Shown here piece after piece: positions 1 to 64,000 of a stretch of DNA of 64,000 nucleotides. Positions within the stretch are counted from its first letter, which is position 1. Each line of letters opens with the position of its first letter. The DNA lies in NCBI GenBank assembly GCA_021648125.1, contig JAKITK010000005.1:1-64000 (forward strand), in the 5' to 3' direction. The notes under the pieces were generated by a model, which was given only the letters and a program-made list of their open reading frames with translations, was not told the origin of the DNA and did not search any database. The stretch is from Lysobacterales bacterium (GTDB taxonomy: Bacteria; Pseudomonadota; Gammaproteobacteria; Xanthomonadales; SZUA-36). Made by a program: the position numbers and the translations under genes.

Positions 1-125
1 CCCAAGGACTTTATGCGCTGCGTGATGGATGGATTAAACTTCACCATGCTAAATGAAACGCCCTGTGCGGAGCCGCATGCAGGGTGTTGTGGAAGCTGGG
101 GGAGAGAACCCCCCGGCTATCCGAT
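1..125 (+). mobile_element. Group IIC intron, 3' end (inserted in an attC site)
   Basis: This is the last part of a group II intron; the rest lies left of the window. Domain V can be folded at 58-94: a CGC catalytic triad (59-61) faces GTG (84-86), with a lower helix CGCCCTG/CAGGGTG, a two-base TG bulge and an upper helix TGCG/CGCA closed by a GAGC loop. Domain VI follows as a C-rich hairpin with a candidate branch-point A at 119, seven bases from the end in the usual CTATCCGAT context. A CGC triad and a short ORF-to-domain V distance are typical of bacterial class C introns. The following exon starts TATCTTTT, and its reverse complement is the end of a cassette gene. Known group IIC-attC introns insert at TTGTT/T in attC sites, opposite to the cassette genes, which matches this orientation. 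The 5' half and the upstream exon are not visible, so the assignment is strong but not complete. Confidence 0.75.
3..56 (+). CDS. Group II intron-encoded reverse transcriptase/maturase, C-terminal tail (partial)
   Basis: The frame beginning at base 3 reads 17 residues (QGLYALRDGWIKLHHAK) and stops with TGA at 54-56, immediately before intron domain V. In class C introns the reverse transcriptase ORF lies in domain IV and ends shortly before domain V, so both position and strand fit. The fragment is too short for domain recognition. The call rests mainly on context, and the rest of the protein is outside the window. Confidence 0.45.
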   Translation, partial: QGLYALRDGWIKLHHAK

Positions 126-646
126 TATCTTTTAATTTTGATGTTTTCAAATGCATGTACCGCTTGGGATATATATTTTCCTTTGTATTCTTTGAAATCT
201 TGAGTATGTAGACTTATGATTTTGGAGTCGTAAACATAGCAGTACATAACACCTTCCAGTTCTCTTGAATATTCTGAACCAGTCCATGATATCTTTGCAG
301 CAGGGATACCAGATATCTCAATAAACTCTATACTACTTTTTACAAACCCTTTGCGCTTCCTCTCAACGCCTTCTAGAAATTGTACCAAATATTTCTCAGC
401 TCCTTCCCTTAATTCATTTTTCGACAGCACTGGAAATTTTCCACCAGGATCAAATACGGTTATTTGAAGTACGGCCCCTGTTTTATCATGCTTATGAGCT
501 TTCTTGAAAACATGAACCGACCCTTTTCCGCGCATGTCATGAGATAGTGGCCCCTCAAAATATTGAGGAATTTCTATAACTCCAGCACCAAATTCAAATC
601 CAAATGCTGGCTGGGAGATGATCATTAAGAATAAAAGAACTCTCAT
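125..646 (-). CDS. Integron cassette protein with signal peptide, unknown function
   Basis: This is a 173-residue protein of no recognised family. The frame is open further upstream, but that stretch runs through the attC hairpin. The ATG at 646 gives a typical secretion signal (MRVLLFLMIISQPAFG) followed by a mature part beginning FEFGAGVIEIP, so this start is chosen. The rest is mixed alpha/beta and fairly charged, with no further membrane segment, so a periplasmic or secreted location is inferred. It is the sole gene of the third cassette of the integron. Its stop codon coincides with the boundary of the group IIC intron, and it still reads TAA at the predicted pre-insertion junction. Base composition is AT-rich compared with the housekeeping genes, as is usual for cassettes. 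Confidence 0.65.
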   Translation of the reverse strand: MRVLLFLMIISQPAFGFEFGAGVIEIPQYFEGPLSHDMRGKGSVHVFKKAHKHDKTGAVLQITVFDPGGKFPVLSKNELREGAEKYLVQFLEGVERKRKGFVKSSIEFIEISGIPAAKISWTGSEYSRELEGVMYCYVYDSKIISLHTQDFKEYKGKYISQAVHAFENIKIKR

Positions 647-667
647 AACATGATGTTTCCTTATAAA

Positions 668-787
668 GATAACGTCGCCCATAACCAGACGGCTAAAGCG
701 TTGTTTGTTTGTGCTAGAATGTAGCGCGGCGGAATGGCGCGCAAACAAACAACGCTTTAGCCGGTCTGCGTTAATGGGCCTTGTTAT
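668..787 (-). other. Integron attC recombination site (cassette 2/3 boundary)
   Basis: Read on the - strand, the site opens with ATAACAAGGCCCATTAACG and closes with GGTTATGGGCGACGTTAT, so simple R''/L'' and L'/R' boxes pair with each other. Between them a long imperfect inverted repeat (CGGCTAAAGCGTTGTTTGTT at 690-709 and its complement at 751-764 and beyond) encloses a variable loop. Length (about 120 bp), the unpaired bases in the stem and the GTTAT end are those of an attC site. It directly follows the VOC gene in the reading direction, as an attC should follow its cassette gene. Confidence 0.85.
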
Positions 788-791
788 ATTT

Positions 792-1211
792 TTATGTGGC
801 TTGTTGAGTTAAACTAAACCAATTACCAGAGTTATCTTTTCCTAATGCCTCAATACCATAAAATTGCTCTGTTGGAGGTTGAGTAAATTCAACGCCTTTT
901 GCTACAAGCTCATCGTAAGTCTTTTGACAATTATCAGTTTCAAAGACACCGACACCAAATGCACCATTTGAAACTAAGCTTCTAATTTTCTCAGCTGAAT
1001 CCTTATCAAACATTGGTCCTTCCTTAGGTTCAGCCAAAACTAACTCAAGTTTAGGTTGTGCTTTTGCAAACACTGTTAGCCAACGGAAACCACCGTCCAT
1101 TGTCATATCCATCCCTACTTCAAATCCGAGTTTTTCAGTATAGAATTTAAGGGCTTCATCCTGATCTAATACATGTACTGTGACATGGACTATTGCTTGT
1201 ATCATCTTCAA
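792..1211 (-). CDS. VOC (glyoxalase/bleomycin resistance/dioxygenase superfamily) protein
   Basis: This 139-residue protein carries a vicinal oxygen chelate fold. The N-terminal half opens with a beta strand and the family hallmark DQDEALKFYTEKLGFEVG. The C-terminal half ends GNWFSLTQ, where the second paired beta-alpha-beta-beta-beta module finishes. Such proteins bind a divalent metal or a small ligand as dimers; the substrate cannot be told from sequence. The ATG is preceded by an AAGGAG-type site. It is the second gene of the cassette, 58 bp downstream of an AraC-type regulator, and its stop lies four bases before attC. Cassette-borne VOC proteins are common and some give resistance to bleomycin or fosfomycin, but nothing here allows a drug to be named. 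Confidence 0.85.
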   Translation of the reverse strand: MKMIQAIVHVTVHVLDQDEALKFYTEKLGFEVGMDMTMDGGFRWLTVFAKAQPKLELVLAEPKEGPMFDKDSAEKIRSLVSNGAFGVGVFETDNCQKTYDELVAKGVEFTQPPTEQFYGIEALGKDNSGNWFSLTQQAT

Positions 1212-1269
1212 CTCCTTTATTAATTTTATAATTCTAACAGAAAGGAAATTATTCTTTTCTTCTATATTG

Positions 1270-1707
1270 CTATCTTCTTTTCTTCATTCCGTGATTTTTA
1301 AAACCAAATAAATTCTGCGAATAACATAGAGGAATAGACTGCATTGGAAATGCTAGAGATTCATTTGATAAGCCCCAAAGTTTACGACGATATTGTGTAG
1401 GCGACATCCCTACTTGTTTTTTGAAAAGAGAAGAAAAACTACCAACACTTGTATAACCAACCCTTTCACAGATTTCTCCTATGCTAAATTTTTCAGTTAT
1501 CAGCATATTTTTTGCTTTTTCAATTCTCAATCTAGCGACAAATGTATTTGGTGACTCACCAAATACATTTGTGAAAATTCTGGAAAAATGATATTGAGAC
1601 ATACACGAATATTTAGCTACTTTGGATAAGTTAAATGAGTCTGAGAAGTGCTCTTGAAGGTAGTCTCTTCCTAAACATATTTTTTTGTATTGAAAGTGCC
1701 TAATCAT
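1270..1707 (-). CDS. AraC/XylS-family transcriptional regulator (DNA-binding domain only)
   Basis: The 145-residue protein consists almost entirely of an AraC-type double helix-turn-helix. The first HTH is around residues 25-45 (NLSKVAKYSCMSQYHFSRIF). The second is around 75-98, with GEICERVGYTSVGSFSSLFK and the signature KKQVGMSPTQYRR. No ligand-binding domain is present. The ATG at 1707 is preferred over a GTG at 1722 because an AGGTGAG ribosome site sits ten bases upstream of it. Stand-alone AraC domains of this size are often encoded next to VOC proteins and activate them; here the VOC gene follows on the same strand. The start lies 26 bp from the preceding attC, so regulator and target travel as one cassette. 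Confidence 0.85.
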   Translation of the reverse strand: MIRHFQYKKICLGRDYLQEHFSDSFNLSKVAKYSCMSQYHFSRIFTNVFGESPNTFVARLRIEKAKNMLITEKFSIGEICERVGYTSVGSFSSLFKKQVGMSPTQYRRKLWGLSNESLAFPMQSIPLCYSQNLFGFKNHGMKKRR

Positions 1708-1732
1708 AAACTGGTAGCTCACCTTGGTTTAA

Positions 1733-1830
1733 ATATAACGCCCGCATCACTTGCCACAAAAAGGGGCGTGTTTTTTTGCTTCGCAAAAAACATGACGCTT
1801 TTTGTGGTCAAGTGGATGCGATTGTTAGGC
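1733..1830 (-). other. Integron attC recombination site (cassette 1/2 boundary)
   Basis: On the - strand the site runs from GCCTAAC (a perfect RYYYAAC box at 1824-1830) to GGGCGTTATAT at 1733-1744. Inside, ATCGCATCCACTTGACCACA pairs with TGTGGCAAGTGATGCGGGC through the L''/L' boxes, with unpaired bases in the stem. A second inner hairpin has TTTTTTGCGAAGCAAAAAAA at its tip. Length about 98 bp. It follows the amidase gene and precedes the AraC gene, so it closes cassette 1. Confidence 0.88.
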
Positions 1831-1924
1831 TTTTTAATTGTATTTAATTTAGTTGAATAACACTCTATGATATAGCTGTCATCTTTTTAAGCTTGGTGCA
1901 TAAATTTTATCGTTTAACTCTATC

Positions 1925-2854
1925 TCAGATGATGGGCACATTAATCTTAAAACTTCTGATTACCTTATTTTTTTTCTTCACCTCACCATTTTTCCACGAA
2001 TCAGGGATTGCTTTACCGCTGCCCATTGTTTCTTGCCGCCCTGAGGCTAAACAAAGCCCACTCCTAATAGCCCATTCCCCAACGTTATACCAAATTTCTG
2101 GACCAGGGCAGTTTTTATTAGCTGATTGACTATGTGCTAATACATATTTGAAGTTAGGTAGCTCCTCTTTCAAATAGAAAATAAGCTTACGACCACTCTT
2201 CAGTTGAGCAGGTGTCGGTTTATTTTTTCCTACTTCTCCATTTTTTTTATCATGCCTAAATTTACCTTCAAACTCAACAGAGACACTTCTTTGATTGAAA
2301 CCACTTGAACCATTGCATCTCACTTCATTATCATAGAGACGATAGATTGTGCCATCAGGTACAATAATGAAGTGAACACTAATCTTAAAATATTTTTCTA
2401 TATCATTTGGTTCCTTACGTAAAACGCCTGTCTGGTGTAAAACCAACGAGTCAATTGTTGCCAAATCTCTAGTTCTTCTATTGCTCAGCGATCTTTTTCT
2501 TTTACCCGTACCGAAGTTATCTTCTACTATATTGGGAGTAGCAGGGTTATCACCAAGAACTTCCTTTTTGAGAAATATTTTTCTACTTGCTTTTAGTGTC
2601 GAAGTAACATTGTCATTCTTGTCAAAATCTCTAATACCTTCATTCACTTTTTCTGTTTTATCCACAATTGCAGCATTCCCGTACACTTCAGAACTCCAGC
2701 ATAGTTCCTCTATAAAACTCCAGCATGGTTCTTCCATTAAAATAGTAGGATAGCCTAAAATACCAGGAGGATACGTACATGATCGAACTAACGTTCCTTG
2801 ATCAATATCATCTGTCTCAGTGGAACACATTATACCTGGCAATCTTCTGCTCAT
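1925..2854 (-). CDS. N-acetylmuramoyl-L-alanine amidase (Amidase_2/PGRP-like), integron cassette
   Basis: This 309-residue protein has a C-terminal zinc amidase domain from about residue 130 to 265. Visible motifs are a first zinc histidine in SLVLHQTG, the core VHFIIVPDGTIYRLYD, the strand RSVSVEFEGKF, and the second histidine plus cysteine in LAHSQSANKNCPGPEIW. Enzymes of this family cleave the bond between muramic acid and the stem peptide of peptidoglycan. The first 130 residues resemble nothing I recognise, are Cys/Pro-rich at the start (IMCSTETDD, RSCTYPPG) and carry no signal peptide. The C-terminal 45 residues are basic. An AAGGTGAAG ribosome site precedes the ATG. It is the first cassette behind attI. 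Absence of an export signal suggests either delivery by a specialised secretion route or a lysis role; no immunity gene is evident. Confidence 0.75.
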   Translation of the reverse strand: MSRRLPGIMCSTETDDIDQGTLVRSCTYPPGILGYPTILMEEPCWSFIEELCWSSEVYGNAAIVDKTEKVNEGIRDFDKNDNVTSTLKASRKIFLKKEVLGDNPATPNIVEDNFGTGKRKRSLSNRRTRDLATIDSLVLHQTGVLRKEPNDIEKYFKISVHFIIVPDGTIYRLYDNEVRCNGSSGFNQRSVSVEFEGKFRHDKKNGEVGKNKPTPAQLKSGRKLIFYLKEELPNFKYVLAHSQSANKNCPGPEIWYNVGEWAIRSGLCLASGRQETMGSGKAIPDSWKNGEVKKKNKVIRSFKINVPII

Positions 2855-2959
2855 CTCTTCACCTTTTTTTTAGTTTATCATGGTAATAAAAATAGTTTTT
2901 CATCTCAATAAATATTTCCACATCCTTTTTTTTGAAGGTAAAAATAGAAAAACTTGGAT

Positions 2960-3040
2960 GTTTTTAGCCTAACTTTGATTTATACAGCCAAACCCGAATA
3001 TCAAGCCATAGTTCTGTATAAGAATTTTCATTAGTCATAT
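2960..3040 (-). other. Putative integron attI site
   Basis: Between the first cassette and the divergent integrase remnant, the - strand contains AAAGTTAGGC, with a perfect GTTRRRY core (GTTAGGC, + strand 2967-2973). It is the expected crossover point between attI and cassette 1. Flanking bases up to about 3040 would be the rest of attI. The 180 bp beyond it up to the integrase start are AT-rich and probably hold the cassette promoter, but no single promoter stands out. Confidence 0.6.
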
Positions 3041-3217
3041 CGTGCTATCAATCTTATTGATTTGCAAGTGAAAATTTTAATTGCTAACTAGAGATAAATA
3101 AATAGGCAGAAATATCCCTAGATAAAAGCGGGATATTCCTATTTAAACGAGGGTAAGTCGTTGATATTATGTTTTCTGAAAGTGGTTTAATCTGGATATA
3201 CAGAATAGGGGCGGGAT

Positions 3218-3575
3218 ATGTCAAAACTATTAAATGAAGTCAGAAATACGCTGCGTGTACATCACTATGCAATAAAAACAGAGAAGGTTTATGTGCAGTG
3301 GATTAAGCGATATATATTTTTTCATAACATGACGCACCCGCTTGAGATGGGTAAAAATGAGCTTAAATTGGCTTTGTTTTCCTTGCGGGGTCAGTACAGT
3401 CTGATTGGGCGGCTATTGTATGGTAGTGGCTTGCGCTTAGTAGAATGTCTGAGATTACGGGTGATGATGGTCGACTCTTACCGATTAACTTTGACTGTCT
3501 ATTCTGGTAAAGGGGTAAAGACAGAGTAACGGTTTTACCCGAAACCGCCTGTGCGTTAAGCTTGCGAACGCACCG
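3218..3575 (+). pseudogene. intI: Integron integrase intI, decayed (internal deletion and frameshift)
   Basis: The reading frame starts MSKLLNEVRNTLRVHHYAIK and continues with the IntI N-terminal hallmark KVYVQWIKRYIFFHN and HPLEMG. After LKLALFSLRG it jumps straight to LIGRLLYGSGLRLVECLRLR, the region around the first catalytic arginine. About 90 residues of the core-binding region between these two blocks are therefore missing. A few codons later, SGKGVKTE ends in a stop; inserting one G in the run at 3510-3513 restores the conserved GKGGKDRVTVLPET in the next frame. The similarity ends near 3575, so the catalytic histidines and tyrosine are also lost. The gene is divergent from the cassettes, which is the normal integron layout. 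It cannot encode an active recombinase. Confidence 0.88.
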
Positions 3576-3582
3576 CCGTTTT

Positions 3583-4620
3583 CTAGGCCTCGTTAGCGAT
3601 AATTTCCAGCGCAAATGTTGCCAGGGGTTTGACCATCGCCCCAATCTTTTCAGCCTGAGCATTGGACGCATTTCCTATTTCAGCACGCTTGGCGACGCCC
3701 TGGCAGATGGCTGCCAGACGGAAGAAGCTAAAGGCTAGATAAAATGCCCAATTTGGAATGCGTTCAAAACCAAGCTCCATCTGCTGACAGTAGGCGGCGA
3801 CGAAATCTTTTTCGGAGGGAATATTCAGGGCGGCGCGATCCTTGCCCAGTAAACCCGACATGCCACCGGCCGCCTGAGGCATGCGCAGACACATACAGGT
3901 GTAGGCCAGATCAGCCCAGGGATGCCCCAGCGTTGACAACTCCCAGTCTAATACCGCAATGATTTCAGGCTTTTTCGGGTGGAACATCAGGTTATCCAGA
4001 CGGTAATCACCGTGCACCAGCCCAAGGCGGCCATCGTCTGCGGGCAGGGCGTTTTCCAACCAATCGATCAACTGGTTCATGGCGTCAATGTTTTGGGTTT
4101 CAGATGCCCAATACTGCCCACACCAGCGACCCAATTGGCGGTCAAAGTAGTTGCCAGGTTTGCCATAATCGGCCAGTCCCGCCGCTTTTATGTCTACGCA
4201 GTGTAAGGTTGTCAGTGTGTGATTCATGCTCCGGTAAAATGCCGGGCGTTCTGTTTCTGAGAGTTCCGGCAGGGCGGCGTCCCAGTATATTCTTCCCTGT
4301 TTGAACTCCATCAGGTAAAACATGCTGCCAATAATCGTCGGGTCTTCACATAGGTGGATCATCTTGGCGACCGCAACTGGCGTTGCCTCTAAGGCTTTCT
4401 GTATGCGGTACTCCCGGTCAACCGCATGTGCAGACTTTAGTAATTTTCCCGGTGGTTGCCGGCGCAGCACATAAGTGCCATCAGCGCTGGTGAGTTTAAA
4501 AGTAGGGTTGGACTGACCATTGTAGAATTTTTCTGCGCGAATAGGTCCTTTAAAACCCTCAATGCAGGATGATAGATATTTTTCCAGAGCAGCTAGCTTG
4601 AGTTCATTCACAGCAGTCAT
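3583..4620 (-). CDS. Phosphotransferase family protein (APH-like fold, ACAD10/11-type)
   Basis: This 345-residue protein has a choline/aminoglycoside-kinase fold. The N-lobe has YNGQSNPTFKL and the lysine-region YVLRRQPPGK. The catalytic loop is LVHGDYRLDNLMFH and the metal-binding aspartate lies in VLDWELSTLGHPWADLAY. This subfamily matches the kinase half of mammalian ACAD10/11, which phosphorylates 4-hydroxyacyl-CoAs so that the partner acyl-CoA dehydrogenase can dispose of them. Only three bases separate it from an acyl-CoA dehydrogenase gene upstream on the same strand, so the two are almost certainly co-transcribed and act in the same breakdown of hydroxylated fatty acids. Similarity to aminoglycoside kinases is only structural. 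The gene ends right against the integrase remnant. Confidence 0.85.
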   Translation of the reverse strand: MTAVNELKLAALEKYLSSCIEGFKGPIRAEKFYNGQSNPTFKLTSADGTYVLRRQPPGKLLKSAHAVDREYRIQKALEATPVAVAKMIHLCEDPTIIGSMFYLMEFKQGRIYWDAALPELSETERPAFYRSMNHTLTTLHCVDIKAAGLADYGKPGNYFDRQLGRWCGQYWASETQNIDAMNQLIDWLENALPADDGRLGLVHGDYRLDNLMFHPKKPEIIAVLDWELSTLGHPWADLAYTCMCLRMPQAAGGMSGLLGKDRAALNIPSEKDFVAAYCQQMELGFERIPNWAFYLAFSFFRLAAICQGVAKRAEIGNASNAQAEKIGAMVKPLATFALEIIANEA

Positions 4621-4623
4621 TGT

Positions 4624-5835
4624 TTAGTCCTCGTAGCGTCGTCCTAATAATCGTCCCAGTTGCATCATATGTACCTGGTCTGGGCCATCGGCAAGCCGCA
4701 GGCTGCGTTGGCCGGCATACATATGCGCGAGAAAGGTGTCCTGGCCAACCCCGGCTGCACCATAAATCTGGATTGCACGATCAATTACATCCAGCGCCAT
4801 CGACGGTGCCACAATTTTGATCATGGAAATTAAATCCTGAGCTTCTTTGTTACCTACTGTATCCATTTTTTCTGCAGCTTTCAGGGTTAGCAGTCTGGCT
4901 TGTTCTATCTGGCAAACGGAACGCGCGATATCTTCACGCACAGACTGATTTTTAATCAGTGGCCGCCCAAAGACTACCCGTGTATTGGCGCGTCTACACA
5001 TCATTTCCACGGCTCGTTGGGCAGCACCTACCGAACGCATACAGTGATGAATACGCCCAGGTCCAAGGCGACCCTGAGCAATTTCAAAACCGCGACCTTC
5101 ACCGCCGATAATGTTGCTAAGTGGTACGCGTACATTCTTAAAAGTAATTTCCGCGTGACCTTCAGGTGCATCGTCATAGCCCATCACGGTCATCGGCCGA
5201 ATAACCGTTACCCCGGGCTGATTCATGGGTATCAGTACCATTGATTGCTGAATATGCCGATTGGGGTTGTTGGCATCGGTTTTACCCATAACAATCATAA
5301 TTTCACAAGTTTTACGGCAGGCCCCGCTAATATAAAACTTATGCCCGTTAATCACATATTCATCGCCATCGCGGACAATACTGGTTTCTATGTTGGTGGC
5401 ATCGCTAGAGGCGGTATTGGGTTCGGTCATGGCAAATGCAGAACGAATATCACCGGATAACAAAGGCTCTAGCCACTGTTTTTGCTGATCCGCAGTAGCG
5501 TAACGAGCCAGCACTTCCATATTGCCAGTATCAGGGGCAGAGCAGTTAAAAACCTCGGGCGCCCAATGTACCCGGCCCATTAATTCAGCCAGAGGTGCGT
5601 ACTCTAAATTACTCAGGCCGGGGCTGTAGTCAGCATAGATTGGTGGCAGAAACAGATTCCAAAGGCCTTGAGCCTTCGCAATGATTTTCAATTCATTCAT
5701 GATGGCAGGTGTTTGCCAGCGATTATTTTCAATCTGCTGATGGAAAGTAGCTTCGTTTGGATAAATGTATTCATCCATAAAGTCGCTGAGCTGGGAGCGT
5801 AATTTTTTAACTTTGTCAGTGTATTCAAAATGCAT
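4624..5835 (-). CDS. Acyl-CoA dehydrogenase family protein (ACAD11-like)
   Basis: The 403-residue length fits a soluble FAD-dependent acyl-CoA dehydrogenase. The FAD/substrate signature [20 protein letters not shown] lies near residues 130-155. Further blocks are [15 protein letters not shown], the helical-domain motif [19 protein letters not shown], the FAD-contacting RVVFGRPL and the C-terminal [13 protein letters not shown]. The start [16 protein letters not shown] is a normal N-terminus. It oxidises acyl-CoAs to enoyl-CoAs and passes electrons to ETF. With the phosphotransferase three bases downstream it forms the two-gene equivalent of the fused ACAD11 protein, which suggests that 4-hydroxy fatty acids are the substrate; the exact chain length is not predictable. 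Confidence 0.9.
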
Positions 5836-6349
5836 GAGTAGACCTGCTATTGGTGGTTAATGTGTATTGCCGTTATTCTCAGTCAATCTTCACCGACATT
5901 CCCGGTTTATCTTCACCGACATTCTCGCTTTATATCAGCGTCATTCCCGTTTTTTCCTCAGCGTCATTCCCGCGAAGGCGGGAACCCAGCACCACAGTAA
6001 AAAAACCTCCGGTTTCCCGCCTTCGCGGTAATCACGATTCTATGGAGGTACTGGCATTTAACGACTGACTATTATGCTAACACTAATGAGGTTGATTCGG
6101 CATCCATTCCCCAAGCACAAGATTGAAACACGGATGCTGTCGACAGCATAATAAACTCAAAAATAAGCTCTGGAACAACTTTGTGGGTATTGAATAATAC
6201 GTTTAGTGCTGCAAGTATTCCACCAGACCACAAGGTGAGTTATAGTATGCGCTGGTTTTGATGATCTATACAAGAGCAGTAGTTAATGGAATCTAATCCC
6301 ACCCAAACATACCGACATTCGACTCGGTATTCGGCGTTTTTAGCGCTGA
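5836..6349. repeat. Intergenic region with tandem CATTCCCG repeats and a palindrome
   Basis: No gene is seen in these 514 bp. From 5888 to 5984 a unit of about 23 bp beginning TTCACCGACATTCCCGG is repeated four times with drift. The last unit runs into a palindrome, CATTCCCGCGAAGGCGGGAA (5965-5984), whose arms recur inverted at 6011-6030 (TTTCCCGCCTTCGCGG). This is the widespread REP-like intergenic type. From 6110 on, GAAACACGGATGCTG recalls the interior of MITE family B and may be a relic. The promoter of the mrp operon should lie in 6150-6340 but I cannot pinpoint it. Confidence 0.6.
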
Positions 6350-6862
6350 ATGAACCGTTTTGTGCCGATGCAATCAGTTAAGCGCGTTAGTTGGGTTAGT
6401 GTTTTATTCTTAGCGCTGCTATTGGTTGTAGCCTGGCTGCTATGGTCGGGCATGTTCAAGCCGTTATTGCTTGGCTTGGGTGTGTTTTCTTGTGTAATCA
6501 GTTTATGGGTGGCTAAACGGATTGGCTTTTTTGAGGAATCCTACGCCCTTGGTGTAATCCCGGGTTTGCTGCGTTATTGGCTTTGGCTATTGTGGGAAAT
6601 AGTCAAAACCAGTGTTGATGTAGCGCGCATAATTTTGCATCCTAAGTTACCAATAAGCCCGACTATTGTTGAATTTAAAGCATTGCCCAAGGGGCCGGTC
6701 GGGCAGGTGATTTTGGCCAACTCGATTACCCTGACCCCAGGTACTGTAACTCTCGATGTTTATGAAGACACTCTGCGGGTACACTGCCTGACCAAGGCCG
6801 GTGCAGAACAATTGCTGCTGGGAGAATTTAACTCGCGTGCGGCAAAATTAACCAGGGACTGA
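6350..6862 (+). CDS. mrpE: Na+/H+ antiporter subunit MrpE
   Basis: This is a 170-residue inner-membrane protein with two or three hydrophobic helices in the first 85 residues (VLFLALLLVVAWLLWSG and following) and a cytoplasmic C-terminal half. The family markers are LLRYWLWLLWEIVKTSVDVA and VILANSITLTPGTVTLDV. MrpE is a small accessory subunit of the multisubunit Mrp/Mnh cation:proton antiporter and is needed for stability rather than proton transfer. It is the first gene of a nine-gene run on the + strand, with two bases between its stop and the next start. An internal ATG at 6368 would also give a plausible protein. Confidence 0.9.
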   Translation: MNRFVPMQSVKRVSWVSVLFLALLLVVAWLLWSGMFKPLLLGLGVFSCVISLWVAKRIGFFEESYALGVIPGLLRYWLWLLWEIVKTSVDVARIILHPKLPISPTIVEFKALPKGPVGQVILANSITLTPGTVTLDVYEDTLRVHCLTKAGAEQLLLGEFNSRAAKLTRD

Positions 6863-6864
6863 AT

Positions 6865-7167
6865 ATGTTTTATGTAGTCTCAATTGCAATAATGCTTACT
6901 ATGGCTTTGGCTTTGGTACGCGCCTTTCTTGGCCCCAGCGTGTATGACCGCGTATTGTCGGTTAATGTCTTTGGTACCAAAACCACCTTGTTGCTTGCAG
7001 TAATCGCCTTTTTGTATGGTCGTCCGGACTTCCTTGATCTGGCGCTGGCTTATGCAATGATTAACTTTATTGGTATTTTGGCAGTGTTGAAGTTTTTTCA
7101 GGTGCGCTCAAACCAACAACAAAAAAATCAGTTGCCGGGAGATGACTTAAATGACAACCGTGATTGA
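6865..7167 (+). CDS. mrpF: Na+/H+ antiporter subunit MrpF
   Basis: This 100-residue hydrophobic protein has three predicted membrane helices and the MrpF signature RAFLGPSVYDRVLSVNVFGT after the first helix. It continues FLDLALAYAMINFIGILAVLKF. MrpF is a small integral subunit of the Mrp antiporter complex. The gene starts two bases after mrpE and its 3' end overlaps mrpG by 17 bp, so translation is coupled. Confidence 0.92.
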   Translation: MFYVVSIAIMLTMALALVRAFLGPSVYDRVLSVNVFGTKTTLLLAVIAFLYGRPDFLDLALAYAMINFIGILAVLKFFQVRSNQQQKNQLPGDDLNDNRD

Positions 7168-7474
7168 TATTCTTAGCTGGGTACTGCTGTTGGCGGGTAG
7201 TATATTTGTTTTTATTGGTGGCATAGGAACATTGCGTTTTCCGACTTTCTACACCCGCTTGCACGCAGCAAGTTTAACCGACGGAATAGGTACCATTCTG
7301 ATTCTAGGCGGGCTTGTCTTACAGGCTGGTTGGACTCTCGCTGCCTTTAAGTTATTGGCAATCTTGGTTTTTCTGCTGTTAACGGGGCCTACTGCCGCAT
7401 ATGCCTTGGCAAACGCTGCAGATATGTCAGGAATGAAGCCTGAGGAGAATGAAGTCAGCGAGGTTGAGAAATGA
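7151..7474 (+). CDS. mrpG: Na+/H+ antiporter subunit MrpG
   Basis: This 107-residue protein has three membrane helices. The MrpG motif GGIGTLRFPTFYTRLHAASL sits between helices 1 and 2, followed by TDGIGTILILGGL. Near the C-terminus LTGPTAAYALANAA is typical of the family. It overlaps mrpF by 17 bp and its own end overlaps, or nearly touches, the start of the fused subunit gene that follows. The role is structural within the membrane antiporter. Confidence 0.92.
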   Translation: MTTVIDILSWVLLLAGSIFVFIGGIGTLRFPTFYTRLHAASLTDGIGTILILGGLVLQAGWTLAAFKLLAILVFLLLTGPTAAYALANAADMSGMKPEENEVSEVEK

Positions 7475-7478
7475 AGCA

Positions 7479-8471
7479 ATGGTGACCTTATTCGCAGTTT
7501 TTTTATTAACCCTGCTGGTGCTTACAGCAATTGCTGTAGTGCAAACAAAAAACCTGTTTGTCGCAGTCATGCTTATGGGCATATTCAGCTTGCTGATGGC
7601 AACCGTATTTTTTATTCTCGATGCTGCCGATGTGGCGCTTACAGAAGCTGCGGTGGGCGCTGGTATTTCTACAATGTTGTTTTTGGCAACCTTAGCTTTA
7701 ACCGGAGAGCACGAAAAACCGAGTAAGAAAGGGCCGTGGATATCAGGCCTAGTAGTTGCAATTACCTCATTAATTTTGATTGACGCGACATTTGAGCAGC
7801 CGTACCTAGGTGACCCAATGGCCCCGGTACAGCAGCATGTTGCACCATGGTATTTGGAGATGACTCCCGAGTTAATGGATTTCCCGAATGTGGTGACAGC
7901 GGTTTTGGCTAGTTTTCGTGGTTATGATACTCTCGGCGAGGTTTTTGTTGTGCTCACCGCATGTATCGGCGTGTTATTTATCTTGTCGGCAGGGCCGGGT
8001 GCTCCGAACCCAAAATCCCCACGCATACCAACGGCACCTTCTGTGGGCTTAAGGCATCACTTAATTCCCAGAGTGGTCGGTAAATTATTAATTCCGTTTA
8101 TTGTTCTTTTTGGCTTGTATGTGCAGTTTCATGGCGAATACAGTCCCGGTGGTGGGTTTCAGGCAGGCGCGATTATTGCGGCTGGAATGATTCTTTATGC
8201 TTTGTTAGAGGGTGAGAAACAAGCATTAAAAGTGTTGCCACAATCTGTGCTTATTGGGATGGTGGTTGGCGGGGCAATGCTCTACGGCATGGTGGGTGTT
8301 GTCGGCATGTTAATGGGTGGGAATTTTCTTGACTACTCGGTGCTTTCAAGCAATCCGGTTAGTGGTCAGCAAATCGGAATCTTGATTATTGAAATAGGCG
8401 TCGGGCTGGCCGTATGCGGAGCATTGCTAGCTATTTTTCACGCATTTGCCGCGCGTAGGAGCGTTGGCTAA
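7479..8471 (+). CDS. Fused MbhD/MbhE/MrpB-type antiporter subunit (DUF4040 + MnhB)
   Basis: The protein (330 residues from the ATG at 7479; 340 from an ATG at 7449) joins three small subunit types. Residues 1-85 form a DUF4040/MbhD-like block with VALTEAAVGAGISTMLFLA. Residues 110-175 match MbhE, with NVVTAVLASFRGYDTLGE. Residues 195-330 are MrpB-like, with FIVLFGLYVQFHGEYSPGGG and FQAGAIIAAGMILYALLEG. In ordinary Mrp systems the first two blocks are the C-terminal end of the large MrpA subunit. Here they are detached from any NuoL-like part and fused to MrpB, as in Mbh-related complexes. The ATG at 7479 starts directly at the first membrane helix and is preferred. It ends on the first base of the next start (TAATG). 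Confidence 0.85.
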   Translation: MVTLFAVFLLTLLVLTAIAVVQTKNLFVAVMLMGIFSLLMATVFFILDAADVALTEAAVGAGISTMLFLATLALTGEHEKPSKKGPWISGLVVAITSLILIDATFEQPYLGDPMAPVQQHVAPWYLEMTPELMDFPNVVTAVLASFRGYDTLGEVFVVLTACIGVLFILSAGPGAPNPKSPRIPTAPSVGLRHHLIPRVVGKLLIPFIVLFGLYVQFHGEYSPGGGFQAGAIIAAGMILYALLEGEKQALKVLPQSVLIGMVVGGAMLYGMVGVVGMLMGGNFLDYSVLSSNPVSGQQIGILIIEIGVGLAVCGALLAIFHAFAARRSVG

Positions 8472-8830
8472 TGGAAATATTGGGGCTATATAATTATTGG
8501 GCTTATGTTGCCGTACTGATGATCGGGTTTTATGCGGTAATCGCCAAAAGCAACCTGATTAAAAAACTGATTGGCTTGTCGATTTTTCAATCGGCTGTAT
8601 TCTTGCTTTACATCACTATGGGTAAGGTAGATGGTGGCACTGCACCGATTATCCAGGCCGGAGTAAGCGACCAAATATTCTCAAATCCACTACCACAGGT
8701 GTTAATTCTTACCGCCATTGTTGTTGGCGTATCCACCTTGGCTCTGGGGCTTGCCATTGTTGTTCGTATCAAAGAAAGTTACGGCACAATTGAAGAAGAC
8801 CAAATTCACTTACTGGATCACAAAAGTTGA
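8471..8830 (+). CDS. mrpC: Na+/H+ antiporter subunit MrpC (NuoK-like)
   Basis: This 119-residue protein has three membrane helices and is homologous to NuoK of complex I. It contains the conserved stretch KKLIGLSIFQSAVFLLYI, and the last helix has DPL-like PLPQVLILTAIVVGVSTLALG. The gene overlaps the preceding stop (TAATG) and ends in TTGA, where the TTG is the start of the first mrpD-like gene. Role: part of the proton/cation path at the interface with MrpD. Confidence 0.92.
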   Translation: MEILGLYNYWAYVAVLMIGFYAVIAKSNLIKKLIGLSIFQSAVFLLYITMGKVDGGTAPIIQAGVSDQIFSNPLPQVLILTAIVVGVSTLALGLAIVVRIKESYGTIEEDQIHLLDHKS

Positions 8831-10317
8831 GTATTTATCAGCACCTCCCGGCACTACAGGTTGTAGTGCCAATGCTTATAGCGCCACTGGTTGTGTTAAT
8901 GCGAGGCCGTGGTTTGGCATGGGCAATGGCCACAGCCACCAGCATGATGGCCTTCATTATTGCGGTATCCCTGACCAATATTGTCCTTGAGACGGGTGCA
9001 GTCAGTTACGCCATGGGTTCGTGGCAGGCGCCTTATGGCATTGAACTGCGGGTAACGGCGTTCAGTGCTTTATTGCTCTTAATCGTAACGGCTGCATCAA
9101 CTATTACCTTATTGTTTGGTAAACAAAGTATAGATTCTCAGCTTGAGGAACACCGCCAACCGATGTTTTATGCGGCCTGGCTGTTGGTATTGGCCGGTTT
9201 GGTGGGCATTGTTGTGGCGGGTGATGCCTTCAATATCTTCGTATTTATGGAAGTATCCTCACTGGCAAGCTATATTCTAATTGCCGCCGGCCCGAACCGC
9301 AAAGCTATGCCATCAGTGTTTAAGTACCTCATTATGGGTACTATCGGTGCGACTTTTTACTTGATCGGTGTCGGCCTCATTTACATGATGACCGGCACCC
9401 TGAACTTGGCAGATATGGAAGTTCGCTTGCAAGAGGTTCAAGACATAAAGCCTATTATTGTTGCCGCTGGCTTTATCACGGTCGGTTTGGCACTAAAGGC
9501 CGCGGTCTTTCCGTTGCATGTGTGGTTACCCAATAGTTATACCTATGCACCACATATGGTGACCGCATTTTTTGCAGCATGCGCGACAAAAGTATCACTT
9601 TTTGTACTGCTGCGGTTTGAGTTTTTGGTGTTTCATCAAAACCTGGTAGAGCATGTTGGGCATTTTTCAACATTTTTAATCCCGCTCGCTGTTATCGGAA
9701 TTCTTCTGGCATCAGGTGTGGCTCTGTTTGAGAGTCACTTAAAACGACTTTTGGCTTATTCTTCGATAGCTCAAGTGGGTTACATATTGTTAGGTGCAAG
9801 TATGGCCACGGCTAGTGGTTTGACGGCCGGAATAATCCATATGTTTAATCATGCATTAGCAAAAGGCGCCTTGTTTTTCGCCATTGCGTGTTTGGCTACA
9901 CAAGTTTCAAGTTTGCGCCTGGAAAACTTAGGTGGGGTAGCCCGGAAGATGCCATGGACTATGGCGGCGTTCGTAATAGGGGGTTTGAGCCTGGTGGGAA
10001 TTCCGGGTACCGCTGGGTTTATTAGCAAGTGGTTGCTAATTTCAGCTGTACTTGAAAAAGGTACGCTGGGTATCTTCCTGGTGGTTGCGGTATTGGTAAG
10101 CTCCTTAATGGCGGCAGTTTACTTCTGGCGGATAGTGGAGGTGGCATATTTTGGTGATGCACCTAAGCAAAGCGCTGAACTGCACGAAGCCCCCAAGTGG
10201 ATGCTTCTTGGTACTTGGTTTGTAGCCCTAGCCAATATCTATTACGGCCTCAACCCGTCTCTACCATTGTTGCTTTCAAACCAGGCAGCGGCTAGCTTGT
10301 TGGGGCAACTGCCATGA
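8827..10317 (+). CDS. mrpD: Na+/H+ antiporter subunit MrpD, copy 1
   Basis: This 496-residue proton-pumping subunit is homologous to NuoN/NuoM, with about 14 membrane helices. The functional TM5 glutamate is in FVFMEVSSLASYILIAAG, the TM7 lysine in GLALKAAVFPLHVWLPNSY, and the TM12 region GIPGTAGFISKWLL is intact. Translation appears to start at a TTG that overlaps the mrpC stop by four bases (TTGA). It ends with an ATGA overlap onto the second copy. Of the three MrpD-like proteins here, this one looks most like bona fide MrpD. It would exchange Na+ (or Li+/K+) for H+ at high salt or pH. Confidence 0.9.
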   Translation: MSIYQHLPALQVVVPMLIAPLVVLMRGRGLAWAMATATSMMAFIIAVSLTNIVLETGAVSYAMGSWQAPYGIELRVTAFSALLLLIVTAASTITLLFGKQSIDSQLEEHRQPMFYAAWLLVLAGLVGIVVAGDAFNIFVFMEVSSLASYILIAAGPNRKAMPSVFKYLIMGTIGATFYLIGVGLIYMMTGTLNLADMEVRLQEVQDIKPIIVAAGFITVGLALKAAVFPLHVWLPNSYTYAPHMVTAFFAACATKVSLFVLLRFEFLVFHQNLVEHVGHFSTFLIPLAVIGILLASGVALFESHLKRLLAYSSIAQVGYILLGASMATASGLTAGIIHMFNHALAKGALFFAIACLATQVSSLRLENLGGVARKMPWTMAAFVIGGLSLVGIPGTAGFISKWLLISAVLEKGTLGIFLVVAVLVSSLMAAVYFWRIVEVAYFGDAPKQSAELHEAPKWMLLGTWFVALANIYYGLNPSLPLLLSNQAAASLLGQLP

Positions 10318-11783
10318 CCAGCGGTATGCAAATTATAGCGGCCTTATTGGTGCCATTAATCGGTGCCATCGGAATTGCCTTGGTCGGGCGTAAAAGTCCC
10401 AACTTGAGAGAAGCCGTTACCTTTATAACCGCTATTGCATTGTTGGTTATTGTTTGGACAATGCTACCAGGCTTGTTCGCTGGCGAAAGGCCAGAAATAA
10501 CCTTAACAGAACTACTGCCAGGCCTTAGTATAAAATTTCAGGTCGAACCCTTGGGGATGATGTTTGCGGCCTTAGCATCGTTGCTGTGGATTGTTAACTC
10601 GATTTATTCCCTTGGTTATATGCGCGGCAATAAAGAGCAGCATCAGACCCGTTTTTATGTCTTATTTGCGGTCGCACTATCAGCGGTTATGGGTATTGCT
10701 TTCGCCGGTAATTTATTAACTTTATTTATTTTCTACGAAATTCTTACGCTATCAACCTATCCATTAGTGGCGCATAAAGGTGATGGAAAAACAGTAGCCT
10801 CGGCACGGGTTTATATGGGGATTTTGCTGGCCACATCTATCGGCTTGTTTTTACCGGCAATAATCTGGACCTATATGGCTACCGGTACATTGGATTTTGT
10901 TCCCGGCGGTATTCTTGAAGGGCATGTAGCCGGGCCTGCGGTCGGTCTGTTACTGGTGTTGTTTGTGTTTGGGGTGGGTAAGGCAGCCTTAATGCCGGTA
11001 CACCGCTGGTTACCGGCAGCAATGGTGGCACCGACGCCAGTCAGTGCCTTGCTGCACGCTGTAGCTGTGGTTAAAGCGGGTGTCTTTACCATTACCAAAA
11101 TTATTATCTATATCTTTGGTGTAGACTTTTTAGCGGTTGAGCCGAGTACAGACTGGTTGTTGTATGCGGCAATTTTTACCGTGATTGCAGCCAGCATAGT
11201 GGCCTTACGCCAAACCAACTTAAAACGCTTGTTAGCCTATTCAACCATTGCCCAGTTGTCATACATCATCATGGCGGCAGCGCTGCTTACACCGATGGCA
11301 GAAATTGGTGCATCTTTGCATATTGTCGCCCATGCTTTTGGTAAAATCACATTGTTTTTTGCCGCAGGTTGTATTTATGTGGCCTCGAAAAAAACCGAGA
11401 TTGCGCAACTAGCGGGCATTGGCAGGCGAATGCCCTGGACCATGGCGGCATTTACCATCGGTGCCTTGAGCATGATCGGGGTTCCACCCACTGCGGGTTT
11501 TGTATCTAAGTGGTATATTCTCGGCGGTGCTTTTCAGGCAGATAGCTATATAGTTATAGCAACACTTGTGCTTAGTACCGTGCTTAACGCCGCTTATTTT
11601 TTACCCATCCTGTACATTGCCTGGTTTCGTAATGACGAGACTACACCGGCCAATAATCACGGCGAGGCACCCAAGGCAATGGTTATAGCCGTAACCATCA
11701 CCGCCGCACTAACCTTGCTGTTTATGGCGTTTAATCAACCAGTGCTGGATTTGGAATCACAGCTGGTAGGGATAACTAGATGA
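10314..11783 (+). CDS. MrpD-like proton-translocating subunit, copy 2
   Basis: This 489-residue protein belongs to the same proton-translocating membrane family. TM5 has LTLFIFYEILTLSTYPLV with the key glutamate. The TM7 region VFGVGKAALMPVHRWLPAAM keeps the lysine, and AMVAPTPVSALLHAVAVVKAG is the next conserved helix. Close to NuoM/HyfB-like MrpD paralogs. It overlaps copy 1 by four bases and the following small gene by four bases (ATGA). A second complete set of charged residues implies a second proton channel, replacing the one normally supplied by MrpA. Confidence 0.88.
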   Translation: MTSGMQIIAALLVPLIGAIGIALVGRKSPNLREAVTFITAIALLVIVWTMLPGLFAGERPEITLTELLPGLSIKFQVEPLGMMFAALASLLWIVNSIYSLGYMRGNKEQHQTRFYVLFAVALSAVMGIAFAGNLLTLFIFYEILTLSTYPLVAHKGDGKTVASARVYMGILLATSIGLFLPAIIWTYMATGTLDFVPGGILEGHVAGPAVGLLLVLFVFGVGKAALMPVHRWLPAAMVAPTPVSALLHAVAVVKAGVFTITKIIIYIFGVDFLAVEPSTDWLLYAAIFTVIAASIVALRQTNLKRLLAYSTIAQLSYIIMAAALLTPMAEIGASLHIVAHAFGKITLFFAAGCIYVASKKTEIAQLAGIGRRMPWTMAAFTIGALSMIGVPPTAGFVSKWYILGGAFQADSYIVIATLVLSTVLNAAYFLPILYIAWFRNDETTPANNHGEAPKAMVIAVTITAALTLLFMAFNQPVLDLESQLVGITR

Positions 11784-12034
11784 ATTCAAAACCTGATTCC
11801 GATCACTGGCTGGTGCGCGCCTCAACTATCCGCGGGTTCTGGATTGGCGGCATTGCTGTGCTGGTGCTGACTGTAGTTGCCCAGCTGTTTATTCCTATAA
11901 AAGGATATTTTGTAGTGGATGGCTGGCTTGGTTTTGCGGCTATTTTTGGTTTTGTTAGCTGTGTGTTGATGGTTATAGTGGCAAAAATAATGGGTAAATT
12001 GCTCAAGCGCGAGGAGCATTACTACGATGATTGA
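11780..12034 (+). CDS. Small membrane protein of the antiporter operon
   Basis: This 84-residue protein has two hydrophobic helices (IGGIAVLVLTVVAQLFIPIK and LGFAAIFGFVSCVLMVIVAK) and a charged tail KLLKREEHYYDD. It belongs to no family I can name. It overlaps both neighbours by a few bases, so it is translated with them. Position between the second and third MrpD-like subunits suggests a small accessory subunit of the complex. Confidence 0.75.
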   Translation: MNSKPDSDHWLVRASTIRGFWIGGIAVLVLTVVAQLFIPIKGYFVVDGWLGFAAIFGFVSCVLMVIVAKIMGKLLKREEHYYDD

Positions 12035-13712
12035 TGTGTTCTTGCCACCGGCCTTTATTTTGATATTTGCGGCTATCTTAATCGGCCTTTTGCGCGGGCA
12101 TTTACGCACGGCGGTTATATTTTTAGCCCCTGTGCTAGCCTTATGGGCTGTCTGGCAAGTCCCTGATGGTGTCGTTACTTCTATGGGGTTTCTCGGTTAT
12201 ACCATCGAGCCTGTTGAGGGCAGTCCAGTCCGCCGATTGTTTGCAACCATCTTTTTAATCATGGCCTTTGTAGGCAGCTTATTTGCTTATCGTCAGGCAC
12301 GCACAGTTGAAATGATGGCGGCATTTGTATACGCGGCAGGCGCCATAGGAACCGCTTTTGCTGGTGACCTGATCACATTGTTTGTGTTCTGGGAGTTGAT
12401 GGCGATATTTTCAACTGTAATTGTCTGGTGCGGCGGCACAGAAGCTGCCCGCAAGGCTGGCATTCGCTACGCAATACTGCATTTGATAGGCGGGGTGATT
12501 CTAAAAATTGGCATCGTTGGGGTGGTGATACAAACCGGTTCAGTTGATGTACAGCCGATGCTAGCCAACAGCTTTGCTACCTGGATGATATTAATCGGTC
12601 TGCTGATCAATGCCGCTGCACCACCGTTTTCGGCCTGGTTGTCAGATGCATACCCTGAGGCGACCCCAACAGGTGCTGTTTTCCTCTCGGCATTTACCAC
12701 TAAAACAGCGGTGTTGGCACTAATATTACTCTACCCAGGCGAACCCATATTAATCGGGGTTGGCCTGTTTATGGTGTTTTACGGCATTATTTATGCGCTG
12801 CTTGAAAATAATGCCCGGCGGATTCTTTCCTACTCGATTGTAAATCAGGTGGGCTTTATGGTAGTTGCTATCGGTATCGGTAGCGAGCTGGCAATTAACG
12901 GCGCTGCGGCCCATGCCGTTGCCCATATTATTTACAAAGGCTTGCTGTTTATGGCGGCAGGGGTGGTGGTTTACCGCACCGGACTGCACAAATGCACAGA
13001 TCTTGGAGGTCTTTTCCGCACCATGCCGCTGACTTGTATTTGCGGCATTATCGGCGCACTGGCTATTTCAAGCTTCCCGCTAACTTCAGGGTTCACTACC
13101 AAGGCGCTTATATCGCAAGCCGCAGTTGCTGACGGACTGGTAGTGATTTATTTCCTCTTGGCAGCAGCATCAGCAGGCGTATTTCTACATGCAGGCATTA
13201 AGTTTCCCTGGTTTGTATTCTTCCAGAAGGACTCCGGCTTACGCCCCAAAGACGCACCGTGGAATATGGGCTTGGCGATGGTGATTTTCGCAAGTTTCTG
13301 CATTATTTTAGGTGTCTTCCCACAGTTGCTGTACCAGTTACTACCATACCCGCTGGAGTACCAAGCCTATACACCGAGCAAGGTGGTTTTTTACCTGCAA
13401 TTGTTGTTATTCTCAGGACTGGCGTTTTTCCTCCTGCTACCAGCAATGAAGCGTACGCTAACCATTACCCTCGATACAGATTGGCTATGGCGGGTGTTGT
13501 TCGTGCGCATGGGTAACGGCGTGTATGCCTTGATTGAATCCACCGGAGATGCGCTTGGAAATCAAGCTAAATCCCGACTCAACGCTATCCAACAGCGGGC
13601 GCGGCGCTTATGGGGTAATCAGGGCGTTTTTGCTCGATCCTGGCTTATAGGCAGCACAGCGATTTGGATAGCGGTGTTATTGAGTGGCTATGTTTTGATT
13701 TATTATCTCTAA
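12027..13712 (+). CDS. MrpD/NuoL-like proton-translocating subunit, copy 3
   Basis: At 561 residues this is the longest of the three. It has the TM5 region LITLFVFWELMAIFSTVIVW with glutamate, the TM8 region LSAFTTKTAVLALILL with lysine and the late motif FPLTSGFTTKALI. At the place of the TM7 lysine the sequence is LINAAAPPFSAWLSDAYPEA, with asparagine instead of lysine, unlike copies 1 and 2. A C-terminal extension of about 110 residues contains an amphipathic stretch (ALGNQAKSRLNAIQQRARRL) and a final helix, as in NuoL-like proteins that carry a lateral helix. It overlaps the small gene by eight bases and ends the operon; no clear terminator follows before the convergent gene. Confidence 0.85.
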   Translation: MIDVFLPPAFILIFAAILIGLLRGHLRTAVIFLAPVLALWAVWQVPDGVVTSMGFLGYTIEPVEGSPVRRLFATIFLIMAFVGSLFAYRQARTVEMMAAFVYAAGAIGTAFAGDLITLFVFWELMAIFSTVIVWCGGTEAARKAGIRYAILHLIGGVILKIGIVGVVIQTGSVDVQPMLANSFATWMILIGLLINAAAPPFSAWLSDAYPEATPTGAVFLSAFTTKTAVLALILLYPGEPILIGVGLFMVFYGIIYALLENNARRILSYSIVNQVGFMVVAIGIGSELAINGAAAHAVAHIIYKGLLFMAAGVVVYRTGLHKCTDLGGLFRTMPLTCICGIIGALAISSFPLTSGFTTKALISQAAVADGLVVIYFLLAAASAGVFLHAGIKFPWFVFFQKDSGLRPKDAPWNMGLAMVIFASFCIILGVFPQLLYQLLPYPLEYQAYTPSKVVFYLQLLLFSGLAFFLLLPAMKRTLTITLDTDWLWRVLFVRMGNGVYALIESTGDALGNQAKSRLNAIQQRARRLWGNQGVFARSWLIGSTAIWIAVLLSGYVLIYYL

Positions 13713-13756
13713 AGCGACGTGTTTGAGTTATCACGGTGGGCTTAGATGAAACTGGG

Positions 13757-14806
13757 TCAGGCTATAACCAAAACCCCGTGATCTTTGTCGGAATTAAAGA
13801 TTTCGAATGCGGCCCGGTGTCGGGTTTTGAAAACCCTGTCCGCTTTACCAGGTTCTGTCACCAGCAGCTGGCACTTGGCGATCTTAGTGTTCAGGCAGGT
13901 GCGCGAGCCACCATCAGGTTTGTAATAATTAAAGCCGATAAAGCTTTCCAAAGGTGCTTCAATTGAACCCTGGACTCGCAGGCCATTTTTGCTTATATCA
14001 AAATCCCAGTTAAAACTTTTATAGGCAGCCTTTGCTCTATAGGCACGCCAGAAGCTACTGATTTTGATTTCCCGGTCATCAAACCGCAGTATCAGGGTTG
14101 TTAGCCACGGTGTCTGGAATGGACCCAGCTTGACTCTGGCAGTAGCACATTCCAAAAATACATCAGGGTCGTTGTCAAAACCGGCTACTTGCCCCCAGGC
14201 GTATTCATCTATAAGTCGGCGTCCCCAATTATGGTTTTGTGATCCTATCCAGTTGTCAATTTCATAAGTTTCACCATTGACCTCAAGCTGGCCTGTAAAA
14301 ACCGCCATCGGGTTGGGCACAGCTGTCTTAGCTGTGGGGAATTTACCTTTATATAGGTATTCCGGTAATAGTCGCATAGGTATTTGACCAGCGGTATATT
14401 TCAAGTCCCAACGGATATTACTGCCATCTTTGGATATATTTCCGCAAGCCATGTCCGGCAGCAGGTATCCCTGGTCGGCAATAGTCACATCCAGCCCGCT
14501 AGCTGAAAAACTGCATTTGTCTAATTGAAATTCTTCTTTGACAGCCGTCATACGGTTGGTTTCACGATTGAAAACAACCGCCCAGAGTTCACCTATGTCA
14601 ACTCTTGTGTTTGATCGTGTTGATTCGCTGGGTGAGAAAATTGAGTAGCGGAACCAGAAGGCCAATGGTTTTTTCGGATGATTAGCACGCAGAAAATAGC
14701 TTTCATAATGACCCGTTTTACTAGCTTGCTGATAACGGGCAGCGTTTAACGCCTGGCGTAATGTTAGCTGGGTATCCAAGATCGAATTTGAGTTTTTTAG
14801 GTGCAT
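13757..14806 (-). CDS. Conserved hypothetical protein, AttH/lipocalin-like (CrtC-type beta barrel)
   Basis: This 349-residue soluble protein has no signal peptide. Its most distinctive motif is IDNWIGSQNHNWGRR at about residues 190-205, followed by YAWGQVAGFDNDPDVFLEC. An N/H-rich loop of this kind occurs in the AttH/carotenoid hydratase (CrtC)-like double-lipocalin fold, which often handles hydrophobic ligands. The family is inferred from that motif and the beta-rich sequence; the reaction is unknown. It converges on the antiporter operon and stands alone on its strand. Confidence 0.6.
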   Translation of the reverse strand: MHLKNSNSILDTQLTLRQALNAARYQQASKTGHYESYFLRANHPKKPLAFWFRYSIFSPSESTRSNTRVDIGELWAVVFNRETNRMTAVKEEFQLDKCSFSASGLDVTIADQGYLLPDMACGNISKDGSNIRWDLKYTAGQIPMRLLPEYLYKGKFPTAKTAVPNPMAVFTGQLEVNGETYEIDNWIGSQNHNWGRRLIDEYAWGQVAGFDNDPDVFLECATARVKLGPFQTPWLTTLILRFDDREIKISSFWRAYRAKAAYKSFNWDFDISKNGLRVQGSIEAPLESFIGFNYYKPDGGSRTCLNTKIAKCQLLVTEPGKADRVFKTRHRAAFEIFNSDKDHGVLVIA

Positions 14807-15327
14807 AGTTTGAGGTATTCCATATCTGTTTAATCATAACACCAGAGAGTGTAAAGCGCGCGCCCGCCGTTGGCGGATATTCGTCATTCCAAGGAAGAAA
14901 GGGAGCAGGTTTTGGGCCTGCAAGGACAGGTGCCTAGTTCGACTTTAGCAGGGAAAAGGTCGTTAAATCTTGAGCAGATAAAAAAGATTAGTAATAGGTT
15001 TCATGTTTCACCATTGGTGTTTATTGAAGAGTGAGATAAGAGGGGGTTGGTTGAATCTCACCCTTCGAACCCCTAGTGCTGCACACTGGGTTCTCATCCT
15101 GACTGCTCTTCGTCAAATAACAAAGCCCCGCCTTTGGCGGAGGCTAACATGCGCTATGATTTTGGAACCTCGGTAACGTGACCATTAGGAGAGAGAGGGA
15201 TTATTCGGCACATCCTTGTGCCTCTCCCTTCGGGCTCGCTGCGCTCGTGAAAATTCGTTCCAGACGAATTTTTCGAACCCTTGGTGCTGCGCACGGGGTT
15301 CTAATCCTGACTCTCGCTCAGTCAAAT
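14807..15327. repeat. Intergenic region with degenerate direct repeats copied from the tRNA-Ser 3' flank
   Basis: No protein gene is credible here. Block 15061-15143 (CGAACCCCTAGTGCTGCACA and on, ending in a GCC-rich hairpin at 15122-15145) is repeated about 210 bp later at 15271-15354 with roughly four bases in five alike. A third common element, GAGAGAGAGGGATT, occurs at 15190-15203 and again within the tRNA-Ser 3' arm at 15370-15383. This looks like repeated duplication of the tail of the tRNA-Ser gene with its terminator, followed by decay. Confidence 0.6.
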
Positions 15328-15360
15328 AAAAAAGGCCCCGCCATTGGCGGAGCCTTTTTT
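15328..15360 (-). terminator. Rho-independent terminator of tRNA-Ser
   Basis: The inverted repeat GGCTCCGCCAATGGCGGGGCC (read on - strand with one mismatch) is flanked by A and T runs, so it can end transcription after tRNA-Ser. It lies a few bases past the CCA end. Confidence 0.8.
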
Positions 15361-15363
15361 ATT

Positions 15364-15454
15364 TGGCGGAGAGAGAGGGATTCGAACCCTCGATACGCTA
15401 TTAACGTATACACGCTTTCCAAGCGTGCGCCTTCAGCCACTCGGCCACCTCTCC
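15364..15454 (-). tRNA. tRNA-Ser (GGA)
   Basis: Acceptor stem GGAGAGG pairs with its complement in the CCTCTCTCC end. The anticodon stem-loop is GCTTGGAAAGC with anticodon GGA. A long variable arm (TATACGTTAATAGCGTAT) and the T-arm GGGTTCGAATCCC complete a class II serine tRNA. The 3' CCA is encoded. Confidence 0.97.
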
Positions 15455-15652
15455 GTATCCTATGTTCCGTATTCTATGTATTGAATCAGCTATTGTTTTT
15501 TTTGCTTAAACTAAACAGCAGCACGCGCTTAACGCGGGGATGCGCATTTTACGCTGTCAGCGGCTAGCAATCAATCATATTGGGGTTTTGAGTGTGTTTT
15601 TGTTGAAAATTGATAAAGAAGTCTAAATACTGGGAATTATCCTGAAAAACTA

Positions 15653-15681
15653 TTGACATATAAGGTAGTGGAAAGGATAAT
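15653..15681 (+). promoter_or_regulatory. Promoter of the six-tRNA operon
   Basis: A perfect -35 TTGACA (15653-15658), a 17-bp spacer and -10 GATAAT (15676-15681) are followed by a GC-rich discriminator, CGCCCC at 15685-15690. That combination is typical of stable-RNA promoters under stringent (ppGpp/DksA) control. The first tRNA begins about 80 bases downstream. Confidence 0.8.
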
Positions 15682-15770
15682 TCACGCCCCTTGTATAGAC
15701 ATGGAGTTTATCTGTGTTTTACTATAAGGAAGTAACCGAAATGGTTATTAATTGTTAAAAGTTTAAGTGC

Positions 15771-15847
15771 GCGCCCGTAGCTCAGCTGGATAGAGTATCT
15801 GGCTACGAACCAGAGGGTCGGAGGTTCGAATCCTTCCGGGCGCGCCA
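15771..15847 (+). tRNA. tRNA-Arg (ACG)
   Basis: Complete cloverleaf with acceptor GCGCCCG/CGGGCGC, anticodon loop CTACGAA (ACG), T-arm GAGGTTCGAATCCTT and encoded CCA. First gene of the tRNA operon. Confidence 0.97.
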
Positions 15848-15948
15848 TTTAAACATGGTTACTGAAATAGTGGCCATTTTTAAATACCTGAATGTAATTC
15901 TTTGGAGTTTATTCTGGCAGTTTGTTAAACTATGCGGATAGTTTTCGT

Positions 15949-16025
15949 CGGGGTGTAGCGCAGCCTGGTAGCGCAACTGCTTTGGGAGCAGTGGGTCGGG
16001 AGTTCGAATCTCTCCACCCCGACCA
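15949..16025 (+). tRNA. tRNA-Pro (TGG)
   Basis: Acceptor CGGGGTG/CACCCCG, anticodon loop TTTGGGA (TGG), T-arm GGGAGTTCGAATCTCTC, encoded CCA. Confidence 0.97.
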
Positions 16026-16048
16026 TTTTTTTAAACAGGATTTCGATT

Positions 16049-16125
16049 GCGCCCGTAGCTCAACCGGATAGAGCATCGGCCTTCTAAGCCGAGGGTTGCA
16101 GGTTCGAGTCCTGCCGGGCGCGCCA
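16049..16125 (+). tRNA. tRNA-Arg (TCT)
   Basis: Acceptor GCGCCCG/CGGGCGC, anticodon loop CTTCTAA (TCT), T-arm CAGGTTCGAGTCCTG, encoded CCA. Shares its acceptor stem with the first arginine tRNA of the operon. Confidence 0.97.
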
Positions 16126-16159
16126 CTATTTGGTTGCTGACCCTGAAAGTTTAAGTGTG

Positions 16160-16235
16160 GTGAGCGTAGCTCAGTTGGTAGAGCTCCGGATTGTGATTCC
16201 GGCGGTCGCGGGTTCGAGCCCCGTCGTTCACCCCA
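16160..16235 (+). tRNA. tRNA-His (GTG)
   Basis: Acceptor GTGAGCG/CGTTCAC, with a G at -1 (16159) opposite discriminator C, the histidine identity pair. Anticodon GTG; encoded CCA. Confidence 0.97.
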
Positions 16236-16269
16236 ATTTCAGAGTGGGGCGGCAGCACAGCACCGATGC

Positions 16270-16345
<76 letters not shown>

Positions 16346-16404
16346 ATTAAGATAGTCTAGCTTAACCAAACATATTCAAGGGACGGAGCCTGAAGAATCA
16401 ACCT

Positions 16405-16489
16405 GCGAAAGTGGCGGAATTGGTAGACGCGCCAGATTTAGGATCTGGTTGGGTAACCAGTGGGAGTTCGAGTCTCCCCTTTCGCACCA
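16405..16489 (+). tRNA. tRNA-Leu (TAG)
   Basis: Class II tRNA with acceptor GCGAAAG/CTTTCGC, anticodon loop TTTAGGA (TAG), variable arm TTGGGTAACCAGT, encoded CCA. Last of the operon, 62 bases before trigger factor. Confidence 0.97.
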
Positions 16490-16551
16490 TTTGATTCTAC
16501 TTGCATCCCTCCTTGAACTTTATAAAACAGAGAATTAACGGATAAAAAAAC

Positions 16552-17868
16552 ATGCAAGTATCAGTTGAAAACACCGGCACACTGGGCCGCTTGATGAAAA
16601 TTCATGTTCCAGCCGAACAAATTGATAACAAGATTTCTGCACGACTTAAAAAAATGAGTCGTGAAGTTCACCTCAAGGGTTTTCGCCCGGGTCGAGTGCC
16701 GATATCTGTAGTTAAACAGCGTTTTGGTCAGCAGGTTCGTCAAGAAATTATTGGTCAAACGATACAGGAAAGTCTGGGCGAAGCTTTTCGTCAGGAAAAT
16801 CTAGCACCTGTTGGGCGACCTAAAGTAGAGCCAATCAACGACAGCTTTGAAGCCGGAGACTTGGAATACACTGCTGAGTTTGAAGTGTTTCCGGATATGG
16901 GTGAGACCGATATTAGTGCTCTGGAAATTGCAAAGCCAAATGCCAAGGTTAGTGACAAAGATGTCAGCGGCATGATTACTACATTGCAGCAACAACGAGC
17001 TGTCTGGGGCGCGGTTAAAAGTAAAACAAAGAAAGGTAACCGGGTTGCACTTGAATTTGTTGCCGAAGCGGGCGATATAAGACATCCGGCGATTGGTAAA
17101 GAACGCATCATGGTGATGCCCGATGGCGGCGGTATGCCCGAGGCCTTCGAAAATGCTACTCTGGGACATAAAGCCGGAGATACAGTGGAAGTTGATGTTG
17201 ATTTTCCGGAAGGTTTCAGAATAGCAGAATTAGCCGGTAAAACCGCGAAAGTCAGCATGGAAATTAATGTTGTTGAAGCCGCTGTAATGCCGGATATTGA
17301 TGCGGAATTTGTTAAGTTATTCGGTATTGACTCAGGTGAAGTGGATGAGCTTCAAGTCGAGATTCGCAATAACCTCGAACGCGAACTGGCAACGGCCACA
17401 ACTTCACTGTTAAAGCTTGAGGTAACCAATAAGTTACTGGAAGCGCGCAAAGACCTTGAAGTTCCCGCGACATTAATTCAAGAAGAAGCGGCTAATTTGC
17501 AAAAAGCTGATGTTCAGCGTTTACAGCAAAATGGTATTGAAAACCCGCAGGAACAGCCATTGGAATTATACTTGGATGCTGCCCAGCAACGGGTTATGGC
17601 CGGTTTGTTGTTCTCAGAAATTGCCCGTGCCAATGCAATTCAGATAGATGGTGAACGCGTACGCGATGCAATTGAAAGCATCGCCCAGACTTTTGAGCAA
17701 CCGGCACAGGTTGTCGAGCTGTACTACAATAATCAAAATCTGCTCGCGGGCGTTGAAAACTCTGTGCTCGAAGAGCAGGTGGTTGACTGGGTGCTGACTC
17801 AAGCGCAGGTTAAGAAAACTAAGATGAACTTCCAGGAAGTCATTCAGACAGCCTCGCGCGGTCGTTAA
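16552..17868 (+). CDS. tig: Trigger factor (ribosome-associated chaperone/PPIase)
   Basis: This 438-residue protein has the usual three parts. The N-terminal ribosome-docking domain has the signature GFRPGRVP at residues 43-50. The middle FKBP-like prolyl isomerase domain covers about residues 150-235 (KKGNRVALEFVAE, GHKAGDTVEVDVDFPE). The C-terminal helical arms run to the end. It binds near the exit tunnel on L23 and shelters nascent chains. The gene follows a tRNA operon and is 21 bp upstream of clpP, so tig-clpP are likely co-transcribed. The start is the first ATG after the tRNA-Leu spacer. Confidence 0.97.
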   Translation: MQVSVENTGTLGRLMKIHVPAEQIDNKISARLKKMSREVHLKGFRPGRVPISVVKQRFGQQVRQEIIGQTIQESLGEAFRQENLAPVGRPKVEPINDSFEAGDLEYTAEFEVFPDMGETDISALEIAKPNAKVSDKDVSGMITTLQQQRAVWGAVKSKTKKGNRVALEFVAEAGDIRHPAIGKERIMVMPDGGGMPEAFENATLGHKAGDTVEVDVDFPEGFRIAELAGKTAKVSMEINVVEAAVMPDIDAEFVKLFGIDSGEVDELQVEIRNNLERELATATTSLLKLEVTNKLLEARKDLEVPATLIQEEAANLQKADVQRLQQNGIENPQEQPLELYLDAAQQRVMAGLLFSEIARANAIQIDGERVRDAIESIAQTFEQPAQVVELYYNNQNLLAGVENSVLEEQVVDWVLTQAQVKKTKMNFQEVIQTASRGR

Positions 17869-17889
17869 ACGCAATTTGAGGGAATAATC

Positions 17890-18480
17890 ATGGCATTAGT
17901 ACCAATCGTAGTTGAACAAACCGCTCGTGGCGAACGCCAGTTTGATATTTATTCTCGTTTGTTAAAAGAACGGGTTATCTTTATTGTTGGTCAAATCGAA
18001 GACCACATGGCAAATTTAATCGTGGCCCAACTGCTGTTTCTGGAATCGGAAAACCCGGATAAAGATATCCACTTGTATATCAACAGTCCCGGTGGTTCGG
18101 TTTCTGCCGGTATGGCAATCTATGACACCATGCAGTTTATTAAACCTGATGTCAGCACCATGTGTATTGGCCAAGCCGCTAGCATGGGCGCCTTCCTGCT
18201 GACAGCTGGTGCGAAAGACAAACGCTTCGCACTGCCACACTCCCGGATGATGATTCATCAACCCCTTGGTGGTTTTCAGGGGCAGGCATCGGATATCGAT
18301 ATCCACGCGCGTGAAATCCTTTCAATTCGCGAGCGCCTGAATAAAATCATGGCACAACATACTGGTCAGTCGATAAAACAGATTAGTAAAGATACCGACC
18401 GAGATAATTTCATGAGTGCAGATGAAGCCGTTAGCTACGGTTTGATCGATGAAGTTATTAACCGCCGCTCTAGCAAATAA
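17890..18480 (+). CDS. clpP: ATP-dependent Clp protease proteolytic subunit
   Basis: This 196-residue serine protease has its catalytic serine in [11 protein letters not shown] (S98), histidine in MMIHQPLGG (H123) and aspartate in DTDRDNFMS (D172). It carries the substrate-tunnel motif [19 protein letters not shown]. ClpP forms tetradecamers that degrade proteins fed by ClpX or ClpA. A GAGGG ribosome site precedes the ATG. Gene order tig-clpP-clpX-lon is the classic proteobacterial block. Confidence 0.98.
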
Positions 18481-18592
18481 CCCCGGCCAATTTCAGCAGC
18501 TAATATCAAAATTTGCACATTTTCCGTTGCTCGTGCGACAATGACGGCTATTGCAATGCAAGCTCGGGCAACACAAGCGGACAGTTCAATAT

Positions 18593-19864
18593 ATGAGTGA
18601 TCAGGAAAACAACAGCAGCGAAAGCAATAAAATTCTTTATTGTTCATTCTGTGGCAAGAGCCAGCATGAAGTTCGTAAGCTGATTGCCGGACCTAGTGTT
18701 TATATCTGCGATGAATGTGTAGAGCTGTGTAATGACATTATTCGCGAAGAACTGGATGAAACAAATTCCAGTGAGACCGAAAAATTACCCATTCCCCGCG
18801 AAATTCATGACTTTCTCAATGAGTTTGTAATCGGCCAGAAGAAAGCTAAAAAAGTCCTCTCGGTTGCTGTCTACAACCACTACAAACGCATGAGCCATAA
18901 TGGCCCTGATGACGGTGTCGAACTGGCAAAAAGTAATATTCTGCTGATTGGCCCCACCGGTTCAGGCAAAACCCTACTGGCTGAAACGCTCGCAAGAATG
19001 CTGGATGTACCATTCACTATCGCCGATGCAACGACGCTTACCGAAGCCGGCTATGTAGGCGAGGATGTTGAAAACATCATTCAGAAATTGTTGCAAAAAT
19101 GTGATTATGATGTTGAAAAAGCAGAAACCGGTATTGTTTATATCGATGAAATCGACAAAGTTTCCCGTAAAGCGGAAAACCCGTCGATTACACGCGATGT
19201 TTCTGGCGAAGGTGTACAGCAGGCACTGTTGAAACTGATTGAAGGCACTATCGCCTCAGTACCGCCTCAGGGTGGGCGCAAGCACCCACAGCAGGAGTTT
19301 TTACAGGTCAATACTGGTAATATCTTGTTTATTTGTGGTGGTGCTTTTTCTGGTCTTGAAAAAATCATTCAACAGCGTACAGAGTCAGCTGGAATTGGCT
19401 TTGCTGCCAATGTTCATAGTAAGGATGAAAAAGACGAGGCCCTCAAGTTACTGCAAGATGTGCAGGCAGAAGACTTGGTTAAATATGGTTTAATCCCTGA
19501 ATTCATCGGTCGTTTGCCAGTGCTGGCTACCCTTGAAGAACTCGACCAGGAATCATTAGTTAGAATCCTTATCGAGCCCAAAAACGCGTTGGTTAAGCAG
19601 TATCAAAAACTGTTTGCCATGGAAGATTGCGAACTAGAAATTCGTGAAGATGCACTCTACGCGATTGCGCGCAAAGCCATGAGCTACAAAACCGGTGCCC
19701 GTGGCCTACGAACTATTCTGGAAAATGTGCTGCTCGATATCATGTATGAGTTGCCTTCAAAAGAGAATGTTTCCAAGGTGGTTATTGATGAAGGCGTTAT
19801 CGAAGGCGATGCTGAGCCTTATTTGATTTATGTCTCTAGCGGAAAGACTGCATCTGCGGGCTAA
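18593..19864 (+). CDS. clpX: ATP-dependent Clp protease ATP-binding subunit ClpX
   Basis: This 423-residue unfoldase opens with the ZBD zinc finger CSFCGKS...CDECVELC. It then has Walker A GPTGSGKT, pore loop [11 protein letters not shown], Walker B VYIDEIDK, sensor [18 protein letters not shown] and the ClpP-docking IGF loop in [11 protein letters not shown]. The frame is open 14 codons further upstream, but the ATG at 18593 gives the standard MSDQENN start. It recognises tagged substrates and threads them into ClpP encoded 112 bp upstream. Confidence 0.98.
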
Positions 19865-19871
19865 GTTTTAC

Positions 19872-19900
19872 CCGCTGGCAGAAACACGCCAGCTCTTTCC
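19872..19900 (+). terminator. Possible terminator after clpX
   Basis: GCTGGC (19874-19879) and GCCAGC (19888-19893) form a six-pair stem with an eight-base loop, followed by a weak T-containing tail (TCTTTCC). A modest terminator or attenuator is possible. Confidence 0.4.
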
Positions 19901-19926
19901 TGAAACACGATTTCCTCTCCTCCGGA

Positions 19927-19956
19927 CTTGAATCCTAACTTCCAGTTCCCATATAG
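19927..19956 (+). promoter_or_regulatory. Heat-shock (sigma-32 type) promoter of lon
   Basis: CTTGAA (19927-19932), a 15-bp spacer and CCCATATAG (19948-19956) match the sigma-32 consensus CTTGAA...CCCCATNT. It lies about 130 bp before the lon start codon, where E. coli lon also has its heat-shock promoter. Confidence 0.65.
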
Positions 19957-20082
19957 TAGATGCATAAGCGCTGTAGGATAGAACCCCCGCAAAGACAGCG
20001 TAATCTGCTATTCTCATAATATAGGGTATAAAAAATACCAATGTACCTCGCCTGTAGTGGCCGGGTTGAACTCGAGGAAATT

Positions 20083-22503
20083 ATGTCTGAGTCTGTAACT
20101 ACTAAAGTTGTCATCGATCAACAAATGATACCCGTACTCTCTCTCCGAGATGTTGTGGTTTACCCGTTTATGGTAATCCCTTTGTTTGTCGGTCGGGAGC
20201 GCTCTGAGCGTGCGCTGCAGCAGGCAATGAACATCGATAAACGCATTCTGTTGGTGACCCAACGCAGTGCGGATACCGACGAGCCCACGGCCGAAGACTT
20301 ATATAGCATCGGCACCCTGGCCAATGTTTTGCAGCTGGTTAAGCTTCCTGATGGCACCACTAAGGTGCTAGTTGAGGGGGGAGAGCGGGTCAAATTATTT
20401 GACTTCTCAAATACCGATGGTTTTATGTCAGCACGCTGGGAGGCGATTTCTGAAGCGGATGATAGCTCCGAAAAAGAACTCGATGTTGTCACCCGTTCTC
20501 TGGTTTCGATGTTTGAGCAGTATTTAAAATTAAATCGCAAAATTCCACCTGAATTACTGACAACACTAGCCGGGATTGATGATCCTGGGCGCCTAGCGGA
20601 TTCCATTGCTTCACATATTATGGTGAGGATTGAAGAGAAACAGAACTTACTGGAAATCGGACCAGCGCGTGCGCGTATGGAACAGCTGATGGCCTTGATC
20701 GAAGGTGAGATCGATGTCCTGCAGCTGGAAAAAAGAATCCGTGGTCGGGTTAAAACACAGATGGAAAAGTCCCAGCGCGAATACTATCTGAATGAACAAA
20801 TGAAGGCGATCCAGAAAGAACTGGGTGACCTGGAAGATGCCCCCAATGACCTCGAGAATTTAGCCCGCAAGATAGAAGCTGCCGGAATGTCAAAAGAGGT
20901 CAAGAAAAAAGCCACTTCCGAGCTCAACAAACTAAAAATGATGTCGCCAATGTCAGCTGAGGCAACCGTTGTACGAAACTATCTGGATTGGTTGTTAGGC
21001 GTGCCGTGGAAAAAACGCAGCCGTATTAACAAAGACCTTGCCGGAGCTGCTGAAATTCTGGATGCCGACCATTATGGTCTGGAGAAGGTCAAAGAGCGCA
21101 TTCTCGAGTACTTGGCCGTGCAGCAACGAGTCAAGCAGATGAGAGGCCCGATTCTGTGCCTGGTAGGGCCACCAGGCGTTGGTAAAACATCTCTTGGTCG
21201 CTCCATTGCCCGGTCTACCGGTCGCAAGTTCACCCGGATGTCTCTCGGAGGTGTTCGTGATGAAGCGGAAATCCGTGGGCACCGGCGTACTTATATTGGT
21301 TCTATGCCGGGCCGGATAGTGCAGAATATGAGCAAAGTAGGCACTCGAAACCCACTGTTTATGCTCGATGAACTAGATAAAATGACCACAGATTTTCGTG
21401 GTGATCCATCCTCAGCGTTATTGGAAGTATTAGATCCAGAGCAAAATTTTGCTTTCGCAGACCACTACTTGGAAGTGGATTTAGACCTCAGCGAAGTCAT
21501 GTTTGTTGCCACCGCCAATTCGTTAAATATTCCGGGGCCTTTACTAGACCGGATGGAAGTTATTCGTCTGGCGGGTTATACCGAAGATGAAAAGCTGAAT
21601 ATTGGTCGTCGTTATCTGGCGCCTAAGCAAATGGATCAGCACGGCCTGAATATTGAAGAGCTCAACATCCCTGACACAGTAATAGTTGATATTATCCGTT
21701 ATTACACCCGTGAGTCGGGCGTGCGCTCACTGGAGCGCACGCTGGCAAAACTCTGCCGCAAAGCAGTTAAAGAGCTGGCGCTCAATAAACGTCGTAAAAA
21801 AGTTCGTATCGATAGCAAAAATCTTGAAAAATACTTGGGTGTACGCCAGTTCCGTTACGGTATGGCAGAAGACAAAGACGAGGTTGGTCAGGTAACAGGG
21901 CTTGCCTGGACCGAAGTTGGTGGTGAGTTACTGACCATTGAGTCTAGTCTGGTGCCGGGCAAAGGTCGGTTAATCCATACCGGACGACTGGGTGATGTTA
22001 TGCAGGAGTCTATTCAAGCGGCGCTTACAGTGGTTCGCAGCCGGGCTGCGCATCTGGGTATTGCCAGCGATTATTTCTTCAAACATGATGTGCATGTGCA
22101 TGTACCGGAAGGCGCTACACCCAAAGATGGGCCGAGTGCAGGTGTTGGCATGTGTACGGCGGTGGTTTCAGCCTTGACCGGAATTCCAGTACGCGCGGAT
22201 GTAGCGATGACGGGCGAGATAACTCTGCGCGGCAAGATCTTACCCATTGGTGGCTTAAAGGAAAAATTGCTGGCCGCGCACCGGGGTGGAATCCGCCTGG
22301 TATTAATTCCTGCTGAAAACGAAAAAGATCTGGTAGATATTCCTAAAAACATTCTCAAGAAGTTGAAAGTTCAGCCAGTAGAGTGGGTAGATGAAGTACT
22401 CGAATATGCACTGACCCGCCAGCCAAGCCCGCTGATCAGCGAAGAAAAGCCGGTTTCAAAAGGTCCCGATGAAAAAAAAGGTAAATCGATACGAGCTCAC
22501 TAA
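20083..22503 (+). CDS. lon: ATP-dependent Lon protease
   Basis: This 806-residue protein has the LON substrate-binding domain at residues 14-205 ([20 protein letters not shown]). A coiled linker follows, then the AAA+ module with Walker [10 protein letters not shown] and Walker [10 protein letters not shown]. The protease domain has catalytic serine in [11 protein letters not shown] and lysine in [14 protein letters not shown]. It degrades misfolded and regulatory proteins in the cytosol. The ATG at 20083 is chosen because GAGGAA lies seven bases before it and it gives the family's usual start; an upstream in-frame ATG at 20041 is poorly placed. The tail after residue 775 is variable and charged. 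Confidence 0.98.
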
Positions 22504-22853
22504 ACAGGAGAAAGTTCAAGAAAATATCATGTTGAAAAATATGATTTTCCTTTGACAATAACCACTTGCAATCGCAATCTCTAAACAGATTCACAGGCCG
22601 GGTAAGAGCGTATTGCTAGTGCCCGTGAAATTAATCTGAGATTGTTATTGCCAAGACTGCTGATGCGTTATAACATTCATCTCTTGAGCCCTTGTAGACC
22701 TTTAATACCAAGGGTTTCAGACTGGGGAGTAGAATTTTAAATTCCTGTGGTAAGCATGCTAAGCAGAGGGAGTTTTCTGTTATTCAATTATAATAATTGA
22801 GCTTGTGGCATGCTTTTTCAACATAATCTTAGACGATAAATACGGAGTGCAGA
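22504..22853. other. lon-hupB intergenic region
   Basis: These 350 bp contain no gene. The AT-rich part before hupB (22780-22850) must hold its promoter. CATAAT at 22820-22825 is a candidate -10, but no convincing -35 is seen. Confidence 0.35.
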
Positions 22854-23126
22854 ATGAATAAATCTGATTTAATTGATGCAATTGCTAAAAAAACTGAAAC
22901 GAGCAAAGTAGATGCAGGCAAGGCAGTTGATGCTTTTGTTGCTGCGGTAACTGGTGCCCTGATGGAAGAAGATACCGTTTCGCTGATTGGTTTTGGTACT
23001 TTCTCTGTGAAGCACCGTGCTGCGCGCATGGGTCGTAACCCACGCACCGGTGAAGCTATTCAAATTAAAGCTTCAAAAAATCCTACATTTAAGGCTGGTA
23101 AAGCCCTGAAGGATGCCGTAAACTAG
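22854..23126 (+). CDS. hupB: DNA-binding protein HU-beta
   Basis: This 90-residue histone-like protein has the dimerisation helices ([18 protein letters not shown]), GFGTFSV and the DNA-binding beta arm [20 protein letters not shown] with its intercalating proline. The end [11 protein letters not shown] is standard. HU bends and compacts DNA as a dimer. The position right after lon and before ppiD is conserved in gammaproteobacteria. ACGGAGTG precedes the ATG. Confidence 0.98.
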
Positions 23127-23138
23127 CGCACCGCGTTA

Positions 23139-23302
23139 GGGAACCTATGATCTATTCGTGAATGAGTATCTTGAGCCTATAATTCCCAATAGCTGCGTTG
23201 GTAAGTACTAGCACAATAGCGTTGCTATTACGAGCACTTACCGCCTTGCTCTTGAAAATTATAGATCTCAATCTGCTTCACCCAGAATAAATCAGAGGCC
23301 CC
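23139..23302. repeat. MITE family A, copy 1
   Basis: This 164-bp element matches the one at 37437-37645. Shared parts are TGATCTATTCGTGAATGAG, CTTGAGCCTATAATT, AATAGCGTTGCTATTA, GCACTTACCGCCTTGCTCTT and AGAATAAATCAGAGGC. Its ends are imperfect inverted repeats of about 45 bp. This copy lacks about 45 interior bases that copy 2 has. It lies between hupB and the tRNA-Val/Asp pair and carries no ORF. Confidence 0.8.
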
Positions 23303-23338
23303 GTAGGGTAAGAAATACCAAAGCTTTGGTATGAGCTT

Positions 23339-23414
23339 GGGTGCATAGCTCAGCTGGGAGAGCATCGCCCTTACAAGGCGAGGGTCGGCGGTTCGATCCC
23401 GTCTGCACCCACCA
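23339..23414 (+). tRNA. tRNA-Val (TAC)
   Basis: Acceptor GGGTGCA/TGCACCC, anticodon loop CTTACAA (TAC), T-arm GGCGGTTCGATCCCGTC, encoded CCA. Six bases before tRNA-Asp. Confidence 0.97.
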
Positions 23415-23420
23415 AAACAC

Positions 23421-23497
23421 GGAGCGGTAGTTCAGTTGGTTAGAATACCGGCCTGTCACGCCGGGGGTCGCGGGTTCGAGTCCCGTCCGCTCCGCCA
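23421..23497 (+). tRNA. tRNA-Asp (GTC)
   Basis: Acceptor GGAGCGG/CCGCTCC, anticodon loop CTGTCAC (GTC), T-arm GCGGGTTCGAGTCCCGT, encoded CCA. Confidence 0.97.
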
Positions 23498-23507
23498 GTA
23501 CCACCAG

Positions 23508-23537
23508 AGGGCACCTAATTAGGTGTCCTTTGTTTTA
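23508..23537 (+). terminator. Terminator after tRNA-Val/tRNA-Asp
   Basis: GGGCACCTAATTAGGTGTCC forms a stem with a short loop followed by TTTGTTTTA. Confidence 0.8.
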
Positions 23538-23705
23538 TACAACACATTAAATTGAACAATAGCGGAATCAGCACACCGATAACGGCTAGGTAATTGATAG
23601 GCAACTGACAGGGGTGAACCCTATGCCTCAGACTAGTTTATAATCAGCGGCTGACAGATAGCTTATTTTTATCATTTATTAAAAACACAGGTAGTAGAGT
23701 TCAAC

Positions 23706-25613
23706 ATGCTGCAATATTTTCGAGATCGCCTCACTGGGGCATTGGCCTTCGTTTTTTTCGGGATACTGATTATTCCTTTCGCGTTTGTTGGGATCGACAG
23801 TTATTTCACAACCATTCCTGACAATGCCATTGCCAAGGTCAATGATACTGAAATTACAATTAGTGATTTCCAGAGTTCCTGGCAGCGTTATCAACAGCAG
23901 TTGCGGGCGTCAGTAGGTGAAGCCTTTGATCCAGATGTTTTTGATACTGTGGTAGCCCGTCGCGGCCACCTCGAAGGATTGATTAACCGTGAATTGATGC
24001 GTCAATATGCGATGGAAATGGGCCTAGCGGTTTCTGAAGAAGAGTTAGGCAAGCGTATCCGTGCAATGCAAGCATTCCATATTGACGGCCAGTTTAATGC
24101 TGACCTCTATCAACGCATGCTCGCAGCTGAGTCGATGTCTCCGCGAGGTTTCGAACGTGAGTTGGCCCGGGATCTGGTCGTTCAGCAAATACCAGCCGCC
24201 GTTATGTCATCAAGTATCGGCCTTGATAGAGAGGTTGAGGCACTAGCTGCTATACAAAACCAACAACGCAGCTTTGAGAGTGCCATCGTTTCTGCCAGCA
24301 TGTTTACTGAAGATACTGATGTAAGTGATGAGGCGGTGAGCGAGTGGTACAAAGCCAACCCGAACAGCTTCTTGAGTGAAGAACAGGTCGTTATAGAATA
24401 TATTGAGCTTGATATTGCTGCGTTTAAGGCGACGGTTGAGTTCGATGATGAAATGCTTGAGAAGCATTTTGAAGATCAAAAAGCTCGTTTTATCACCACT
24501 GAAGAGCGCCTTACATCCCACATCTTGTTTAGCATCGATAAGGATGCGGATAAAGCTACCAGTGAAAATATAAAACAAAAAGCCGCCGCTTTGGTCGAAC
24601 GAATACGCGCGGGTGAAGATTTTACCGAGCTGGCAAAAGAATACTCGGATGATACAGGCTCCGCAGCAGATGGTGGCGACCTAGGTTGGATTGAACCTGG
24701 GGTCATGGTTCAGGCTTTTGAAGATACGCTTTATGAGCTGGAAGCTGGAGCAGTTTCTGATCCGGTAAAAACCGGCTTTGGTTATCATCTGATTTTATTA
24801 CGCGAAATTAAACCATCCCAGGGCATGACCTTTGCGGAAGCTAAGTCTCAGTTAGAAAGTGAATATGCAACGGAACAAGCGGAAAGCCTCTATCTCGAAC
24901 AGGCTAATCGTTTGGTAGATCTCATCTATGAAGACCCAACTACACTGGGAGCTGCGGCTGAAGAGTTAGGCCTGGAAATAAAAACCGAGGGTCCATTCGG
25001 TCGGGCAGGCGGCAGTGGTATCGCTGCTAATACCGAGGTCGCAAAAGTAGCCTTTTCGGAATTGGTTCTCCAGGAAGGTGCCAGTAGCGAACCGGTAGAA
25101 CTGGAACTGAACCATGTCGTGGTACTTCGGGTAAATGAACATATGCCCTCAAGCCCGCGAGCGTTTGCTGATGTTGAAGTCGAAATTGCTGCACAATTGA
25201 AACTGGTAGCCGCTTCAGAAAAAGCCGCCGCCAAAGCTGAAGAAATTCTCGCGGCAGTAGCTAACGGCGAAAGTCTGGAGGCAATTGCTGAGGCAGAAGG
25301 CCTAGAATACCAGAAAGTTGAAAAAGCCCAGCGCGGAGATATCCAGTACGGCATCAGCTTAATCAGCGAAGTGTTTAAGCTGTCTGCGAGCGATAAAGGC
25401 TATCGCACGCTGCCGGTTGATAATGATTATGCTGTGGTCCAGCAAGGCGAAGTCTTGGCGGGCGCGACAACAAGTCCGGGCGAGGCCACGCAATATAAAC
25501 AAATGATCGCCAATTCAGCGGCAGTGGTTGAAAATTCCGGAGTTTTGATTTGGTTGCGCGAGCAAGCTAAAGTTCATATTAATGAGGAAAAGCTGGCAGG
25601 TAATTTATATTAA
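23706..25613 (+). CDS. ppiD: Peptidyl-prolyl cis-trans isomerase D (PpiD/SurA_N)
   Basis: This 635-residue inner-membrane-anchored periplasmic chaperone has a short cytoplasmic start MLQYFRDRLTG, then one membrane helix (residues 12-32) and a SurA-like chaperone region (residues 45-230). A parvulin domain lies at about 262-360, with TSHILFSIDKDAD and GSAADGGDLGWIEPGVMVQAF. The C-terminal helical part completes the chaperone. PpiD sits at the Sec translocon exit and helps outer-membrane proteins fold. It is in the conserved position downstream of hupB. Confidence 0.95.
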   Translation: MLQYFRDRLTGALAFVFFGILIIPFAFVGIDSYFTTIPDNAIAKVNDTEITISDFQSSWQRYQQQLRASVGEAFDPDVFDTVVARRGHLEGLINRELMRQYAMEMGLAVSEEELGKRIRAMQAFHIDGQFNADLYQRMLAAESMSPRGFERELARDLVVQQIPAAVMSSSIGLDREVEALAAIQNQQRSFESAIVSASMFTEDTDVSDEAVSEWYKANPNSFLSEEQVVIEYIELDIAAFKATVEFDDEMLEKHFEDQKARFITTEERLTSHILFSIDKDADKATSENIKQKAAALVERIRAGEDFTELAKEYSDDTGSAADGGDLGWIEPGVMVQAFEDTLYELEAGAVSDPVKTGFGYHLILLREIKPSQGMTFAEAKSQLESEYATEQAESLYLEQANRLVDLIYEDPTTLGAAAEELGLEIKTEGPFGRAGGSGIAANTEVAKVAFSELVLQEGASSEPVELELNHVVVLRVNEHMPSSPRAFADVEVEIAAQLKLVAASEKAAAKAEEILAAVANGESLEAIAEAEGLEYQKVEKAQRGDIQYGISLISEVFKLSASDKGYRTLPVDNDYAVVQQGEVLAGATTSPGEATQYKQMIANSAAVVENSGVLIWLREQAKVHINEEKLAGNLY

Positions 25614-25640
25614 GCCAGCCCTAACTTGATTTTTGTCAAT

Positions 25641-25669
25641 AAAAAACCCCGGGTATCCGGGGTTTTTTA
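25641..25669. terminator. Bidirectional terminator between ppiD and fabI
   Basis: AAAAAACCCCGGGTATCCGGGGTTTTTT is a near-perfect palindrome with A and T tracts on both sides. It can serve the convergent genes ppiD and fabI. Confidence 0.9.
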
Positions 25670-25699
25670 TGCCTGTATTTATGTGTTTGTCCGGGTAGC

Positions 25700-26497
25700 T
25701 TAACCCTGTTCCGCCGACAATTCCGACATCGCCAAAATACTGTAGCCTGCATCCACATAGGTTATTTCGCCGGTAATTCCCGCCGCTAGGTCAGAGCATA
25801 GAAAGGCGGCAGCATTACCGACATCTTCGGTGGATACTGTCCGTCGCAGGGGTGTTGTGCGGGTTACATGGTCCAGCATTTTGCGCATATTTCCAATGCC
25901 GGCGGCGGCCAAGGTTTTAATCGGGCCTGCAGAGATAGCGTTTACTCGAGTGCCTTCCGGACCCAAGCTTTGAGCGAGGTAGCGGACATTCGCCTCAAGA
26001 CTGGCTTTAGCCAGCCCCATAACATTATAGTTAGGCATGGCTCGAATTGCCCCTAGGTAACTCAGGGTTAAAATTGCGCCATTACGGCCCTGCATCATGG
26101 GGCGGGCGGCTTTAGCCAGCCCGGCCAGACTGTAGCTACTGATCTCATGGGCAATTTTGAAACCTTCCCGGGTCACAGCATCGATATAATCACCGCTGAG
26201 CTCTTCCCGAGGCGCAAAGCCTACAGAGTGAATCAAAATATCAAACTTATCCCAGTGTTTACCCAGCTCTGAGAAAGTATTATCAATTTGCTCATCGGTA
26301 GCCACATCGCAAGGGATGACGATATCGGAATCGCACTGTGCTGCAATTTTTTCTACTCGGGACTTTAAGCGATCATTTTGATAAGTGAATGCAAGTTCTG
26401 CACCTTGTTTGTGCATGGCTTCTGCAATGCCCCAGGCGATAGAACGGGGTGATGCTACGCCGATAATCAGTGCGCGTTTGCCTTCAAGAAAGCCCAT
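25700..26497 (-). CDS. fabI: Enoyl-ACP reductase [NADH]
   Basis: This 265-residue short-chain dehydrogenase of type II fatty acid synthesis starts [20 protein letters not shown], with the FabI-specific nucleotide motif [15 protein letters not shown]. The catalytic Tyr-X6-Lys is in [20 protein letters not shown], and substrate-loop residues are in [13 protein letters not shown]. It reduces trans-2-enoyl-ACP in the last step of each elongation cycle. It is the triclosan target type and not FabV or FabL. It stands alone, convergent with ppiD and 91 bp from yidD on the same strand. Confidence 0.96.
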
Positions 26498-26588
26498 ATT
26501 TTTTATCCTCAGTCTGCGGAGTTTCCGCGTTAGCAGTTAAATCGATCGTCTAATGTTATCAAATACCATGGAATTAGTAACCCTAATT

Positions 26589-26801
26589 TTAAGGCACTGG
26601 GTCGTGGCCACCCTTGCACAGGGGTTGGCAACGCAACAGTCGTTTTATGGCCAACCAACTACCTTTAATAGCCCCGTAACGCTCAATGGCCTCGCTTGCA
26701 TATTGCGAACAACTAGGGGTAAATCGACAATGCGGGCCAAGCATAGGGCTGATCCAGCGCTGATAACCGCGAATCAGGCCTTGTAACATGCGCTTTATCA
26801 T
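26589..26801 (-). CDS. yidD: Membrane protein insertion efficiency factor YidD
   Basis: This 70-residue protein of the haemolytic/YidD family has the signature [20 protein letters not shown] and [12 protein letters not shown]. The cysteines in [11 protein letters not shown] and [11 protein letters not shown] are typical. It is a small peripheral membrane protein that helps YidC-dependent insertion. Most bacteria keep yidD between rnpA and yidC near the origin; here it sits behind fabI instead. The length is slightly shorter than the usual 80-85 residues. Confidence 0.92.
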
Positions 26802-26976
26802 GCGAGATCCAACATTTTCGAAATTTCCTGTCGATATATAAAGTGAATAATTCGGGAATTTTACTCCAAAAGCAGGCTTTCGAGTGAAAAATACCTTGCG
26901 CCTTTCCGCTAGTTAAGTTATAACAGCCTGCGATTTTAATATTATCTTAAGCGCAAAATTATAATTGCAATTAAAA

Positions 26977-27136
26977 CCCCAATCCCTAGACAGAAGCACG
27001 GATGCTGCACATGCTATCGATTCCACAGCAGAACAAAAAATAACCGCCGAACCTACGGGTGCGACTCATATTTTTTATTTCACTGTGAAACCTAATATGA
27101 TACACATCATATCGCGCCTCTATCTGGGGATTGGGG
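26977..27136. repeat. MITE family B, copy 1
   Basis: This 160-bp element has ends CCCCAATCCCTAGACAGA and TATCTGGGGATTGGGG, which are inverted repeats. The inner halves (CCACAGCAGAACAAAAAATA and TATTTTTTATTTCACTGTG) also pair, so the whole element folds into one long hairpin. Sister copies are at 31145 (inverted) and 55436. Confidence 0.85.
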
Positions 27137-27204
27137 TAAAACAACAAGATAGATTTTGTGGATATATTTTCAGCAGATGAATTGCTGTGGAGAGCCTTAC
27201 TAGA

Positions 27205-27624
27205 ATGAATGAAGATAAAGTAACCTTGCCGGCCGGTTATAAACCTAAAGCAAGTGAAGAGTATATGGGTGCTGAACAGCTGGAGTATTTTCGCCAGAAA
27301 CTGTGTCAGTGGCGGAATGAACTCGAAGAAGAGTCCCTACAGACGATCAACAACCTTAAAGGCGAAGTTCGGGATGTTGGCGATGAGGCGGAGCGGGCAA
27401 CTCGCGAAACGGAAAATAGCCTGGAATTACGCACGCGTGACCGTTATCGTAAGTTGTTAAATAAAATCAGCAAGGCGCTTGATCGTGTTGATGATAGTAG
27501 TTACGGCTACTGCGATGAAACCGGTGAAGAAATCGGCCTGGCCCGTTTACAGGCCCGACCAATTGCAACTTTATGCTTGGATGCGCAGGAGCGCTGGGAA
27601 ATCCGCCAGAAACAGATGGGCTAA
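27205..27624 (+). CDS. dksA: RNA polymerase-binding transcription factor DksA (two-cysteine type)
   Basis: The 139-residue protein has the long coiled coil with the tip motif DVGDEAERATRE, which keeps the DxxDxA residues needed to act in the secondary channel of RNA polymerase. The zinc-finger region reads YGYCDETGEEIG and ATLCLDAQERWEI. Each CxxC pair of classical DksA has lost its second cysteine (to T and A), leaving two cysteines. Such reduced fingers occur in some DksA homologs that work without zinc. With ppGpp it adjusts rRNA, tRNA and amino-acid promoters. The ATG at 27205 has GGAGAG ten bases upstream; a GTG at 27187 is less likely. Confidence 0.92.
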   Translation: MNEDKVTLPAGYKPKASEEYMGAEQLEYFRQKLCQWRNELEEESLQTINNLKGEVRDVGDEAERATRETENSLELRTRDRYRKLLNKISKALDRVDDSSYGYCDETGEEIGLARLQARPIATLCLDAQERWEIRQKQMG

Positions 27625-27724
27625 ATAGCAATAGATAGCGTTTACCCACTGATTGTCAGGCATTTTTCAGTTTTTAGCGGTTGTATGCCCGAAAATTCAT
27701 AAATTAATGACTAATTTGCAGAAA

Positions 27725-27757
27725 AACGGTTGGGTAATTGTTAAAAATTTGCTAAAC
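27725..27757 (+). promoter_or_regulatory. Probable promoter of the OmpA-family gene
   Basis: TTGGGT, a 17-bp spacer (AATTGTTAAAAATTTGC) and TAAACT form a reasonable sigma-70 promoter about 75 bp before the start of the porin gene. Confidence 0.45.
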
Positions 27758-27833
27758 TGCACTTTGTGAAGCTGATGTATCCGTTATTAGAGGGGGACTT
27801 CGGTAAGCGCCCTGAAAATTATATCCTTAAAAA

Positions 27834-29006
27834 GTGAGAAAAATTGTGAAAACAAAAACCCTTTTAACATTATCTGTACTTGCACTGATGGCAAGTCCTG
27901 TTCAGGCCGGTGAATATACCGACGGTCGTATTTATGCTGGCGTATCCGGTGGGGTTCAATTCCTCGATAGTGATCGTCGCACCAACGATGATGGGATTAT
28001 TTATGGCTTCAACCTCGGTCGTTTCTTTACTGAAAACTTGAGTTTTGATCTCGAAGTCACACGGTTCCTGAATGACCCTCAGTTTGATCAGTCTGTCATT
28101 CTAGAAAACAACCTGCTTGGTGCAAGCACAAGATATACATTGCGCGATACATCGATAGTTGGTCGTTACCACTTTGGCGAAGATGACGGTTTCCGCCCTT
28201 TTGTTGCCTTCGGTGTTGGCGCAGCCAAACATGACAATTCTCTCGATCGTGCTACCGATTTAAGCGCTCTCATAGGTATAGGTTTCCAGAGTGATTGGAG
28301 TGCGCGCGGACATTGGTTTGCCCGTGTAGAAGCCGATTATCGCTATGTTGCAGATGAAACATCTTTGATGTCACAAAGCAGCTATGGTGATGTACTCCTC
28401 AGAGCTAGCCTGAACTATAAGTTCGGCGCAGATCCTCGTCCAGCAGTAGTTGTAGCTGAGCCTGTTGCAGCAGTAGACGGCGATGCGGATGGCGATGGCG
28501 TACCAGATAGCCGTGATCGTTGCCCTAACACCCCCGCCGGTGTTGCGGTTGACCAGTATGGTTGTTCACTCGATAGCGACGGTGACGGCGTACCAAATTC
28601 ACGCGACAAGTGCCCTGACACTCGTGCCGGAGCAGTAGTTGACCTGGATGGTTGTGAAATTGAAGCAGTTATCGACCTACAGGGCGTTCACTTCGAATTT
28701 GACAGTGCCAAACTGAAAGCTAGCGCAACAGCTAAACTGGACCAAGCATCTGAATTGCTGGCTTCTAACGGCTCAGTAGTCGTTGAAGTTGCCGGACACA
28801 CAGATAGTGTTGGTTCCGATAGCTACAACCAAGGATTGTCTGAGCGTCGTGCTAACAGCGTTCGTGATTACCTGGTTTCTAAAGGTATCAGCTCAGATCG
28901 CATGAGTGCTAAAGGTTATGGTGAGTCTCGTCCAGTCGCTACAAACGACACAGACGAAGGCCGTCATCAGAACCGTCGTGTAGAACTGATTGTTCTTGAT
29001 CGTTAA
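27834..29006 (+). CDS. OmpA/OprF-family outer membrane protein with thrombospondin type 3 repeats
   Basis: This 390-residue protein has a signal peptide ending SPVQA|GEY. An eight-stranded OmpA-type beta barrel spans residues 25-200 (IYAGVSGGVQFLDSD... SLNYKFGADP). A linker with two calcium-binding type 3 repeats follows (DGDADGDGVPDSRDRCPNTP and DSDGDGVPNSRDKCPDT). The C-terminal OmpA domain binds peptidoglycan (HFEFDSAKL, AGHTDSVGSDSYNQGLSERR, KGYGESRPVATN). It anchors the outer membrane to the cell wall and may act as a slow porin like OprF. Start is a GTG at 27834 or 27846; both give a working signal peptide. Confidence 0.93.
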   Translation: MRKIVKTKTLLTLSVLALMASPVQAGEYTDGRIYAGVSGGVQFLDSDRRTNDDGIIYGFNLGRFFTENLSFDLEVTRFLNDPQFDQSVILENNLLGASTRYTLRDTSIVGRYHFGEDDGFRPFVAFGVGAAKHDNSLDRATDLSALIGIGFQSDWSARGHWFARVEADYRYVADETSLMSQSSYGDVLLRASLNYKFGADPRPAVVVAEPVAAVDGDADGDGVPDSRDRCPNTPAGVAVDQYGCSLDSDGDGVPNSRDKCPDTRAGAVVDLDGCEIEAVIDLQGVHFEFDSAKLKASATAKLDQASELLASNGSVVVEVAGHTDSVGSDSYNQGLSERRANSVRDYLVSKGISSDRMSAKGYGESRPVATNDTDEGRHQNRRVELIVLDR

Positions 29007-29029
29007 GCACTAGCAGTATCTTGCAAGAC

Positions 29030-29062
29030 AAAAAGCCCCGCCAAACGGCGGGGCTTTTTTTT
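29030..29062 (+). terminator. Terminator of the OmpA-family gene
   Basis: AAAGCCCCGCCAAACGGCGG continues into GGGCTTTTTTTT, giving a strong GC stem with an eight-T tail. Confidence 0.93.
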
Positions 29063-29117
29063 GCCTATACAAAAGTAAATTGTTGGTGGTAGTAGCAAGG
29101 GAGTGCTTAGCGGTTAA

Positions 29118-29236
29118 GGTTTTTTAATTGGTTCTCGCAGAGACGCAGAGAACGCAAAGGAAACCCCACATAGATTTGTTTTTGATCTTCTCTGCGTTCC
29201 CTGCGCCTTGGCGAGAGCAAGGTTTTTCTTTAACCA
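29118..29236. repeat. Intergenic inverted repeat (GCAGAGACGCAGAGAACGC type)
   Basis: AAGGTTTTTTAATTGGTTCT followed by CGCAGAGACGCAGAGAACGC pairs over about 50 bp with CTCTGCGTTCCCTGCGCCTT and the following AAGGTTTTTCTT. The element is a long imperfect palindrome of a type scattered in many bacterial genomes. No gene in it is credible. Confidence 0.7.
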
Positions 29237-29255
29237 ACAAGACTCTAATATTTTC

Positions 29256-29675
29256 TCAGGTTTGTGAGTTAGCCTTGTACGCATGTTGCTGGATTTTTGC
29301 CAGCATACTTGCCAGACCATTTGCTCTGGTCAGCGACAGATGCTCGGAAAGACCGATTTTTTCAACAAACCAAGGACTTGACTCGAGGATTTCAGTGGCA
29401 CTGCGCCCAGAATAAATTTGCAGTAACAAGGCAATTAAACCGGAAACAATAGCGGCATCGCTATTGGCGCGAAAACTAAGGGAATCCCGGCTACCAGACG
29501 CTACCAACCAAACTTGTGACTGACAACCGCTAACCAGGTTATCGCTGATCATTTCATCACTGCTGAGTTGCGGTAATTGTTTACCCAAATCAATCAGGTA
29601 TTGATAGCGATCCATCCAGTCGTCAAACAAGGCGAAGTTATCGACAATTTCCTGCTGCGCGCTATCAATACTCAT
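29256..29675 (-). CDS. SufE-family cysteine desulfurase sulfur acceptor
   Basis: The 139-residue protein has the SufE/CsdE fold: an N-terminal helix pair, then DNLVSGCQSQVWLVA with the sulfur-accepting cysteine, and the end FVEKIGLSEHLSLTRANGLA with the conserved RxNG element. It takes persulfide sulfur from a cysteine desulfurase (SufS or CsdA) for Fe-S cluster assembly. No suf genes are adjacent; it may be CsdE rather than SufE. Its ATG overlaps the cysS stop (ATGA), so the two are translated together. The upstream MAH of the open frame is not needed. Confidence 0.92.
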   Translation of the reverse strand: MSIDSAQQEIVDNFALFDDWMDRYQYLIDLGKQLPQLSSDEMISDNLVSGCQSQVWLVASGSRDSLSFRANSDAAIVSGLIALLLQIYSGRSATEILESSPWFVEKIGLSEHLSLTRANGLASMLAKIQQHAYKANSQT

Positions 29676-31057
29676 ATGCGCCAACGGGTTCCGTCAGGAC
29701 TGTCTTCAAGGCTTATGCCCATTTCCAGGAGCACATCTCTGAGGCGGTCTGCTTCGGCAAAATCACGGCTTGCGCGGGCAGCGTCACGGGCTTCCACCAT
29801 GGTTTGGATGGCGTTAGCATCTACGTTACTAGTTTTAGCCGAGCCGGCGTTAAGCCACTCACTGGGGTCTGCCTGTAGCAGTCCAAGGAGAGCACCGGCT
29901 GCGAGTAAATCCGCAGCTGCCGCTTGTTTTTCGATAGCTGTGTCCAACTTACCTATACGCCGCGCCAGTGCATTGAGTTCTGCCAGTGCTCTTGGCGTGT
30001 TGATATCATCATTCAGAGCCGTCAGGAAGTCTGCAGGTATCTCTGCAGCGATTTTTAGATCCAGACCCTGTTCTTTAACCGAGCGTAAAATAGTATATAA
30101 GCGCTCTAGAGTTTTTTGGCAACGCTGAACTTCGCCCGCCGACCAGTCTAATGGCTGGCGATAATGGGCAGACAATAACAGGTAGCGAAGTGTTTCACCC
30201 TGCCACTGTTTCAGGAGTTCATGAACGGTTAGCGTATTACCTAAGGATTTTGACATTTTGCGCTTTTCAACAGTAATAAAACCATTGTGCAGCCAGTAGT
30301 TTGCCATGGCCTTACCGCCGTGCGCACAGACACTCTGAGCAATCTCGTTTTCGTGATGTGGAAAAACCAAATCCTGGCCGCCGCCATGTATATCAATAGT
30401 ATTGCCCAGATGTTTTTCTGCCATTGCCGAGCATTCAATATGCCAGCCCGGTCGCCCCCAACCCCAGGGGCTGTCCCAGCCGGGCAGGGGATTAACGGAA
30501 GGTTTCCAGAGTACAAAGTCTGCCGGATGGCGCTTGAAGGGGGCAACCTCTACTCGTGCGCCAGCAATCATATCCTTGATTTTACGACCGGAAAGCTTGC
30601 CGTAGTCGCTAAAACTTTCAGTCGAAAAAAGCACATGCCCTTCGGCGGCATAGGCATGCCCGCTGCTGATAAGTTGTTTAATCATGTTGATGATTTCAGC
30701 AATGTGATCGGTGGCATGCGGTTCAATATTCGGGGCTTGAACCCCCAATGCTGCCATATCCTTGCGGTAGGCATCGGCATATTGTGAGGATATTTCGGCG
30801 ATAGCTACGCCCTGGTCTGCTGCGGCTTGATTTATTTTGTCGTCAACATCGGTGATGTTACGGGCATAGACTACCTGTGGGTGCTGCAACTGCAGCAGCT
30901 GGCGTAACAGGTCGAAGATGACCGCCGGCCGGGCATTGCCGATATGCGCATAGTTATAGACAGTTGGGCCACAGACATACATGGTCACCCGCTGCGGGTC
31001 TATGGGGGTAAAAACCTCCTTGTTTCGGCTGCGAGTATTGTAGAGGACAATGGACAT
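29672..31057 (-). CDS. cysS: Cysteinyl-tRNA synthetase
   Basis: This 461-residue class I synthetase has zinc cysteines in YVCGPTVYNYAHIGNARP, which includes the HIGH motif, and in WHIECSAMAEKHLG. The KMSKS loop is RKMSKSLGNTLTV. It joins cysteine to tRNA-Cys and binds cysteine directly through zinc. The start MSIVLYNTRSRNKE fits the family; the frame is open 12 codons further upstream (to 31093) without a ribosome site. Its 3' end overlaps the sufE-like gene by four bases. Confidence 0.96.
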   Translation of the reverse strand: MSIVLYNTRSRNKEVFTPIDPQRVTMYVCGPTVYNYAHIGNARPAVIFDLLRQLLQLQHPQVVYARNITDVDDKINQAAADQGVAIAEISSQYADAYRKDMAALGVQAPNIEPHATDHIAEIINMIKQLISSGHAYAAEGHVLFSTESFSDYGKLSGRKIKDMIAGARVEVAPFKRHPADFVLWKPSVNPLPGWDSPWGWGRPGWHIECSAMAEKHLGNTIDIHGGGQDLVFPHHENEIAQSVCAHGGKAMANYWLHNGFITVEKRKMSKSLGNTLTVHELLKQWQGETLRYLLLSAHYRQPLDWSAGEVQRCQKTLERLYTILRSVKEQGLDLKIAAEIPADFLTALNDDINTPRALAELNALARRIGKLDTAIEKQAAAADLLAAGALLGLLQADPSEWLNAGSAKTSNVDANAIQTMVEARDAARASRDFAEADRLRDVLLEMGISLEDSPDGTRWRI

Positions 31058-31144
31058 GGATAAACTGCCTGTTATACGCGGTTCAATAAGCATTTTACTG
31101 AACCCTTAGCTATAGTTAGAATATAGCAATATTCTAACAGTAAA

Positions 31145-31303
31145 CCCCAATCCCCAGATAGAGGCGCGATATGATGTGTATGATATTGGATTCATAGTGA
31201 AATAAAAAATATGAGTCGCACCCGTAGGTTCGGCGGTTATTTTTTGTTTTGCTGTGGAGTCAATAGCATGTGCAGCATCCGTGTTTCTATCTGGAGATTG
31301 GGG
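31145..31303. repeat. MITE family B, copy 2 (inverted)
   Basis: This 159-bp copy is in opposite orientation to copy 1: CCCCAATCCCCAGATAGAGG at the left and TTTCTATCTGGAGATTGGGG at the right. Taking one more base on each side, the element is flanked by TAA on both sides, which suggests a 3-bp target duplication. It lies 15 bp upstream of the cysS frame's possible leader and before pepQ. Confidence 0.85.
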
Positions 31304-31325
31304 TTAATAGACTTGGAGAAACCGA

Positions 31326-32639
31326 ATGATTAGCAATGCGCAGGCATTATTTGCCGACCATATTTCCAATCGCCAGCAGCAACTGGAAACAGCACTAGAG
31401 GCTTGTCACTACGATGAGCTACTGATTTTCTCAGGTACCGAAACCACCGCCTTTCTGGATGATTATCATTATCCCTTTAAACCCAACCCACACTTTATGG
31501 CGTGGTTGCCTTTAACCCACCATGCCGACTGTTGGCTGCAATTGCGTAGTGGAAAAAAGCCCGTGCTTTACTACTATCAGCCGAGCGACTATTGGCATGC
31601 ACCACCGGCGACACCAGAGAGTTGGTGGGCCGATCATTTTGAAATAAAACTGATAAACCAGCCGCTACCGGCGCAGCAGATTGTCAGCGGTTCTCATGCT
31701 GTAATGATTGGCGAAATTGAAGATCGTCGTGGGGTTGGTGATGTCAGCCTTAATCCACAGACATTATTAAATCATCTACACTTGGATCGAACCCGGAAAA
31801 CCGACTGGGAGCTTGCCTGTATTAGCGATGCCAACCGGATTGCAGCACGCGCACATAATACCGCCCGAGATGCATTTTTTTCCGGTGAGTCTGAATTTGA
31901 AATTGATATGCGCTATTGCCGTGCGGCAGGGTTGCAAGAACATGAAATGCCTTATGGCAGTATTGTCGCCATTAATGAGCACGCCTCGACATTACATTAT
32001 CAGGGTAAAGATCGTGCAAGGTCCCGGCAGCGGAACGCCTTTTTGATTGATGCCGGGGCTACTTGCTATGGCTATGCAGCTGATATTACCCGTACTTACT
32101 GCACTGATTCCAGTTTGTTTGCCGACCTGCTCGCGGGTATGGATGCACTTGAGTTGCGCCTTGCAGAAGCCGCAGTCAGCGGAGTTGATTACCGTCAGTT
32201 GCATCTGCGTACACATCATGAAATTGCCGAATTACTGGCCCATTTTGGAATTCTGAAAGTCACTGCAGAAGCCGCCGTTGCCAAAGGTATCACCAGCACC
32301 TTTCTGCCACATGGTTTAGGTCACTACCTGGGTCTGCAAACCCACGATGTTGCCGGCTTGATTGATAACCAGGGTGAGGACTTACCACGCCCGGACGGGC
32401 ATCCGTTCTTGCGTTTAACCCGGGTTCTGGAAAGCTCTAATGTATTAACAATAGAGCCGGGACTGTATTTTATCGACAGTCTGTTGGCGAAACTGAAAGC
32501 CTCGGGAAATGCCGGAGCAGTGAACTGGGAACTAATAGATCAGCTCAGACCCTATGGCGGAATTCGTATTGAAGACAATATCGTAGTGGCCGAAAAAGAC
32601 AGCCGGAACCTAACCCGGGAAGCATTCGCCAAGCTTTAA
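31326..32639 (+). CDS. pepQ: Xaa-Pro dipeptidase PepQ (M24B)
   Basis: This 437-residue prolidase has an N-terminal creatinase-like domain (residues 1-165) and a pita-bread metal domain. Di-manganese ligands are seen in FLIDAGATCYGYAADITRTY (two aspartates), FLPHGLGHYLGLQTHD (histidine), LTIEPGLYFI (glutamate) and GGIRIEDNIVV (glutamate). It splits dipeptides ending in proline, and homologs also hydrolyse organophosphates. The gene stands alone between a MITE and a convergent gene. Confidence 0.95.
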   Translation: MISNAQALFADHISNRQQQLETALEACHYDELLIFSGTETTAFLDDYHYPFKPNPHFMAWLPLTHHADCWLQLRSGKKPVLYYYQPSDYWHAPPATPESWWADHFEIKLINQPLPAQQIVSGSHAVMIGEIEDRRGVGDVSLNPQTLLNHLHLDRTRKTDWELACISDANRIAARAHNTARDAFFSGESEFEIDMRYCRAAGLQEHEMPYGSIVAINEHASTLHYQGKDRARSRQRNAFLIDAGATCYGYAADITRTYCTDSSLFADLLAGMDALELRLAEAAVSGVDYRQLHLRTHHEIAELLAHFGILKVTAEAAVAKGITSTFLPHGLGHYLGLQTHDVAGLIDNQGEDLPRPDGHPFLRLTRVLESSNVLTIEPGLYFIDSLLAKLKASGNAGAVNWELIDQLRPYGGIRIEDNIVVAEKDSRNLTREAFAKL

Positions 32640-32654
32640 TGCTTGTAGCGTGAC

Positions 32655-32680
32655 GCGTGGGCATAAATGCCCACCCTTGT
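32655..32680. terminator. Possible terminator after pepQ
   Basis: CGTGGGCATAAATGCCCACCC forms a seven-pair stem with a short loop and a weak TTG tail. It may end transcription between the convergent genes pepQ and 32726-33355. Confidence 0.45.
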
Positions 32681-32725
32681 ATGATCACCACACAGTCGCT
32701 GGACATTTGTTTCCATAGACTGTAT

Positions 32726-33355
32726 CTACAACAAGCCGATGGATTTTAGGGATGGGATGTCAATGGCTTCGGCCGAATCGTGGCTCCAAATGGTGCCCTG
32801 CATATCGAAGTAGAGCTGTTTTTCCTGATCAGCCAGAGCTTTTACTGCTTCCATAACCGCAGCTTCATGCAGCGTGGTGAAAATAAAGCGGTCAAGTTCG
32901 GCGGCATACGGGTCGCCAATAATTTCCCGCATTGCCTGATTGGCGGTGGTGAGGTCGGCCGGAAACATAAATTTCCCAGTTTGCAGGCGGTAATGGTCGG
33001 AAACCGATTGCAGCAGTGACAGCGAACAATAGGCATCGTCCATTAGGCCGATAACCCCCATATGGTCGGGGATAACATCGTTGTCATTATCCCAATAGGA
33101 AATAACCGCCGCTAAAATACAGTTGATTTCTTTTTCGAGGCCTACATTTATAGCGGAGGTAATCGCAATTTTGATCATATAAGGAACTTGCTCAATATAA
33201 TCACAGATAAAACGGGCACCGGTTTCAAGGTCTTTTTTAGTAGGCTGTTGCTGCTGGCGCGCAGCTACCGCATCAAGCAGTTCCATCAAATCGCCTTTTA
33301 CTGTGGCAAAGTCACAGCTTTCACGAATTTGTTTTTCTATGGCGTCTGTTTGCAT
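32726..33355 (-). CDS. DUF1232/YkvA-like protein
   Basis: This 209-residue protein has no signal peptide. A motif at about residues 85-115, AAVISYWDNDNDVIPDHMGV followed by IGLMDDAYCSL, resembles the DUF1232 core (Y-x-SPID-L-IPD-x-P-x-G-x-DDA). The rest is helical and acidic. Function is unknown; the family is named after YkvA. It is convergent with pepQ and divergent from the ZIP-like gene. Confidence 0.6.
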   Translation of the reverse strand: MQTDAIEKQIRESCDFATVKGDLMELLDAVAARQQQQPTKKDLETGARFICDYIEQVPYMIKIAITSAINVGLEKEINCILAAVISYWDNDNDVIPDHMGVIGLMDDAYCSLSLLQSVSDHYRLQTGKFMFPADLTTANQAMREIIGDPYAAELDRFIFTTLHEAAVMEAVKALADQEKQLYFDMQGTIWSHDSAEAIDIPSLKSIGLL

Positions 33356-33528
33356 GATGTTATAAGAAAGCCAGTATAATTGGGATTATGGACCGTTTTT
33401 ATTCTTTAACGAGTATTTTACACCTCTAGCTGGGATATTTCATACAGTATTCTGAGCGCAGAAATTACAAAGGCTTTGAAGATGCATCAGCAAAAACTGA
33501 TAAGGCATAAGTTTACAGGAATAAAATT

Positions 33529-34143
33529 TTGCTAATCACACTGGCAGTGTTGATTATGTTGCTGGGTCCGCTGCTTTACTTGCGGGCGCAAAAAATTCCC
33601 GGCTGGGCGCATAAACTCGAACGCGGCCTTATTATTCTATTGTTAGTGATGGTGGCTTTTGTGCTGTTGCCGGAAGTATACAGAGAAGTAGGGGTTGCCG
33701 GACTAGCACTGGTAGTGGTTGGTATCGGTTTACCCAGTCTGCTGGAACACAGTCTGCACCGGCTGGCGCATACGACGCATATCATTACCCTGGTAATTGC
33801 AACAGCGGGACTGGCTTTTCATTCCATGCTGGACGGTGCGGCGTTATCCCAGGCTTTGGCACAATCGGCGAATACGGGCAATACCTTTGTTATGGCAGTG
33901 CTATTACACCGTTTGCTTGCGGGCATGGTGATTTGGTTGATTTTGCAACCTGTCAGCGGTAACCGGCTGGCATTTATTATGATTTTGATCGTTGCAGTAT
34001 CCGCGCTACCCGGCTATTTTCTGGCGCCGCAGTTGCTCGGTATGCATGAGGGCCAGGCTAGCGCTCTGTTTCAGGCACTGGTAGTCGGCACTATCATTCA
34101 CGGTCTCATGCACCGTAGTCAGAAACACCAGCACTCGCATTAA
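33529..34143 (+). CDS. ZIP-like metal transporter / integral membrane protein
   Basis: This 204-residue protein has six or seven membrane helices. Helix 4 carries HSMLDGAALSQA and helix 5 MAVLLHRLLAGMVIW, at the places where ZIP transporters have HNxPEG and HExPHE metal sites. It ends with a histidine-rich tail HRSQKHQHSH, as in many zinc/iron transporters. The motif match is partial, so substrate and direction are uncertain. Translation starts at a TTG with AGGA eight bases upstream. It is not in an operon. Confidence 0.6.
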   Translation: MLITLAVLIMLLGPLLYLRAQKIPGWAHKLERGLIILLLVMVAFVLLPEVYREVGVAGLALVVVGIGLPSLLEHSLHRLAHTTHIITLVIATAGLAFHSMLDGAALSQALAQSANTGNTFVMAVLLHRLLAGMVIWLILQPVSGNRLAFIMILIVAVSALPGYFLAPQLLGMHEGQASALFQALVVGTIIHGLMHRSQKHQHSH

Positions 34144-34472
34144 TTGCAGCCGGGATGGCCGAGAAATCAACCGTCTGTGTGAATAATTTTTAGCACCCAC
34201 CGGAACAACGCCGTCGCCTGAATCGGTCCACCGATAAAATCATGGCCACGGATATTTGAGTGGTTGAGGGGTTTGAAATACCGCCTATGCGTTGTCTTCC
34301 CGGCCTTCGAGCCGGGATATCATTGGGAGCCGTGTTATTTAGATACCGGCTCGTTGCCCAGAGCTGTACCCCAGGGCAGGTCTTTTTTATCATCGTGGCT
34401 TCTGCACTGGGCAAATTACATCACCATAAGCGGCATAAGTCTTAGTGGTAGGTACTTCCTCTGGGCAATGTA
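34144..34472. repeat. Intergenic region with REP-like palindrome
   Basis: No gene is seen. At 34291-34331 TCTTCCCGGCCTTCGAGCCG and GGATATCATTGGGAGC form a palindromic element that recurs inverted at 60402-60444 with only a few differences. Confidence 0.6.
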
Positions 34473-35378
34473 TTATTCAAACCCACCGCTGAAAAGCGGG
34501 TCGTAATCAAAGTCATAAACCGGTGATAGACCAGTGCCAGCAATAACCCCTAATTCTGTATAGTCAGTGTAACCAGGAAATATATAGCCCAGGAAGCGGT
34601 TGTGCAGGCGTTTTAACATGATTTCACTGACCACATCACGGTAGTCTACAGTGGCATTAACATCTTGACCTTGGAGTAATTGATTGGGCAATAATCCAGG
34701 GAATTGACCGTGAAAGCCACCAACAACACTATCACCAATGATAAACATTGGGTTGCCATAACCATGATCGGTGCTATTAGCACTATTTTGGTAAGCTCTT
34801 CTACCAAATTCACTTTGTACTATTATGGTGAATTTGCCTGCGTGGGTGGCACTCAGGTCTTGATAGAGAGCATTTAATCCTTCCGACAGGGCAAGGGTCA
34901 AATTGGCAAATAGTCCAGTATCGCCAGTGCCCTGGTTGGTATGCGTGTCCCAACCACCAGTAGCTACATAGGCAACCTCCAGTCCGATATTTTCTTTGCG
35001 AAGCTGTGCGACAGCTTTTAGTTGATTACCAAAATTTCCAGTCGGATAAACTGCAGAATTTCCAGGTATGTAGCTATCCCAGTCTATAGCCTGAACTACT
35101 GTTGAGGCGAGTAATGTTTGGTTAGCCACTACTTTTTCAGTAGTGTTTGGGTTCTGGTTTAACTCTCCAAGCATCATTTGCATTTCACCTTCCCAGGCCC
35201 AAAAACCTAGACCCAGGCTGAAATTATTTGGATTATTCATCACCAGCGCAGATGGATCACCTAAAATTGCAGTGGTAGTGTTATATGAGGGTACAAATAC
35301 AGGAATCAATGCGTTGGCAGGCCTGTTTAACGATGAGTTCTGATATCTGGTTATTAGCAATGTATTATTATAGTAAGC
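34473..35378 (-). pseudogene. DUF1501 family protein, N-terminally truncated
   Basis: The residual frame encodes the C-terminal 300 residues of a DUF1501 protein. Hallmarks are AYVATGGWDTHTNQGTGDTG, TIIVQSEFGRRAYQNS, and STDHGYGNPMFIIG followed by GGFHGQFPG. The family averages 400-480 residues with a Tat or Sec signal, and the first third is missing. The frame stays open through a short MITE B relic (35379-35417) to an ATG at 35432, but that extension is not part of the protein. DUF1501 proteins are exported sulfatase-like proteins often paired with DUF1800; no partner is present here. Confidence 0.8.
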
Positions 35379-35417
35379 ACCAATTCCCAGCATGTGTGTT
35401 TCTATCTGGGGATTGGA
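35379..35417. repeat. MITE family B relic
   Basis: CACCAATTCCCAGCAT and TTTCTATCTGGGGATTGG are the two termini of MITE family B joined with almost all of the interior deleted. The relic marks the breakpoint of the DUF1501 gene. Confidence 0.7.
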
Positions 35418-35533
35418 GCCACCTGAACTCACATCATCATGTGTCTATTCAGACCATGCGTTGTATGGTCTTCGCACTTGAATCTGAATGTTTTTCTTCT
35501 CAAACTGTCTTGTCCAAAATAAACCAGGATCCC

Positions 35534-35615
35534 TTAGTTTTTAGATGCCATTTCTCGTAATTCCCGCCTGAGTATCTTGCCTACATTGGTTTTTGGTAAT
35601 TCCTCGAAGAACTCG
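35534..35615 (-). pseudogene. AMP-dependent acyl-CoA synthetase, C-terminal fragment
   Basis: Reading the - strand, YQVEFFEELPKTNVGKILRR and ELREMASKN end in TAA at 35534-35536. PKTNVGKILRRELR is the C-terminal hallmark of fatty acyl-CoA synthetases with the catalytic lysine. Nothing of the preceding 500 residues is present, since the sequence turns into CBS-domain coding on the other strand at about 35615. Confidence 0.75.
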
Positions 35616-35908
35616 ACTTGGTAGGCTTGATCTCCCACCGAACCTTATTGCGCTTGCTGGCTCAGGGGAAACTATCACCGGAGAATAAAACCCCGGTTGA
35701 GTCGGTTATGCAAACCGAGATTCATACAGTTTCACCCGATACCAAAACCGTACAGGCAATTGGCACCATGCGGGATAATAATATCGCCTGCCTGCCAGTT
35801 GTTGAAGATGGCAAGCTGGTGGGTTTGTTAACTGAGCATGATTTGATTGTGGTAGCTTCAAGATTGTTGGAAGAGAGTTTGCTGTCAGCCTCGGAAGAGG
35901 CTCCCTAA
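35612..35908 (+). pseudogene. CBS-domain protein, C-terminal fragment
   Basis: The frame begins without a start signal inside a CBS motif (LVGLISHRTLLRLLAQ). It then has a complete second CBS domain (ESVMQTEIHTVSPDTKTVQA, NNIACLPVVEDGKLVGLLTE). The N-terminal part is missing at the junction with the acyl-CoA synthetase fragment. A TTG at 35618 could start a small protein, but no ribosome site is apparent. The stop overlaps the stop of the convergent ATPase gene by three bases. Confidence 0.7.
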
Positions 35909-37047
35909 AGCTCCATTTCTAAAACATCCATCAAGTTATAAGCCCAGATATCTGCTTTTATTGGGAATGCTTGATCAATTTGTGCAATAACCAGTACTTT
36001 ATCAGGGTTGATGACTTTTAAAGCCTCAAAAAAACCTTTGCCAAGGGATGGTGCTGCTGATGACTTTATTTCTATTGCGATTGTTTTATTGCCTTTTTGT
36101 AGGATCAGATCAATTTCAGCACCTCCTGATGAGCGATAAAAGCGTGCTTCAAATCTTGGGAATTTTTCCAACACGCTGGCAATAACAAAGGCTTCGTAGG
36201 AGTTTCCTAAGGCGGGGTGTCCAAGCAGATCATTGTATGTTTCGATACCAAGTAGACAGTGAATAAGTCCAGTGTCCCTAATATATATTTTTGGTGATTT
36301 TATTAATCTTTTTTTGGTGTTGCTGTAAAAAGGTGGTAACTGTCTAATAACAAATGTGCCCTCCAGAATATCCAGATAGTTTTTAATTGTCGGTACACTC
36401 ACCCCCATAGAGGATGCAAGTTTTGATGCATTTAAAAGTGAGCCGTTTAGGTGAGCCAGCATGGTCCAGAATCGTCTCAGTGTTGCTGCAGGAATACCAA
36501 TACCGAGTGCAGGGATATCTCTTTCAAGAAAAGTCCTTATATAATTAACTCTCCAGTCGAAGCTCATATCATCATCAAGTTGATAACTGATAGGATAACC
36601 ACCTCTCAGCCACAAATTGCTTAACTCTTTAACCTCGCTTGCCACAAAAGGGTTGATTTCTATATATGAAATCCTGCCAGCTAGTGATTCGGAGCTTTGT
36701 CTTATCAGGTCTCTTGATGCTGACCCAAGCAAAAGTAACTGTCCTGGGCGATTGTTTTGGTCCAGATAAGTTCTAAATATCTGAAATATTTCTGGATATC
36801 GTTGAACCTCATCAATACAGATTAGTAGCTCTCTATTTGCTTCAAGAAACGCCAATGGGTCTTGCAGCTTGGCAAAGTCTCGTGGATCCTCAAGATCAAG
36901 GTATAGTGAAGCTGGAATGACACCAAGAATTCTTTTTGCGAGTGTAGACTTCCCCACTTGCCTGGCACCTAAAAGGACAACACAGGGAAAAGTATCCAAA
37001 TGCTTGCTAATAAGTGCTTCTTTTAACCTAGTCTTGTAAGTCTGCAT
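35905..37047 (-). CDS. AAA_14/DUF4143 ATPase
   Basis: This 380-residue protein has Walker A LLGARQVGKSTLAKRI and Walker B ELLICIDEVQRYPEIF. The C-terminal DUF4143 part has a helix-turn-helix-like segment (LASSMGVSVPTIKNYLDILE) and a PD-(D/E)XK nuclease-like core (GGAEIDLILQKGNKTIAIEIKSS, split here as GGAEIDLIL and TIAIEIKSS). Proteins of this type are widespread, mobile and of uncertain role; some behave like toxins or DNA-processing enzymes. The gene is AT-rich and lies in a disrupted stretch. Confidence 0.85.
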   Translation of the reverse strand: MQTYKTRLKEALISKHLDTFPCVVLLGARQVGKSTLAKRILGVIPASLYLDLEDPRDFAKLQDPLAFLEANRELLICIDEVQRYPEIFQIFRTYLDQNNRPGQLLLLGSASRDLIRQSSESLAGRISYIEINPFVASEVKELSNLWLRGGYPISYQLDDDMSFDWRVNYIRTFLERDIPALGIGIPAATLRRFWTMLAHLNGSLLNASKLASSMGVSVPTIKNYLDILEGTFVIRQLPPFYSNTKKRLIKSPKIYIRDTGLIHCLLGIETYNDLLGHPALGNSYEAFVIASVLEKFPRFEARFYRSSGGAEIDLILQKGNKTIAIEIKSSAAPSLGKGFFEALKVINPDKVLVIAQIDQAFPIKADIWAYNLMDVLEMEL

Positions 37048-37150
37048 ATTTAAAGTATAGGTTTAAATATACATGGTTGTCAATTTCTAGCAGCTTTACC
37101 GAGAACCACAAACTTGATAACGATAAGGGGATTGGGGGGTGTAGTTATTA

Positions 37151-37196
37151 TTGACAAGTAATATATTTTGCTTATAATGCAAATATAGCAAATATA
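37151..37196 (+). promoter_or_regulatory. Promoter and operator of the toxin-antitoxin operon
   Basis: TTGACA (37151-37156), 16-bp spacer, TATAAT (37173-37178). Inverted repeats ATATTTTGC...GCAAATAT (37162-37186) overlap the -10, and AAATAT recurs to 37196. That is where a ribbon-helix-helix antitoxin would bind to repress its own operon. Confidence 0.75.
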
Positions 37197-37211
37197 TTCT
37201 AAGGATGAAAT

Positions 37212-37436
37212 ATGGCGCAATTACATTTCTATATCCCCGACGCTGTCGCCGAAAAAATAAAGAATAAGGCTGAAAAAGCACACTTATCAGTTTCTAAATA
37301 TATGGCTGAGCTAGCCATGAGAGAGGTTGAGAATGAATGGCCTGAAGGTTATTTTGAGCTTTTCGGACAATGGCAAGGCGGTACATTAGAGCGCCCAGAG
37401 CAATTGCCGCTTGAACAGCGAGAAGCGTTTAACTAA
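37212..37436 (+). CDS. Ribbon-helix-helix antitoxin (VapB-like)
   Basis: This 74-residue protein has a short N-terminal beta strand (AQLHFYIPD), the helix pair EKIKNKAEKAHLSVSKYMAE and an acidic C-terminal toxin-binding tail (ENEWPEGYFELFGQWQGG). This is the plan of DNA-binding antitoxins that repress their own promoter; the AAGGATGAAAT ribosome site and promoter are directly upstream. The PIN-domain toxin that should overlap or adjoin it is 212 bp away because a MITE sits between them. Confidence 0.8.
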   Translation: MAQLHFYIPDAVAEKIKNKAEKAHLSVSKYMAELAMREVENEWPEGYFELFGQWQGGTLERPEQLPLEQREAFN

Positions 37437-37645
37437 GGAGACTCTGATCTATTCGTGAATGAGCATCTTGAGCCTATAATTTCCAATAGCTCGATAATTG
37501 CTCCTGCATTATCCTACTACCGTCCATCCATGGACATATGCGTTGGCAAGCACTAGCAATAGCGTTGCTATTACAAGCACTTACCGCCTTGCTCTTAAAA
37601 ATTATAAATCTCAATCTGCTTCACTCAGAATAAATCAGAGGCTCC
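37437..37645. repeat. MITE family A, copy 2, between antitoxin and toxin
   Basis: This 209-bp element has termini GGAGACTCTGATCTATTCGT and ATCAGAGGCTCC, inverted repeats over about 45 bp. The left flank is TAA (the antitoxin stop) and the right flank, after CTCCT, is TAATG, so a 3-bp TAA duplication is likely. Without the element and one TAA the junction would read AACTAATGTTC. Confidence 0.85.
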
Positions 37646-37648
37646 TTA

Positions 37649-38047
37649 ATGTTCTTACTTGATACCAATGTTTGTATTAACCTGCTGAATGATAGCCATA
37701 CTCAAATTCTGGTTCATTTTAGAGAGGCTTCTCCATCTCAAATAGTGCTGTGTAGCGTGGTAAAAGCAGAGCTAATTTATGGAGCAAGGCACAGTGCAAA
37801 GGTGGAAGAAAACCTGCAATTACTCAATCACTTTTTTGCCCCGTTAAACAGTTTACCATTCGATGACAGAGCTGCTGAAGAGTATGGTGTTATAAGAGCA
37901 GACTTGAGCCGGCAAGGTAAAGTAATTGGGCCGAATGATTTGTTAATAGCATCAATAGCAAAAGCTTATGATGTTGTGCTTGTCACACATAACATTAAAG
38001 AGTTTTCACGCATTACCGGGTTAAGGCTAGTTGATTGGCAAGCGTAA
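37649..38047 (+). CDS. PIN-domain ribonuclease toxin (VapC-like)
   Basis: This 132-residue protein has the PIN motifs MFLLDTNVCINLLN (first aspartate), SVVKAELIYGA (glutamate), IGPNDLLIASIAKAYD (aspartates) and VLVTHNIKEFSRITGL. VapC toxins cut specific tRNAs or rRNA. All acidic residues are present, so it should be active if made. The ATG lies just outside the MITE terminal repeat. TCAGAGGCTCCTTA precedes it, so the element may supply the ribosome site (GAGG). Confidence 0.9.
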   Translation: MFLLDTNVCINLLNDSHTQILVHFREASPSQIVLCSVVKAELIYGARHSAKVEENLQLLNHFFAPLNSLPFDDRAAEEYGVIRADLSRQGKVIGPNDLLIASIAKAYDVVLVTHNIKEFSRITGLRLVDWQA

Positions 38048-38119
38048 GCCTTTTCTACCCCGGTAGCTTGCGCCGAGAGTTTCTCGCGCAAGCAACCAAG
38101 GGGTAGTTTCCAGCTAGCC

Positions 38120-40792
38120 TTATTGGTTTACAAGTTGCCTCAATACATAATTCAAAATACCACCATGCCGGTAATATTCGGCTTCTTTTGGTGTATCAAT
38201 ACGAACCTTAGCCTGAAAAACCGTCTCGCTACCATCTGTAGCGGTGGCAGTCACTGTTACTTCGCTGGCATTGCCATTATCCAGACCCGTGATATCAAAG
38301 CTCTCGGTACCATCAAGGCCCAGTGAGGTGGTGCTATCGCCCGGCAGGAAGTTCAACGGCAATACGCCCATACCAATGAGGTTGGAACGATGGATGCGCT
38401 CGAAGCTTTCAGTAAGCACTGCTTTAATGCCCAGTAAGGTGGTGCCTTTAGCAGCCCAGTCACGGGAAGAACCCGTGCCATATTCTTTACCCGCGAGCAC
38501 TACCAACGGGGTGTTGCTTTGCTGGTACTTCATTGCCGCATCGTATAAAGGCATAACTTCATTATCGGGCCAGTAAGTAGTCCAGCCGCCTTCGGTGCCA
38601 GGAGCAATTAGATTCCGCAGGCGAACATTGGCGAAAGTTCCGCGCATCATAACTTCATGGTTGCCACGGCGGGAGCCATAAGAGTTAAATTGCGCCTTGT
38701 CGATACCATGCTCAATTAGATATTTAGCAGCGGGTGAATCAGCAGCAATAGCCCCAGCAGGGGAGATATGATCGGTGGTAATAGAATCGCCTAGCAGGGC
38801 AACACAGCGTGCGCCGTGGATATCAGTTACCGCTTCAGGCTCGGCACCCATGCCCTGGAAGTAGGGCGGGTTGCGAATATAGGTTGAATCATCTGCCCAG
38901 GTGAACATTTCGCCTTCTGGGGATTGCATTGACTGCCAGGTTTCATCGCCCTCGAAAACACCGGCATAGCTATCGCGGAACATTTGCGGGTTAATATTGG
39001 CAGCGACACATTCTTGAATCTCATGACTGCTGGGCCAAATATCGCGCAAGTAAACCGGCTGTCCATCGGTATCATGACCCAGCGGGTCATTGATTAAATC
39101 GGTGTTTAAAGTTCCCGCAATTGCATAGGCAACTACCAGCGGTGGTGAAGCCAGGTAATTCATCTGGATATCAGCGTGAATACGGCCTTCGAAATTACGA
39201 TTGCCGGAAAGTACCGAACAAGCGACTAAATCATTTTCCCGGATTGCCTCACCTACAGGGCCGGGTAATGGGCCGGTGTTACCAATACAAGTGGTACAGC
39301 CATAACCAACCACATCAAAGCCAAGTTTTTCCAGATCATCCAGTAAACCCGCGTGTTGCAGATACTCGGTAACCACCCGCGAACCAGGTGCCAGCGAGGT
39401 TTTAACCCAAGGTTTTACTTGCAAACCACGGGCAGCAGCATTACGAGCCATTAAACCAGCACCCAGCATTACCGCCGGATTGGAGGTATTGGTACAACTG
39501 GTAATAGCAGCTACCACTACCGCACCATCGGTTAGCTCAAAGGATTGTTCTTTGTAGTTAACTACAGGGGTAGGGGTAGCATCGCTACGGTCTGCAATCA
39601 ACGGTTGCATATCGCGCAAATAATCGTGTTGGGCTTCACTTAGCAGCACTCTATCTTGGGGGCGTTTAGGGCCAGCCATTGAGGGTACTATCGTGTTCAT
39701 ATCCAGTTCCAGCGTGTCGCTGTACTCGGCATTAACTGAGTCAACGGTATGGAACATACCCTGAGCGCGGGCATAAGCTTCTACCAGGGCTATTTGGTCT
39801 TCATCACGGCCAGATAAGCGCAGGTAGTTTAGACTTTCCTGATCAATCGGGAAAATACCACAGGTCGCGCCATATTCTGGCGCCATATTAGCAATAGTTG
39901 CACGATCAGCCAGTGGCAGGTGTTGCAGGCCATCACCAAAGAACTCAACAAATTTTCCAACTACACCAAGCTCGCGTAACATTTGTACGATAGTTAATAC
40001 CAAATCAGTCGCCGTTGCGCCTTCTGGTAATTTACCCGTGAGTTTGAAGCCTACAACTTGTGGAATCAGCATGGAAATCGCTTGCCCCAGCATGGCAGCT
40101 TCAGCTTCAATTCCGCCTACACCCCAGCCAAGTACGCCAATGCCGTTAATCATAGTAGTATGCGAATCGGTACCGACTACGGTATCTGGATAAGCCACAG
40201 TAACGCCATCTTTTTCAGTGGCAAATACTACCCGCGCCAAGTACTCCAGGTTAACTTGATGGACTATGCCGTTACCCGGAGGAACAACACTAAAATTAGA
40301 AAACGCATTTTGCCCCCAACGCAAGAAGCCATAGCGTTCCCGGTTGCGTTCATACTCCATTTTGGTATTGGCCTCAAGCGCCGAGGCACTACCGTAATAA
40401 TCCACCTGTATAGAGTGATCAATAACCAGCTCTGCCGGTGACAAGGGATTAATCTTATTCGGATCACCGCCCAGGTCACGCATCGCATCACGCATCGCCG
40501 CCAGGTCAACAACCGCTGGTACGCCGGTGAAATCCTGTAACACCACCCGCGAAGGAGTAAACGCAATCTCGGTAGTAGGCTCAGCCTTTGCATCCCAATT
40601 TAATAAAGCCTCGATATCATCCTTGGTAACATCAACCCCGTTTTCATTGCGGAGCAGGTTTTCCAGCAGAATTTTTAAGGCAAATGGCAAACGCTTGATA
40701 TCGCCAATGCCCTCAAGTGCCGGCAGGCTGAAATAATCCATCTCGCGTCCATTGATGTTCAGTTTGCTACGGGTAGAAAAAGAATTGGCCAT
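38120..40792 (-). CDS. acnA: Aconitate hydratase A
   Basis: This 890-residue monomeric [4Fe-4S] enzyme of the TCA cycle interconverts citrate and isocitrate. Cluster ligands are in [12 protein letters not shown] and [14 protein letters not shown]. Substrate-binding stretches are [36 protein letters not shown] and [16 protein letters not shown]. The swivelling domain is at the C-terminus. Length and order (domain 4 last) place it in the AcnA/IRP family rather than AcnB. It stands alone with AGGAGCAGCAGC before the ATG. Confidence 0.97.
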
Positions 40793-41126
40793 GCTGCTGC
40801 TCCTGCTGTGATTCGTTGCGAAAATTAGCCTGTAATTATGCTCGATTTTGCCGCATTTTGATAGTTGGACAGGGTTCTATTGGTGGAATTCTGGTTTATA
40901 GGACTGAATTGTGCTGAAAGTTGCTGGAATTTGGTGTTTTGGTTGTTGTATTTTTTTGTGACTCGGAATCGTTCTGCTAGGGGTAGGGCGCAGGAGCTTT
41001 GACTCATGAGTGATGTTTATGTGTGATAGGATCGTGGCGTGGTGTGTTGAATTAGGTTCTGTTTGGTCGGTGATGGTACTGACCCAGTATTCTGTATATC
41101 ATACCGTTAGGCTCAAAAGAGGAATC

Positions 41127-41414
41127 ATGGAAAATACAATAATTAATTGGTTGTCACAGGCTCTAATAATATTAATGTTTGTGGGCGTAGTCGTAATATA
41201 CGGTGAACGCCTGTATTCAAGAAGGGGAGTTGGTGCTCGTGCTATTCAAATAACAGGTGTCGTACTAATCATACCTTTAATAGGTATTCTTTCATTACAT
41301 GACATACTTGAAAAACAAACAACGGCTACCTTGATAGGTGCACTAACTGGTTATTTGCTTTCAGGTGTTGGATCATTTGAGGTAACTAATAAGAAAGAGA
41401 ATGGTAGTAAATAA
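41127..41414 (+). CDS. Small membrane protein, unknown
   Basis: This 95-residue protein has three hydrophobic segments (ALIILMFVGVVVIYGE, GVVLIIPLIGILSLHD, LIGALTGYLLSGVGSF) and a charged tail TNKKENGSK. AAAGAGGAATC before the ATG at 41127 makes this a better start than upstream codons in the same frame. No family is recognised. AT-rich. Confidence 0.6.
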   Translation: MENTIINWLSQALIILMFVGVVVIYGERLYSRRGVGARAIQITGVVLIIPLIGILSLHDILEKQTTATLIGALTGYLLSGVGSFEVTNKKENGSK

Positions 41415-41428
41415 AAAATCTTAAGAGA

Positions 41429-41635
41429 ATGATACATAGCAGGCACCCAGTGAACAAACTACTGCGCACTGGGCCTGTACTTCTTAAAACAGAAAACGCT
41501 GGACAAGCACGCCATGGCCGCTTCAGCGACGCACTTCAATTTATTTTAGATCATGAACTACATCGGGCTTTTGTGTTATTGAACCCAATCCTATACTCTG
41601 ATGAGAGCTTTAGATCGTCGTGGGTTGAGAAGTAA
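41429..41635 (+). CDS. Small hypothetical ORF
   Basis: This 68-codon frame follows the preceding gene by 14 bp with TTAAGAGA upstream. No motif, membrane segment or family is seen. Its reality is doubtful; it may be a relic of a larger gene. Confidence 0.3.
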   Translation: MIHSRHPVNKLLRTGPVLLKTENAGQARHGRFSDALQFILDHELHRAFVLLNPILYSDESFRSSWVEK

Positions 41636-41730
41636 ATGACAAGGATAAATGATTGTAATGATGTGCTGCAAAACCCCCATCTTAAAGACAACAAATAAAA
41701 TGAAATCAGAACAACTCAAACAAAAAGATA

Positions 41731-42021
41731 ATGGAATTGGATGCACAAGTACTGCAAAACGAACTTGATGCTCTGCGACTTCAATCTATTATTTCCAAAG
41801 GTGTGATAACGATAAATAAAAAATCGTCAGCTGGGAAGCAGCAGTACCAAGTGAATAATAAAACCTTTGCTGATCATGCTCAAGCTCAAGAGTATCTTGA
41901 GCAAATGGAAAAAACCATTGAACAGCTAAATGAACACTCTGTGGATTGTATTCGTGAAATGATGGGGGTTAATAAAAGCCTCGAGCAAAAAGCCACTTTA
42001 GAAACGCCAAGTAATCAATAG
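41731..42021 (+). CDS. Hypothetical protein with coiled-coil ends
   Basis: This 96-residue hydrophilic protein starts with a helix (MELDAQVLQNELDALRLQ). A beta-hairpin-like middle follows (KSSAGKQQYQVNNKTFADHA), then a long helix (QAQEYLEQMEKTIEQLNEHS). No cysteine pattern or signal peptide. The family is unknown. It could pair with the small membrane protein upstream, but there is no evidence beyond proximity. Confidence 0.5.
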   Translation: MELDAQVLQNELDALRLQSIISKGVITINKKSSAGKQQYQVNNKTFADHAQAQEYLEQMEKTIEQLNEHSVDCIREMMGVNKSLEQKATLETPSNQ

Positions 42022-42258
42022 AAACATGCAACAATGGGTGACTAGACATCACTATGCCAACCAGTATTTAAGGGCGGCGAATTAGCCAAATCCGGAATCT
42101 GGGTGGCGGTACTAATTTCGAAAATGCCGTTTATATATCCGGGATGAGGAGATGGCCATTTCGGGTGACGAGCTTACCTTCGAGATACAAAAGTGACGCT
42201 TTATATATAAAAAATCAGCAGGCTTGTATTCCGAAAATATGTGCGCTAATATGCACAC
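42022..42258. promoter_or_regulatory. Intergenic region and ArsR operator
   Basis: No gene is visible. Directly before the arsR-type start, TGTGCGCTAATATGCACACA (42240-42259) is an inverted repeat of TGTGC/GCACA that overlaps the start codon. A related repeat, ATGTGCATAAATGCATAT, is at 42614-42631 before the next gene. Confidence 0.6.
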
Positions 42259-42582
42259 ATGAGTACAGAGCGTGCAGTGGCAAAAATTCTAAATGGGTTA
42301 GATACCGATTTCGTCAAAGCGTTTAGCGAACCGGCGCGCGTGGAAATACTCAAGCACCTTATCGCCTACGGCCCCAGTGATGTCAAAACTTTGGCCCAGA
42401 GAATGCCGCAAGATCGTTCAGTTATCTCTCGACATCTGTCGGTTATGCATAAAGCTGGTCTACTCAATCACAGAAAGGAGGGCAGACACGCCGTTTACAC
42501 AGTAGACGGTAAGGAGACACTTAGGATGGTCGAGAGCTTAACCCAAACTATTCGGAAATGCTTAGCGTTGGAATGCTGTTAA
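42259..42582 (+). CDS. ArsR/SmtB-family transcriptional regulator
   Basis: This 107-residue winged-helix repressor opens FVKAFSEPARVEILKHLIAY. The recognition helix is QDRSVISRHLSVMHKAGLL and the wing NHRKEGRHAVYTV. It ends with CLALECC, a cysteine-rich tail that could bind metal, metalloid or a thiol-reactive ligand; the usual ELCVCDL site of ArsR/SmtB is absent. Inverted repeats at its own start and before the downstream hydroxylase suggest it represses both. Only 70 bp separate it from the hydroxylase gene. Confidence 0.9.
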   Translation: MSTERAVAKILNGLDTDFVKAFSEPARVEILKHLIAYGPSDVKTLAQRMPQDRSVISRHLSVMHKAGLLNHRKEGRHAVYTVDGKETLRMVESLTQTIRKCLALECC

Positions 42583-42652
42583 GTTATATTTTTTATGTAC
42601 AATTAGTGCGTTTATGTGCATAAATGCATATTGATAATTATTGGAGATTTTA

Positions 42653-43459
42653 ATGGAACATCTTGACACCGTTATCGTAGTCGGATTATTCGCCGTGTTT
42701 TTGCTGGCCGAACACTTGGCCGGTATCAGCCGCCATCAATCGCGGGCAAAGGAGGAGCATCTCATTGACTTTGTAAGTCTGATGCAACTAGGGCTGATTA
42801 AACCAGCGGTGCTGATTATTGCTTTCTTACTGACCGGCTTGCTATTCCCAGAGAGTCGCAACAGTCTTGCCGAAATCCCGTTCTGGCTGGGCTTCCTGCT
42901 GGTGTTCTTACCGGATGACTTTTTGCATTACTGGATACACCGCTTGGCGCACCGCTGGCCGCGCCTGTGGCCGCTTCATCGCACCCATCACACGCCGACT
43001 GTATATCAGGTATCTATAGCCTTTCGTGAAAATTGGCTCTGGTTCTGGGTAATGCCGGGGTTCTGGTGGATGGGAGCTATGACCTATTTCGGACTATTTG
43101 AGCAGGTGGTACTGTCAGCGACCGTTATAGGAGTCCACAATGTCCTCCTGCATACCGGTTTTAAAGCCGATAGATCCCTGTACCAAAACGGCCCAACAAA
43201 ACGCCTAGTTCGTGGCTTCGAATACCTGGTGAATACACCTTCTTTGCATCGTGGCCATCACGGTCTTGGTAACAACGGAGTACCTTCAGGAAATTTCGCG
43301 CAGACCTTATTTATCTGGGATGTTCTATTCGGAACTGCGGTCTTCCAGGACTCAAGGGTTCCGGAACGATACGGCACCGTAAATCCGGATTCAATGCGCC
43401 AGCCTTGGTACTACCAGCTTTGGTGGCCGCTAGCTAGGAAGCGGAAAATGGAGTCGTAG
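42653..43459 (+). CDS. Sterol desaturase/fatty acid hydroxylase family membrane enzyme
   Basis: This 268-residue di-iron membrane protein has about four helices (VIVVGLFAVFLLAEHLAG, PAVLIIAFLLTGLLF, IPFWLGFLLVFLPDDFLHYW and one after the first His boxes). The histidine boxes HYWIHRLAHR, LHRTHHTP and LHRGHHG bind the diiron site. Such enzymes hydroxylate or desaturate lipids using O2. Substrate unknown. The ATG at 42653 with GGAG upstream is better than a TTG at 42641. Regulated, by inference, through the palindrome ATGTGCATAAATGCATAT and the adjacent ArsR protein. Confidence 0.88.
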   Translation: MEHLDTVIVVGLFAVFLLAEHLAGISRHQSRAKEEHLIDFVSLMQLGLIKPAVLIIAFLLTGLLFPESRNSLAEIPFWLGFLLVFLPDDFLHYWIHRLAHRWPRLWPLHRTHHTPTVYQVSIAFRENWLWFWVMPGFWWMGAMTYFGLFEQVVLSATVIGVHNVLLHTGFKADRSLYQNGPTKRLVRGFEYLVNTPSLHRGHHGLGNNGVPSGNFAQTLFIWDVLFGTAVFQDSRVPERYGTVNPDSMRQPWYYQLWWPLARKRKMES

Positions 43460-44064
43460 CGATCAAAACCACTTGAGCACTACCGGGGGGGATTGAGGTA
43501 TTAACCTAGACTTCAAATAGGCGATTCGCCTGTATTTTGAAGGCATGAGTCGGCAAGCTATTTCTCGAATAGTTGGCATCCACCCTTCGACGCTCGGTTT
43601 TTGCATGCCGCGCATGCCGCTTCCGAGTTTCTATATTGTACACTTGGAAATTGGGAACAGGGAACAGGGAAGAGCTAAACCCAGAGCACAAGCCGTAGCC
43701 TTGATTATGATGGTATCGGTAATTTCCGGATACCCATGATGCTCTGGTTTGCGCAAATGTTAGTTCAGCAATCGATTTTCGTTAAAAAATTGTAATCAAA
43801 TGTGTGTGAAATCCTGATATAATCATGCGGGTCGGCTGTTAAGTTGACTTAGAGAGGGATGTTAAAAATCAATAGGATAGATGGGATTGTTTGAGAATTC
43901 ATAGAGATGCAAAGGTTTGTTAAAGTGTTTTGTCTTCATTGTCTGCTAAGAAAACCGTAAGAAATTTGTTTTTACACCCTGTAAGTTTTAATTGATATAA
44001 GTTTTTTAAAGAATAAAAGCTATTTAACCTTTATAAAATAAGATTTAACCCAGAGGAGATATCC
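43460..44064. other. Intergenic region with an IS-type helix-turn-helix remnant
   Basis: From 43520 to 43600 the + strand reads IRLYFEGMSRQAISRIVGIH and PSTLGF, like the N-terminal helix-turn-helix of IS1-type transposases (InsA), but the frame has a stop upstream and quickly loses sense. A direct repeat GGGAACAGGGAAC lies near 43652. From 43740 to 44064 the sequence is AT-rich, as expected for the leader of the TonB receptor; a ribosome site CAGAGGAGATAT lies before its ATG. No complete gene is seen. Confidence 0.4.
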
Positions 44065-47000
44065 ATGCACACAAAGACCCGAATTTGGTTTTCGGTACTA
44101 GCACTGATACTAATGGTGGCTATTTCACCTGCAGTAATTGCGCAGGTAACGACTTCAACAATTAAAGGCTATGTTTACGATGAGGGCGGTGATTTACTCA
44201 GCGGAGCCTCCGTTGTTGTTAAAGACATGCGTACCGGTAAAGAGCGTACCTACCTAACCAACTCCAGTGGCGTTTTTCTTGCCACCAGACTAGCGGTTGG
44301 TGGGCCTTATCAGGTCGTGGTTAACAACACCAAGTCGGTACTCGTGAATTCTGTTTCACTCGGTGATATCTACAACCTACAAATTAACCTGCAAGAAGAA
44401 ATGACCATGGAAGAAGTTGTGGTCGTAGGTCAGTCTGCAACAATGGTAGATGTTGCCGCTGGTCCTTCCGCAGTTTTCTCCTTTGAAGATATCAGCAAAT
44501 CAGTTGCCTTCAATCGTGATATTATTGATGTATATAGTATTGACCCACGAGTGAATGTGGATGACGCAAATGGTGGTGCCGCAGTCAACTGTGCAGGTAA
44601 AAACCCTCGCTTTAATAGCGTAACCCTCGATGGTGTTAGCCAGAATGACCGCTTTGGTCTGAACTCCAACGGTTACTCAACCGCTGTGGGCATGCCATTT
44701 CCTTTTGATGCTATTCAGCAAATTGCGGTAGAACTAGCACCTTTTGATGTAACTTATGGCGGTTTTTCTGCTTGTAGCATTAATGCGGTAACCAAAACCG
44801 GTACTAACGAATGGTCCGGTGGCGCTTTCTATGAATACACCAGTGACGAACTACGCGGTGACTCACTGACTGTTAAGGGCGAAAAAATTGGCCTCGGTGG
44901 CCCTGGTTTTAGTGAAGGCAAATATGGCTTCCATATTGGTGGCCCCATCATTGCAGACAAGTTGTTTATTTTTGGCGCTTATGAAAAATCAGATGCGCCT
45001 GTCTTTCTGGCTCGTGGTCCTGCTGGATCCGGTATCGGTGAAGTTCGTGATTGGTTAAGCCAAGAAGACTTTGACCGGATAGATGCTATTGCCCGGGATG
45101 TATATGGTTATGAAACAGGTGGTGCGCCTGGTGATGGTGCTCAGGAAACTGAAAAGTACATGTTGCGCCTAGACTGGAATATCAACGACGACCATACCGC
45201 ATCATTTATCTATAACTACTTTGATGGTTTCCAAGATCGTAGTGCAGATGGTGATGATGACGAATTTGAATTTGCGGGTCATTTTTATGTAAAAGGCGCG
45301 GAGTCTGAAACCTTTACTGCGAAATTAGCTTCTCAGTGGACGGATGCATTCTCAACTGAGTTCTTTTTCAGCAACAACACAATGAATGATTCGCAGATAA
45401 CCGTTGGTGATCCTGGTTTTGCTGATATGCAAATTAATATTAACCGAGATACTATATATCTGGGCGCAGATGATTCCCGCCAGGCCAATAATTTAAACAC
45501 CGAGTCGCAATTCTTCAAAATTACTGGCCAGTATTTGGTGGGCAACCATGTAATTACTGCCGGCTTTGAACAAGAGTCGCTGGATATATTTAATATTTTT
45601 GTACAACAATCAAGAGGTGGTGAATACGATTTCTTCGATGATACTTCCAATACTCCTAATCCTCCGCATTGTGCAGCCTTATCTGCTCAAGGCCGTTTCG
45701 ATGATTCTGAATGTAATATGACGGGTATTGATCGCTTCGAGTTAGGTCGCCCAAGCCGTATTTATTACGGTAGCGCCGGTGGTACCAATGTTGCCACTGA
45801 CGCAGCTGCATCATTCACTAATACACAGAACAGCGTATACATCCAGGATGAGCTTTACTTCCCGTCGCAAGACCTCTCTATTGTTTTCGGCCTGCGTTAT
45901 GACTGGTTTCAAACCGACGATGCACCCAATTACAATGCAGCCTTTAGTGAGGCCAACGGGATTCGCAATGATGCAACCGTTGATGGCATAGATTTGCTGC
46001 AACCTCGTTTCGGCTTTACTTGGGGTGCGGCAGATGATATTTCGGTCCGTGGTGGTTTTGGTCTGTATTCAGGCGGCAACCCGAATGTTTGGATATCTAA
46101 TTCATATAGCAACGATGGCCTGACAAATGTTCAGTTACAACTGCGTAACTTCGATGGCTCAGGCTCTATACTTGACGGTAGTATTCCGTTGGTTGGTAAT
46201 GGTTTGCCTGGTTATGCCGTACCGCAAATACTATTTGATGAGGTAGGCGCTGTAACACCTGCGAATGGTAGCACCAGTCGTTTGGCTTTGATTGACCCTA
46301 ACTTCAAGCAACCGGCTGAATGGAAAGTCGCGTTAGGTGTTACTTGGGATATGCCATGGTATGACATTCAGGTAGATTTCGATTACCTGCATACCCGCAC
46401 TGTTGATGCAGCGATTTATGTTGATCTGTCGCAGTCTATTGTAGGTGAAACTATTATCGGTCAGCCGATTTATGCCTACAGCAATCATGGGCGCGATAAC
46501 TTTATGCTGACTAATTCAAGTCGTACTGCAGTTAGCAATATATTCTCCACGGTTCTGCGCAAAGAGTTTGAAAATGGACTTGATTTGATGTTTGGTTATG
46601 CCTTTACACAGGCAGAAGATGTTTCACCAATGACCAGTTCAACAGCCGGTTCAAATTTCTCTAATGTAGCCCTGAATGATATTAACGATCCAATGCCTGC
46701 GACATCCAACTACGAAGTACCGCATCGTTTCACCCTGCGTACTACTTGGGGTCACTACTTCTTCAAAGATCTGGAAACCCGAGTTTCCATGTTCGCCTTC
46801 ACTAAATCAGGACAGCCGCAGAGCTATGTAATGGGTAGTGGCGACCTTGAAGGTAATGGTCGCTTCGGACGGCATCTGTTGTATGTACCAACCGGGCTTA
46901 ATGACAGCAATGTTGTCTTCGCAGATACCTTTGATGTGAACGCGTTCTTCGCTTTTGTTGAGAAAGAAGGTCTGAGCAGTGGTCTAACCGATCGCAACGG

Positions 47001-47292
47001 TCAGTATGCCAGTTGGTCAACTCGCTTTGACTTGCGTATAGATCAGGAAGTACCACTCTTTGGTAATACTAAAGGTCGTGTGTTTGTGAAGGTATATAAC
47101 CTGGGCAATCTTATTGATGACAGCTGGGGGCTGGTGAATGATGCACAGTTCTTCTCCGTGCAGGTTGTAAACTCCAGTGTTAACGATGCTGGCCAGTATG
47201 TGTTCGAACGCTTTAATGACCGCAGCATCAATAATTTGCTAGAGAATCGTTCATTGTGGACAATTCGCATGGGTTTAGAAGTTAACTTCTAA
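44065..47292 (+). CDS. TonB-dependent receptor, Oar-like, with carboxypeptidase regulatory-like domain
   Basis: This 1075-residue outer-membrane protein has a signal peptide (LALILMVAISPAVIA|QV). An N-terminal CarboxypepD_reg-like beta sandwich follows (TIKGYVYDEGGDLLSGASVV). A TonB box-like stretch MEEVVVVGQSA precedes a plug domain (residues 115-260) with ITKTG-like NAVTKTGTNEWSGGAFYEYT, and then the barrel, ending in FRMGLEVNF-type LWTIRMGLEVNF with the terminal phenylalanine needed for assembly. Oar-like receptors take up peptides or large substrates. An M2 peptidase and PpnN lie downstream, but there is no operon. It has its own terminator. Confidence 0.92.
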   Translation: MHTKTRIWFSVLALILMVAISPAVIAQVTTSTIKGYVYDEGGDLLSGASVVVKDMRTGKERTYLTNSSGVFLATRLAVGGPYQVVVNNTKSVLVNSVSLGDIYNLQINLQEEMTMEEVVVVGQSATMVDVAAGPSAVFSFEDISKSVAFNRDIIDVYSIDPRVNVDDANGGAAVNCAGKNPRFNSVTLDGVSQNDRFGLNSNGYSTAVGMPFPFDAIQQIAVELAPFDVTYGGFSACSINAVTKTGTNEWSGGAFYEYTSDELRGDSLTVKGEKIGLGGPGFSEGKYGFHIGGPIIADKLFIFGAYEKSDAPVFLARGPAGSGIGEVRDWLSQEDFDRIDAIARDVYGYETGGAPGDGAQETEKYMLRLDWNINDDHTASFIYNYFDGFQDRSADGDDDEFEFAGHFYVKGAESETFTAKLASQWTDAFSTEFFFSNNTMNDSQITVGDPGFADMQININRDTIYLGADDSRQANNLNTESQFFKITGQYLVGNHVITAGFEQESLDIFNIFVQQSRGGEYDFFDDTSNTPNPPHCAALSAQGRFDDSECNMTGIDRFELGRPSRIYYGSAGGTNVATDAAASFTNTQNSVYIQDELYFPSQDLSIVFGLRYDWFQTDDAPNYNAAFSEANGIRNDATVDGIDLLQPRFGFTWGAADDISVRGGFGLYSGGNPNVWISNSYSNDGLTNVQLQLRNFDGSGSILDGSIPLVGNGLPGYAVPQILFDEVGAVTPANGSTSRLALIDPNFKQPAEWKVALGVTWDMPWYDIQVDFDYLHTRTVDAAIYVDLSQSIVGETIIGQPIYAYSNHGRDNFMLTNSSRTAVSNIFSTVLRKEFENGLDLMFGYAFTQAEDVSPMTSSTAGSNFSNVALNDINDPMPATSNYEVPHRFTLRTTWGHYFFKDLETRVSMFAFTKSGQPQSYVMGSGDLEGNGRFGRHLLYVPTGLNDSNVVFADTFDVNAFFAFVEKEGLSSGLTDRNGQYASWSTRFDLRIDQEVPLFGNTKGRVFVKVYNLGNLIDDSWGLVNDAQFFSVQVVNSSVNDAGQYVFERFNDRSINNLLENRSLWTIRMGLEVNF

Positions 47293-47309
47293 ACTAGAGT
47301 TATTTAGAT

Positions 47310-47349
47310 AAAAAACCAGCCCTCGTATACGGGGGTTGGTTTTTTTTTT
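47310..47349 (+). terminator. Terminator of the TonB receptor gene
   Basis: AAAAAACCAGCCCTCGTATA continues CGGGGGTTGGTTTTTTTTTT, a stem (ACCAGCCCTCG / CGGGGGTTGGT with mismatches) and a ten-T tail. Confidence 0.88.
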
Positions 47350-47440
47350 GCGATAAATATAGTCATTATCTACTGTGCGGGCAAATAAATTGGAGTATGC
47401 TTTGCCATCGATAAAGTTATATATAAATAGAGAATAATTA

Positions 47441-48808
47441 ATGGAAGCTGTAACCACCCAAGTTTATCCCGCCGGTCTACTCAACACCCTTTCCTACATA
47501 GAAGTAAAACGACTGCAACATGCCAGTGCCGGAGAGCAAAAAGATTTGCTACGCCGTTGTGCACTTGCCGTTTTGACCAGCGGTAGCTCTTCTGATGATG
47601 CCGAAGCTATGCTGGCTTTGTACCGCGAATTTGAACTCGATGTTATTCACACCAATCGTGGTATACGCCTGGACATGAAAAATGCCCCCGGCATTGCTTT
47701 TGTCGATGGCAAAATAATTGAGGGTGTCCGCGAGCTTTTATCTGCAGTTTTGCGTGATATTGTCTATCACGATATTGAAATGTGTGAAGGTGGGCGTTAT
47801 CAAGAAACCGACTCTGAAAGCATTACCAGCGCAGTGTTTGAAATACTTCGCAATGCCGGTGCAATGATTCCTAATACCGACCCGAATCTTGTGGTTTGCT
47901 GGGGTGGTCATTCGATTAAACGGGTGGAATACGACTACACCAAGATCTGTGGTTATGAAATGGGTTTGCGCGGTTTGAATATTTGTACCGGCTGTGGACC
48001 CGGGGCAATGAAAGGACCGATGAAAGGTGCGACTATCTCGCACGGTAAGCAACGCCTCGCACCGGGCCGTTATATTGGTATTACCGAACCGGGCATTATT
48101 GCCGCAGAAAGCCCAAACCCAACCGTTAACGAACTCATTATTATGCCCGATATTGAAAAGCGACTGGAAGCTTTTGTGCGCCTCGGTCACGGTATTGTGG
48201 TATTTCCCGGAGGGGTGGGCACAGCGGAAGAAATACTCTATTTATTGGGAATTTTAATGCACCCTGATAATGAGGGTATTCCCTTTCCGTTAGTTTTTTC
48301 TGGCCCGGCTTCAGCCGCAGCCTACTTTGAACAAATTGATGAATTTATTGTGCACGCACTCGGTGAGGAAACCCGTGAGTATTATCAAATTATTATTGAC
48401 GACCCGCAGGCGACTGCGGTGGCGATGTCAACTGGTATCGAAAAAGTAAAGGCTTATCGGAAAAAACGTGGTGGCGCTTATTATTTCAATTGGGGCTTAC
48501 ATATCGATATCGATTTCCAACAGCCGTTCATACCCGATCATGAGCACATGGCTGCACTGAATCTGTTCCGCGACCAGGCGCCACATCTGTTGGCAGGGAA
48601 TTTACGCAAGGCATTTTCTGGGATTGTTGCCGGCAATGTTAAGCCGGTAGGTATTGCTTCTATTCGCGAACATGGAAAATTTGAAATTAGTGGTGAGCCG
48701 GCACTAATGAAATTACTGGACACCTTGCTGCAGGCATTTGTGGCTCAAGATAGGATGAAAATGCCCGGCACAATGCCCTACGAGCCGTGTTACAAAGTAA
48801 TAGCGTAG
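47441..48808 (+). CDS. ppnN: Nucleotide 5'-monophosphate nucleosidase PpnN (YgdH)
   Basis: This 455-residue protein has the LOG-family Rossmann core with GHGIVVFPGGVGTAEEILYL (PGGxGTxxE) and CTGCGPGAMKGPMKGATISH. The N-terminal domain (residues 1-140) and the C-terminal extension are those of PpnN, which cleaves purine and pyrimidine monophosphates to base and ribose-5-phosphate and is stimulated by (p)ppGpp. The start MEAVTTQVYPAGLLNTLS is standard. It stands alone, 91 bp after the receptor terminator. Confidence 0.95.
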   Translation: MEAVTTQVYPAGLLNTLSYIEVKRLQHASAGEQKDLLRRCALAVLTSGSSSDDAEAMLALYREFELDVIHTNRGIRLDMKNAPGIAFVDGKIIEGVRELLSAVLRDIVYHDIEMCEGGRYQETDSESITSAVFEILRNAGAMIPNTDPNLVVCWGGHSIKRVEYDYTKICGYEMGLRGLNICTGCGPGAMKGPMKGATISHGKQRLAPGRYIGITEPGIIAAESPNPTVNELIIMPDIEKRLEAFVRLGHGIVVFPGGVGTAEEILYLLGILMHPDNEGIPFPLVFSGPASAAAYFEQIDEFIVHALGEETREYYQIIIDDPQATAVAMSTGIEKVKAYRKKRGGAYYFNWGLHIDIDFQQPFIPDHEHMAALNLFRDQAPHLLAGNLRKAFSGIVAGNVKPVGIASIREHGKFEISGEPALMKLLDTLLQAFVAQDRMKMPGTMPYEPCYKVIA

Positions 48809-48827
48809 GGTGGGAAAAATGCCCGCC

Positions 48828-49508
48828 TTACGGTTTTTTAATGTAGGCGCGCACGGCTGATATTGGGATACCACGCGTATAAACCAGTGATTCTCCTTCA
48901 TCTTTCATTTTTCGCTCGCGAATCATCCGAGCTTTTTCTTCGCTAAAAAGTTCGCTGCTATCTATTCTTGAACCGCTATCGGTGAAATGGTAGTTTTGTG
49001 CGAGCGCTAGTAGCTCAGCTGGCATTTGCACATTATCTATCGGCAGGCGTAAGACATACTGATTATCACTGCTGACGGAAACCGGCAAGTAACAAACCGG
49101 GGTGAGCCCCCGGTAACGGATGAATTCTTCATGTTTTAAAAAAACTAAAAACCGGTTACCTTCCTGCCATAAATCGGTGTCGGGAAAATAACAGCGCTCG
49201 CCCTTAATGCCTTCATCATAAACCGTGAATTGCTCAAGTTCGCGATTACCTTTATATGTCATCAGCGGACGCATCCATGCAACACCTTTATTGGGAAATC
49301 CCCGTAGATATTCATAGCGGGTGTGGTTGAGCTGGGCTACCGCAACCATTTCGGCGTTGTGGATTAGCTCTTTAAACAGAGGGGCTGGACTAAGCTCTGT
49401 GGCAGCGCCTGACTCTTCAACAACAGCGGTTTTTAGAGGTTCCAGTGCATAGCAGTTGAATGTGCTGAGAAATAGTACCGGAAGAAAGGTTTTCAATAAG
49501 TTATTCAT
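48828..49508 (-). CDS. Exported hypothetical protein
   Basis: This 226-residue protein has a Sec signal peptide (MNNLLKTFLPVLFLSTFNCYA) possibly ending in a lipobox-like FNCYA, though the lipobox is not canonical. No domain is recognised. Two cysteines (GERCYFPD and TPVCYLP) could form a periplasmic disulfide. It is convergent with ppnN and divergent from the peptidase gene. Confidence 0.7.
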   Translation of the reverse strand: MNNLLKTFLPVLFLSTFNCYALEPLKTAVVEESGAATELSPAPLFKELIHNAEMVAVAQLNHTRYEYLRGFPNKGVAWMRPLMTYKGNRELEQFTVYDEGIKGERCYFPDTDLWQEGNRFLVFLKHEEFIRYRGLTPVCYLPVSVSSDNQYVLRLPIDNVQMPAELLALAQNYHFTDSGSRIDSSELFSEEKARMIRERKMKDEGESLVYTRGIPISAVRAYIKKP

Positions 49509-49739
49509 GTCTACCCGGGTGTTATTAAGTATTACAAGAATAGCCTTTAATTAGCAGTGCGTCAGCTATTTGTCGGTTTAAATTTCAGATGGTTACTGTA
49601 AACCGGTTGTAATCCCATATCATTACATCTCAATCCTTGTTGCAGGGAAAATAAAATCGCTTTCTGCTAAACTAAATCGTTATTTTTTGCGTGTTACAGC
49701 GTAGGCATGAATTCTATTCACAGCGTATAGGAAAAAACC
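49509..49739. other. Divergent intergenic region
   Basis: This 231-bp stretch between two divergent exported-protein genes holds both promoters. TTGCAG at 49638 and TAAACT at 49669 are possible elements for the peptidase, but the spacing is poor. Confidence 0.3.
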
Positions 49740-51551
49740 ATGAAAAAGATCCAACAATTGTTGCTCGCAAGCTCGCTCAGCTTGTGGTTATGGGCCCCGA
49801 ATGCTTTAGCTGAGGAACAAGCTGCAGCGACCGCAGAAGAAGCGAAAGCCTTTATTATCGCGGCTGAAAAAAAGCTGAGTCAACTTTTTATTGAAGTTAG
49901 TCAGGCCGAGTGGGTGTATCAGAACTTCATCACCCAAGATTCCGAAGCCCTGTCCGCCCGGGCCAGTGAAAACCTAACCGGTGAAATGGTGCGGCTGGCG
50001 AACGAGGCAGCTCGCTATAATGATCTTAAACTGGATTACGATATCCGCCGTAAGCTGGATGCCTTGCGCCAGGGTCTTGTCCTGCCAGCACCGAATGATG
50101 CGGCTAAAAATGCTGAACTTGCGGCTGTTTCAACTAAAATGAACGGTATGTACGGCAAAGGTAAATATTGTCCTGAAAAAGGTGAGTGTCAGGATCTTGG
50201 TGCTTTGGAAAAAATTATTAGCGGATCCCGAAATGAAGCCGAACTAAGAACGGCTTGGGAAGGCTGGCGAACCATTTCTCCGCCGATGCGGGACTTATTT
50301 GCCCGTCAGACCGAATTAAGCAATGAGGGTGCACAGGAACTAGGCTATGCAGACCTCGGGCAAATGTGGCGTTCAGGTTACGATATGGAAGCGGATGCTT
50401 TCGCGGATGAGTTAGATCGTCTCTGGGGACAGGTAGGGCCTTTGTATAATGCGCTGCATTGCCATGTGCGCGCTAAGCTGGGCGAGGAATATGGTACCGA
50501 TGTGGTGCCTCAGGATGGCCCGATTCCGGCCCATCTGCTCGGAAATATGTGGGCGCAGAGCTGGGACAATATTTATGATCTTGTCGCACCAAAATCTAAT
50601 GCCAAAGGTGTTGACCTCACAGCGCTGCTGAATGAACACGATTATGATGCAATTAAAATGGTCAAAGTGGGCGAGCAATTCTTTAGTTCACTGGGTTTTG
50701 AGGAATTACCGGAAACTTTCTGGGATCGTTCGTTATTCGTAAAACCCGCTGACCGTGATGTAGTTTGCCATGCATCTGCGTGGAATTTGGATAGTAAGGA
50801 CGATATTCGTATCAAGATGTGCATTAAGGTCGATGGAGAAGACTTCAATACCGTACATCATGAACTAGGACACAATTACTATCAACGGGCTTATAACGGG
50901 CTACCTACCTTGTATCAAGGTTCGGCCAATGATGGTTTCCATGAAGCGGTTGGCGATACCATTTCATTATCCATAACGCCCGCCTATCTCAAGCAGATTG
51001 AATTACTGGATGAAATACCATCCACGGAAGGCGACCTGGGTTTGTTGATGAAGACAGCGTTGCAAAAAATTGCTTTCCTACCTTTCAGTTTAGTTGTTGA
51101 TCAGTGGCGCTGGCAGGTTTTTGCGGGTAAAGCAGATCCAGCTGGCTACAATGATTTGTGGTGGGAGTTGCGAACCAAATACCAAGGTGTTGCAGCACCT
51201 AGCGAGCGTCCGCAAAATGCATTTGATCCCGGAGCAAAATACCATATTCCGGGCAATACTCCGTATACCCGTTATTTCCTTGCACACATTTTACAATTTC
51301 AGTTCCACCGTTCTTTATGTGAAATTGCCGGCGACAAAGGCGATATCCACCGTTGTTCTATTTACAACAACAAAGAAGCTGGTGCGCGCTTGAATGCCAT
51401 GCTGGAAATGGGCTCATCCCGTCCATGGCCTGAAGCACTGGCAGCACTTACGGGCAAAGAAACCATGGATGCCACAGCGATTTTAGACTACTTCGCACCC
51501 CTGAAAGTATGGCTGGATGAGCAGAACAAAGACCGCTCCTGCGGTTGGTAG
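49740..51551 (+). CDS. M2 family peptidyl-dipeptidase (ACE-like)
   Basis: This 603-residue exported zinc peptidase has a signal peptide (LLASSLSLWLWAPNALA|EE). The catalytic site is TVHHELGHNYYQRAY with HExxH, and the third zinc ligand lies in NDGFHEAVGDTISLS. The chloride and substrate pocket residues YHIPGNTPYTRYFLAHILQF follow, and the end RPWPEALAALTGKETMDATA is typical of the ACE family. Bacterial M2 enzymes remove C-terminal dipeptides in the periplasm. It starts with an A-rich leader (GGAAAAAACC) and has no operon partner. Confidence 0.94.
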   Translation: MKKIQQLLLASSLSLWLWAPNALAEEQAAATAEEAKAFIIAAEKKLSQLFIEVSQAEWVYQNFITQDSEALSARASENLTGEMVRLANEAARYNDLKLDYDIRRKLDALRQGLVLPAPNDAAKNAELAAVSTKMNGMYGKGKYCPEKGECQDLGALEKIISGSRNEAELRTAWEGWRTISPPMRDLFARQTELSNEGAQELGYADLGQMWRSGYDMEADAFADELDRLWGQVGPLYNALHCHVRAKLGEEYGTDVVPQDGPIPAHLLGNMWAQSWDNIYDLVAPKSNAKGVDLTALLNEHDYDAIKMVKVGEQFFSSLGFEELPETFWDRSLFVKPADRDVVCHASAWNLDSKDDIRIKMCIKVDGEDFNTVHHELGHNYYQRAYNGLPTLYQGSANDGFHEAVGDTISLSITPAYLKQIELLDEIPSTEGDLGLLMKTALQKIAFLPFSLVVDQWRWQVFAGKADPAGYNDLWWELRTKYQGVAAPSERPQNAFDPGAKYHIPGNTPYTRYFLAHILQFQFHRSLCEIAGDKGDIHRCSIYNNKEAGARLNAMLEMGSSRPWPEALAALTGKETMDATAILDYFAPLKVWLDEQNKDRSCGW

Positions 51552-51569
51552 TAAACCGGAATGCACCCG

Positions 51570-51597
51570 GGGACGGTACCTTAAGGTACCGTCCCCA
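51570..51597. terminator. Palindromic terminator-like element
   Basis: GGGGACGGTACC (51570-51581 region) and GGTACCGTCCCC form a perfect palindrome of 28 bp. It has no T tract on the + side but would fold strongly in either transcript, between the M2 gene and the convergent small genes. Confidence 0.55.
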
Positions 51598-51712
51598 ATG
51601 ACTTTATAGGGTACAGTTGGGTAAACTGCTGATCAGCTTCATTCAAGCTGCTGGGTTTGGCACTCACCAGTGGAGTTAACAGGAATAACAGGGCGAAAAA
51701 AATCTTAATCAT
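51581..51712 (-). CDS. Small secreted peptide (43 residues)
   Basis: The reading frame starts at ATG 51712 and encodes MIKIFFALLFLLTPLVSA, a clear signal peptide, followed by KPSSLNEADQQFTQLYP and IKSLGTVP. The start overlaps the stop of the gene upstream by eight bases (AATGATTAA), which argues for coupled translation. The stop lies inside the palindrome at 51570-51597. The mature part is only 25 residues. No family is recognised. Confidence 0.5.
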   Translation of the reverse strand: MIKIFFALLFLLTPLVSAKPSSLNEADQQFTQLYPIKSLGTVP

Positions 51713-52082
51713 TATCAGTCACTACATACGGTCCAAAAGATTGTGTGGTTGAACCGGTGGCGCGTCCGGTTATCGGATCGACCTTTTCGAACTCCACATT
51801 TTTATGTACTTCTGTGGTTAATACTTTTTTACCGTCACGATAGAGAATAAAATAAAGATCCGGCGTGCGTTCGCCCGGAGAATCTAACGAGGAAATATCG
51901 CTTACAGAAATTAACAGACCAGCACTACCATCTTTTTCTAATAAACCTTCCGCTAGAGTTGCATCCCGCAATGGATCCTGGTCTTTTACCTTCACTGTCC
52001 ACCGACCTGATGACAATGCTGAGCCATCTGCCCCTGTAAAACTGACGATAACTCTGAATAAACCGCTACTGTTATTGCTCAT
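51705..52082 (-). CDS. Conserved hypothetical protein, beta-sandwich-like
   Basis: This 125-residue protein has no signal peptide. Alternating hydrophobic residues (LFRVIVSFTGADG, GRWTVKVKDQDP, LYFILYRDGKKVLTTE) suggest a transthyretin- or C2-like beta sandwich. It overlaps a small secreted peptide gene by eight bases. Function unknown. Confidence 0.6.
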   Translation of the reverse strand: MSNNSSGLFRVIVSFTGADGSALSSGRWTVKVKDQDPLRDATLAEGLLEKDGSAGLLISVSDISSLDSPGERTPDLYFILYRDGKKVLTTEVHKNVEFEKVDPITGRATGSTTQSFGPYVVTDND

Positions 52083-52168
52083 AGAAAATATCCTTGTTAG
52101 TGTATTATTAAGCCTTAGAATATAGCATTATAGATGTTCAATCCTTAGTTGTGTGCAAGATGGAATAA

Positions 52169-54205
<2,037 letters not shown>

Positions 54206-54434
54206 CCAAATTAACCATCGTTCCCTCCGCGCAGGGGCCGCCTGATGAATAGTGCTATGCCCAAGATCCCGGATCAAGCCCGGGAGGACGAGTGTTTTTA
54301 AAAGCTAATGCCATCCCGGTCTCTGCGCCGGTGCCTCATGTGGTATGATGCATACAAGCTCTTTATCTCTCTTGTCCTATAGGGTAATCTACCCACTAGA
54401 GCAGTGGAAGAGCCTTAATAATAAGGGGTAGTAA
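54206..54434. repeat. Intergenic region with REP-like palindrome
   Basis: GATCCCGGATCAAGCCCGGG at 54265-54284 is a palindromic REP-type unit, related in sequence to those at 34291 and 60402. No gene is seen. Confidence 0.55.
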
Positions 54435-55394
54435 ATGAAAAGCTTGATAAAGAAGTTCATGCCAATGGTAGATGTTTTACTAGCGCCGTTTGTTTATGTC
54501 GCTGCGCGGGTTTTAAGAGTCGTTAGAAGATTTGGTGTTAAAAGGGTTCCCTTGTGTAAAAGCATCCTATTCAAAGTCGGAATATTTCCTATAATAAACC
54601 ATTACTACGAACCGCAATTTAATTTCACGGAAAAAGAACATTCATTTTCTGATGAAAGAGAATTGCCGGGAATTGATTGGAATGTTAAGGGACAACTGGA
54701 ACTTTTGGAGAGCCTTTCTTTTTCGCAGGAGCTTGAAAATACTCCAATATCAAAAGTTGACGACTTGCATTTCTATTTTGACAATCCCACATTTGGTTCA
54801 GGTGATGCAGAATATTGGTATCAACTTATAAGGCTCAAAAAGCCAAAAAATATAATTGAAATTGGGAGTGGCCACTCGACCCTCATGGCAATAAATGCCA
54901 TATGTAAAAATGAGGACGAGAATTCGGAGTATAAGTGTCAGCATATATGTATAGAACCTTATGAAATGCCTTGGCTGGAAAAGACAAAAGTAACTGTTGT
55001 TAGAAAAAAGGTTGAAGATGTTAATGTTTCTTTTTTCTCAAAATTAGATGAAGGAGATGTTTTATTTATAGATTCTTCTCACATGATTAGGCCTGATGGA
55101 GATGTGGTTTTCGAGTATTTGCAGCTACTTCCTACCCTTAAAAAAGGTGTAATTGTTCATGTCCATGATATTTTTTCCCCTAGAAATTATCCAGATGCAT
55201 GGTTAAGGGATGATATTAGGTTTTGGAATGAGCAATATTTATTGGAGGCATTTTTGACCCATAATTCATCCTGGAAAATAATTGCTTCGTTAAATTATTT
55301 ACAGCATAATCATTATGAGAAATTAAAAGAAATATGTCCATTTTTAAATGAAAGTAGGGAGCCCGGCTCATTCTATCTTCAGAAAACCGCCTAA
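54435..55394 (+). CDS. Class I SAM-dependent methyltransferase
   Basis: The 319-residue protein has a basic N-terminus with hydrophobic stretches (LLAPFVYVAARVLRVVRR). The SAM-binding motif I is IIEIGSGHSTLMAINAIC, motif II-like CIEPYEMPWLE, and motif IV-like GDVLFIDSSHMIRPDGDV. The later VHVHDIFSPRNYP belongs to the Methyltransf_24 class. The substrate is unknown; relatives act on sugars or cephalosporin-type hydroxylations. The gene is much more AT-rich than its neighbours and is followed by a MITE and an IS, so transfer is likely. Confidence 0.8.
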   Translation: MKSLIKKFMPMVDVLLAPFVYVAARVLRVVRRFGVKRVPLCKSILFKVGIFPIINHYYEPQFNFTEKEHSFSDERELPGIDWNVKGQLELLESLSFSQELENTPISKVDDLHFYFDNPTFGSGDAEYWYQLIRLKKPKNIIEIGSGHSTLMAINAICKNEDENSEYKCQHICIEPYEMPWLEKTKVTVVRKKVEDVNVSFFSKLDEGDVLFIDSSHMIRPDGDVVFEYLQLLPTLKKGVIVHVHDIFSPRNYPDAWLRDDIRFWNEQYLLEAFLTHNSSWKIIASLNYLQHNHYEKLKEICPFLNESREPGSFYLQKTA

Positions 55395-55435
55395 CAAAGC
55401 GAATCCAGCGGATTAGATTCCTCCACTTACACCAC

Positions 55436-55594
55436 CCCCAATCCCCAGATAGAAACACGGATGTTGCACATGCTATTGATTCCACAGCAAAACAAAAAAT
55501 AACCGCCGAACCTACGGGTGCGACTCATATTTTTTATTTCACTGTGAAACCAATATCCTACACATCATATCGTGCCTCTATCTGGGGGTTGGAG
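55436..55594. repeat. MITE family B, copy 3
   Basis: This 159-bp copy is nearly identical in its interior to copy 1 (CCGCCGAACCTACGGGTGCG, TTTCACTGTGAAACC). Left end CCCCAATCCCCAGATAG and right end CTATCTGGGGGTTGGAG are inverted repeats. It lies between the methyltransferase gene and the ISAs1-like element. Confidence 0.85.
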
Positions 55595-55758
55595 AATACC
55601 TATCTCATATCAAAAAAGTGCAATATGTGGTGGGCGCATCACGGCTAATTTATCCTGTGATTAATTTGAATTAAAAACAATAAGATACTAGCCAATACTG
55701 AACAATCGTCCATTTTTCAGGCAATATAGTCCCATCACTTAAATTAATGAGAGACTAA

Positions 55759-56820
55759 TTGTCCAATTCATCGCTCAGGCTCGTCTTAGTCGAGCCGTCA
55801 GAAGAGACTCGGTTTCAATCACTGATGCAGGCTCATCATTACCTTGGCTCCCTGCGTAAAATTGGAAACACGCTTTGGTATGTCGCGGTTCTCAAAGACG
55901 AATGGGTGGCACTACTGAGTTTCTCGGCAGCGGCTCTGAAATGTGCTGCTCGCGATCAATGGATCGGCTGGCCGTATCGTCATCAATCCGATCGATTGAA
56001 TTTGGTGGCGAATAATTCTCGCTTTCTGATCCTTCCCGATCATCATCAAGCCAATTTGGCTTCTCAGATCTTATCCCAATGTAAACATCGCCTTCAGAAA
56101 GACCGGCAAGAAGGGTTTGGTTTTCCACTTCTTTTAATTGAAACCTTCGTTGATCCTGAACGCTATCATGGCACAATCTATCGTGCTTCTAATTGGCATT
56201 TAGTAGGGAAAACAAAAGGTTTTCGGCGAACTCGTGAAGGCTATAGCCAACGAACGAGTTCCCCAAAATTAGTTTTCGTGCAACCGCTCCAACGTAATAC
56301 GCGCAAAATACTGTCACAACCCCTCCTACATAAGCGTTATAAAACAGGAAAAACAAGAATGAAATTAACCGCCACTCAAATGTTTTCATTATTTGATTAT
56401 TTTCAGACGATTGATGATCCCAGAAGAGCACAGGGCAAAAAACATCACATGCCCGTGATCTTATCGCTCGCCGTTGCAGCCATCCTTTGCGGCATGCGGG
56501 GATATAAAGATATTTCTATATGGGTTCAATCTTTAGGACAAAAAGCGCGTAGTCGGTTTCGGTGTCGAAAAAGAAATGGGTTATATGAAGTCCCCAGTTT
56601 ATCGGTGATCCGAGCGGCTTTAATTAACATTAAACCCGCGCAACTCGATGAGGCACTTTCCCATTGGAACGCCCAATATGGACAGATTGATGAAAGCCTT
56701 GCCATTGATGGAAAAATCATGTGCGGTGCAATGGATGAAGACGGAAGACAAACCCATATCATGAGTGCTATCGGCCATCAAAGCGGTCATTGCTACACCC
56801 AAAAAAAGTCGGTAAATTAA
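55759..56820 (+). CDS. IS transposase, N-terminal frame: DruA/DUF4338 domain + first part of ISAs1 DDE
   Basis: This 353-residue frame starts with a TTG after the left inverted repeat. Residues 1-185 form a DUF4338/DruA-like domain (AHHYLGSLRKIGNTLWYVAV, RDQWIGWPYRHQSDRLNLVA, LLIETFVDPERYHGTIYRAS). A basic linker leads to the ISAs1 transposase: FDYFQTIDDPRRAQGKKHHM, ILSLAVAAILCGMRGYKDIS, and the first catalytic aspartate in SLAIDGKIMCG (D317). The frame stops soon after the heptamer AAAAAAG at 56802-56808, whose zero-frame codons are AAA AAG. Without a -1 shift the protein lacks the other two catalytic residues. Confidence 0.88.
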   Translation: MSNSSLRLVLVEPSEETRFQSLMQAHHYLGSLRKIGNTLWYVAVLKDEWVALLSFSAAALKCAARDQWIGWPYRHQSDRLNLVANNSRFLILPDHHQANLASQILSQCKHRLQKDRQEGFGFPLLLIETFVDPERYHGTIYRASNWHLVGKTKGFRRTREGYSQRTSSPKLVFVQPLQRNTRKILSQPLLHKRYKTGKTRMKLTATQMFSLFDYFQTIDDPRRAQGKKHHMPVILSLAVAAILCGMRGYKDISIWVQSLGQKARSRFRCRKRNGLYEVPSLSVIRAALINIKPAQLDEALSHWNAQYGQIDESLAIDGKIMCGAMDEDGRQTHIMSAIGHQSGHCYTQKKSVN

Positions 56821-57560
56821 AACAAAAAGGCAGCGGCAAAGAAAAACAAACCAATGAAATAAAAACAGCGGCTCCCATGCTGGATAGTATTGATATTACA
56901 GGAAGAACCATTACAGCCGATGCGTTACTCACTCAAAAAGCGTTTGCCCATTACCTAGTAAAAGAGCGCAGTGCTCATTATCATTTCACCGTAAAAGCCA
57001 ATCAAAAAAATCTCTTATCGGACATACAGTTTCATTTTCAAGATGATGAGAAAGAACCTGATTTTATTGATACGGGTACTGGAGAAAATGGTCGAATTGA
57101 GATCAGAAAAATTTGGTGCACGCGCCAACTAAACCATTACCTCAAATTTCCTTTTGTTGAGCAAGCCTTTAAGATCTATCGAGAAAGTATTTGCAAAAAA
57201 ACGGGAACCATCAGCCAAGAAACGATTTATGGGATCACCAGTAAAACAACTGAGCAGGCAACTCCCAAGCAGGTTTTAACGGACAATCGAGGACATTGGT
57301 GTATTGAAAGTTGCCATTATATAATTGATTGGAACTATGATGAAGATCGCAGTCAAATCCGAGCTGGAGCGGGGCCAGAAAATATCACTCGACTAAGACG
57401 ATTTGCTATAGGCATATTAAAAAGCAGGCAAAAAAAGGATCAAACAATCTCTGAAATGATGAAAAAACTCATGTTAAACACTCGGGCTGTCTTCGATTAT
57501 TTAAAGATGACCAAGAATTCTAATATAAGAACTCCTAAAATGGCGCTTAGCGTAAATTAG
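56790..57560 (+). CDS. IS transposase, C-terminal frame (ISAs1 DDE, -1 frame)
   Basis: This frame lies -1 relative to the N-terminal frame and overlaps it by 31 bp. Read from the slip site it continues KKVGKLKQKGSGKEKQTNEI and carries the second catalytic aspartate in GRTITADALLTQK and the glutamate in HWCIESCHYIIDWNYDEDRS. The final part NITRLRRFAIGILKSRQ is standard ISAs1. No good ribosome site precedes the ATG at 56790, so it should be made only as a fusion. The frame is otherwise intact to its stop at the right inverted repeat, which argues against long-standing decay. Confidence 0.85.
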   Translation: MLHPKKVGKLKQKGSGKEKQTNEIKTAAPMLDSIDITGRTITADALLTQKAFAHYLVKERSAHYHFTVKANQKNLLSDIQFHFQDDEKEPDFIDTGTGENGRIEIRKIWCTRQLNHYLKFPFVEQAFKIYRESICKKTGTISQETIYGITSKTTEQATPKQVLTDNRGHWCIESCHYIIDWNYDEDRSQIRAGAGPENITRLRRFAIGILKSRQKKDQTISEMMKKLMLNTRAVFDYLKMTKNSNIRTPKMALSVN

Positions 57561-57643
57561 CCGTGGTGGGCGCATACATTAGGATGATATATGAAGAAAA
57601 CTTCGTTATAATGTAAATATCATATAGCCATGAGGGTAACGCC

Positions 57644-58246
57644 ATGAGTTCTTGGGAACTGTTCAGTAGTCACGGGTTGGTGTTAATTTATTTCTCCCGT
57701 CACCCGCGCGCTCGTCTTAGGGATGCAGCTGAGGCTATCGGTTTAACCGAACGCGCGGTGCAGAATAACATTCGTGACCTCGCCGCATCGGGGCATCTAT
57801 TGATCGAAAAAGTCGGACGGCGTAATCGTTATCGCGTAGTCGGGCGTAAGCATCTGACCCACCCAACCACTCGTTCGGTATCGCTGAGTCAGTTACTACA
57901 GTTGTTTAAACTTAGTGAACGACAAGACTCATCGCTGGTAACAACAGTAGTGAAAAAAACAAAAAGTTTACAAAGCCCTACCAGAGCAGTTGAAGACACC
58001 CCTCAGATTGTAGCGGAACCGGCATCGAATACAGCGAAAGAAATACCTATTCAAGCTAAAGCTGAACCCAAGTCTGAATCCAAGTCAGAACCTAAACATG
58101 CGGTGGAGACTGCCCTAAATTCGGACACAGAGCAAAAGCCCGAAGTTACTTCATCATCACCTGTTAAAACAGAAAAACTAACCAAATCGAAAAAATCAAA
58201 AGCTGAAAAAGACGATAGTCTGCCACAACAAGACCTGCTTTTTTAA
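57644..58246 (+). CDS. Winged-helix DNA-binding protein with low-complexity tail
   Basis: This 200-residue protein has an N-terminal winged helix-turn-helix (residues 8-67) with LRDAAEAIGLTERAVQNNIR, DLAASGHLLIEK and wing VGRRNRYRVV, of the MarR/ArsR-like type. After residue 80 the chain is low-complexity: rich in K, E, S, T and P (KAEPKSESKSEPKHAVE), and it ends with a TonB/clamp-like QQDLLF. The last motif resembles the beta-clamp-binding pentamer QxxLF, but that is speculation. Start ATG after GAGGGTAACGCC. It follows the IS by 68 bp. Confidence 0.7.
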   Translation: MSSWELFSSHGLVLIYFSRHPRARLRDAAEAIGLTERAVQNNIRDLAASGHLLIEKVGRRNRYRVVGRKHLTHPTTRSVSLSQLLQLFKLSERQDSSLVTTVVKKTKSLQSPTRAVEDTPQIVAEPASNTAKEIPIQAKAEPKSESKSEPKHAVETALNSDTEQKPEVTSSSPVKTEKLTKSKKSKAEKDDSLPQQDLLF

Positions 58247-58282
58247 ATCACAATTATAGAAGTTTCAAGCGGAAAAAAATTA

Positions 58283-59122
58283 ATGACTGACTATACAAAT
58301 ACGATTGCTATAACAGGTGCGGGTAGTGGCTTTGGTGCCGCGATAGCCCGGCATTATGCTGCTTGTGGATGGCGAGTTGCTATTAGTGATATTGACCTAG
58401 CAAGAGCGGAAAACACGCTTAAATCGTTGGCCAGAGAATTCCCCGGTTTTAAAGGTTTTGCTTTCCGGTTAGATGTGACCTCAAATGAAGAGTGGTCTGG
58501 GTTCTCAGATAGAATTGCTGAAGAATGGGGTGGGCTAACAGTATTAGTGAATAATGCAGGAGTAGCTACCGGTGGTAATTTAGAAGACACGCCATTGGAA
58601 GACTGGGACTGGGTAATCAATATTGACCTGATGGGCGTGGTTCGCGGTTGCAAACAGTTTATTTCACTGTTTAAACATCAAGGCGATGGTCATATTGTGA
58701 ATATTTCTTCATTTGCAGGAATTGCCGGTGCCCCGGATATTGTTTCTTATGGTGTTGCAAAGGCTGGAGTTATTGCCCTGAGTGAAGCATTGCGTGCAGA
58801 GTTGACTGCTTTCGGGGTAGGTGTCACTGTGGTTTGTCCAGCCTTTGTTAAAACGGACTTGCTCAGTACTTTTCGGTCACCTGAAGCTGCAGATAAAGCG
58901 CGGGTCACCCGTTGGATGGAAAACTCAAAGGTAACTGTTGAGGATGTTGCCCGTCAGATCAGCGTTGCTGTTGAAACCAACAAGTTTTTGCTATTAACCC
59001 ATAAAAACACCCGTCGCTATTGGTGGTTAAAGCGTTGGTTGCCGGAAACATATTTTAAGATAATGCAGAAAGCCATAGTGAAAAAAGAGCAACGCCTTGC
59101 GGCGAAAGAGGATGAAAAATGA
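58283..59122 (+). CDS. Short-chain dehydrogenase/reductase
   Basis: This 279-residue SDR has the dinucleotide motif AITGAGSGFGAAIARHYA, the NNAG motif in VLVNNAGVATGG, active-site serine in NISSFAGIAG and the YxxxK in SYGVAKAGVIAL. NAD(P) preference cannot be settled. The tail VKKEQRLAAKEDEK is charged. Its ATG is preceded by GCGGAAA, and its stop overlaps the start of the next gene (ATGA), so both act together. Confidence 0.93.
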   Translation: MTDYTNTIAITGAGSGFGAAIARHYAACGWRVAISDIDLARAENTLKSLAREFPGFKGFAFRLDVTSNEEWSGFSDRIAEEWGGLTVLVNNAGVATGGNLEDTPLEDWDWVINIDLMGVVRGCKQFISLFKHQGDGHIVNISSFAGIAGAPDIVSYGVAKAGVIALSEALRAELTAFGVGVTVVCPAFVKTDLLSTFRSPEAADKARVTRWMENSKVTVEDVARQISVAVETNKFLLLTHKNTRRYWWLKRWLPETYFKIMQKAIVKKEQRLAAKEDEK

Positions 59123-60189
59123 ATTCAAATTGGATGATTTACGGAGCCTATGGATATACTGGCGAATTAATTTCCCGTTTAGCGGTAGAGCGAGGCATGC
59201 AACCGATACTGGCTGGACGAAATGAAGCGCGCACCCAGGAATTAGCAGAATCATTGGGTCTAAGCTGGCGCAGTTTTTCGCTTGAAGATAATGAGGATAT
59301 TAAAGCCGGGTTAGCGAACTGTAAACTGGTACTGCATTGTGCCGGACCGTTTTCTGCGACATCCGCCCCCATGCTCAGTGCGTGTTTGGAAGTAGGTGCG
59401 CATTATTTAGATATCACCGGCGAAATTGATGTTTTTGCAGCAGCTCACAAACATCACGAGCAAGCACGTAAAAAGGATATAGTAATTCTTCCTGGCGCTG
59501 GTTTTGATGTGGTTCCAACAGATTGCCTTGCTGCAACACTGGTGCAAAAATTACCCTCTGCTACTCATCTAACGCTGGCGTTCGAGGCAGGTGGTGGCCC
59601 GAGCACAGGTACTGCAAAGTCTGCGATTGAGGGAATGGGGAAAGGCGGGCGAATTCGCAAGGATGGTAAATTGACAACGGTGCCTCTCGCATGGAAAACC
59701 CGCCAGATTCCTTTTGTCGAGGGCGAGCGCCTGGGTATGACGATTCCTTGGGGTGATGTTTTTACTTCTTATATTAGTACGGGTATCCCCAATGTAGAGG
59801 TCTTTTTGAGTGTGCCACCAGCTGCGGTCAAAAGAATGCGCGGCATGCGAAAATTCAAATGGTTGCTGGGCTTGGATCCAGTGCAATCGTTTCTTAAAAG
59901 TCGAATTGAGAATAAAGTATCCGGCCCAGATACTACTTTGCGTGGAAATACTCAAGCGCGGGTTTGGGGTGAAGTCAGGAGCTCAGATGGTCGCAGTGTG
60001 AGCGGACAGGTAAATGCCCCGAATGGTTACACTCTTACTGCAGATGCAGCGCTAGGTATTAGCGCATATTTAATGGAACACCATCCCGAAGGTGGGTTCT
60101 ATACCCCATCGCTATTAATGGGAGCAGATTATGTAACAAGCTTGCAAGGTGTGGAAATGAAAATCGCCGATATTATCAGTAATGAGTAA
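59119..60189 (+). CDS. Saccharopine dehydrogenase-like oxidoreductase (trans-acting enoyl reductase type)
   Basis: This 356-residue protein starts WMIYGAYGYTGELISRLAVE, the Rossmann fingerprint of the saccharopine dehydrogenase/enoyl reductase family. It continues with LVLHCAGPFSATSAPMLSAC, YLDITGEIDVFAAAH and LPGAGFDVVPTDCLAA. Related proteins reduce enoyl or keto groups of lipids, so with the SDR overlapping upstream by four bases a lipid or polyketide modification is likely. Not a lysine-pathway saccharopine enzyme. Confidence 0.88.
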   Translation: MNSNWMIYGAYGYTGELISRLAVERGMQPILAGRNEARTQELAESLGLSWRSFSLEDNEDIKAGLANCKLVLHCAGPFSATSAPMLSACLEVGAHYLDITGEIDVFAAAHKHHEQARKKDIVILPGAGFDVVPTDCLAATLVQKLPSATHLTLAFEAGGGPSTGTAKSAIEGMGKGGRIRKDGKLTTVPLAWKTRQIPFVEGERLGMTIPWGDVFTSYISTGIPNVEVFLSVPPAAVKRMRGMRKFKWLLGLDPVQSFLKSRIENKVSGPDTTLRGNTQARVWGEVRSSDGRSVSGQVNAPNGYTLTADAALGISAYLMEHHPEGGFYTPSLLMGADYVTSLQGVEMKIADIISNE

Positions 60190-60533
60190 AGTAATGTTTT
60201 GTGATCAATTGTTTCAGGGAAATCTTGTGGGGTAAAGGGCTGGGCGATAGCTTAGGTCTGGTTTAAAGACGCTGATTTACTGGACTGTCACTTTTTTGTC
60301 AGGTTTATGTCGTGGTCAATTGGGTGCTGGCCCTGGCTGAGAAAAAAAACAAGTTGAGAAAAGGCTTGGAAGGGACCTTTGATACGGCTAATGAATTCAT
60401 CGGGTTCCCAATGAGATCCCGGCTCATAGGCCGGGAAGACAATCCTTGTTTTATAAGGTGTGGCTCGTAGGTCGGGAAGGGAATTCTTATTTTGTAAGGA
60501 TTGGTTGGTGGACTGTGAAGTCAGTTGAGCTGT
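60190..60533. repeat. Intergenic region with REP-like tandem palindromes
   Basis: No gene is seen in 344 bp. GGTTCCCAATGAGATCCCGG with the following CTCATAGGCCGGGAAGACAA (60403-60442) is the inverted partner of the unit at 34291. The next 38 bp (60462-60499, GGCTCGTAGGTCGGGAAGG) repeats the part at 60421-60458 with a few differences. Confidence 0.65.
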
Positions 60534-61142
60534 TCAAGCCAACGGTCGTAATGAGGCCGTACCCCGGCTGTTGTTTTTAAGGTGTTCGGCTAATTTTGAC
60601 CATTCAGCCGTAGCAATTTCTATACTAATCACCAGACCTTCAGCATCATGTTTTTCCTTTAGTCGAACTGCGCCAAGCTCTGCTAGGGCTTGATGAATAG
60701 CGCCGGTATAACTGAAAGGCGCGCGTATAATGCCGCGAGAACTGGCAATAATAGTTTCACTTTGCGCCTGTTGTAAACAGCGGGATGTGCTGCCACCATA
60801 GGCTCTTATAAGTCCACCAACCCCAAGCTTTGTGCCGCCGTAGTAACGGGTAACTACCACCATCGCGCGGTCAAAACCCTGGCCATCAATTGCCGCAAGA
60901 ATGGGCTTGCCTGCGGTACTGGCAGGTTCGCCATCATCGGCAAAACGGTAGCTTTGACCCAATCGGTAAGCCCAGCAGTTATGCGTTGCAGCGCTGTCTT
61001 TCACCTGCTCAAAAAATTCTAGCGTGTCAGCCAGGTTTTCAACACACCCCGCATGAACCAGAAAACGGCTGTGTTTAATTTCTACCTCATAGCGAGCATT
61101 TTGCAGTAGTTTTAGTAGTGGTTTATTAGTAGGGGTTGGCAC
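60534..61142 (-). CDS. yigZ: YigZ/IMPACT family protein
   Basis: This 202-residue protein has an N-terminal UPF0029/IMPACT domain with EIKHSRFLVHA, THNCWAYRLGQSYRFADDGE and PASTAGKPILAAI. The conserved DRAMVVVTRYYGGTKLGVGG and LIRAYGGS follow, with a shorter C-terminal DUF1949-like part. The family binds nucleic acids or ribosomes in part; the function in bacteria is unclear. It starts with a GTG whose G is shared with the xseA stop (TAGTG), so it is translationally coupled to xseA. Confidence 0.92.
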   Translation of the reverse strand: MPTPTNKPLLKLLQNARYEVEIKHSRFLVHAGCVENLADTLEFFEQVKDSAATHNCWAYRLGQSYRFADDGEPASTAGKPILAAIDGQGFDRAMVVVTRYYGGTKLGVGGLIRAYGGSTSRCLQQAQSETIIASSRGIIRAPFSYTGAIHQALAELGAVRLKEKHDAEGLVISIEIATAEWSKLAEHLKNNSRGTASLRPLA

Positions 61143-62494
61143 TAGGATGCGGCTTTATTCGGCTTGATTTCAGTCACGGTTGAATTCACTTCCCCACTGG
61201 CAAATGTACTGCTAAGAGTGTCGCCCTGAACTAGTTGCTCAGCACTCACAATCACTTTTCCGGTCATGCTATGCCGGGTAATTGAATAGCCGCGTTCAAG
61301 TGTTGTCAACGGGCTGAGGGCGTGTAATGTTCGGGCGCTAGAATTGAGCAGGTTTTGCTGGGTCTGTAATTGCAGTAGTATGCCTCGCTGTAGTCGTTGG
61401 CGCTGGGTTTGGATATTAGCTAATTTGTCGTTGATTTTCGCAGCAGGATGCAGATGTACCAGTCGTTGTTGCCATTGTTGCAATTGAACTTGTGCATCCC
61501 GACGGCAGCGTGATAAAGCTTTTGCCATGCGTTTTTGTAAACTGGATAATTGTTGTCGTTGTTGGGCTAACTGTTTTTCTGGATGACGCGAAAATAACCG
61601 TCGTTCAAAATTATCCACTTGCTGGCAGCGTGTACGGAATGAGCTTTCCACGGTGTTGGTCAAACTGCGTAAGTGTTCTCGTAATCGGGTTTGATATAAG
61701 CGTTGGTCAGGTACCACTAGTTCGGCCGCAGCCGAGGGTGTTGCGGCGCGCAAATCAGCCACAAAGTCGCTGATAACAGTGTCAATTTCATGTCCGACGG
61801 CGGAAACTACCGGAATGTCACTGGCAAACACCGCACGCGCTACTGTTTCTTCATTAAATGCCCACAGGTCTTCCAGTGAACCCCCGCCGCGACCGAGAAT
61901 AATAACATCGGCCCAGTTATGCTGATTGGCAGCTTTTAGAGCAGTAACAATTGCAGGTGCAGCATCATTGCCCTGAACGGGAACTGGGTACAGGCGTACA
62001 TTTGCCAACGGCCAGCGCCGTCCCAGAATAGTTATTATATCGCGAATGGCTGCACCGCTAGCGGAGGTGATTACAGCAATATTATGATTATTTTGCGCTA
62101 AGGCTTGCTTAGCTTCCGCTGCAAACAAGCCTTCCTGGGCAAGTTGTTTTTTTAATTCTTCAAAACGCTGCTGCAGTTCACCGGCACCGGCGGGTTCCAT
62201 TCGGTTGGCAATTAATTGGTAATTGCCACGGGGTTCATACAGGCTGGTTTTCCCGCGAACTCGGACCAATATACCGTTTTCCGGTTTTACGCTAAGCCCA
62301 GAGCGGCTGCCTTTAAAAAGAGCACAGTTAATCTGGGCTTTATTATCTTTCAGGCTAAAGTACAGGTGCCCAGAACCGGGTTGCGAAAGATTGGAAATCT
62401 CCCCCTCAATCCAGATGGACGGAAAAGTCATTTCCAGTTCGTTTTTGACCAGTCGGTTGAGCTGGCTGGGTGTGAATATATTTTTTTGCATCAA
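61142..62494 (-). CDS. xseA: Exodeoxyribonuclease VII large subunit
   Basis: This 450-residue protein has an N-terminal OB-fold (IWIEGEISNLSQPGSGHLYF) and the catalytic core ASGAAIRDIITILGRRWPLA, IILGRGGGSLEDLWAFNEE, VVSAVGHEIDTVISDFVADL and RAATPSAAAELVVP. A long coiled-coil region (residues 270-390) and a conserved end ERGYSITRH complete the protein. With XseB it degrades single-stranded DNA. xseB is not adjacent. The start is the ATG at 62494, or one codon later (MMQK). It is divergent from guaB, as in many gammaproteobacteria. Confidence 0.96.
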   Translation of the reverse strand: MMQKNIFTPSQLNRLVKNELEMTFPSIWIEGEISNLSQPGSGHLYFSLKDNKAQINCALFKGSRSGLSVKPENGILVRVRGKTSLYEPRGNYQLIANRMEPAGAGELQQRFEELKKQLAQEGLFAAEAKQALAQNNHNIAVITSASGAAIRDIITILGRRWPLANVRLYPVPVQGNDAAPAIVTALKAANQHNWADVIILGRGGGSLEDLWAFNEETVARAVFASDIPVVSAVGHEIDTVISDFVADLRAATPSAAAELVVPDQRLYQTRLREHLRSLTNTVESSFRTRCQQVDNFERRLFSRHPEKQLAQQRQQLSSLQKRMAKALSRCRRDAQVQLQQWQQRLVHLHPAAKINDKLANIQTQRQRLQRGILLQLQTQQNLLNSSARTLHALSPLTTLERGYSITRHSMTGKVIVSAEQLVQGDTLSSTFASGEVNSTVTEIKPNKAAS

Positions 62495-62564
62495 TCAGCG
62501 CAGGTCGGTAACGGGGAGTGAAAAACAGATGTTATCACGATGGTGCCTGCGGGTTTAAGTTCTT

Positions 62565-64000
<1,436 letters not shown>

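Follow-up and report, generated by a model that had tools for sequence, protein, structure and literature searches.

How does an insertion sequence obtain its transposase when the catalytic residues of that enzyme are written in two reading frames? The question is posed by an element in a 64,000-nucleotide stretch of a Lysobacterales genome (GCA_021648125.1, contig JAKITK010000005.1, positions 1 to 64,000; hereafter the window). A first-pass annotation had described a complete insertion sequence whose transposase begins with a DUF4338/DruA domain, and had offered two readings of the frame break, a regulated two-product element or a very recent one-base change in a run of A. Comparing relatives of the element, we argue that this is an ISAs1-type transposon whose transposase is very probably made through a programmed -1 ribosomal frameshift at A_AAA_AAG. 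To our knowledge, DruA has until now been known mainly from an anti-phage defence system.

An ISAs1-type element in two frames

The reading of the sequence at 55630-57575 bears out a complete element with 13-bp perfect ends and a 10-bp duplication. It measures 1,926 bp (55640-57565), its terminal inverted repeats read CACGGCTAATTTA and TAAATTAGCCGTG, and the exact target duplication, GTGGGCGCAT, stands at 55630-55639 and 57566-57575, in keeping with the 8-10 bp duplications of the ISAs1 family. Its features are as follows.

55630-55639 (unstranded): left target-site duplication GTGGGCGCAT, exact 10-bp repeat of 57566-57575
55640-55652 (+): left terminal inverted repeat CACGGCTAATTTA, from sequence reading
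55759-56820 (+): ORF1, TTG start, 353 aa, with DruA, the ISAs1 N-terminal domain and the first catalytic Asp
55759-56313 (+): DruA (PF14236) domain, predicted Mom-like GNAT fold, residues ~1-185, from Pfam and the fold model
56062-56064 (+): codon of the invariant Ser102 of the DruA domain, from alignments
56395-56667 (+): DDE_Tnp_1-associated domain, residues 213-303, from Pfam
56707-56709 (+): codon of the first catalytic Asp (IDGK, residue 317), invariant in alignment A1
56802-56808 (+): slippery heptamer A_AAA_AAG in -1 phase, from the sequence and relatives
56808-57560 (+): -1 frame part of ORF2, ISAs1 DDE domain; the ORF opens at TTG 56790
56919-56921 and 57306-57308 (+): second Asp (TADALL) and Glu (HWCIES), both in ORF2
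57553-57565 (-): right terminal inverted repeat, from sequence reading
57566-57575 (unstranded): right target-site duplication GTGGGCGCAT, exact repeat of the left copy

The DDE residues are indeed divided as the annotation had it, the first Asp lying in ORF1 and the second Asp and the Glu in ORF2. The N-terminal part of the transposase is DUF4338/DruA (PF14236 at ORF1 residues 5-155, E 1.1e-25), followed by DDE_Tnp_1_assoc at residues 213-303; ORF2 matches DDE_Tnp_1 and by itself scores 117.9 bits against the NCBIfam ISAs1 transposase model NF033564 (cut-off 70). ORF1 terminates 3 codons beyond the slip site in the window copy, and the element ends 5 bp past the ORF2 stop. The A run comprises seven A (56801-56807) followed by G, and the zero-frame codons CAA AAA AAG confirm that A_AAA_AAG is in the exact phase for a -1 shift.

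With the ISAs1 family the element shares NF033564, DDE_Tnp_1_assoc, the DGK...D...E triad and the 10-bp target duplication. It differs in length (~1.9 kb, as against little more than a single transposase ORF), in its additional N-terminal Mom-like/DruA domain, and in a transposase spread over two frames where a single ORF is usual, if not defining, for the family.

The window genome carries one full copy and, on another contig, an internally deleted DruA-ISAs1 remnant (L009, G000:C19:15822-16723) that is ~60% identical to the window element. No empty site was found for the window copy; same-genus genomes have its right flank, not its left. Just upstream of the element, at 55435-55592, lies a dispersed repeat of ~157 bp, present more than 15 times in the genome (for example near window positions 26977-27134 and 31147-31303) and also in same-genus genomes; it forms one long imperfect, MITE-like hairpin (-54.5 kcal/mol).

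The split is conserved among diverged relatives

One simple explanation is that the window gene is a broken single-frame transposase, the product of a recent one-base deletion in a run of eight A or of an assembly error. Runs of A are prone to indels, and all 10 DruA-less ISAs1 transposases in our tree are single-frame, as expected if ISAs1 elements usually have a single ORF; the DNA around these 10 contains no DruA match. Imagine, then, that the break were recent: most homologues should have one continuous frame with six or eight A.

They do not. Scanning ~85,000 species genomes with ORF1 yielded 44 loci, the relatives being mostly 51-76% identical to the window ORF1. In all full-length members of the lineage the match runs in the ORF1 frame up to query residue 349-350 and from there in the -1 frame, and no lineage member is continuous. 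The codon at which the frame breaks is identical in all 17 copies analysed, which come from independent genomes and assemblies, and their hosts span several classes: going by record titles, gamma-, beta- and alphaproteobacteria, Desulfuromonadales, and one short archaeon-binned contig that is possibly a binning error. CAA AAA AAG occurs in the window and in L004/L015, L012-L014, L017-L023, L025, L037, L043, L060 and L082, while the alphaproteobacterial L024 (GC3 0.94) has CAA AAA AAA, that is A_AAA_AAA in a run of eight A. The pair CAA-AAA is present in 17/17, for which the copies' own codon usage gives a joint probability of ~10^-12.4, a figure that ignores common descent; most pairs show saturation at synonymous sites (pS ~0.8). 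The sole copy with six A, L016, is decayed and has an upstream stop. Two copies counted for the slip site are partly decayed, L082 by one extra base in ORF2 and L017, which is also in the trees, by an internal stop. In 11 of the 17 the ORF1 stop codon follows the site at a distance of 5 codons.

Selection and mobility also argue against a recent break. dN/dS is below ~0.3 for DruA, the transposase N-terminus and ORF2 alike, pointing to purifying selection on each, and hence on both frames. Exact 10-bp duplications flank five further loci (L020, L037, L043, L059, L060), the ends across the lineage are similar to CACGGC-AATT-GTTCTA, and the complete genome G307 holds three copies, 98-100% identical, two of them with both frames intact. 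Because split copies carry exact 10-bp duplications, we take it that the two-frame form moves and is the mobile form of the element.

Comparison of the 17 copies thus refutes a recent indel or assembly error, to which we attach next to no probability. Of the two original readings the regulated two-product element stands, upheld by 17 diverged copies that keep the heptamer and both frames, and the recent one-base change falls with the same split in diverged relatives. What is kept is the arrangement of a programmed -1 element, a phased X_XXY_YYZ between overlapping frames. Nor is DruA a separate gene in these homologues; the domain lies within ORF1 in all lineage copies.

How the two frames are joined

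That recoding of some kind takes place is close to certain. The transposase is apparently obtainable only through a one-base backward slip at a conserved spot, and in this lineage, on the evidence of phase and codon conservation, the slip is probably a ribosomal -1 shift. In E. coli, A_AAA_AAG is much more shift-prone than the other heptamers compared (PMC5009743).

Stimulators, which are common at such sites although not obligatory, were not found: the stretch downstream shows no conserved fold (alifold -0.46 kcal/mol, mean z +0.23), nor did we notice a Shine-Dalgarno-like element; therefore frameshift efficiency may be low. A downstream stem-loop or pseudoknot was considered on account of CGG...CCG pairs beside the site and rejected, since these can be explained by Gly-x-Leu-Pro codons and both alifold and z-scores are flat.

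Under ribosomal frameshifting, most ribosomes would make the ORF1 product, a non-catalytic protein comprising the Mom-like (DruA) GNAT and the transposase N-terminal domain. A minority would slip one base back on the tandem Lys codons and make the full 600-residue DruA-transposase, predicted to be the only product uniting the DDE triad. The ORF1 product, being in excess, might regulate or target transposition by analogy with OrfA in IS3. Elements of the IS3/IS1 OrfA/OrfAB type share with ours a non-catalytic upstream product, a -1 overlap, A_AAA_AAG and a fusion transposase; they belong to an unrelated family, however, and the window element differs in that its upstream ORF carries a GNAT domain as well as the first Asp of the triad, and in that no stimulatory structure was found at its site. 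A review names IS1, IS3, IS5 and IS630 as users, not ISAs1 (PMC5009743).

Alternatively, ORF2 might be an independent gene, translated from its own start by coupled re-initiation, with the two polypeptides complementing each other. The window ORF2 does have a TTG 12 nt before the site, and DruA genes beside IS66-type and ISKra4-like transposases (see below) are separate, overlapping or abutting. However, in 10 of the 17 copies ORF2 lacks any start codon between the upstream stop and the heptamer, the DDE triad would be spread over two chains, and the codon-level conservation of CAA AAA AAG would be left unexplained. An independent start, not being conserved among copies, was rejected, and we consider the two-gene arrangement very unlikely.

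A sister set is recoded at other sites

Not all DruA-ISAs1 elements are split at the A run. The more distant relatives L056 and L057 (on Thiodictyon plasmids) and the verrucomicrobial L027 are continuous there; their frame change comes farther on, past the second Asp but ahead of the Glu, immediately before the D-GHGR-E-R motif, while another DruA-ISAs1 element, L061 (595 aa), has a continuous frame throughout. The two Thiodictyon copies are those found in plasmid records; among viral contigs there were no relatives of the window ORF1 and, with the Thiodictyon query, one decayed element, and the sole match in phage records was a weak one to the transposase domain.

Searching 236 genomes from L027's class added further members of this sister set, with open frames of ~437-536 residues. 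Their frame changes differ in site and direction: +1 at T(2-5)C(5-6) runs (L027, L056, L190, L191, L192, L197), +1 at T9 (L193) and T7 (L196), -1 at C5-6T4 (L195, L199, L200, L217) and -1 at A9 (L198). In G860 four 100%-identical copies of 1,904-1,906 bp (L224-L227), one of which begins at a contig end, lie at different sites and are all split; no target duplications are visible. Because L196 (+1) nests within the -1 branch of the tree, the direction of recoding has switched within the set.

Mixed slip direction points to transcriptional realignment (PMC3711429), and in the Roseiflexus IS630 element a T5C5 run with a 5' adjacent hairpin undergoes transcriptional slippage with loss of one C (PMC5009743). 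The sister set resembles that element in its T(2-5)C(5-6) sites, its +1 direction and a strong hairpin 0-4 nt upstream: in each of the six T-C members the run is preceded, at a distance of 0-4 nt, by a hairpin of -8 to -14 kcal/mol (combined P 0.001 for the +1 set versus 0.99 for the window lineage, in a post hoc comparison made after the Roseiflexus precedent). Family and position differ, and the likeness concerns the sister set rather than the window lineage. A general test of folding in the 40 nt before the sister-set sites gave no significant result. On the strength of the mixed direction and the T5C5 hairpin precedent, transcriptional slippage is the likely mechanism in the sister set.

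Might RNA polymerase realignment at the seven A also restore the frame in the window lineage? Such slippage is common among transposases, the sister set appears to use it, and A7 could in principle permit it. Against this, every copy of the window lineage is -1 in direction, the run has only seven A (eight in one copy) when unaided transcriptional slippage is reported for longer runs, the exact ribosomal phase X_XXY_YYZ is kept, and no hairpin lies upstream of these sites. We regard transcriptional slippage in this lineage as improbable and retain ribosomal frameshifting as its mechanism.

The window lineage forms one clade (100/100) in the transposase-part tree, where DruA-bearing elements lie on one side of a branch (100/99), the exception being the DruA-less L068, a long branch that falls inside the DruA side with weak support. 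In the DruA-part tree the ISAs1-type domains likewise form one clade (100/98), so that the simplest reading is a single gain of DruA by ISAs1 elements. Since both the window lineage and the sister set would yield the same kind of bulk product, the comparison suggests that selection keeps an excess of non-catalytic DruA protein.

The DruA domain resembles phage Mu Mom

What might such an excess do? From profiles, motif alignment and a structural model we infer a Mom-like GNAT in the DruA domain of these transposons. DUF4338 is classed as a GNAT in a published analysis (PMC10853773), and an AlphaFold2 prediction for ORF1, middling in confidence (pLDDT 70, pTM 0.49), has its strands and helices in GNAT order across residues 1-185. 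Its best solved match is 8bv8, with Foldseek (rank 1, E 7.5e-7) and with VIA-align (rank 1, Z 12.9, rmsd 3.6 over 169 residues, a small margin over the next GNATs at 12.0); among viral models a phage Mom ranks second. The structure 8bv8 is that of phage Mu Mom, an adenine-modifying methylcarbamoylase.

At the level of sequence, the Mom link comes from Pfam, where ORF1 scores just under the Mom cut-off (E 1.1e-5, 25.6 bits against 27.1) and 10 of 15 relatives match at E<0.01, and from PHROG 1384, 'Mom-like DNA modification protein' (E 2.6e-7). hhalign of the single Mom sequence against the DruA profile gave a probability of only 3%, with a sensible alignment, and a PDB sequence search with the DruA profile returned nothing significant. 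In the alignment with Mu Mom H27-Y28, N99, S102, F130, D132, G138, Y141, A143 and G150 coincide, and the Ser that is changed to Ala in the 'inactive' 8bv8 (Mom NSESR) aligns with S102. The two proteins would thus share the fold, this serine and the HY and F-D...G..Y.ASN[FW]...G motifs; the window domain differs in being fused to a transposase, is ~14% identical, and has a putative activity predicted from sequence and model.

Five residues, Ser102, Glu128, Arg88, Gly138 and Lys170, do not vary in any of 43 transposon DruAs, which come from several families of transposon. With the Mom motifs common to both, a Mom-like catalytic activity may be present. The domain may instead be a DNA-binding or structural module devoid of enzymatic role, a possible reading that is compatible with frameshifting: position 102 is Gly in 5/5 Druantia DruAs, which lack the Mom serine and still serve defence, so that the fold can work without it. 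The five residues invariant across transposon families and the Mom motifs speak against that reading. If the domain is Mom-like in activity, it would modify DNA bases, perhaps shielding element DNA; otherwise it might bind element DNA. By analogy with Mom and the transposing phage Mu, the excess ORF1 protein could then act as a DNA-modifying, element-protecting factor.

DruA in other transposons and in Druantia

The tie between DruA and transposition that the first-pass annotation proposed turns out to be much wider than this element, while its identification of the domain with the Druantia namesake holds less well, the transposon DruAs forming a distinct branch. DruA is fused in one ORF to an IS4-like (L139) and to Tn5-like transposases (L143, L146, and by similarity L066 and L125), and to the continuous ISAs1 transposase of L061. 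DruA also occurs as a separate gene that overlaps or abuts a transposase gene: IS66 TnpC in L174 and L177, where stop and start codons overlap as GTGA/ATGA, a Tn5-like transposase in L188, and in L187 an ORF whose ISKra4-like label is our reading and not a profile match. The DruA gene of L175 overlaps the end of an ORF of 450 aa that looks like a transposase.

Across 274 gammaproteobacterial genomes we found 25 DruA places, of which five match the whole model, in ORFs of ~400 aa, and are Druantia-type; the remainder are mostly fragments or belong to the transposon type. In the tree the five full-length Druantia-type DruAs stand apart in a distant clade of their own (100/100), and the window ORF1 matches no PADLOC DruA model whereas two Druantia-type DruAs tested do; for both reasons we regard the transposon branch as distinct. 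PF14236 and R65, D66, G70, Y141, G150 and G154 are common to both branches, and the Druantia proteins are longer (~400 aa) and have Gly for Ser. Judged from the ORF list, there is no large, helicase-sized DruE-like partner within ~4 kb on either side of the window element, unlike in the Druantia system. At L180 and L182-L184 a full-length Druantia-type DruA stands beside an ORF of ~395-424 aa and a gene for a HerA-like ATPase; this may be a DruA-HerA arrangement and not classical Druantia.

Implications

Transposases with recoding, ISAs1 elements, DruA and Mom have each been described before; for their combination we found no report in the literature searched. In the open-access literature searched, no paper linked DruA/DUF4338 to transposases, and none linked ISAs1 to programmed frameshifting or recoding.

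More speculatively, a Mom-like, DNA-modifying enzyme may be a recurrent accessory of bacterial DDE transposons (ISAs1, IS4, Tn5, IS66, ISKra4-like), made in excess via recoding or coupling, that marks or shields transposon DNA, with the Druantia DruA a serine-less cousin recruited for defence. On this tentative account, DruA-ISAs1 elements would have retained the need for recoding through several replacements of its site, its direction and its mechanism, be that ribosomal or transcriptional.

For DruA, a protein of a defence system, our results would supply a biochemical hypothesis, Mom-like DNA base modification involving Ser102, and an evolutionary setting among transposons. The ISAs1 group would join the transposons with programmed recoding, and its DruA-bearing members may offer a natural series that keeps the two-product design through changes of recoding mechanism.
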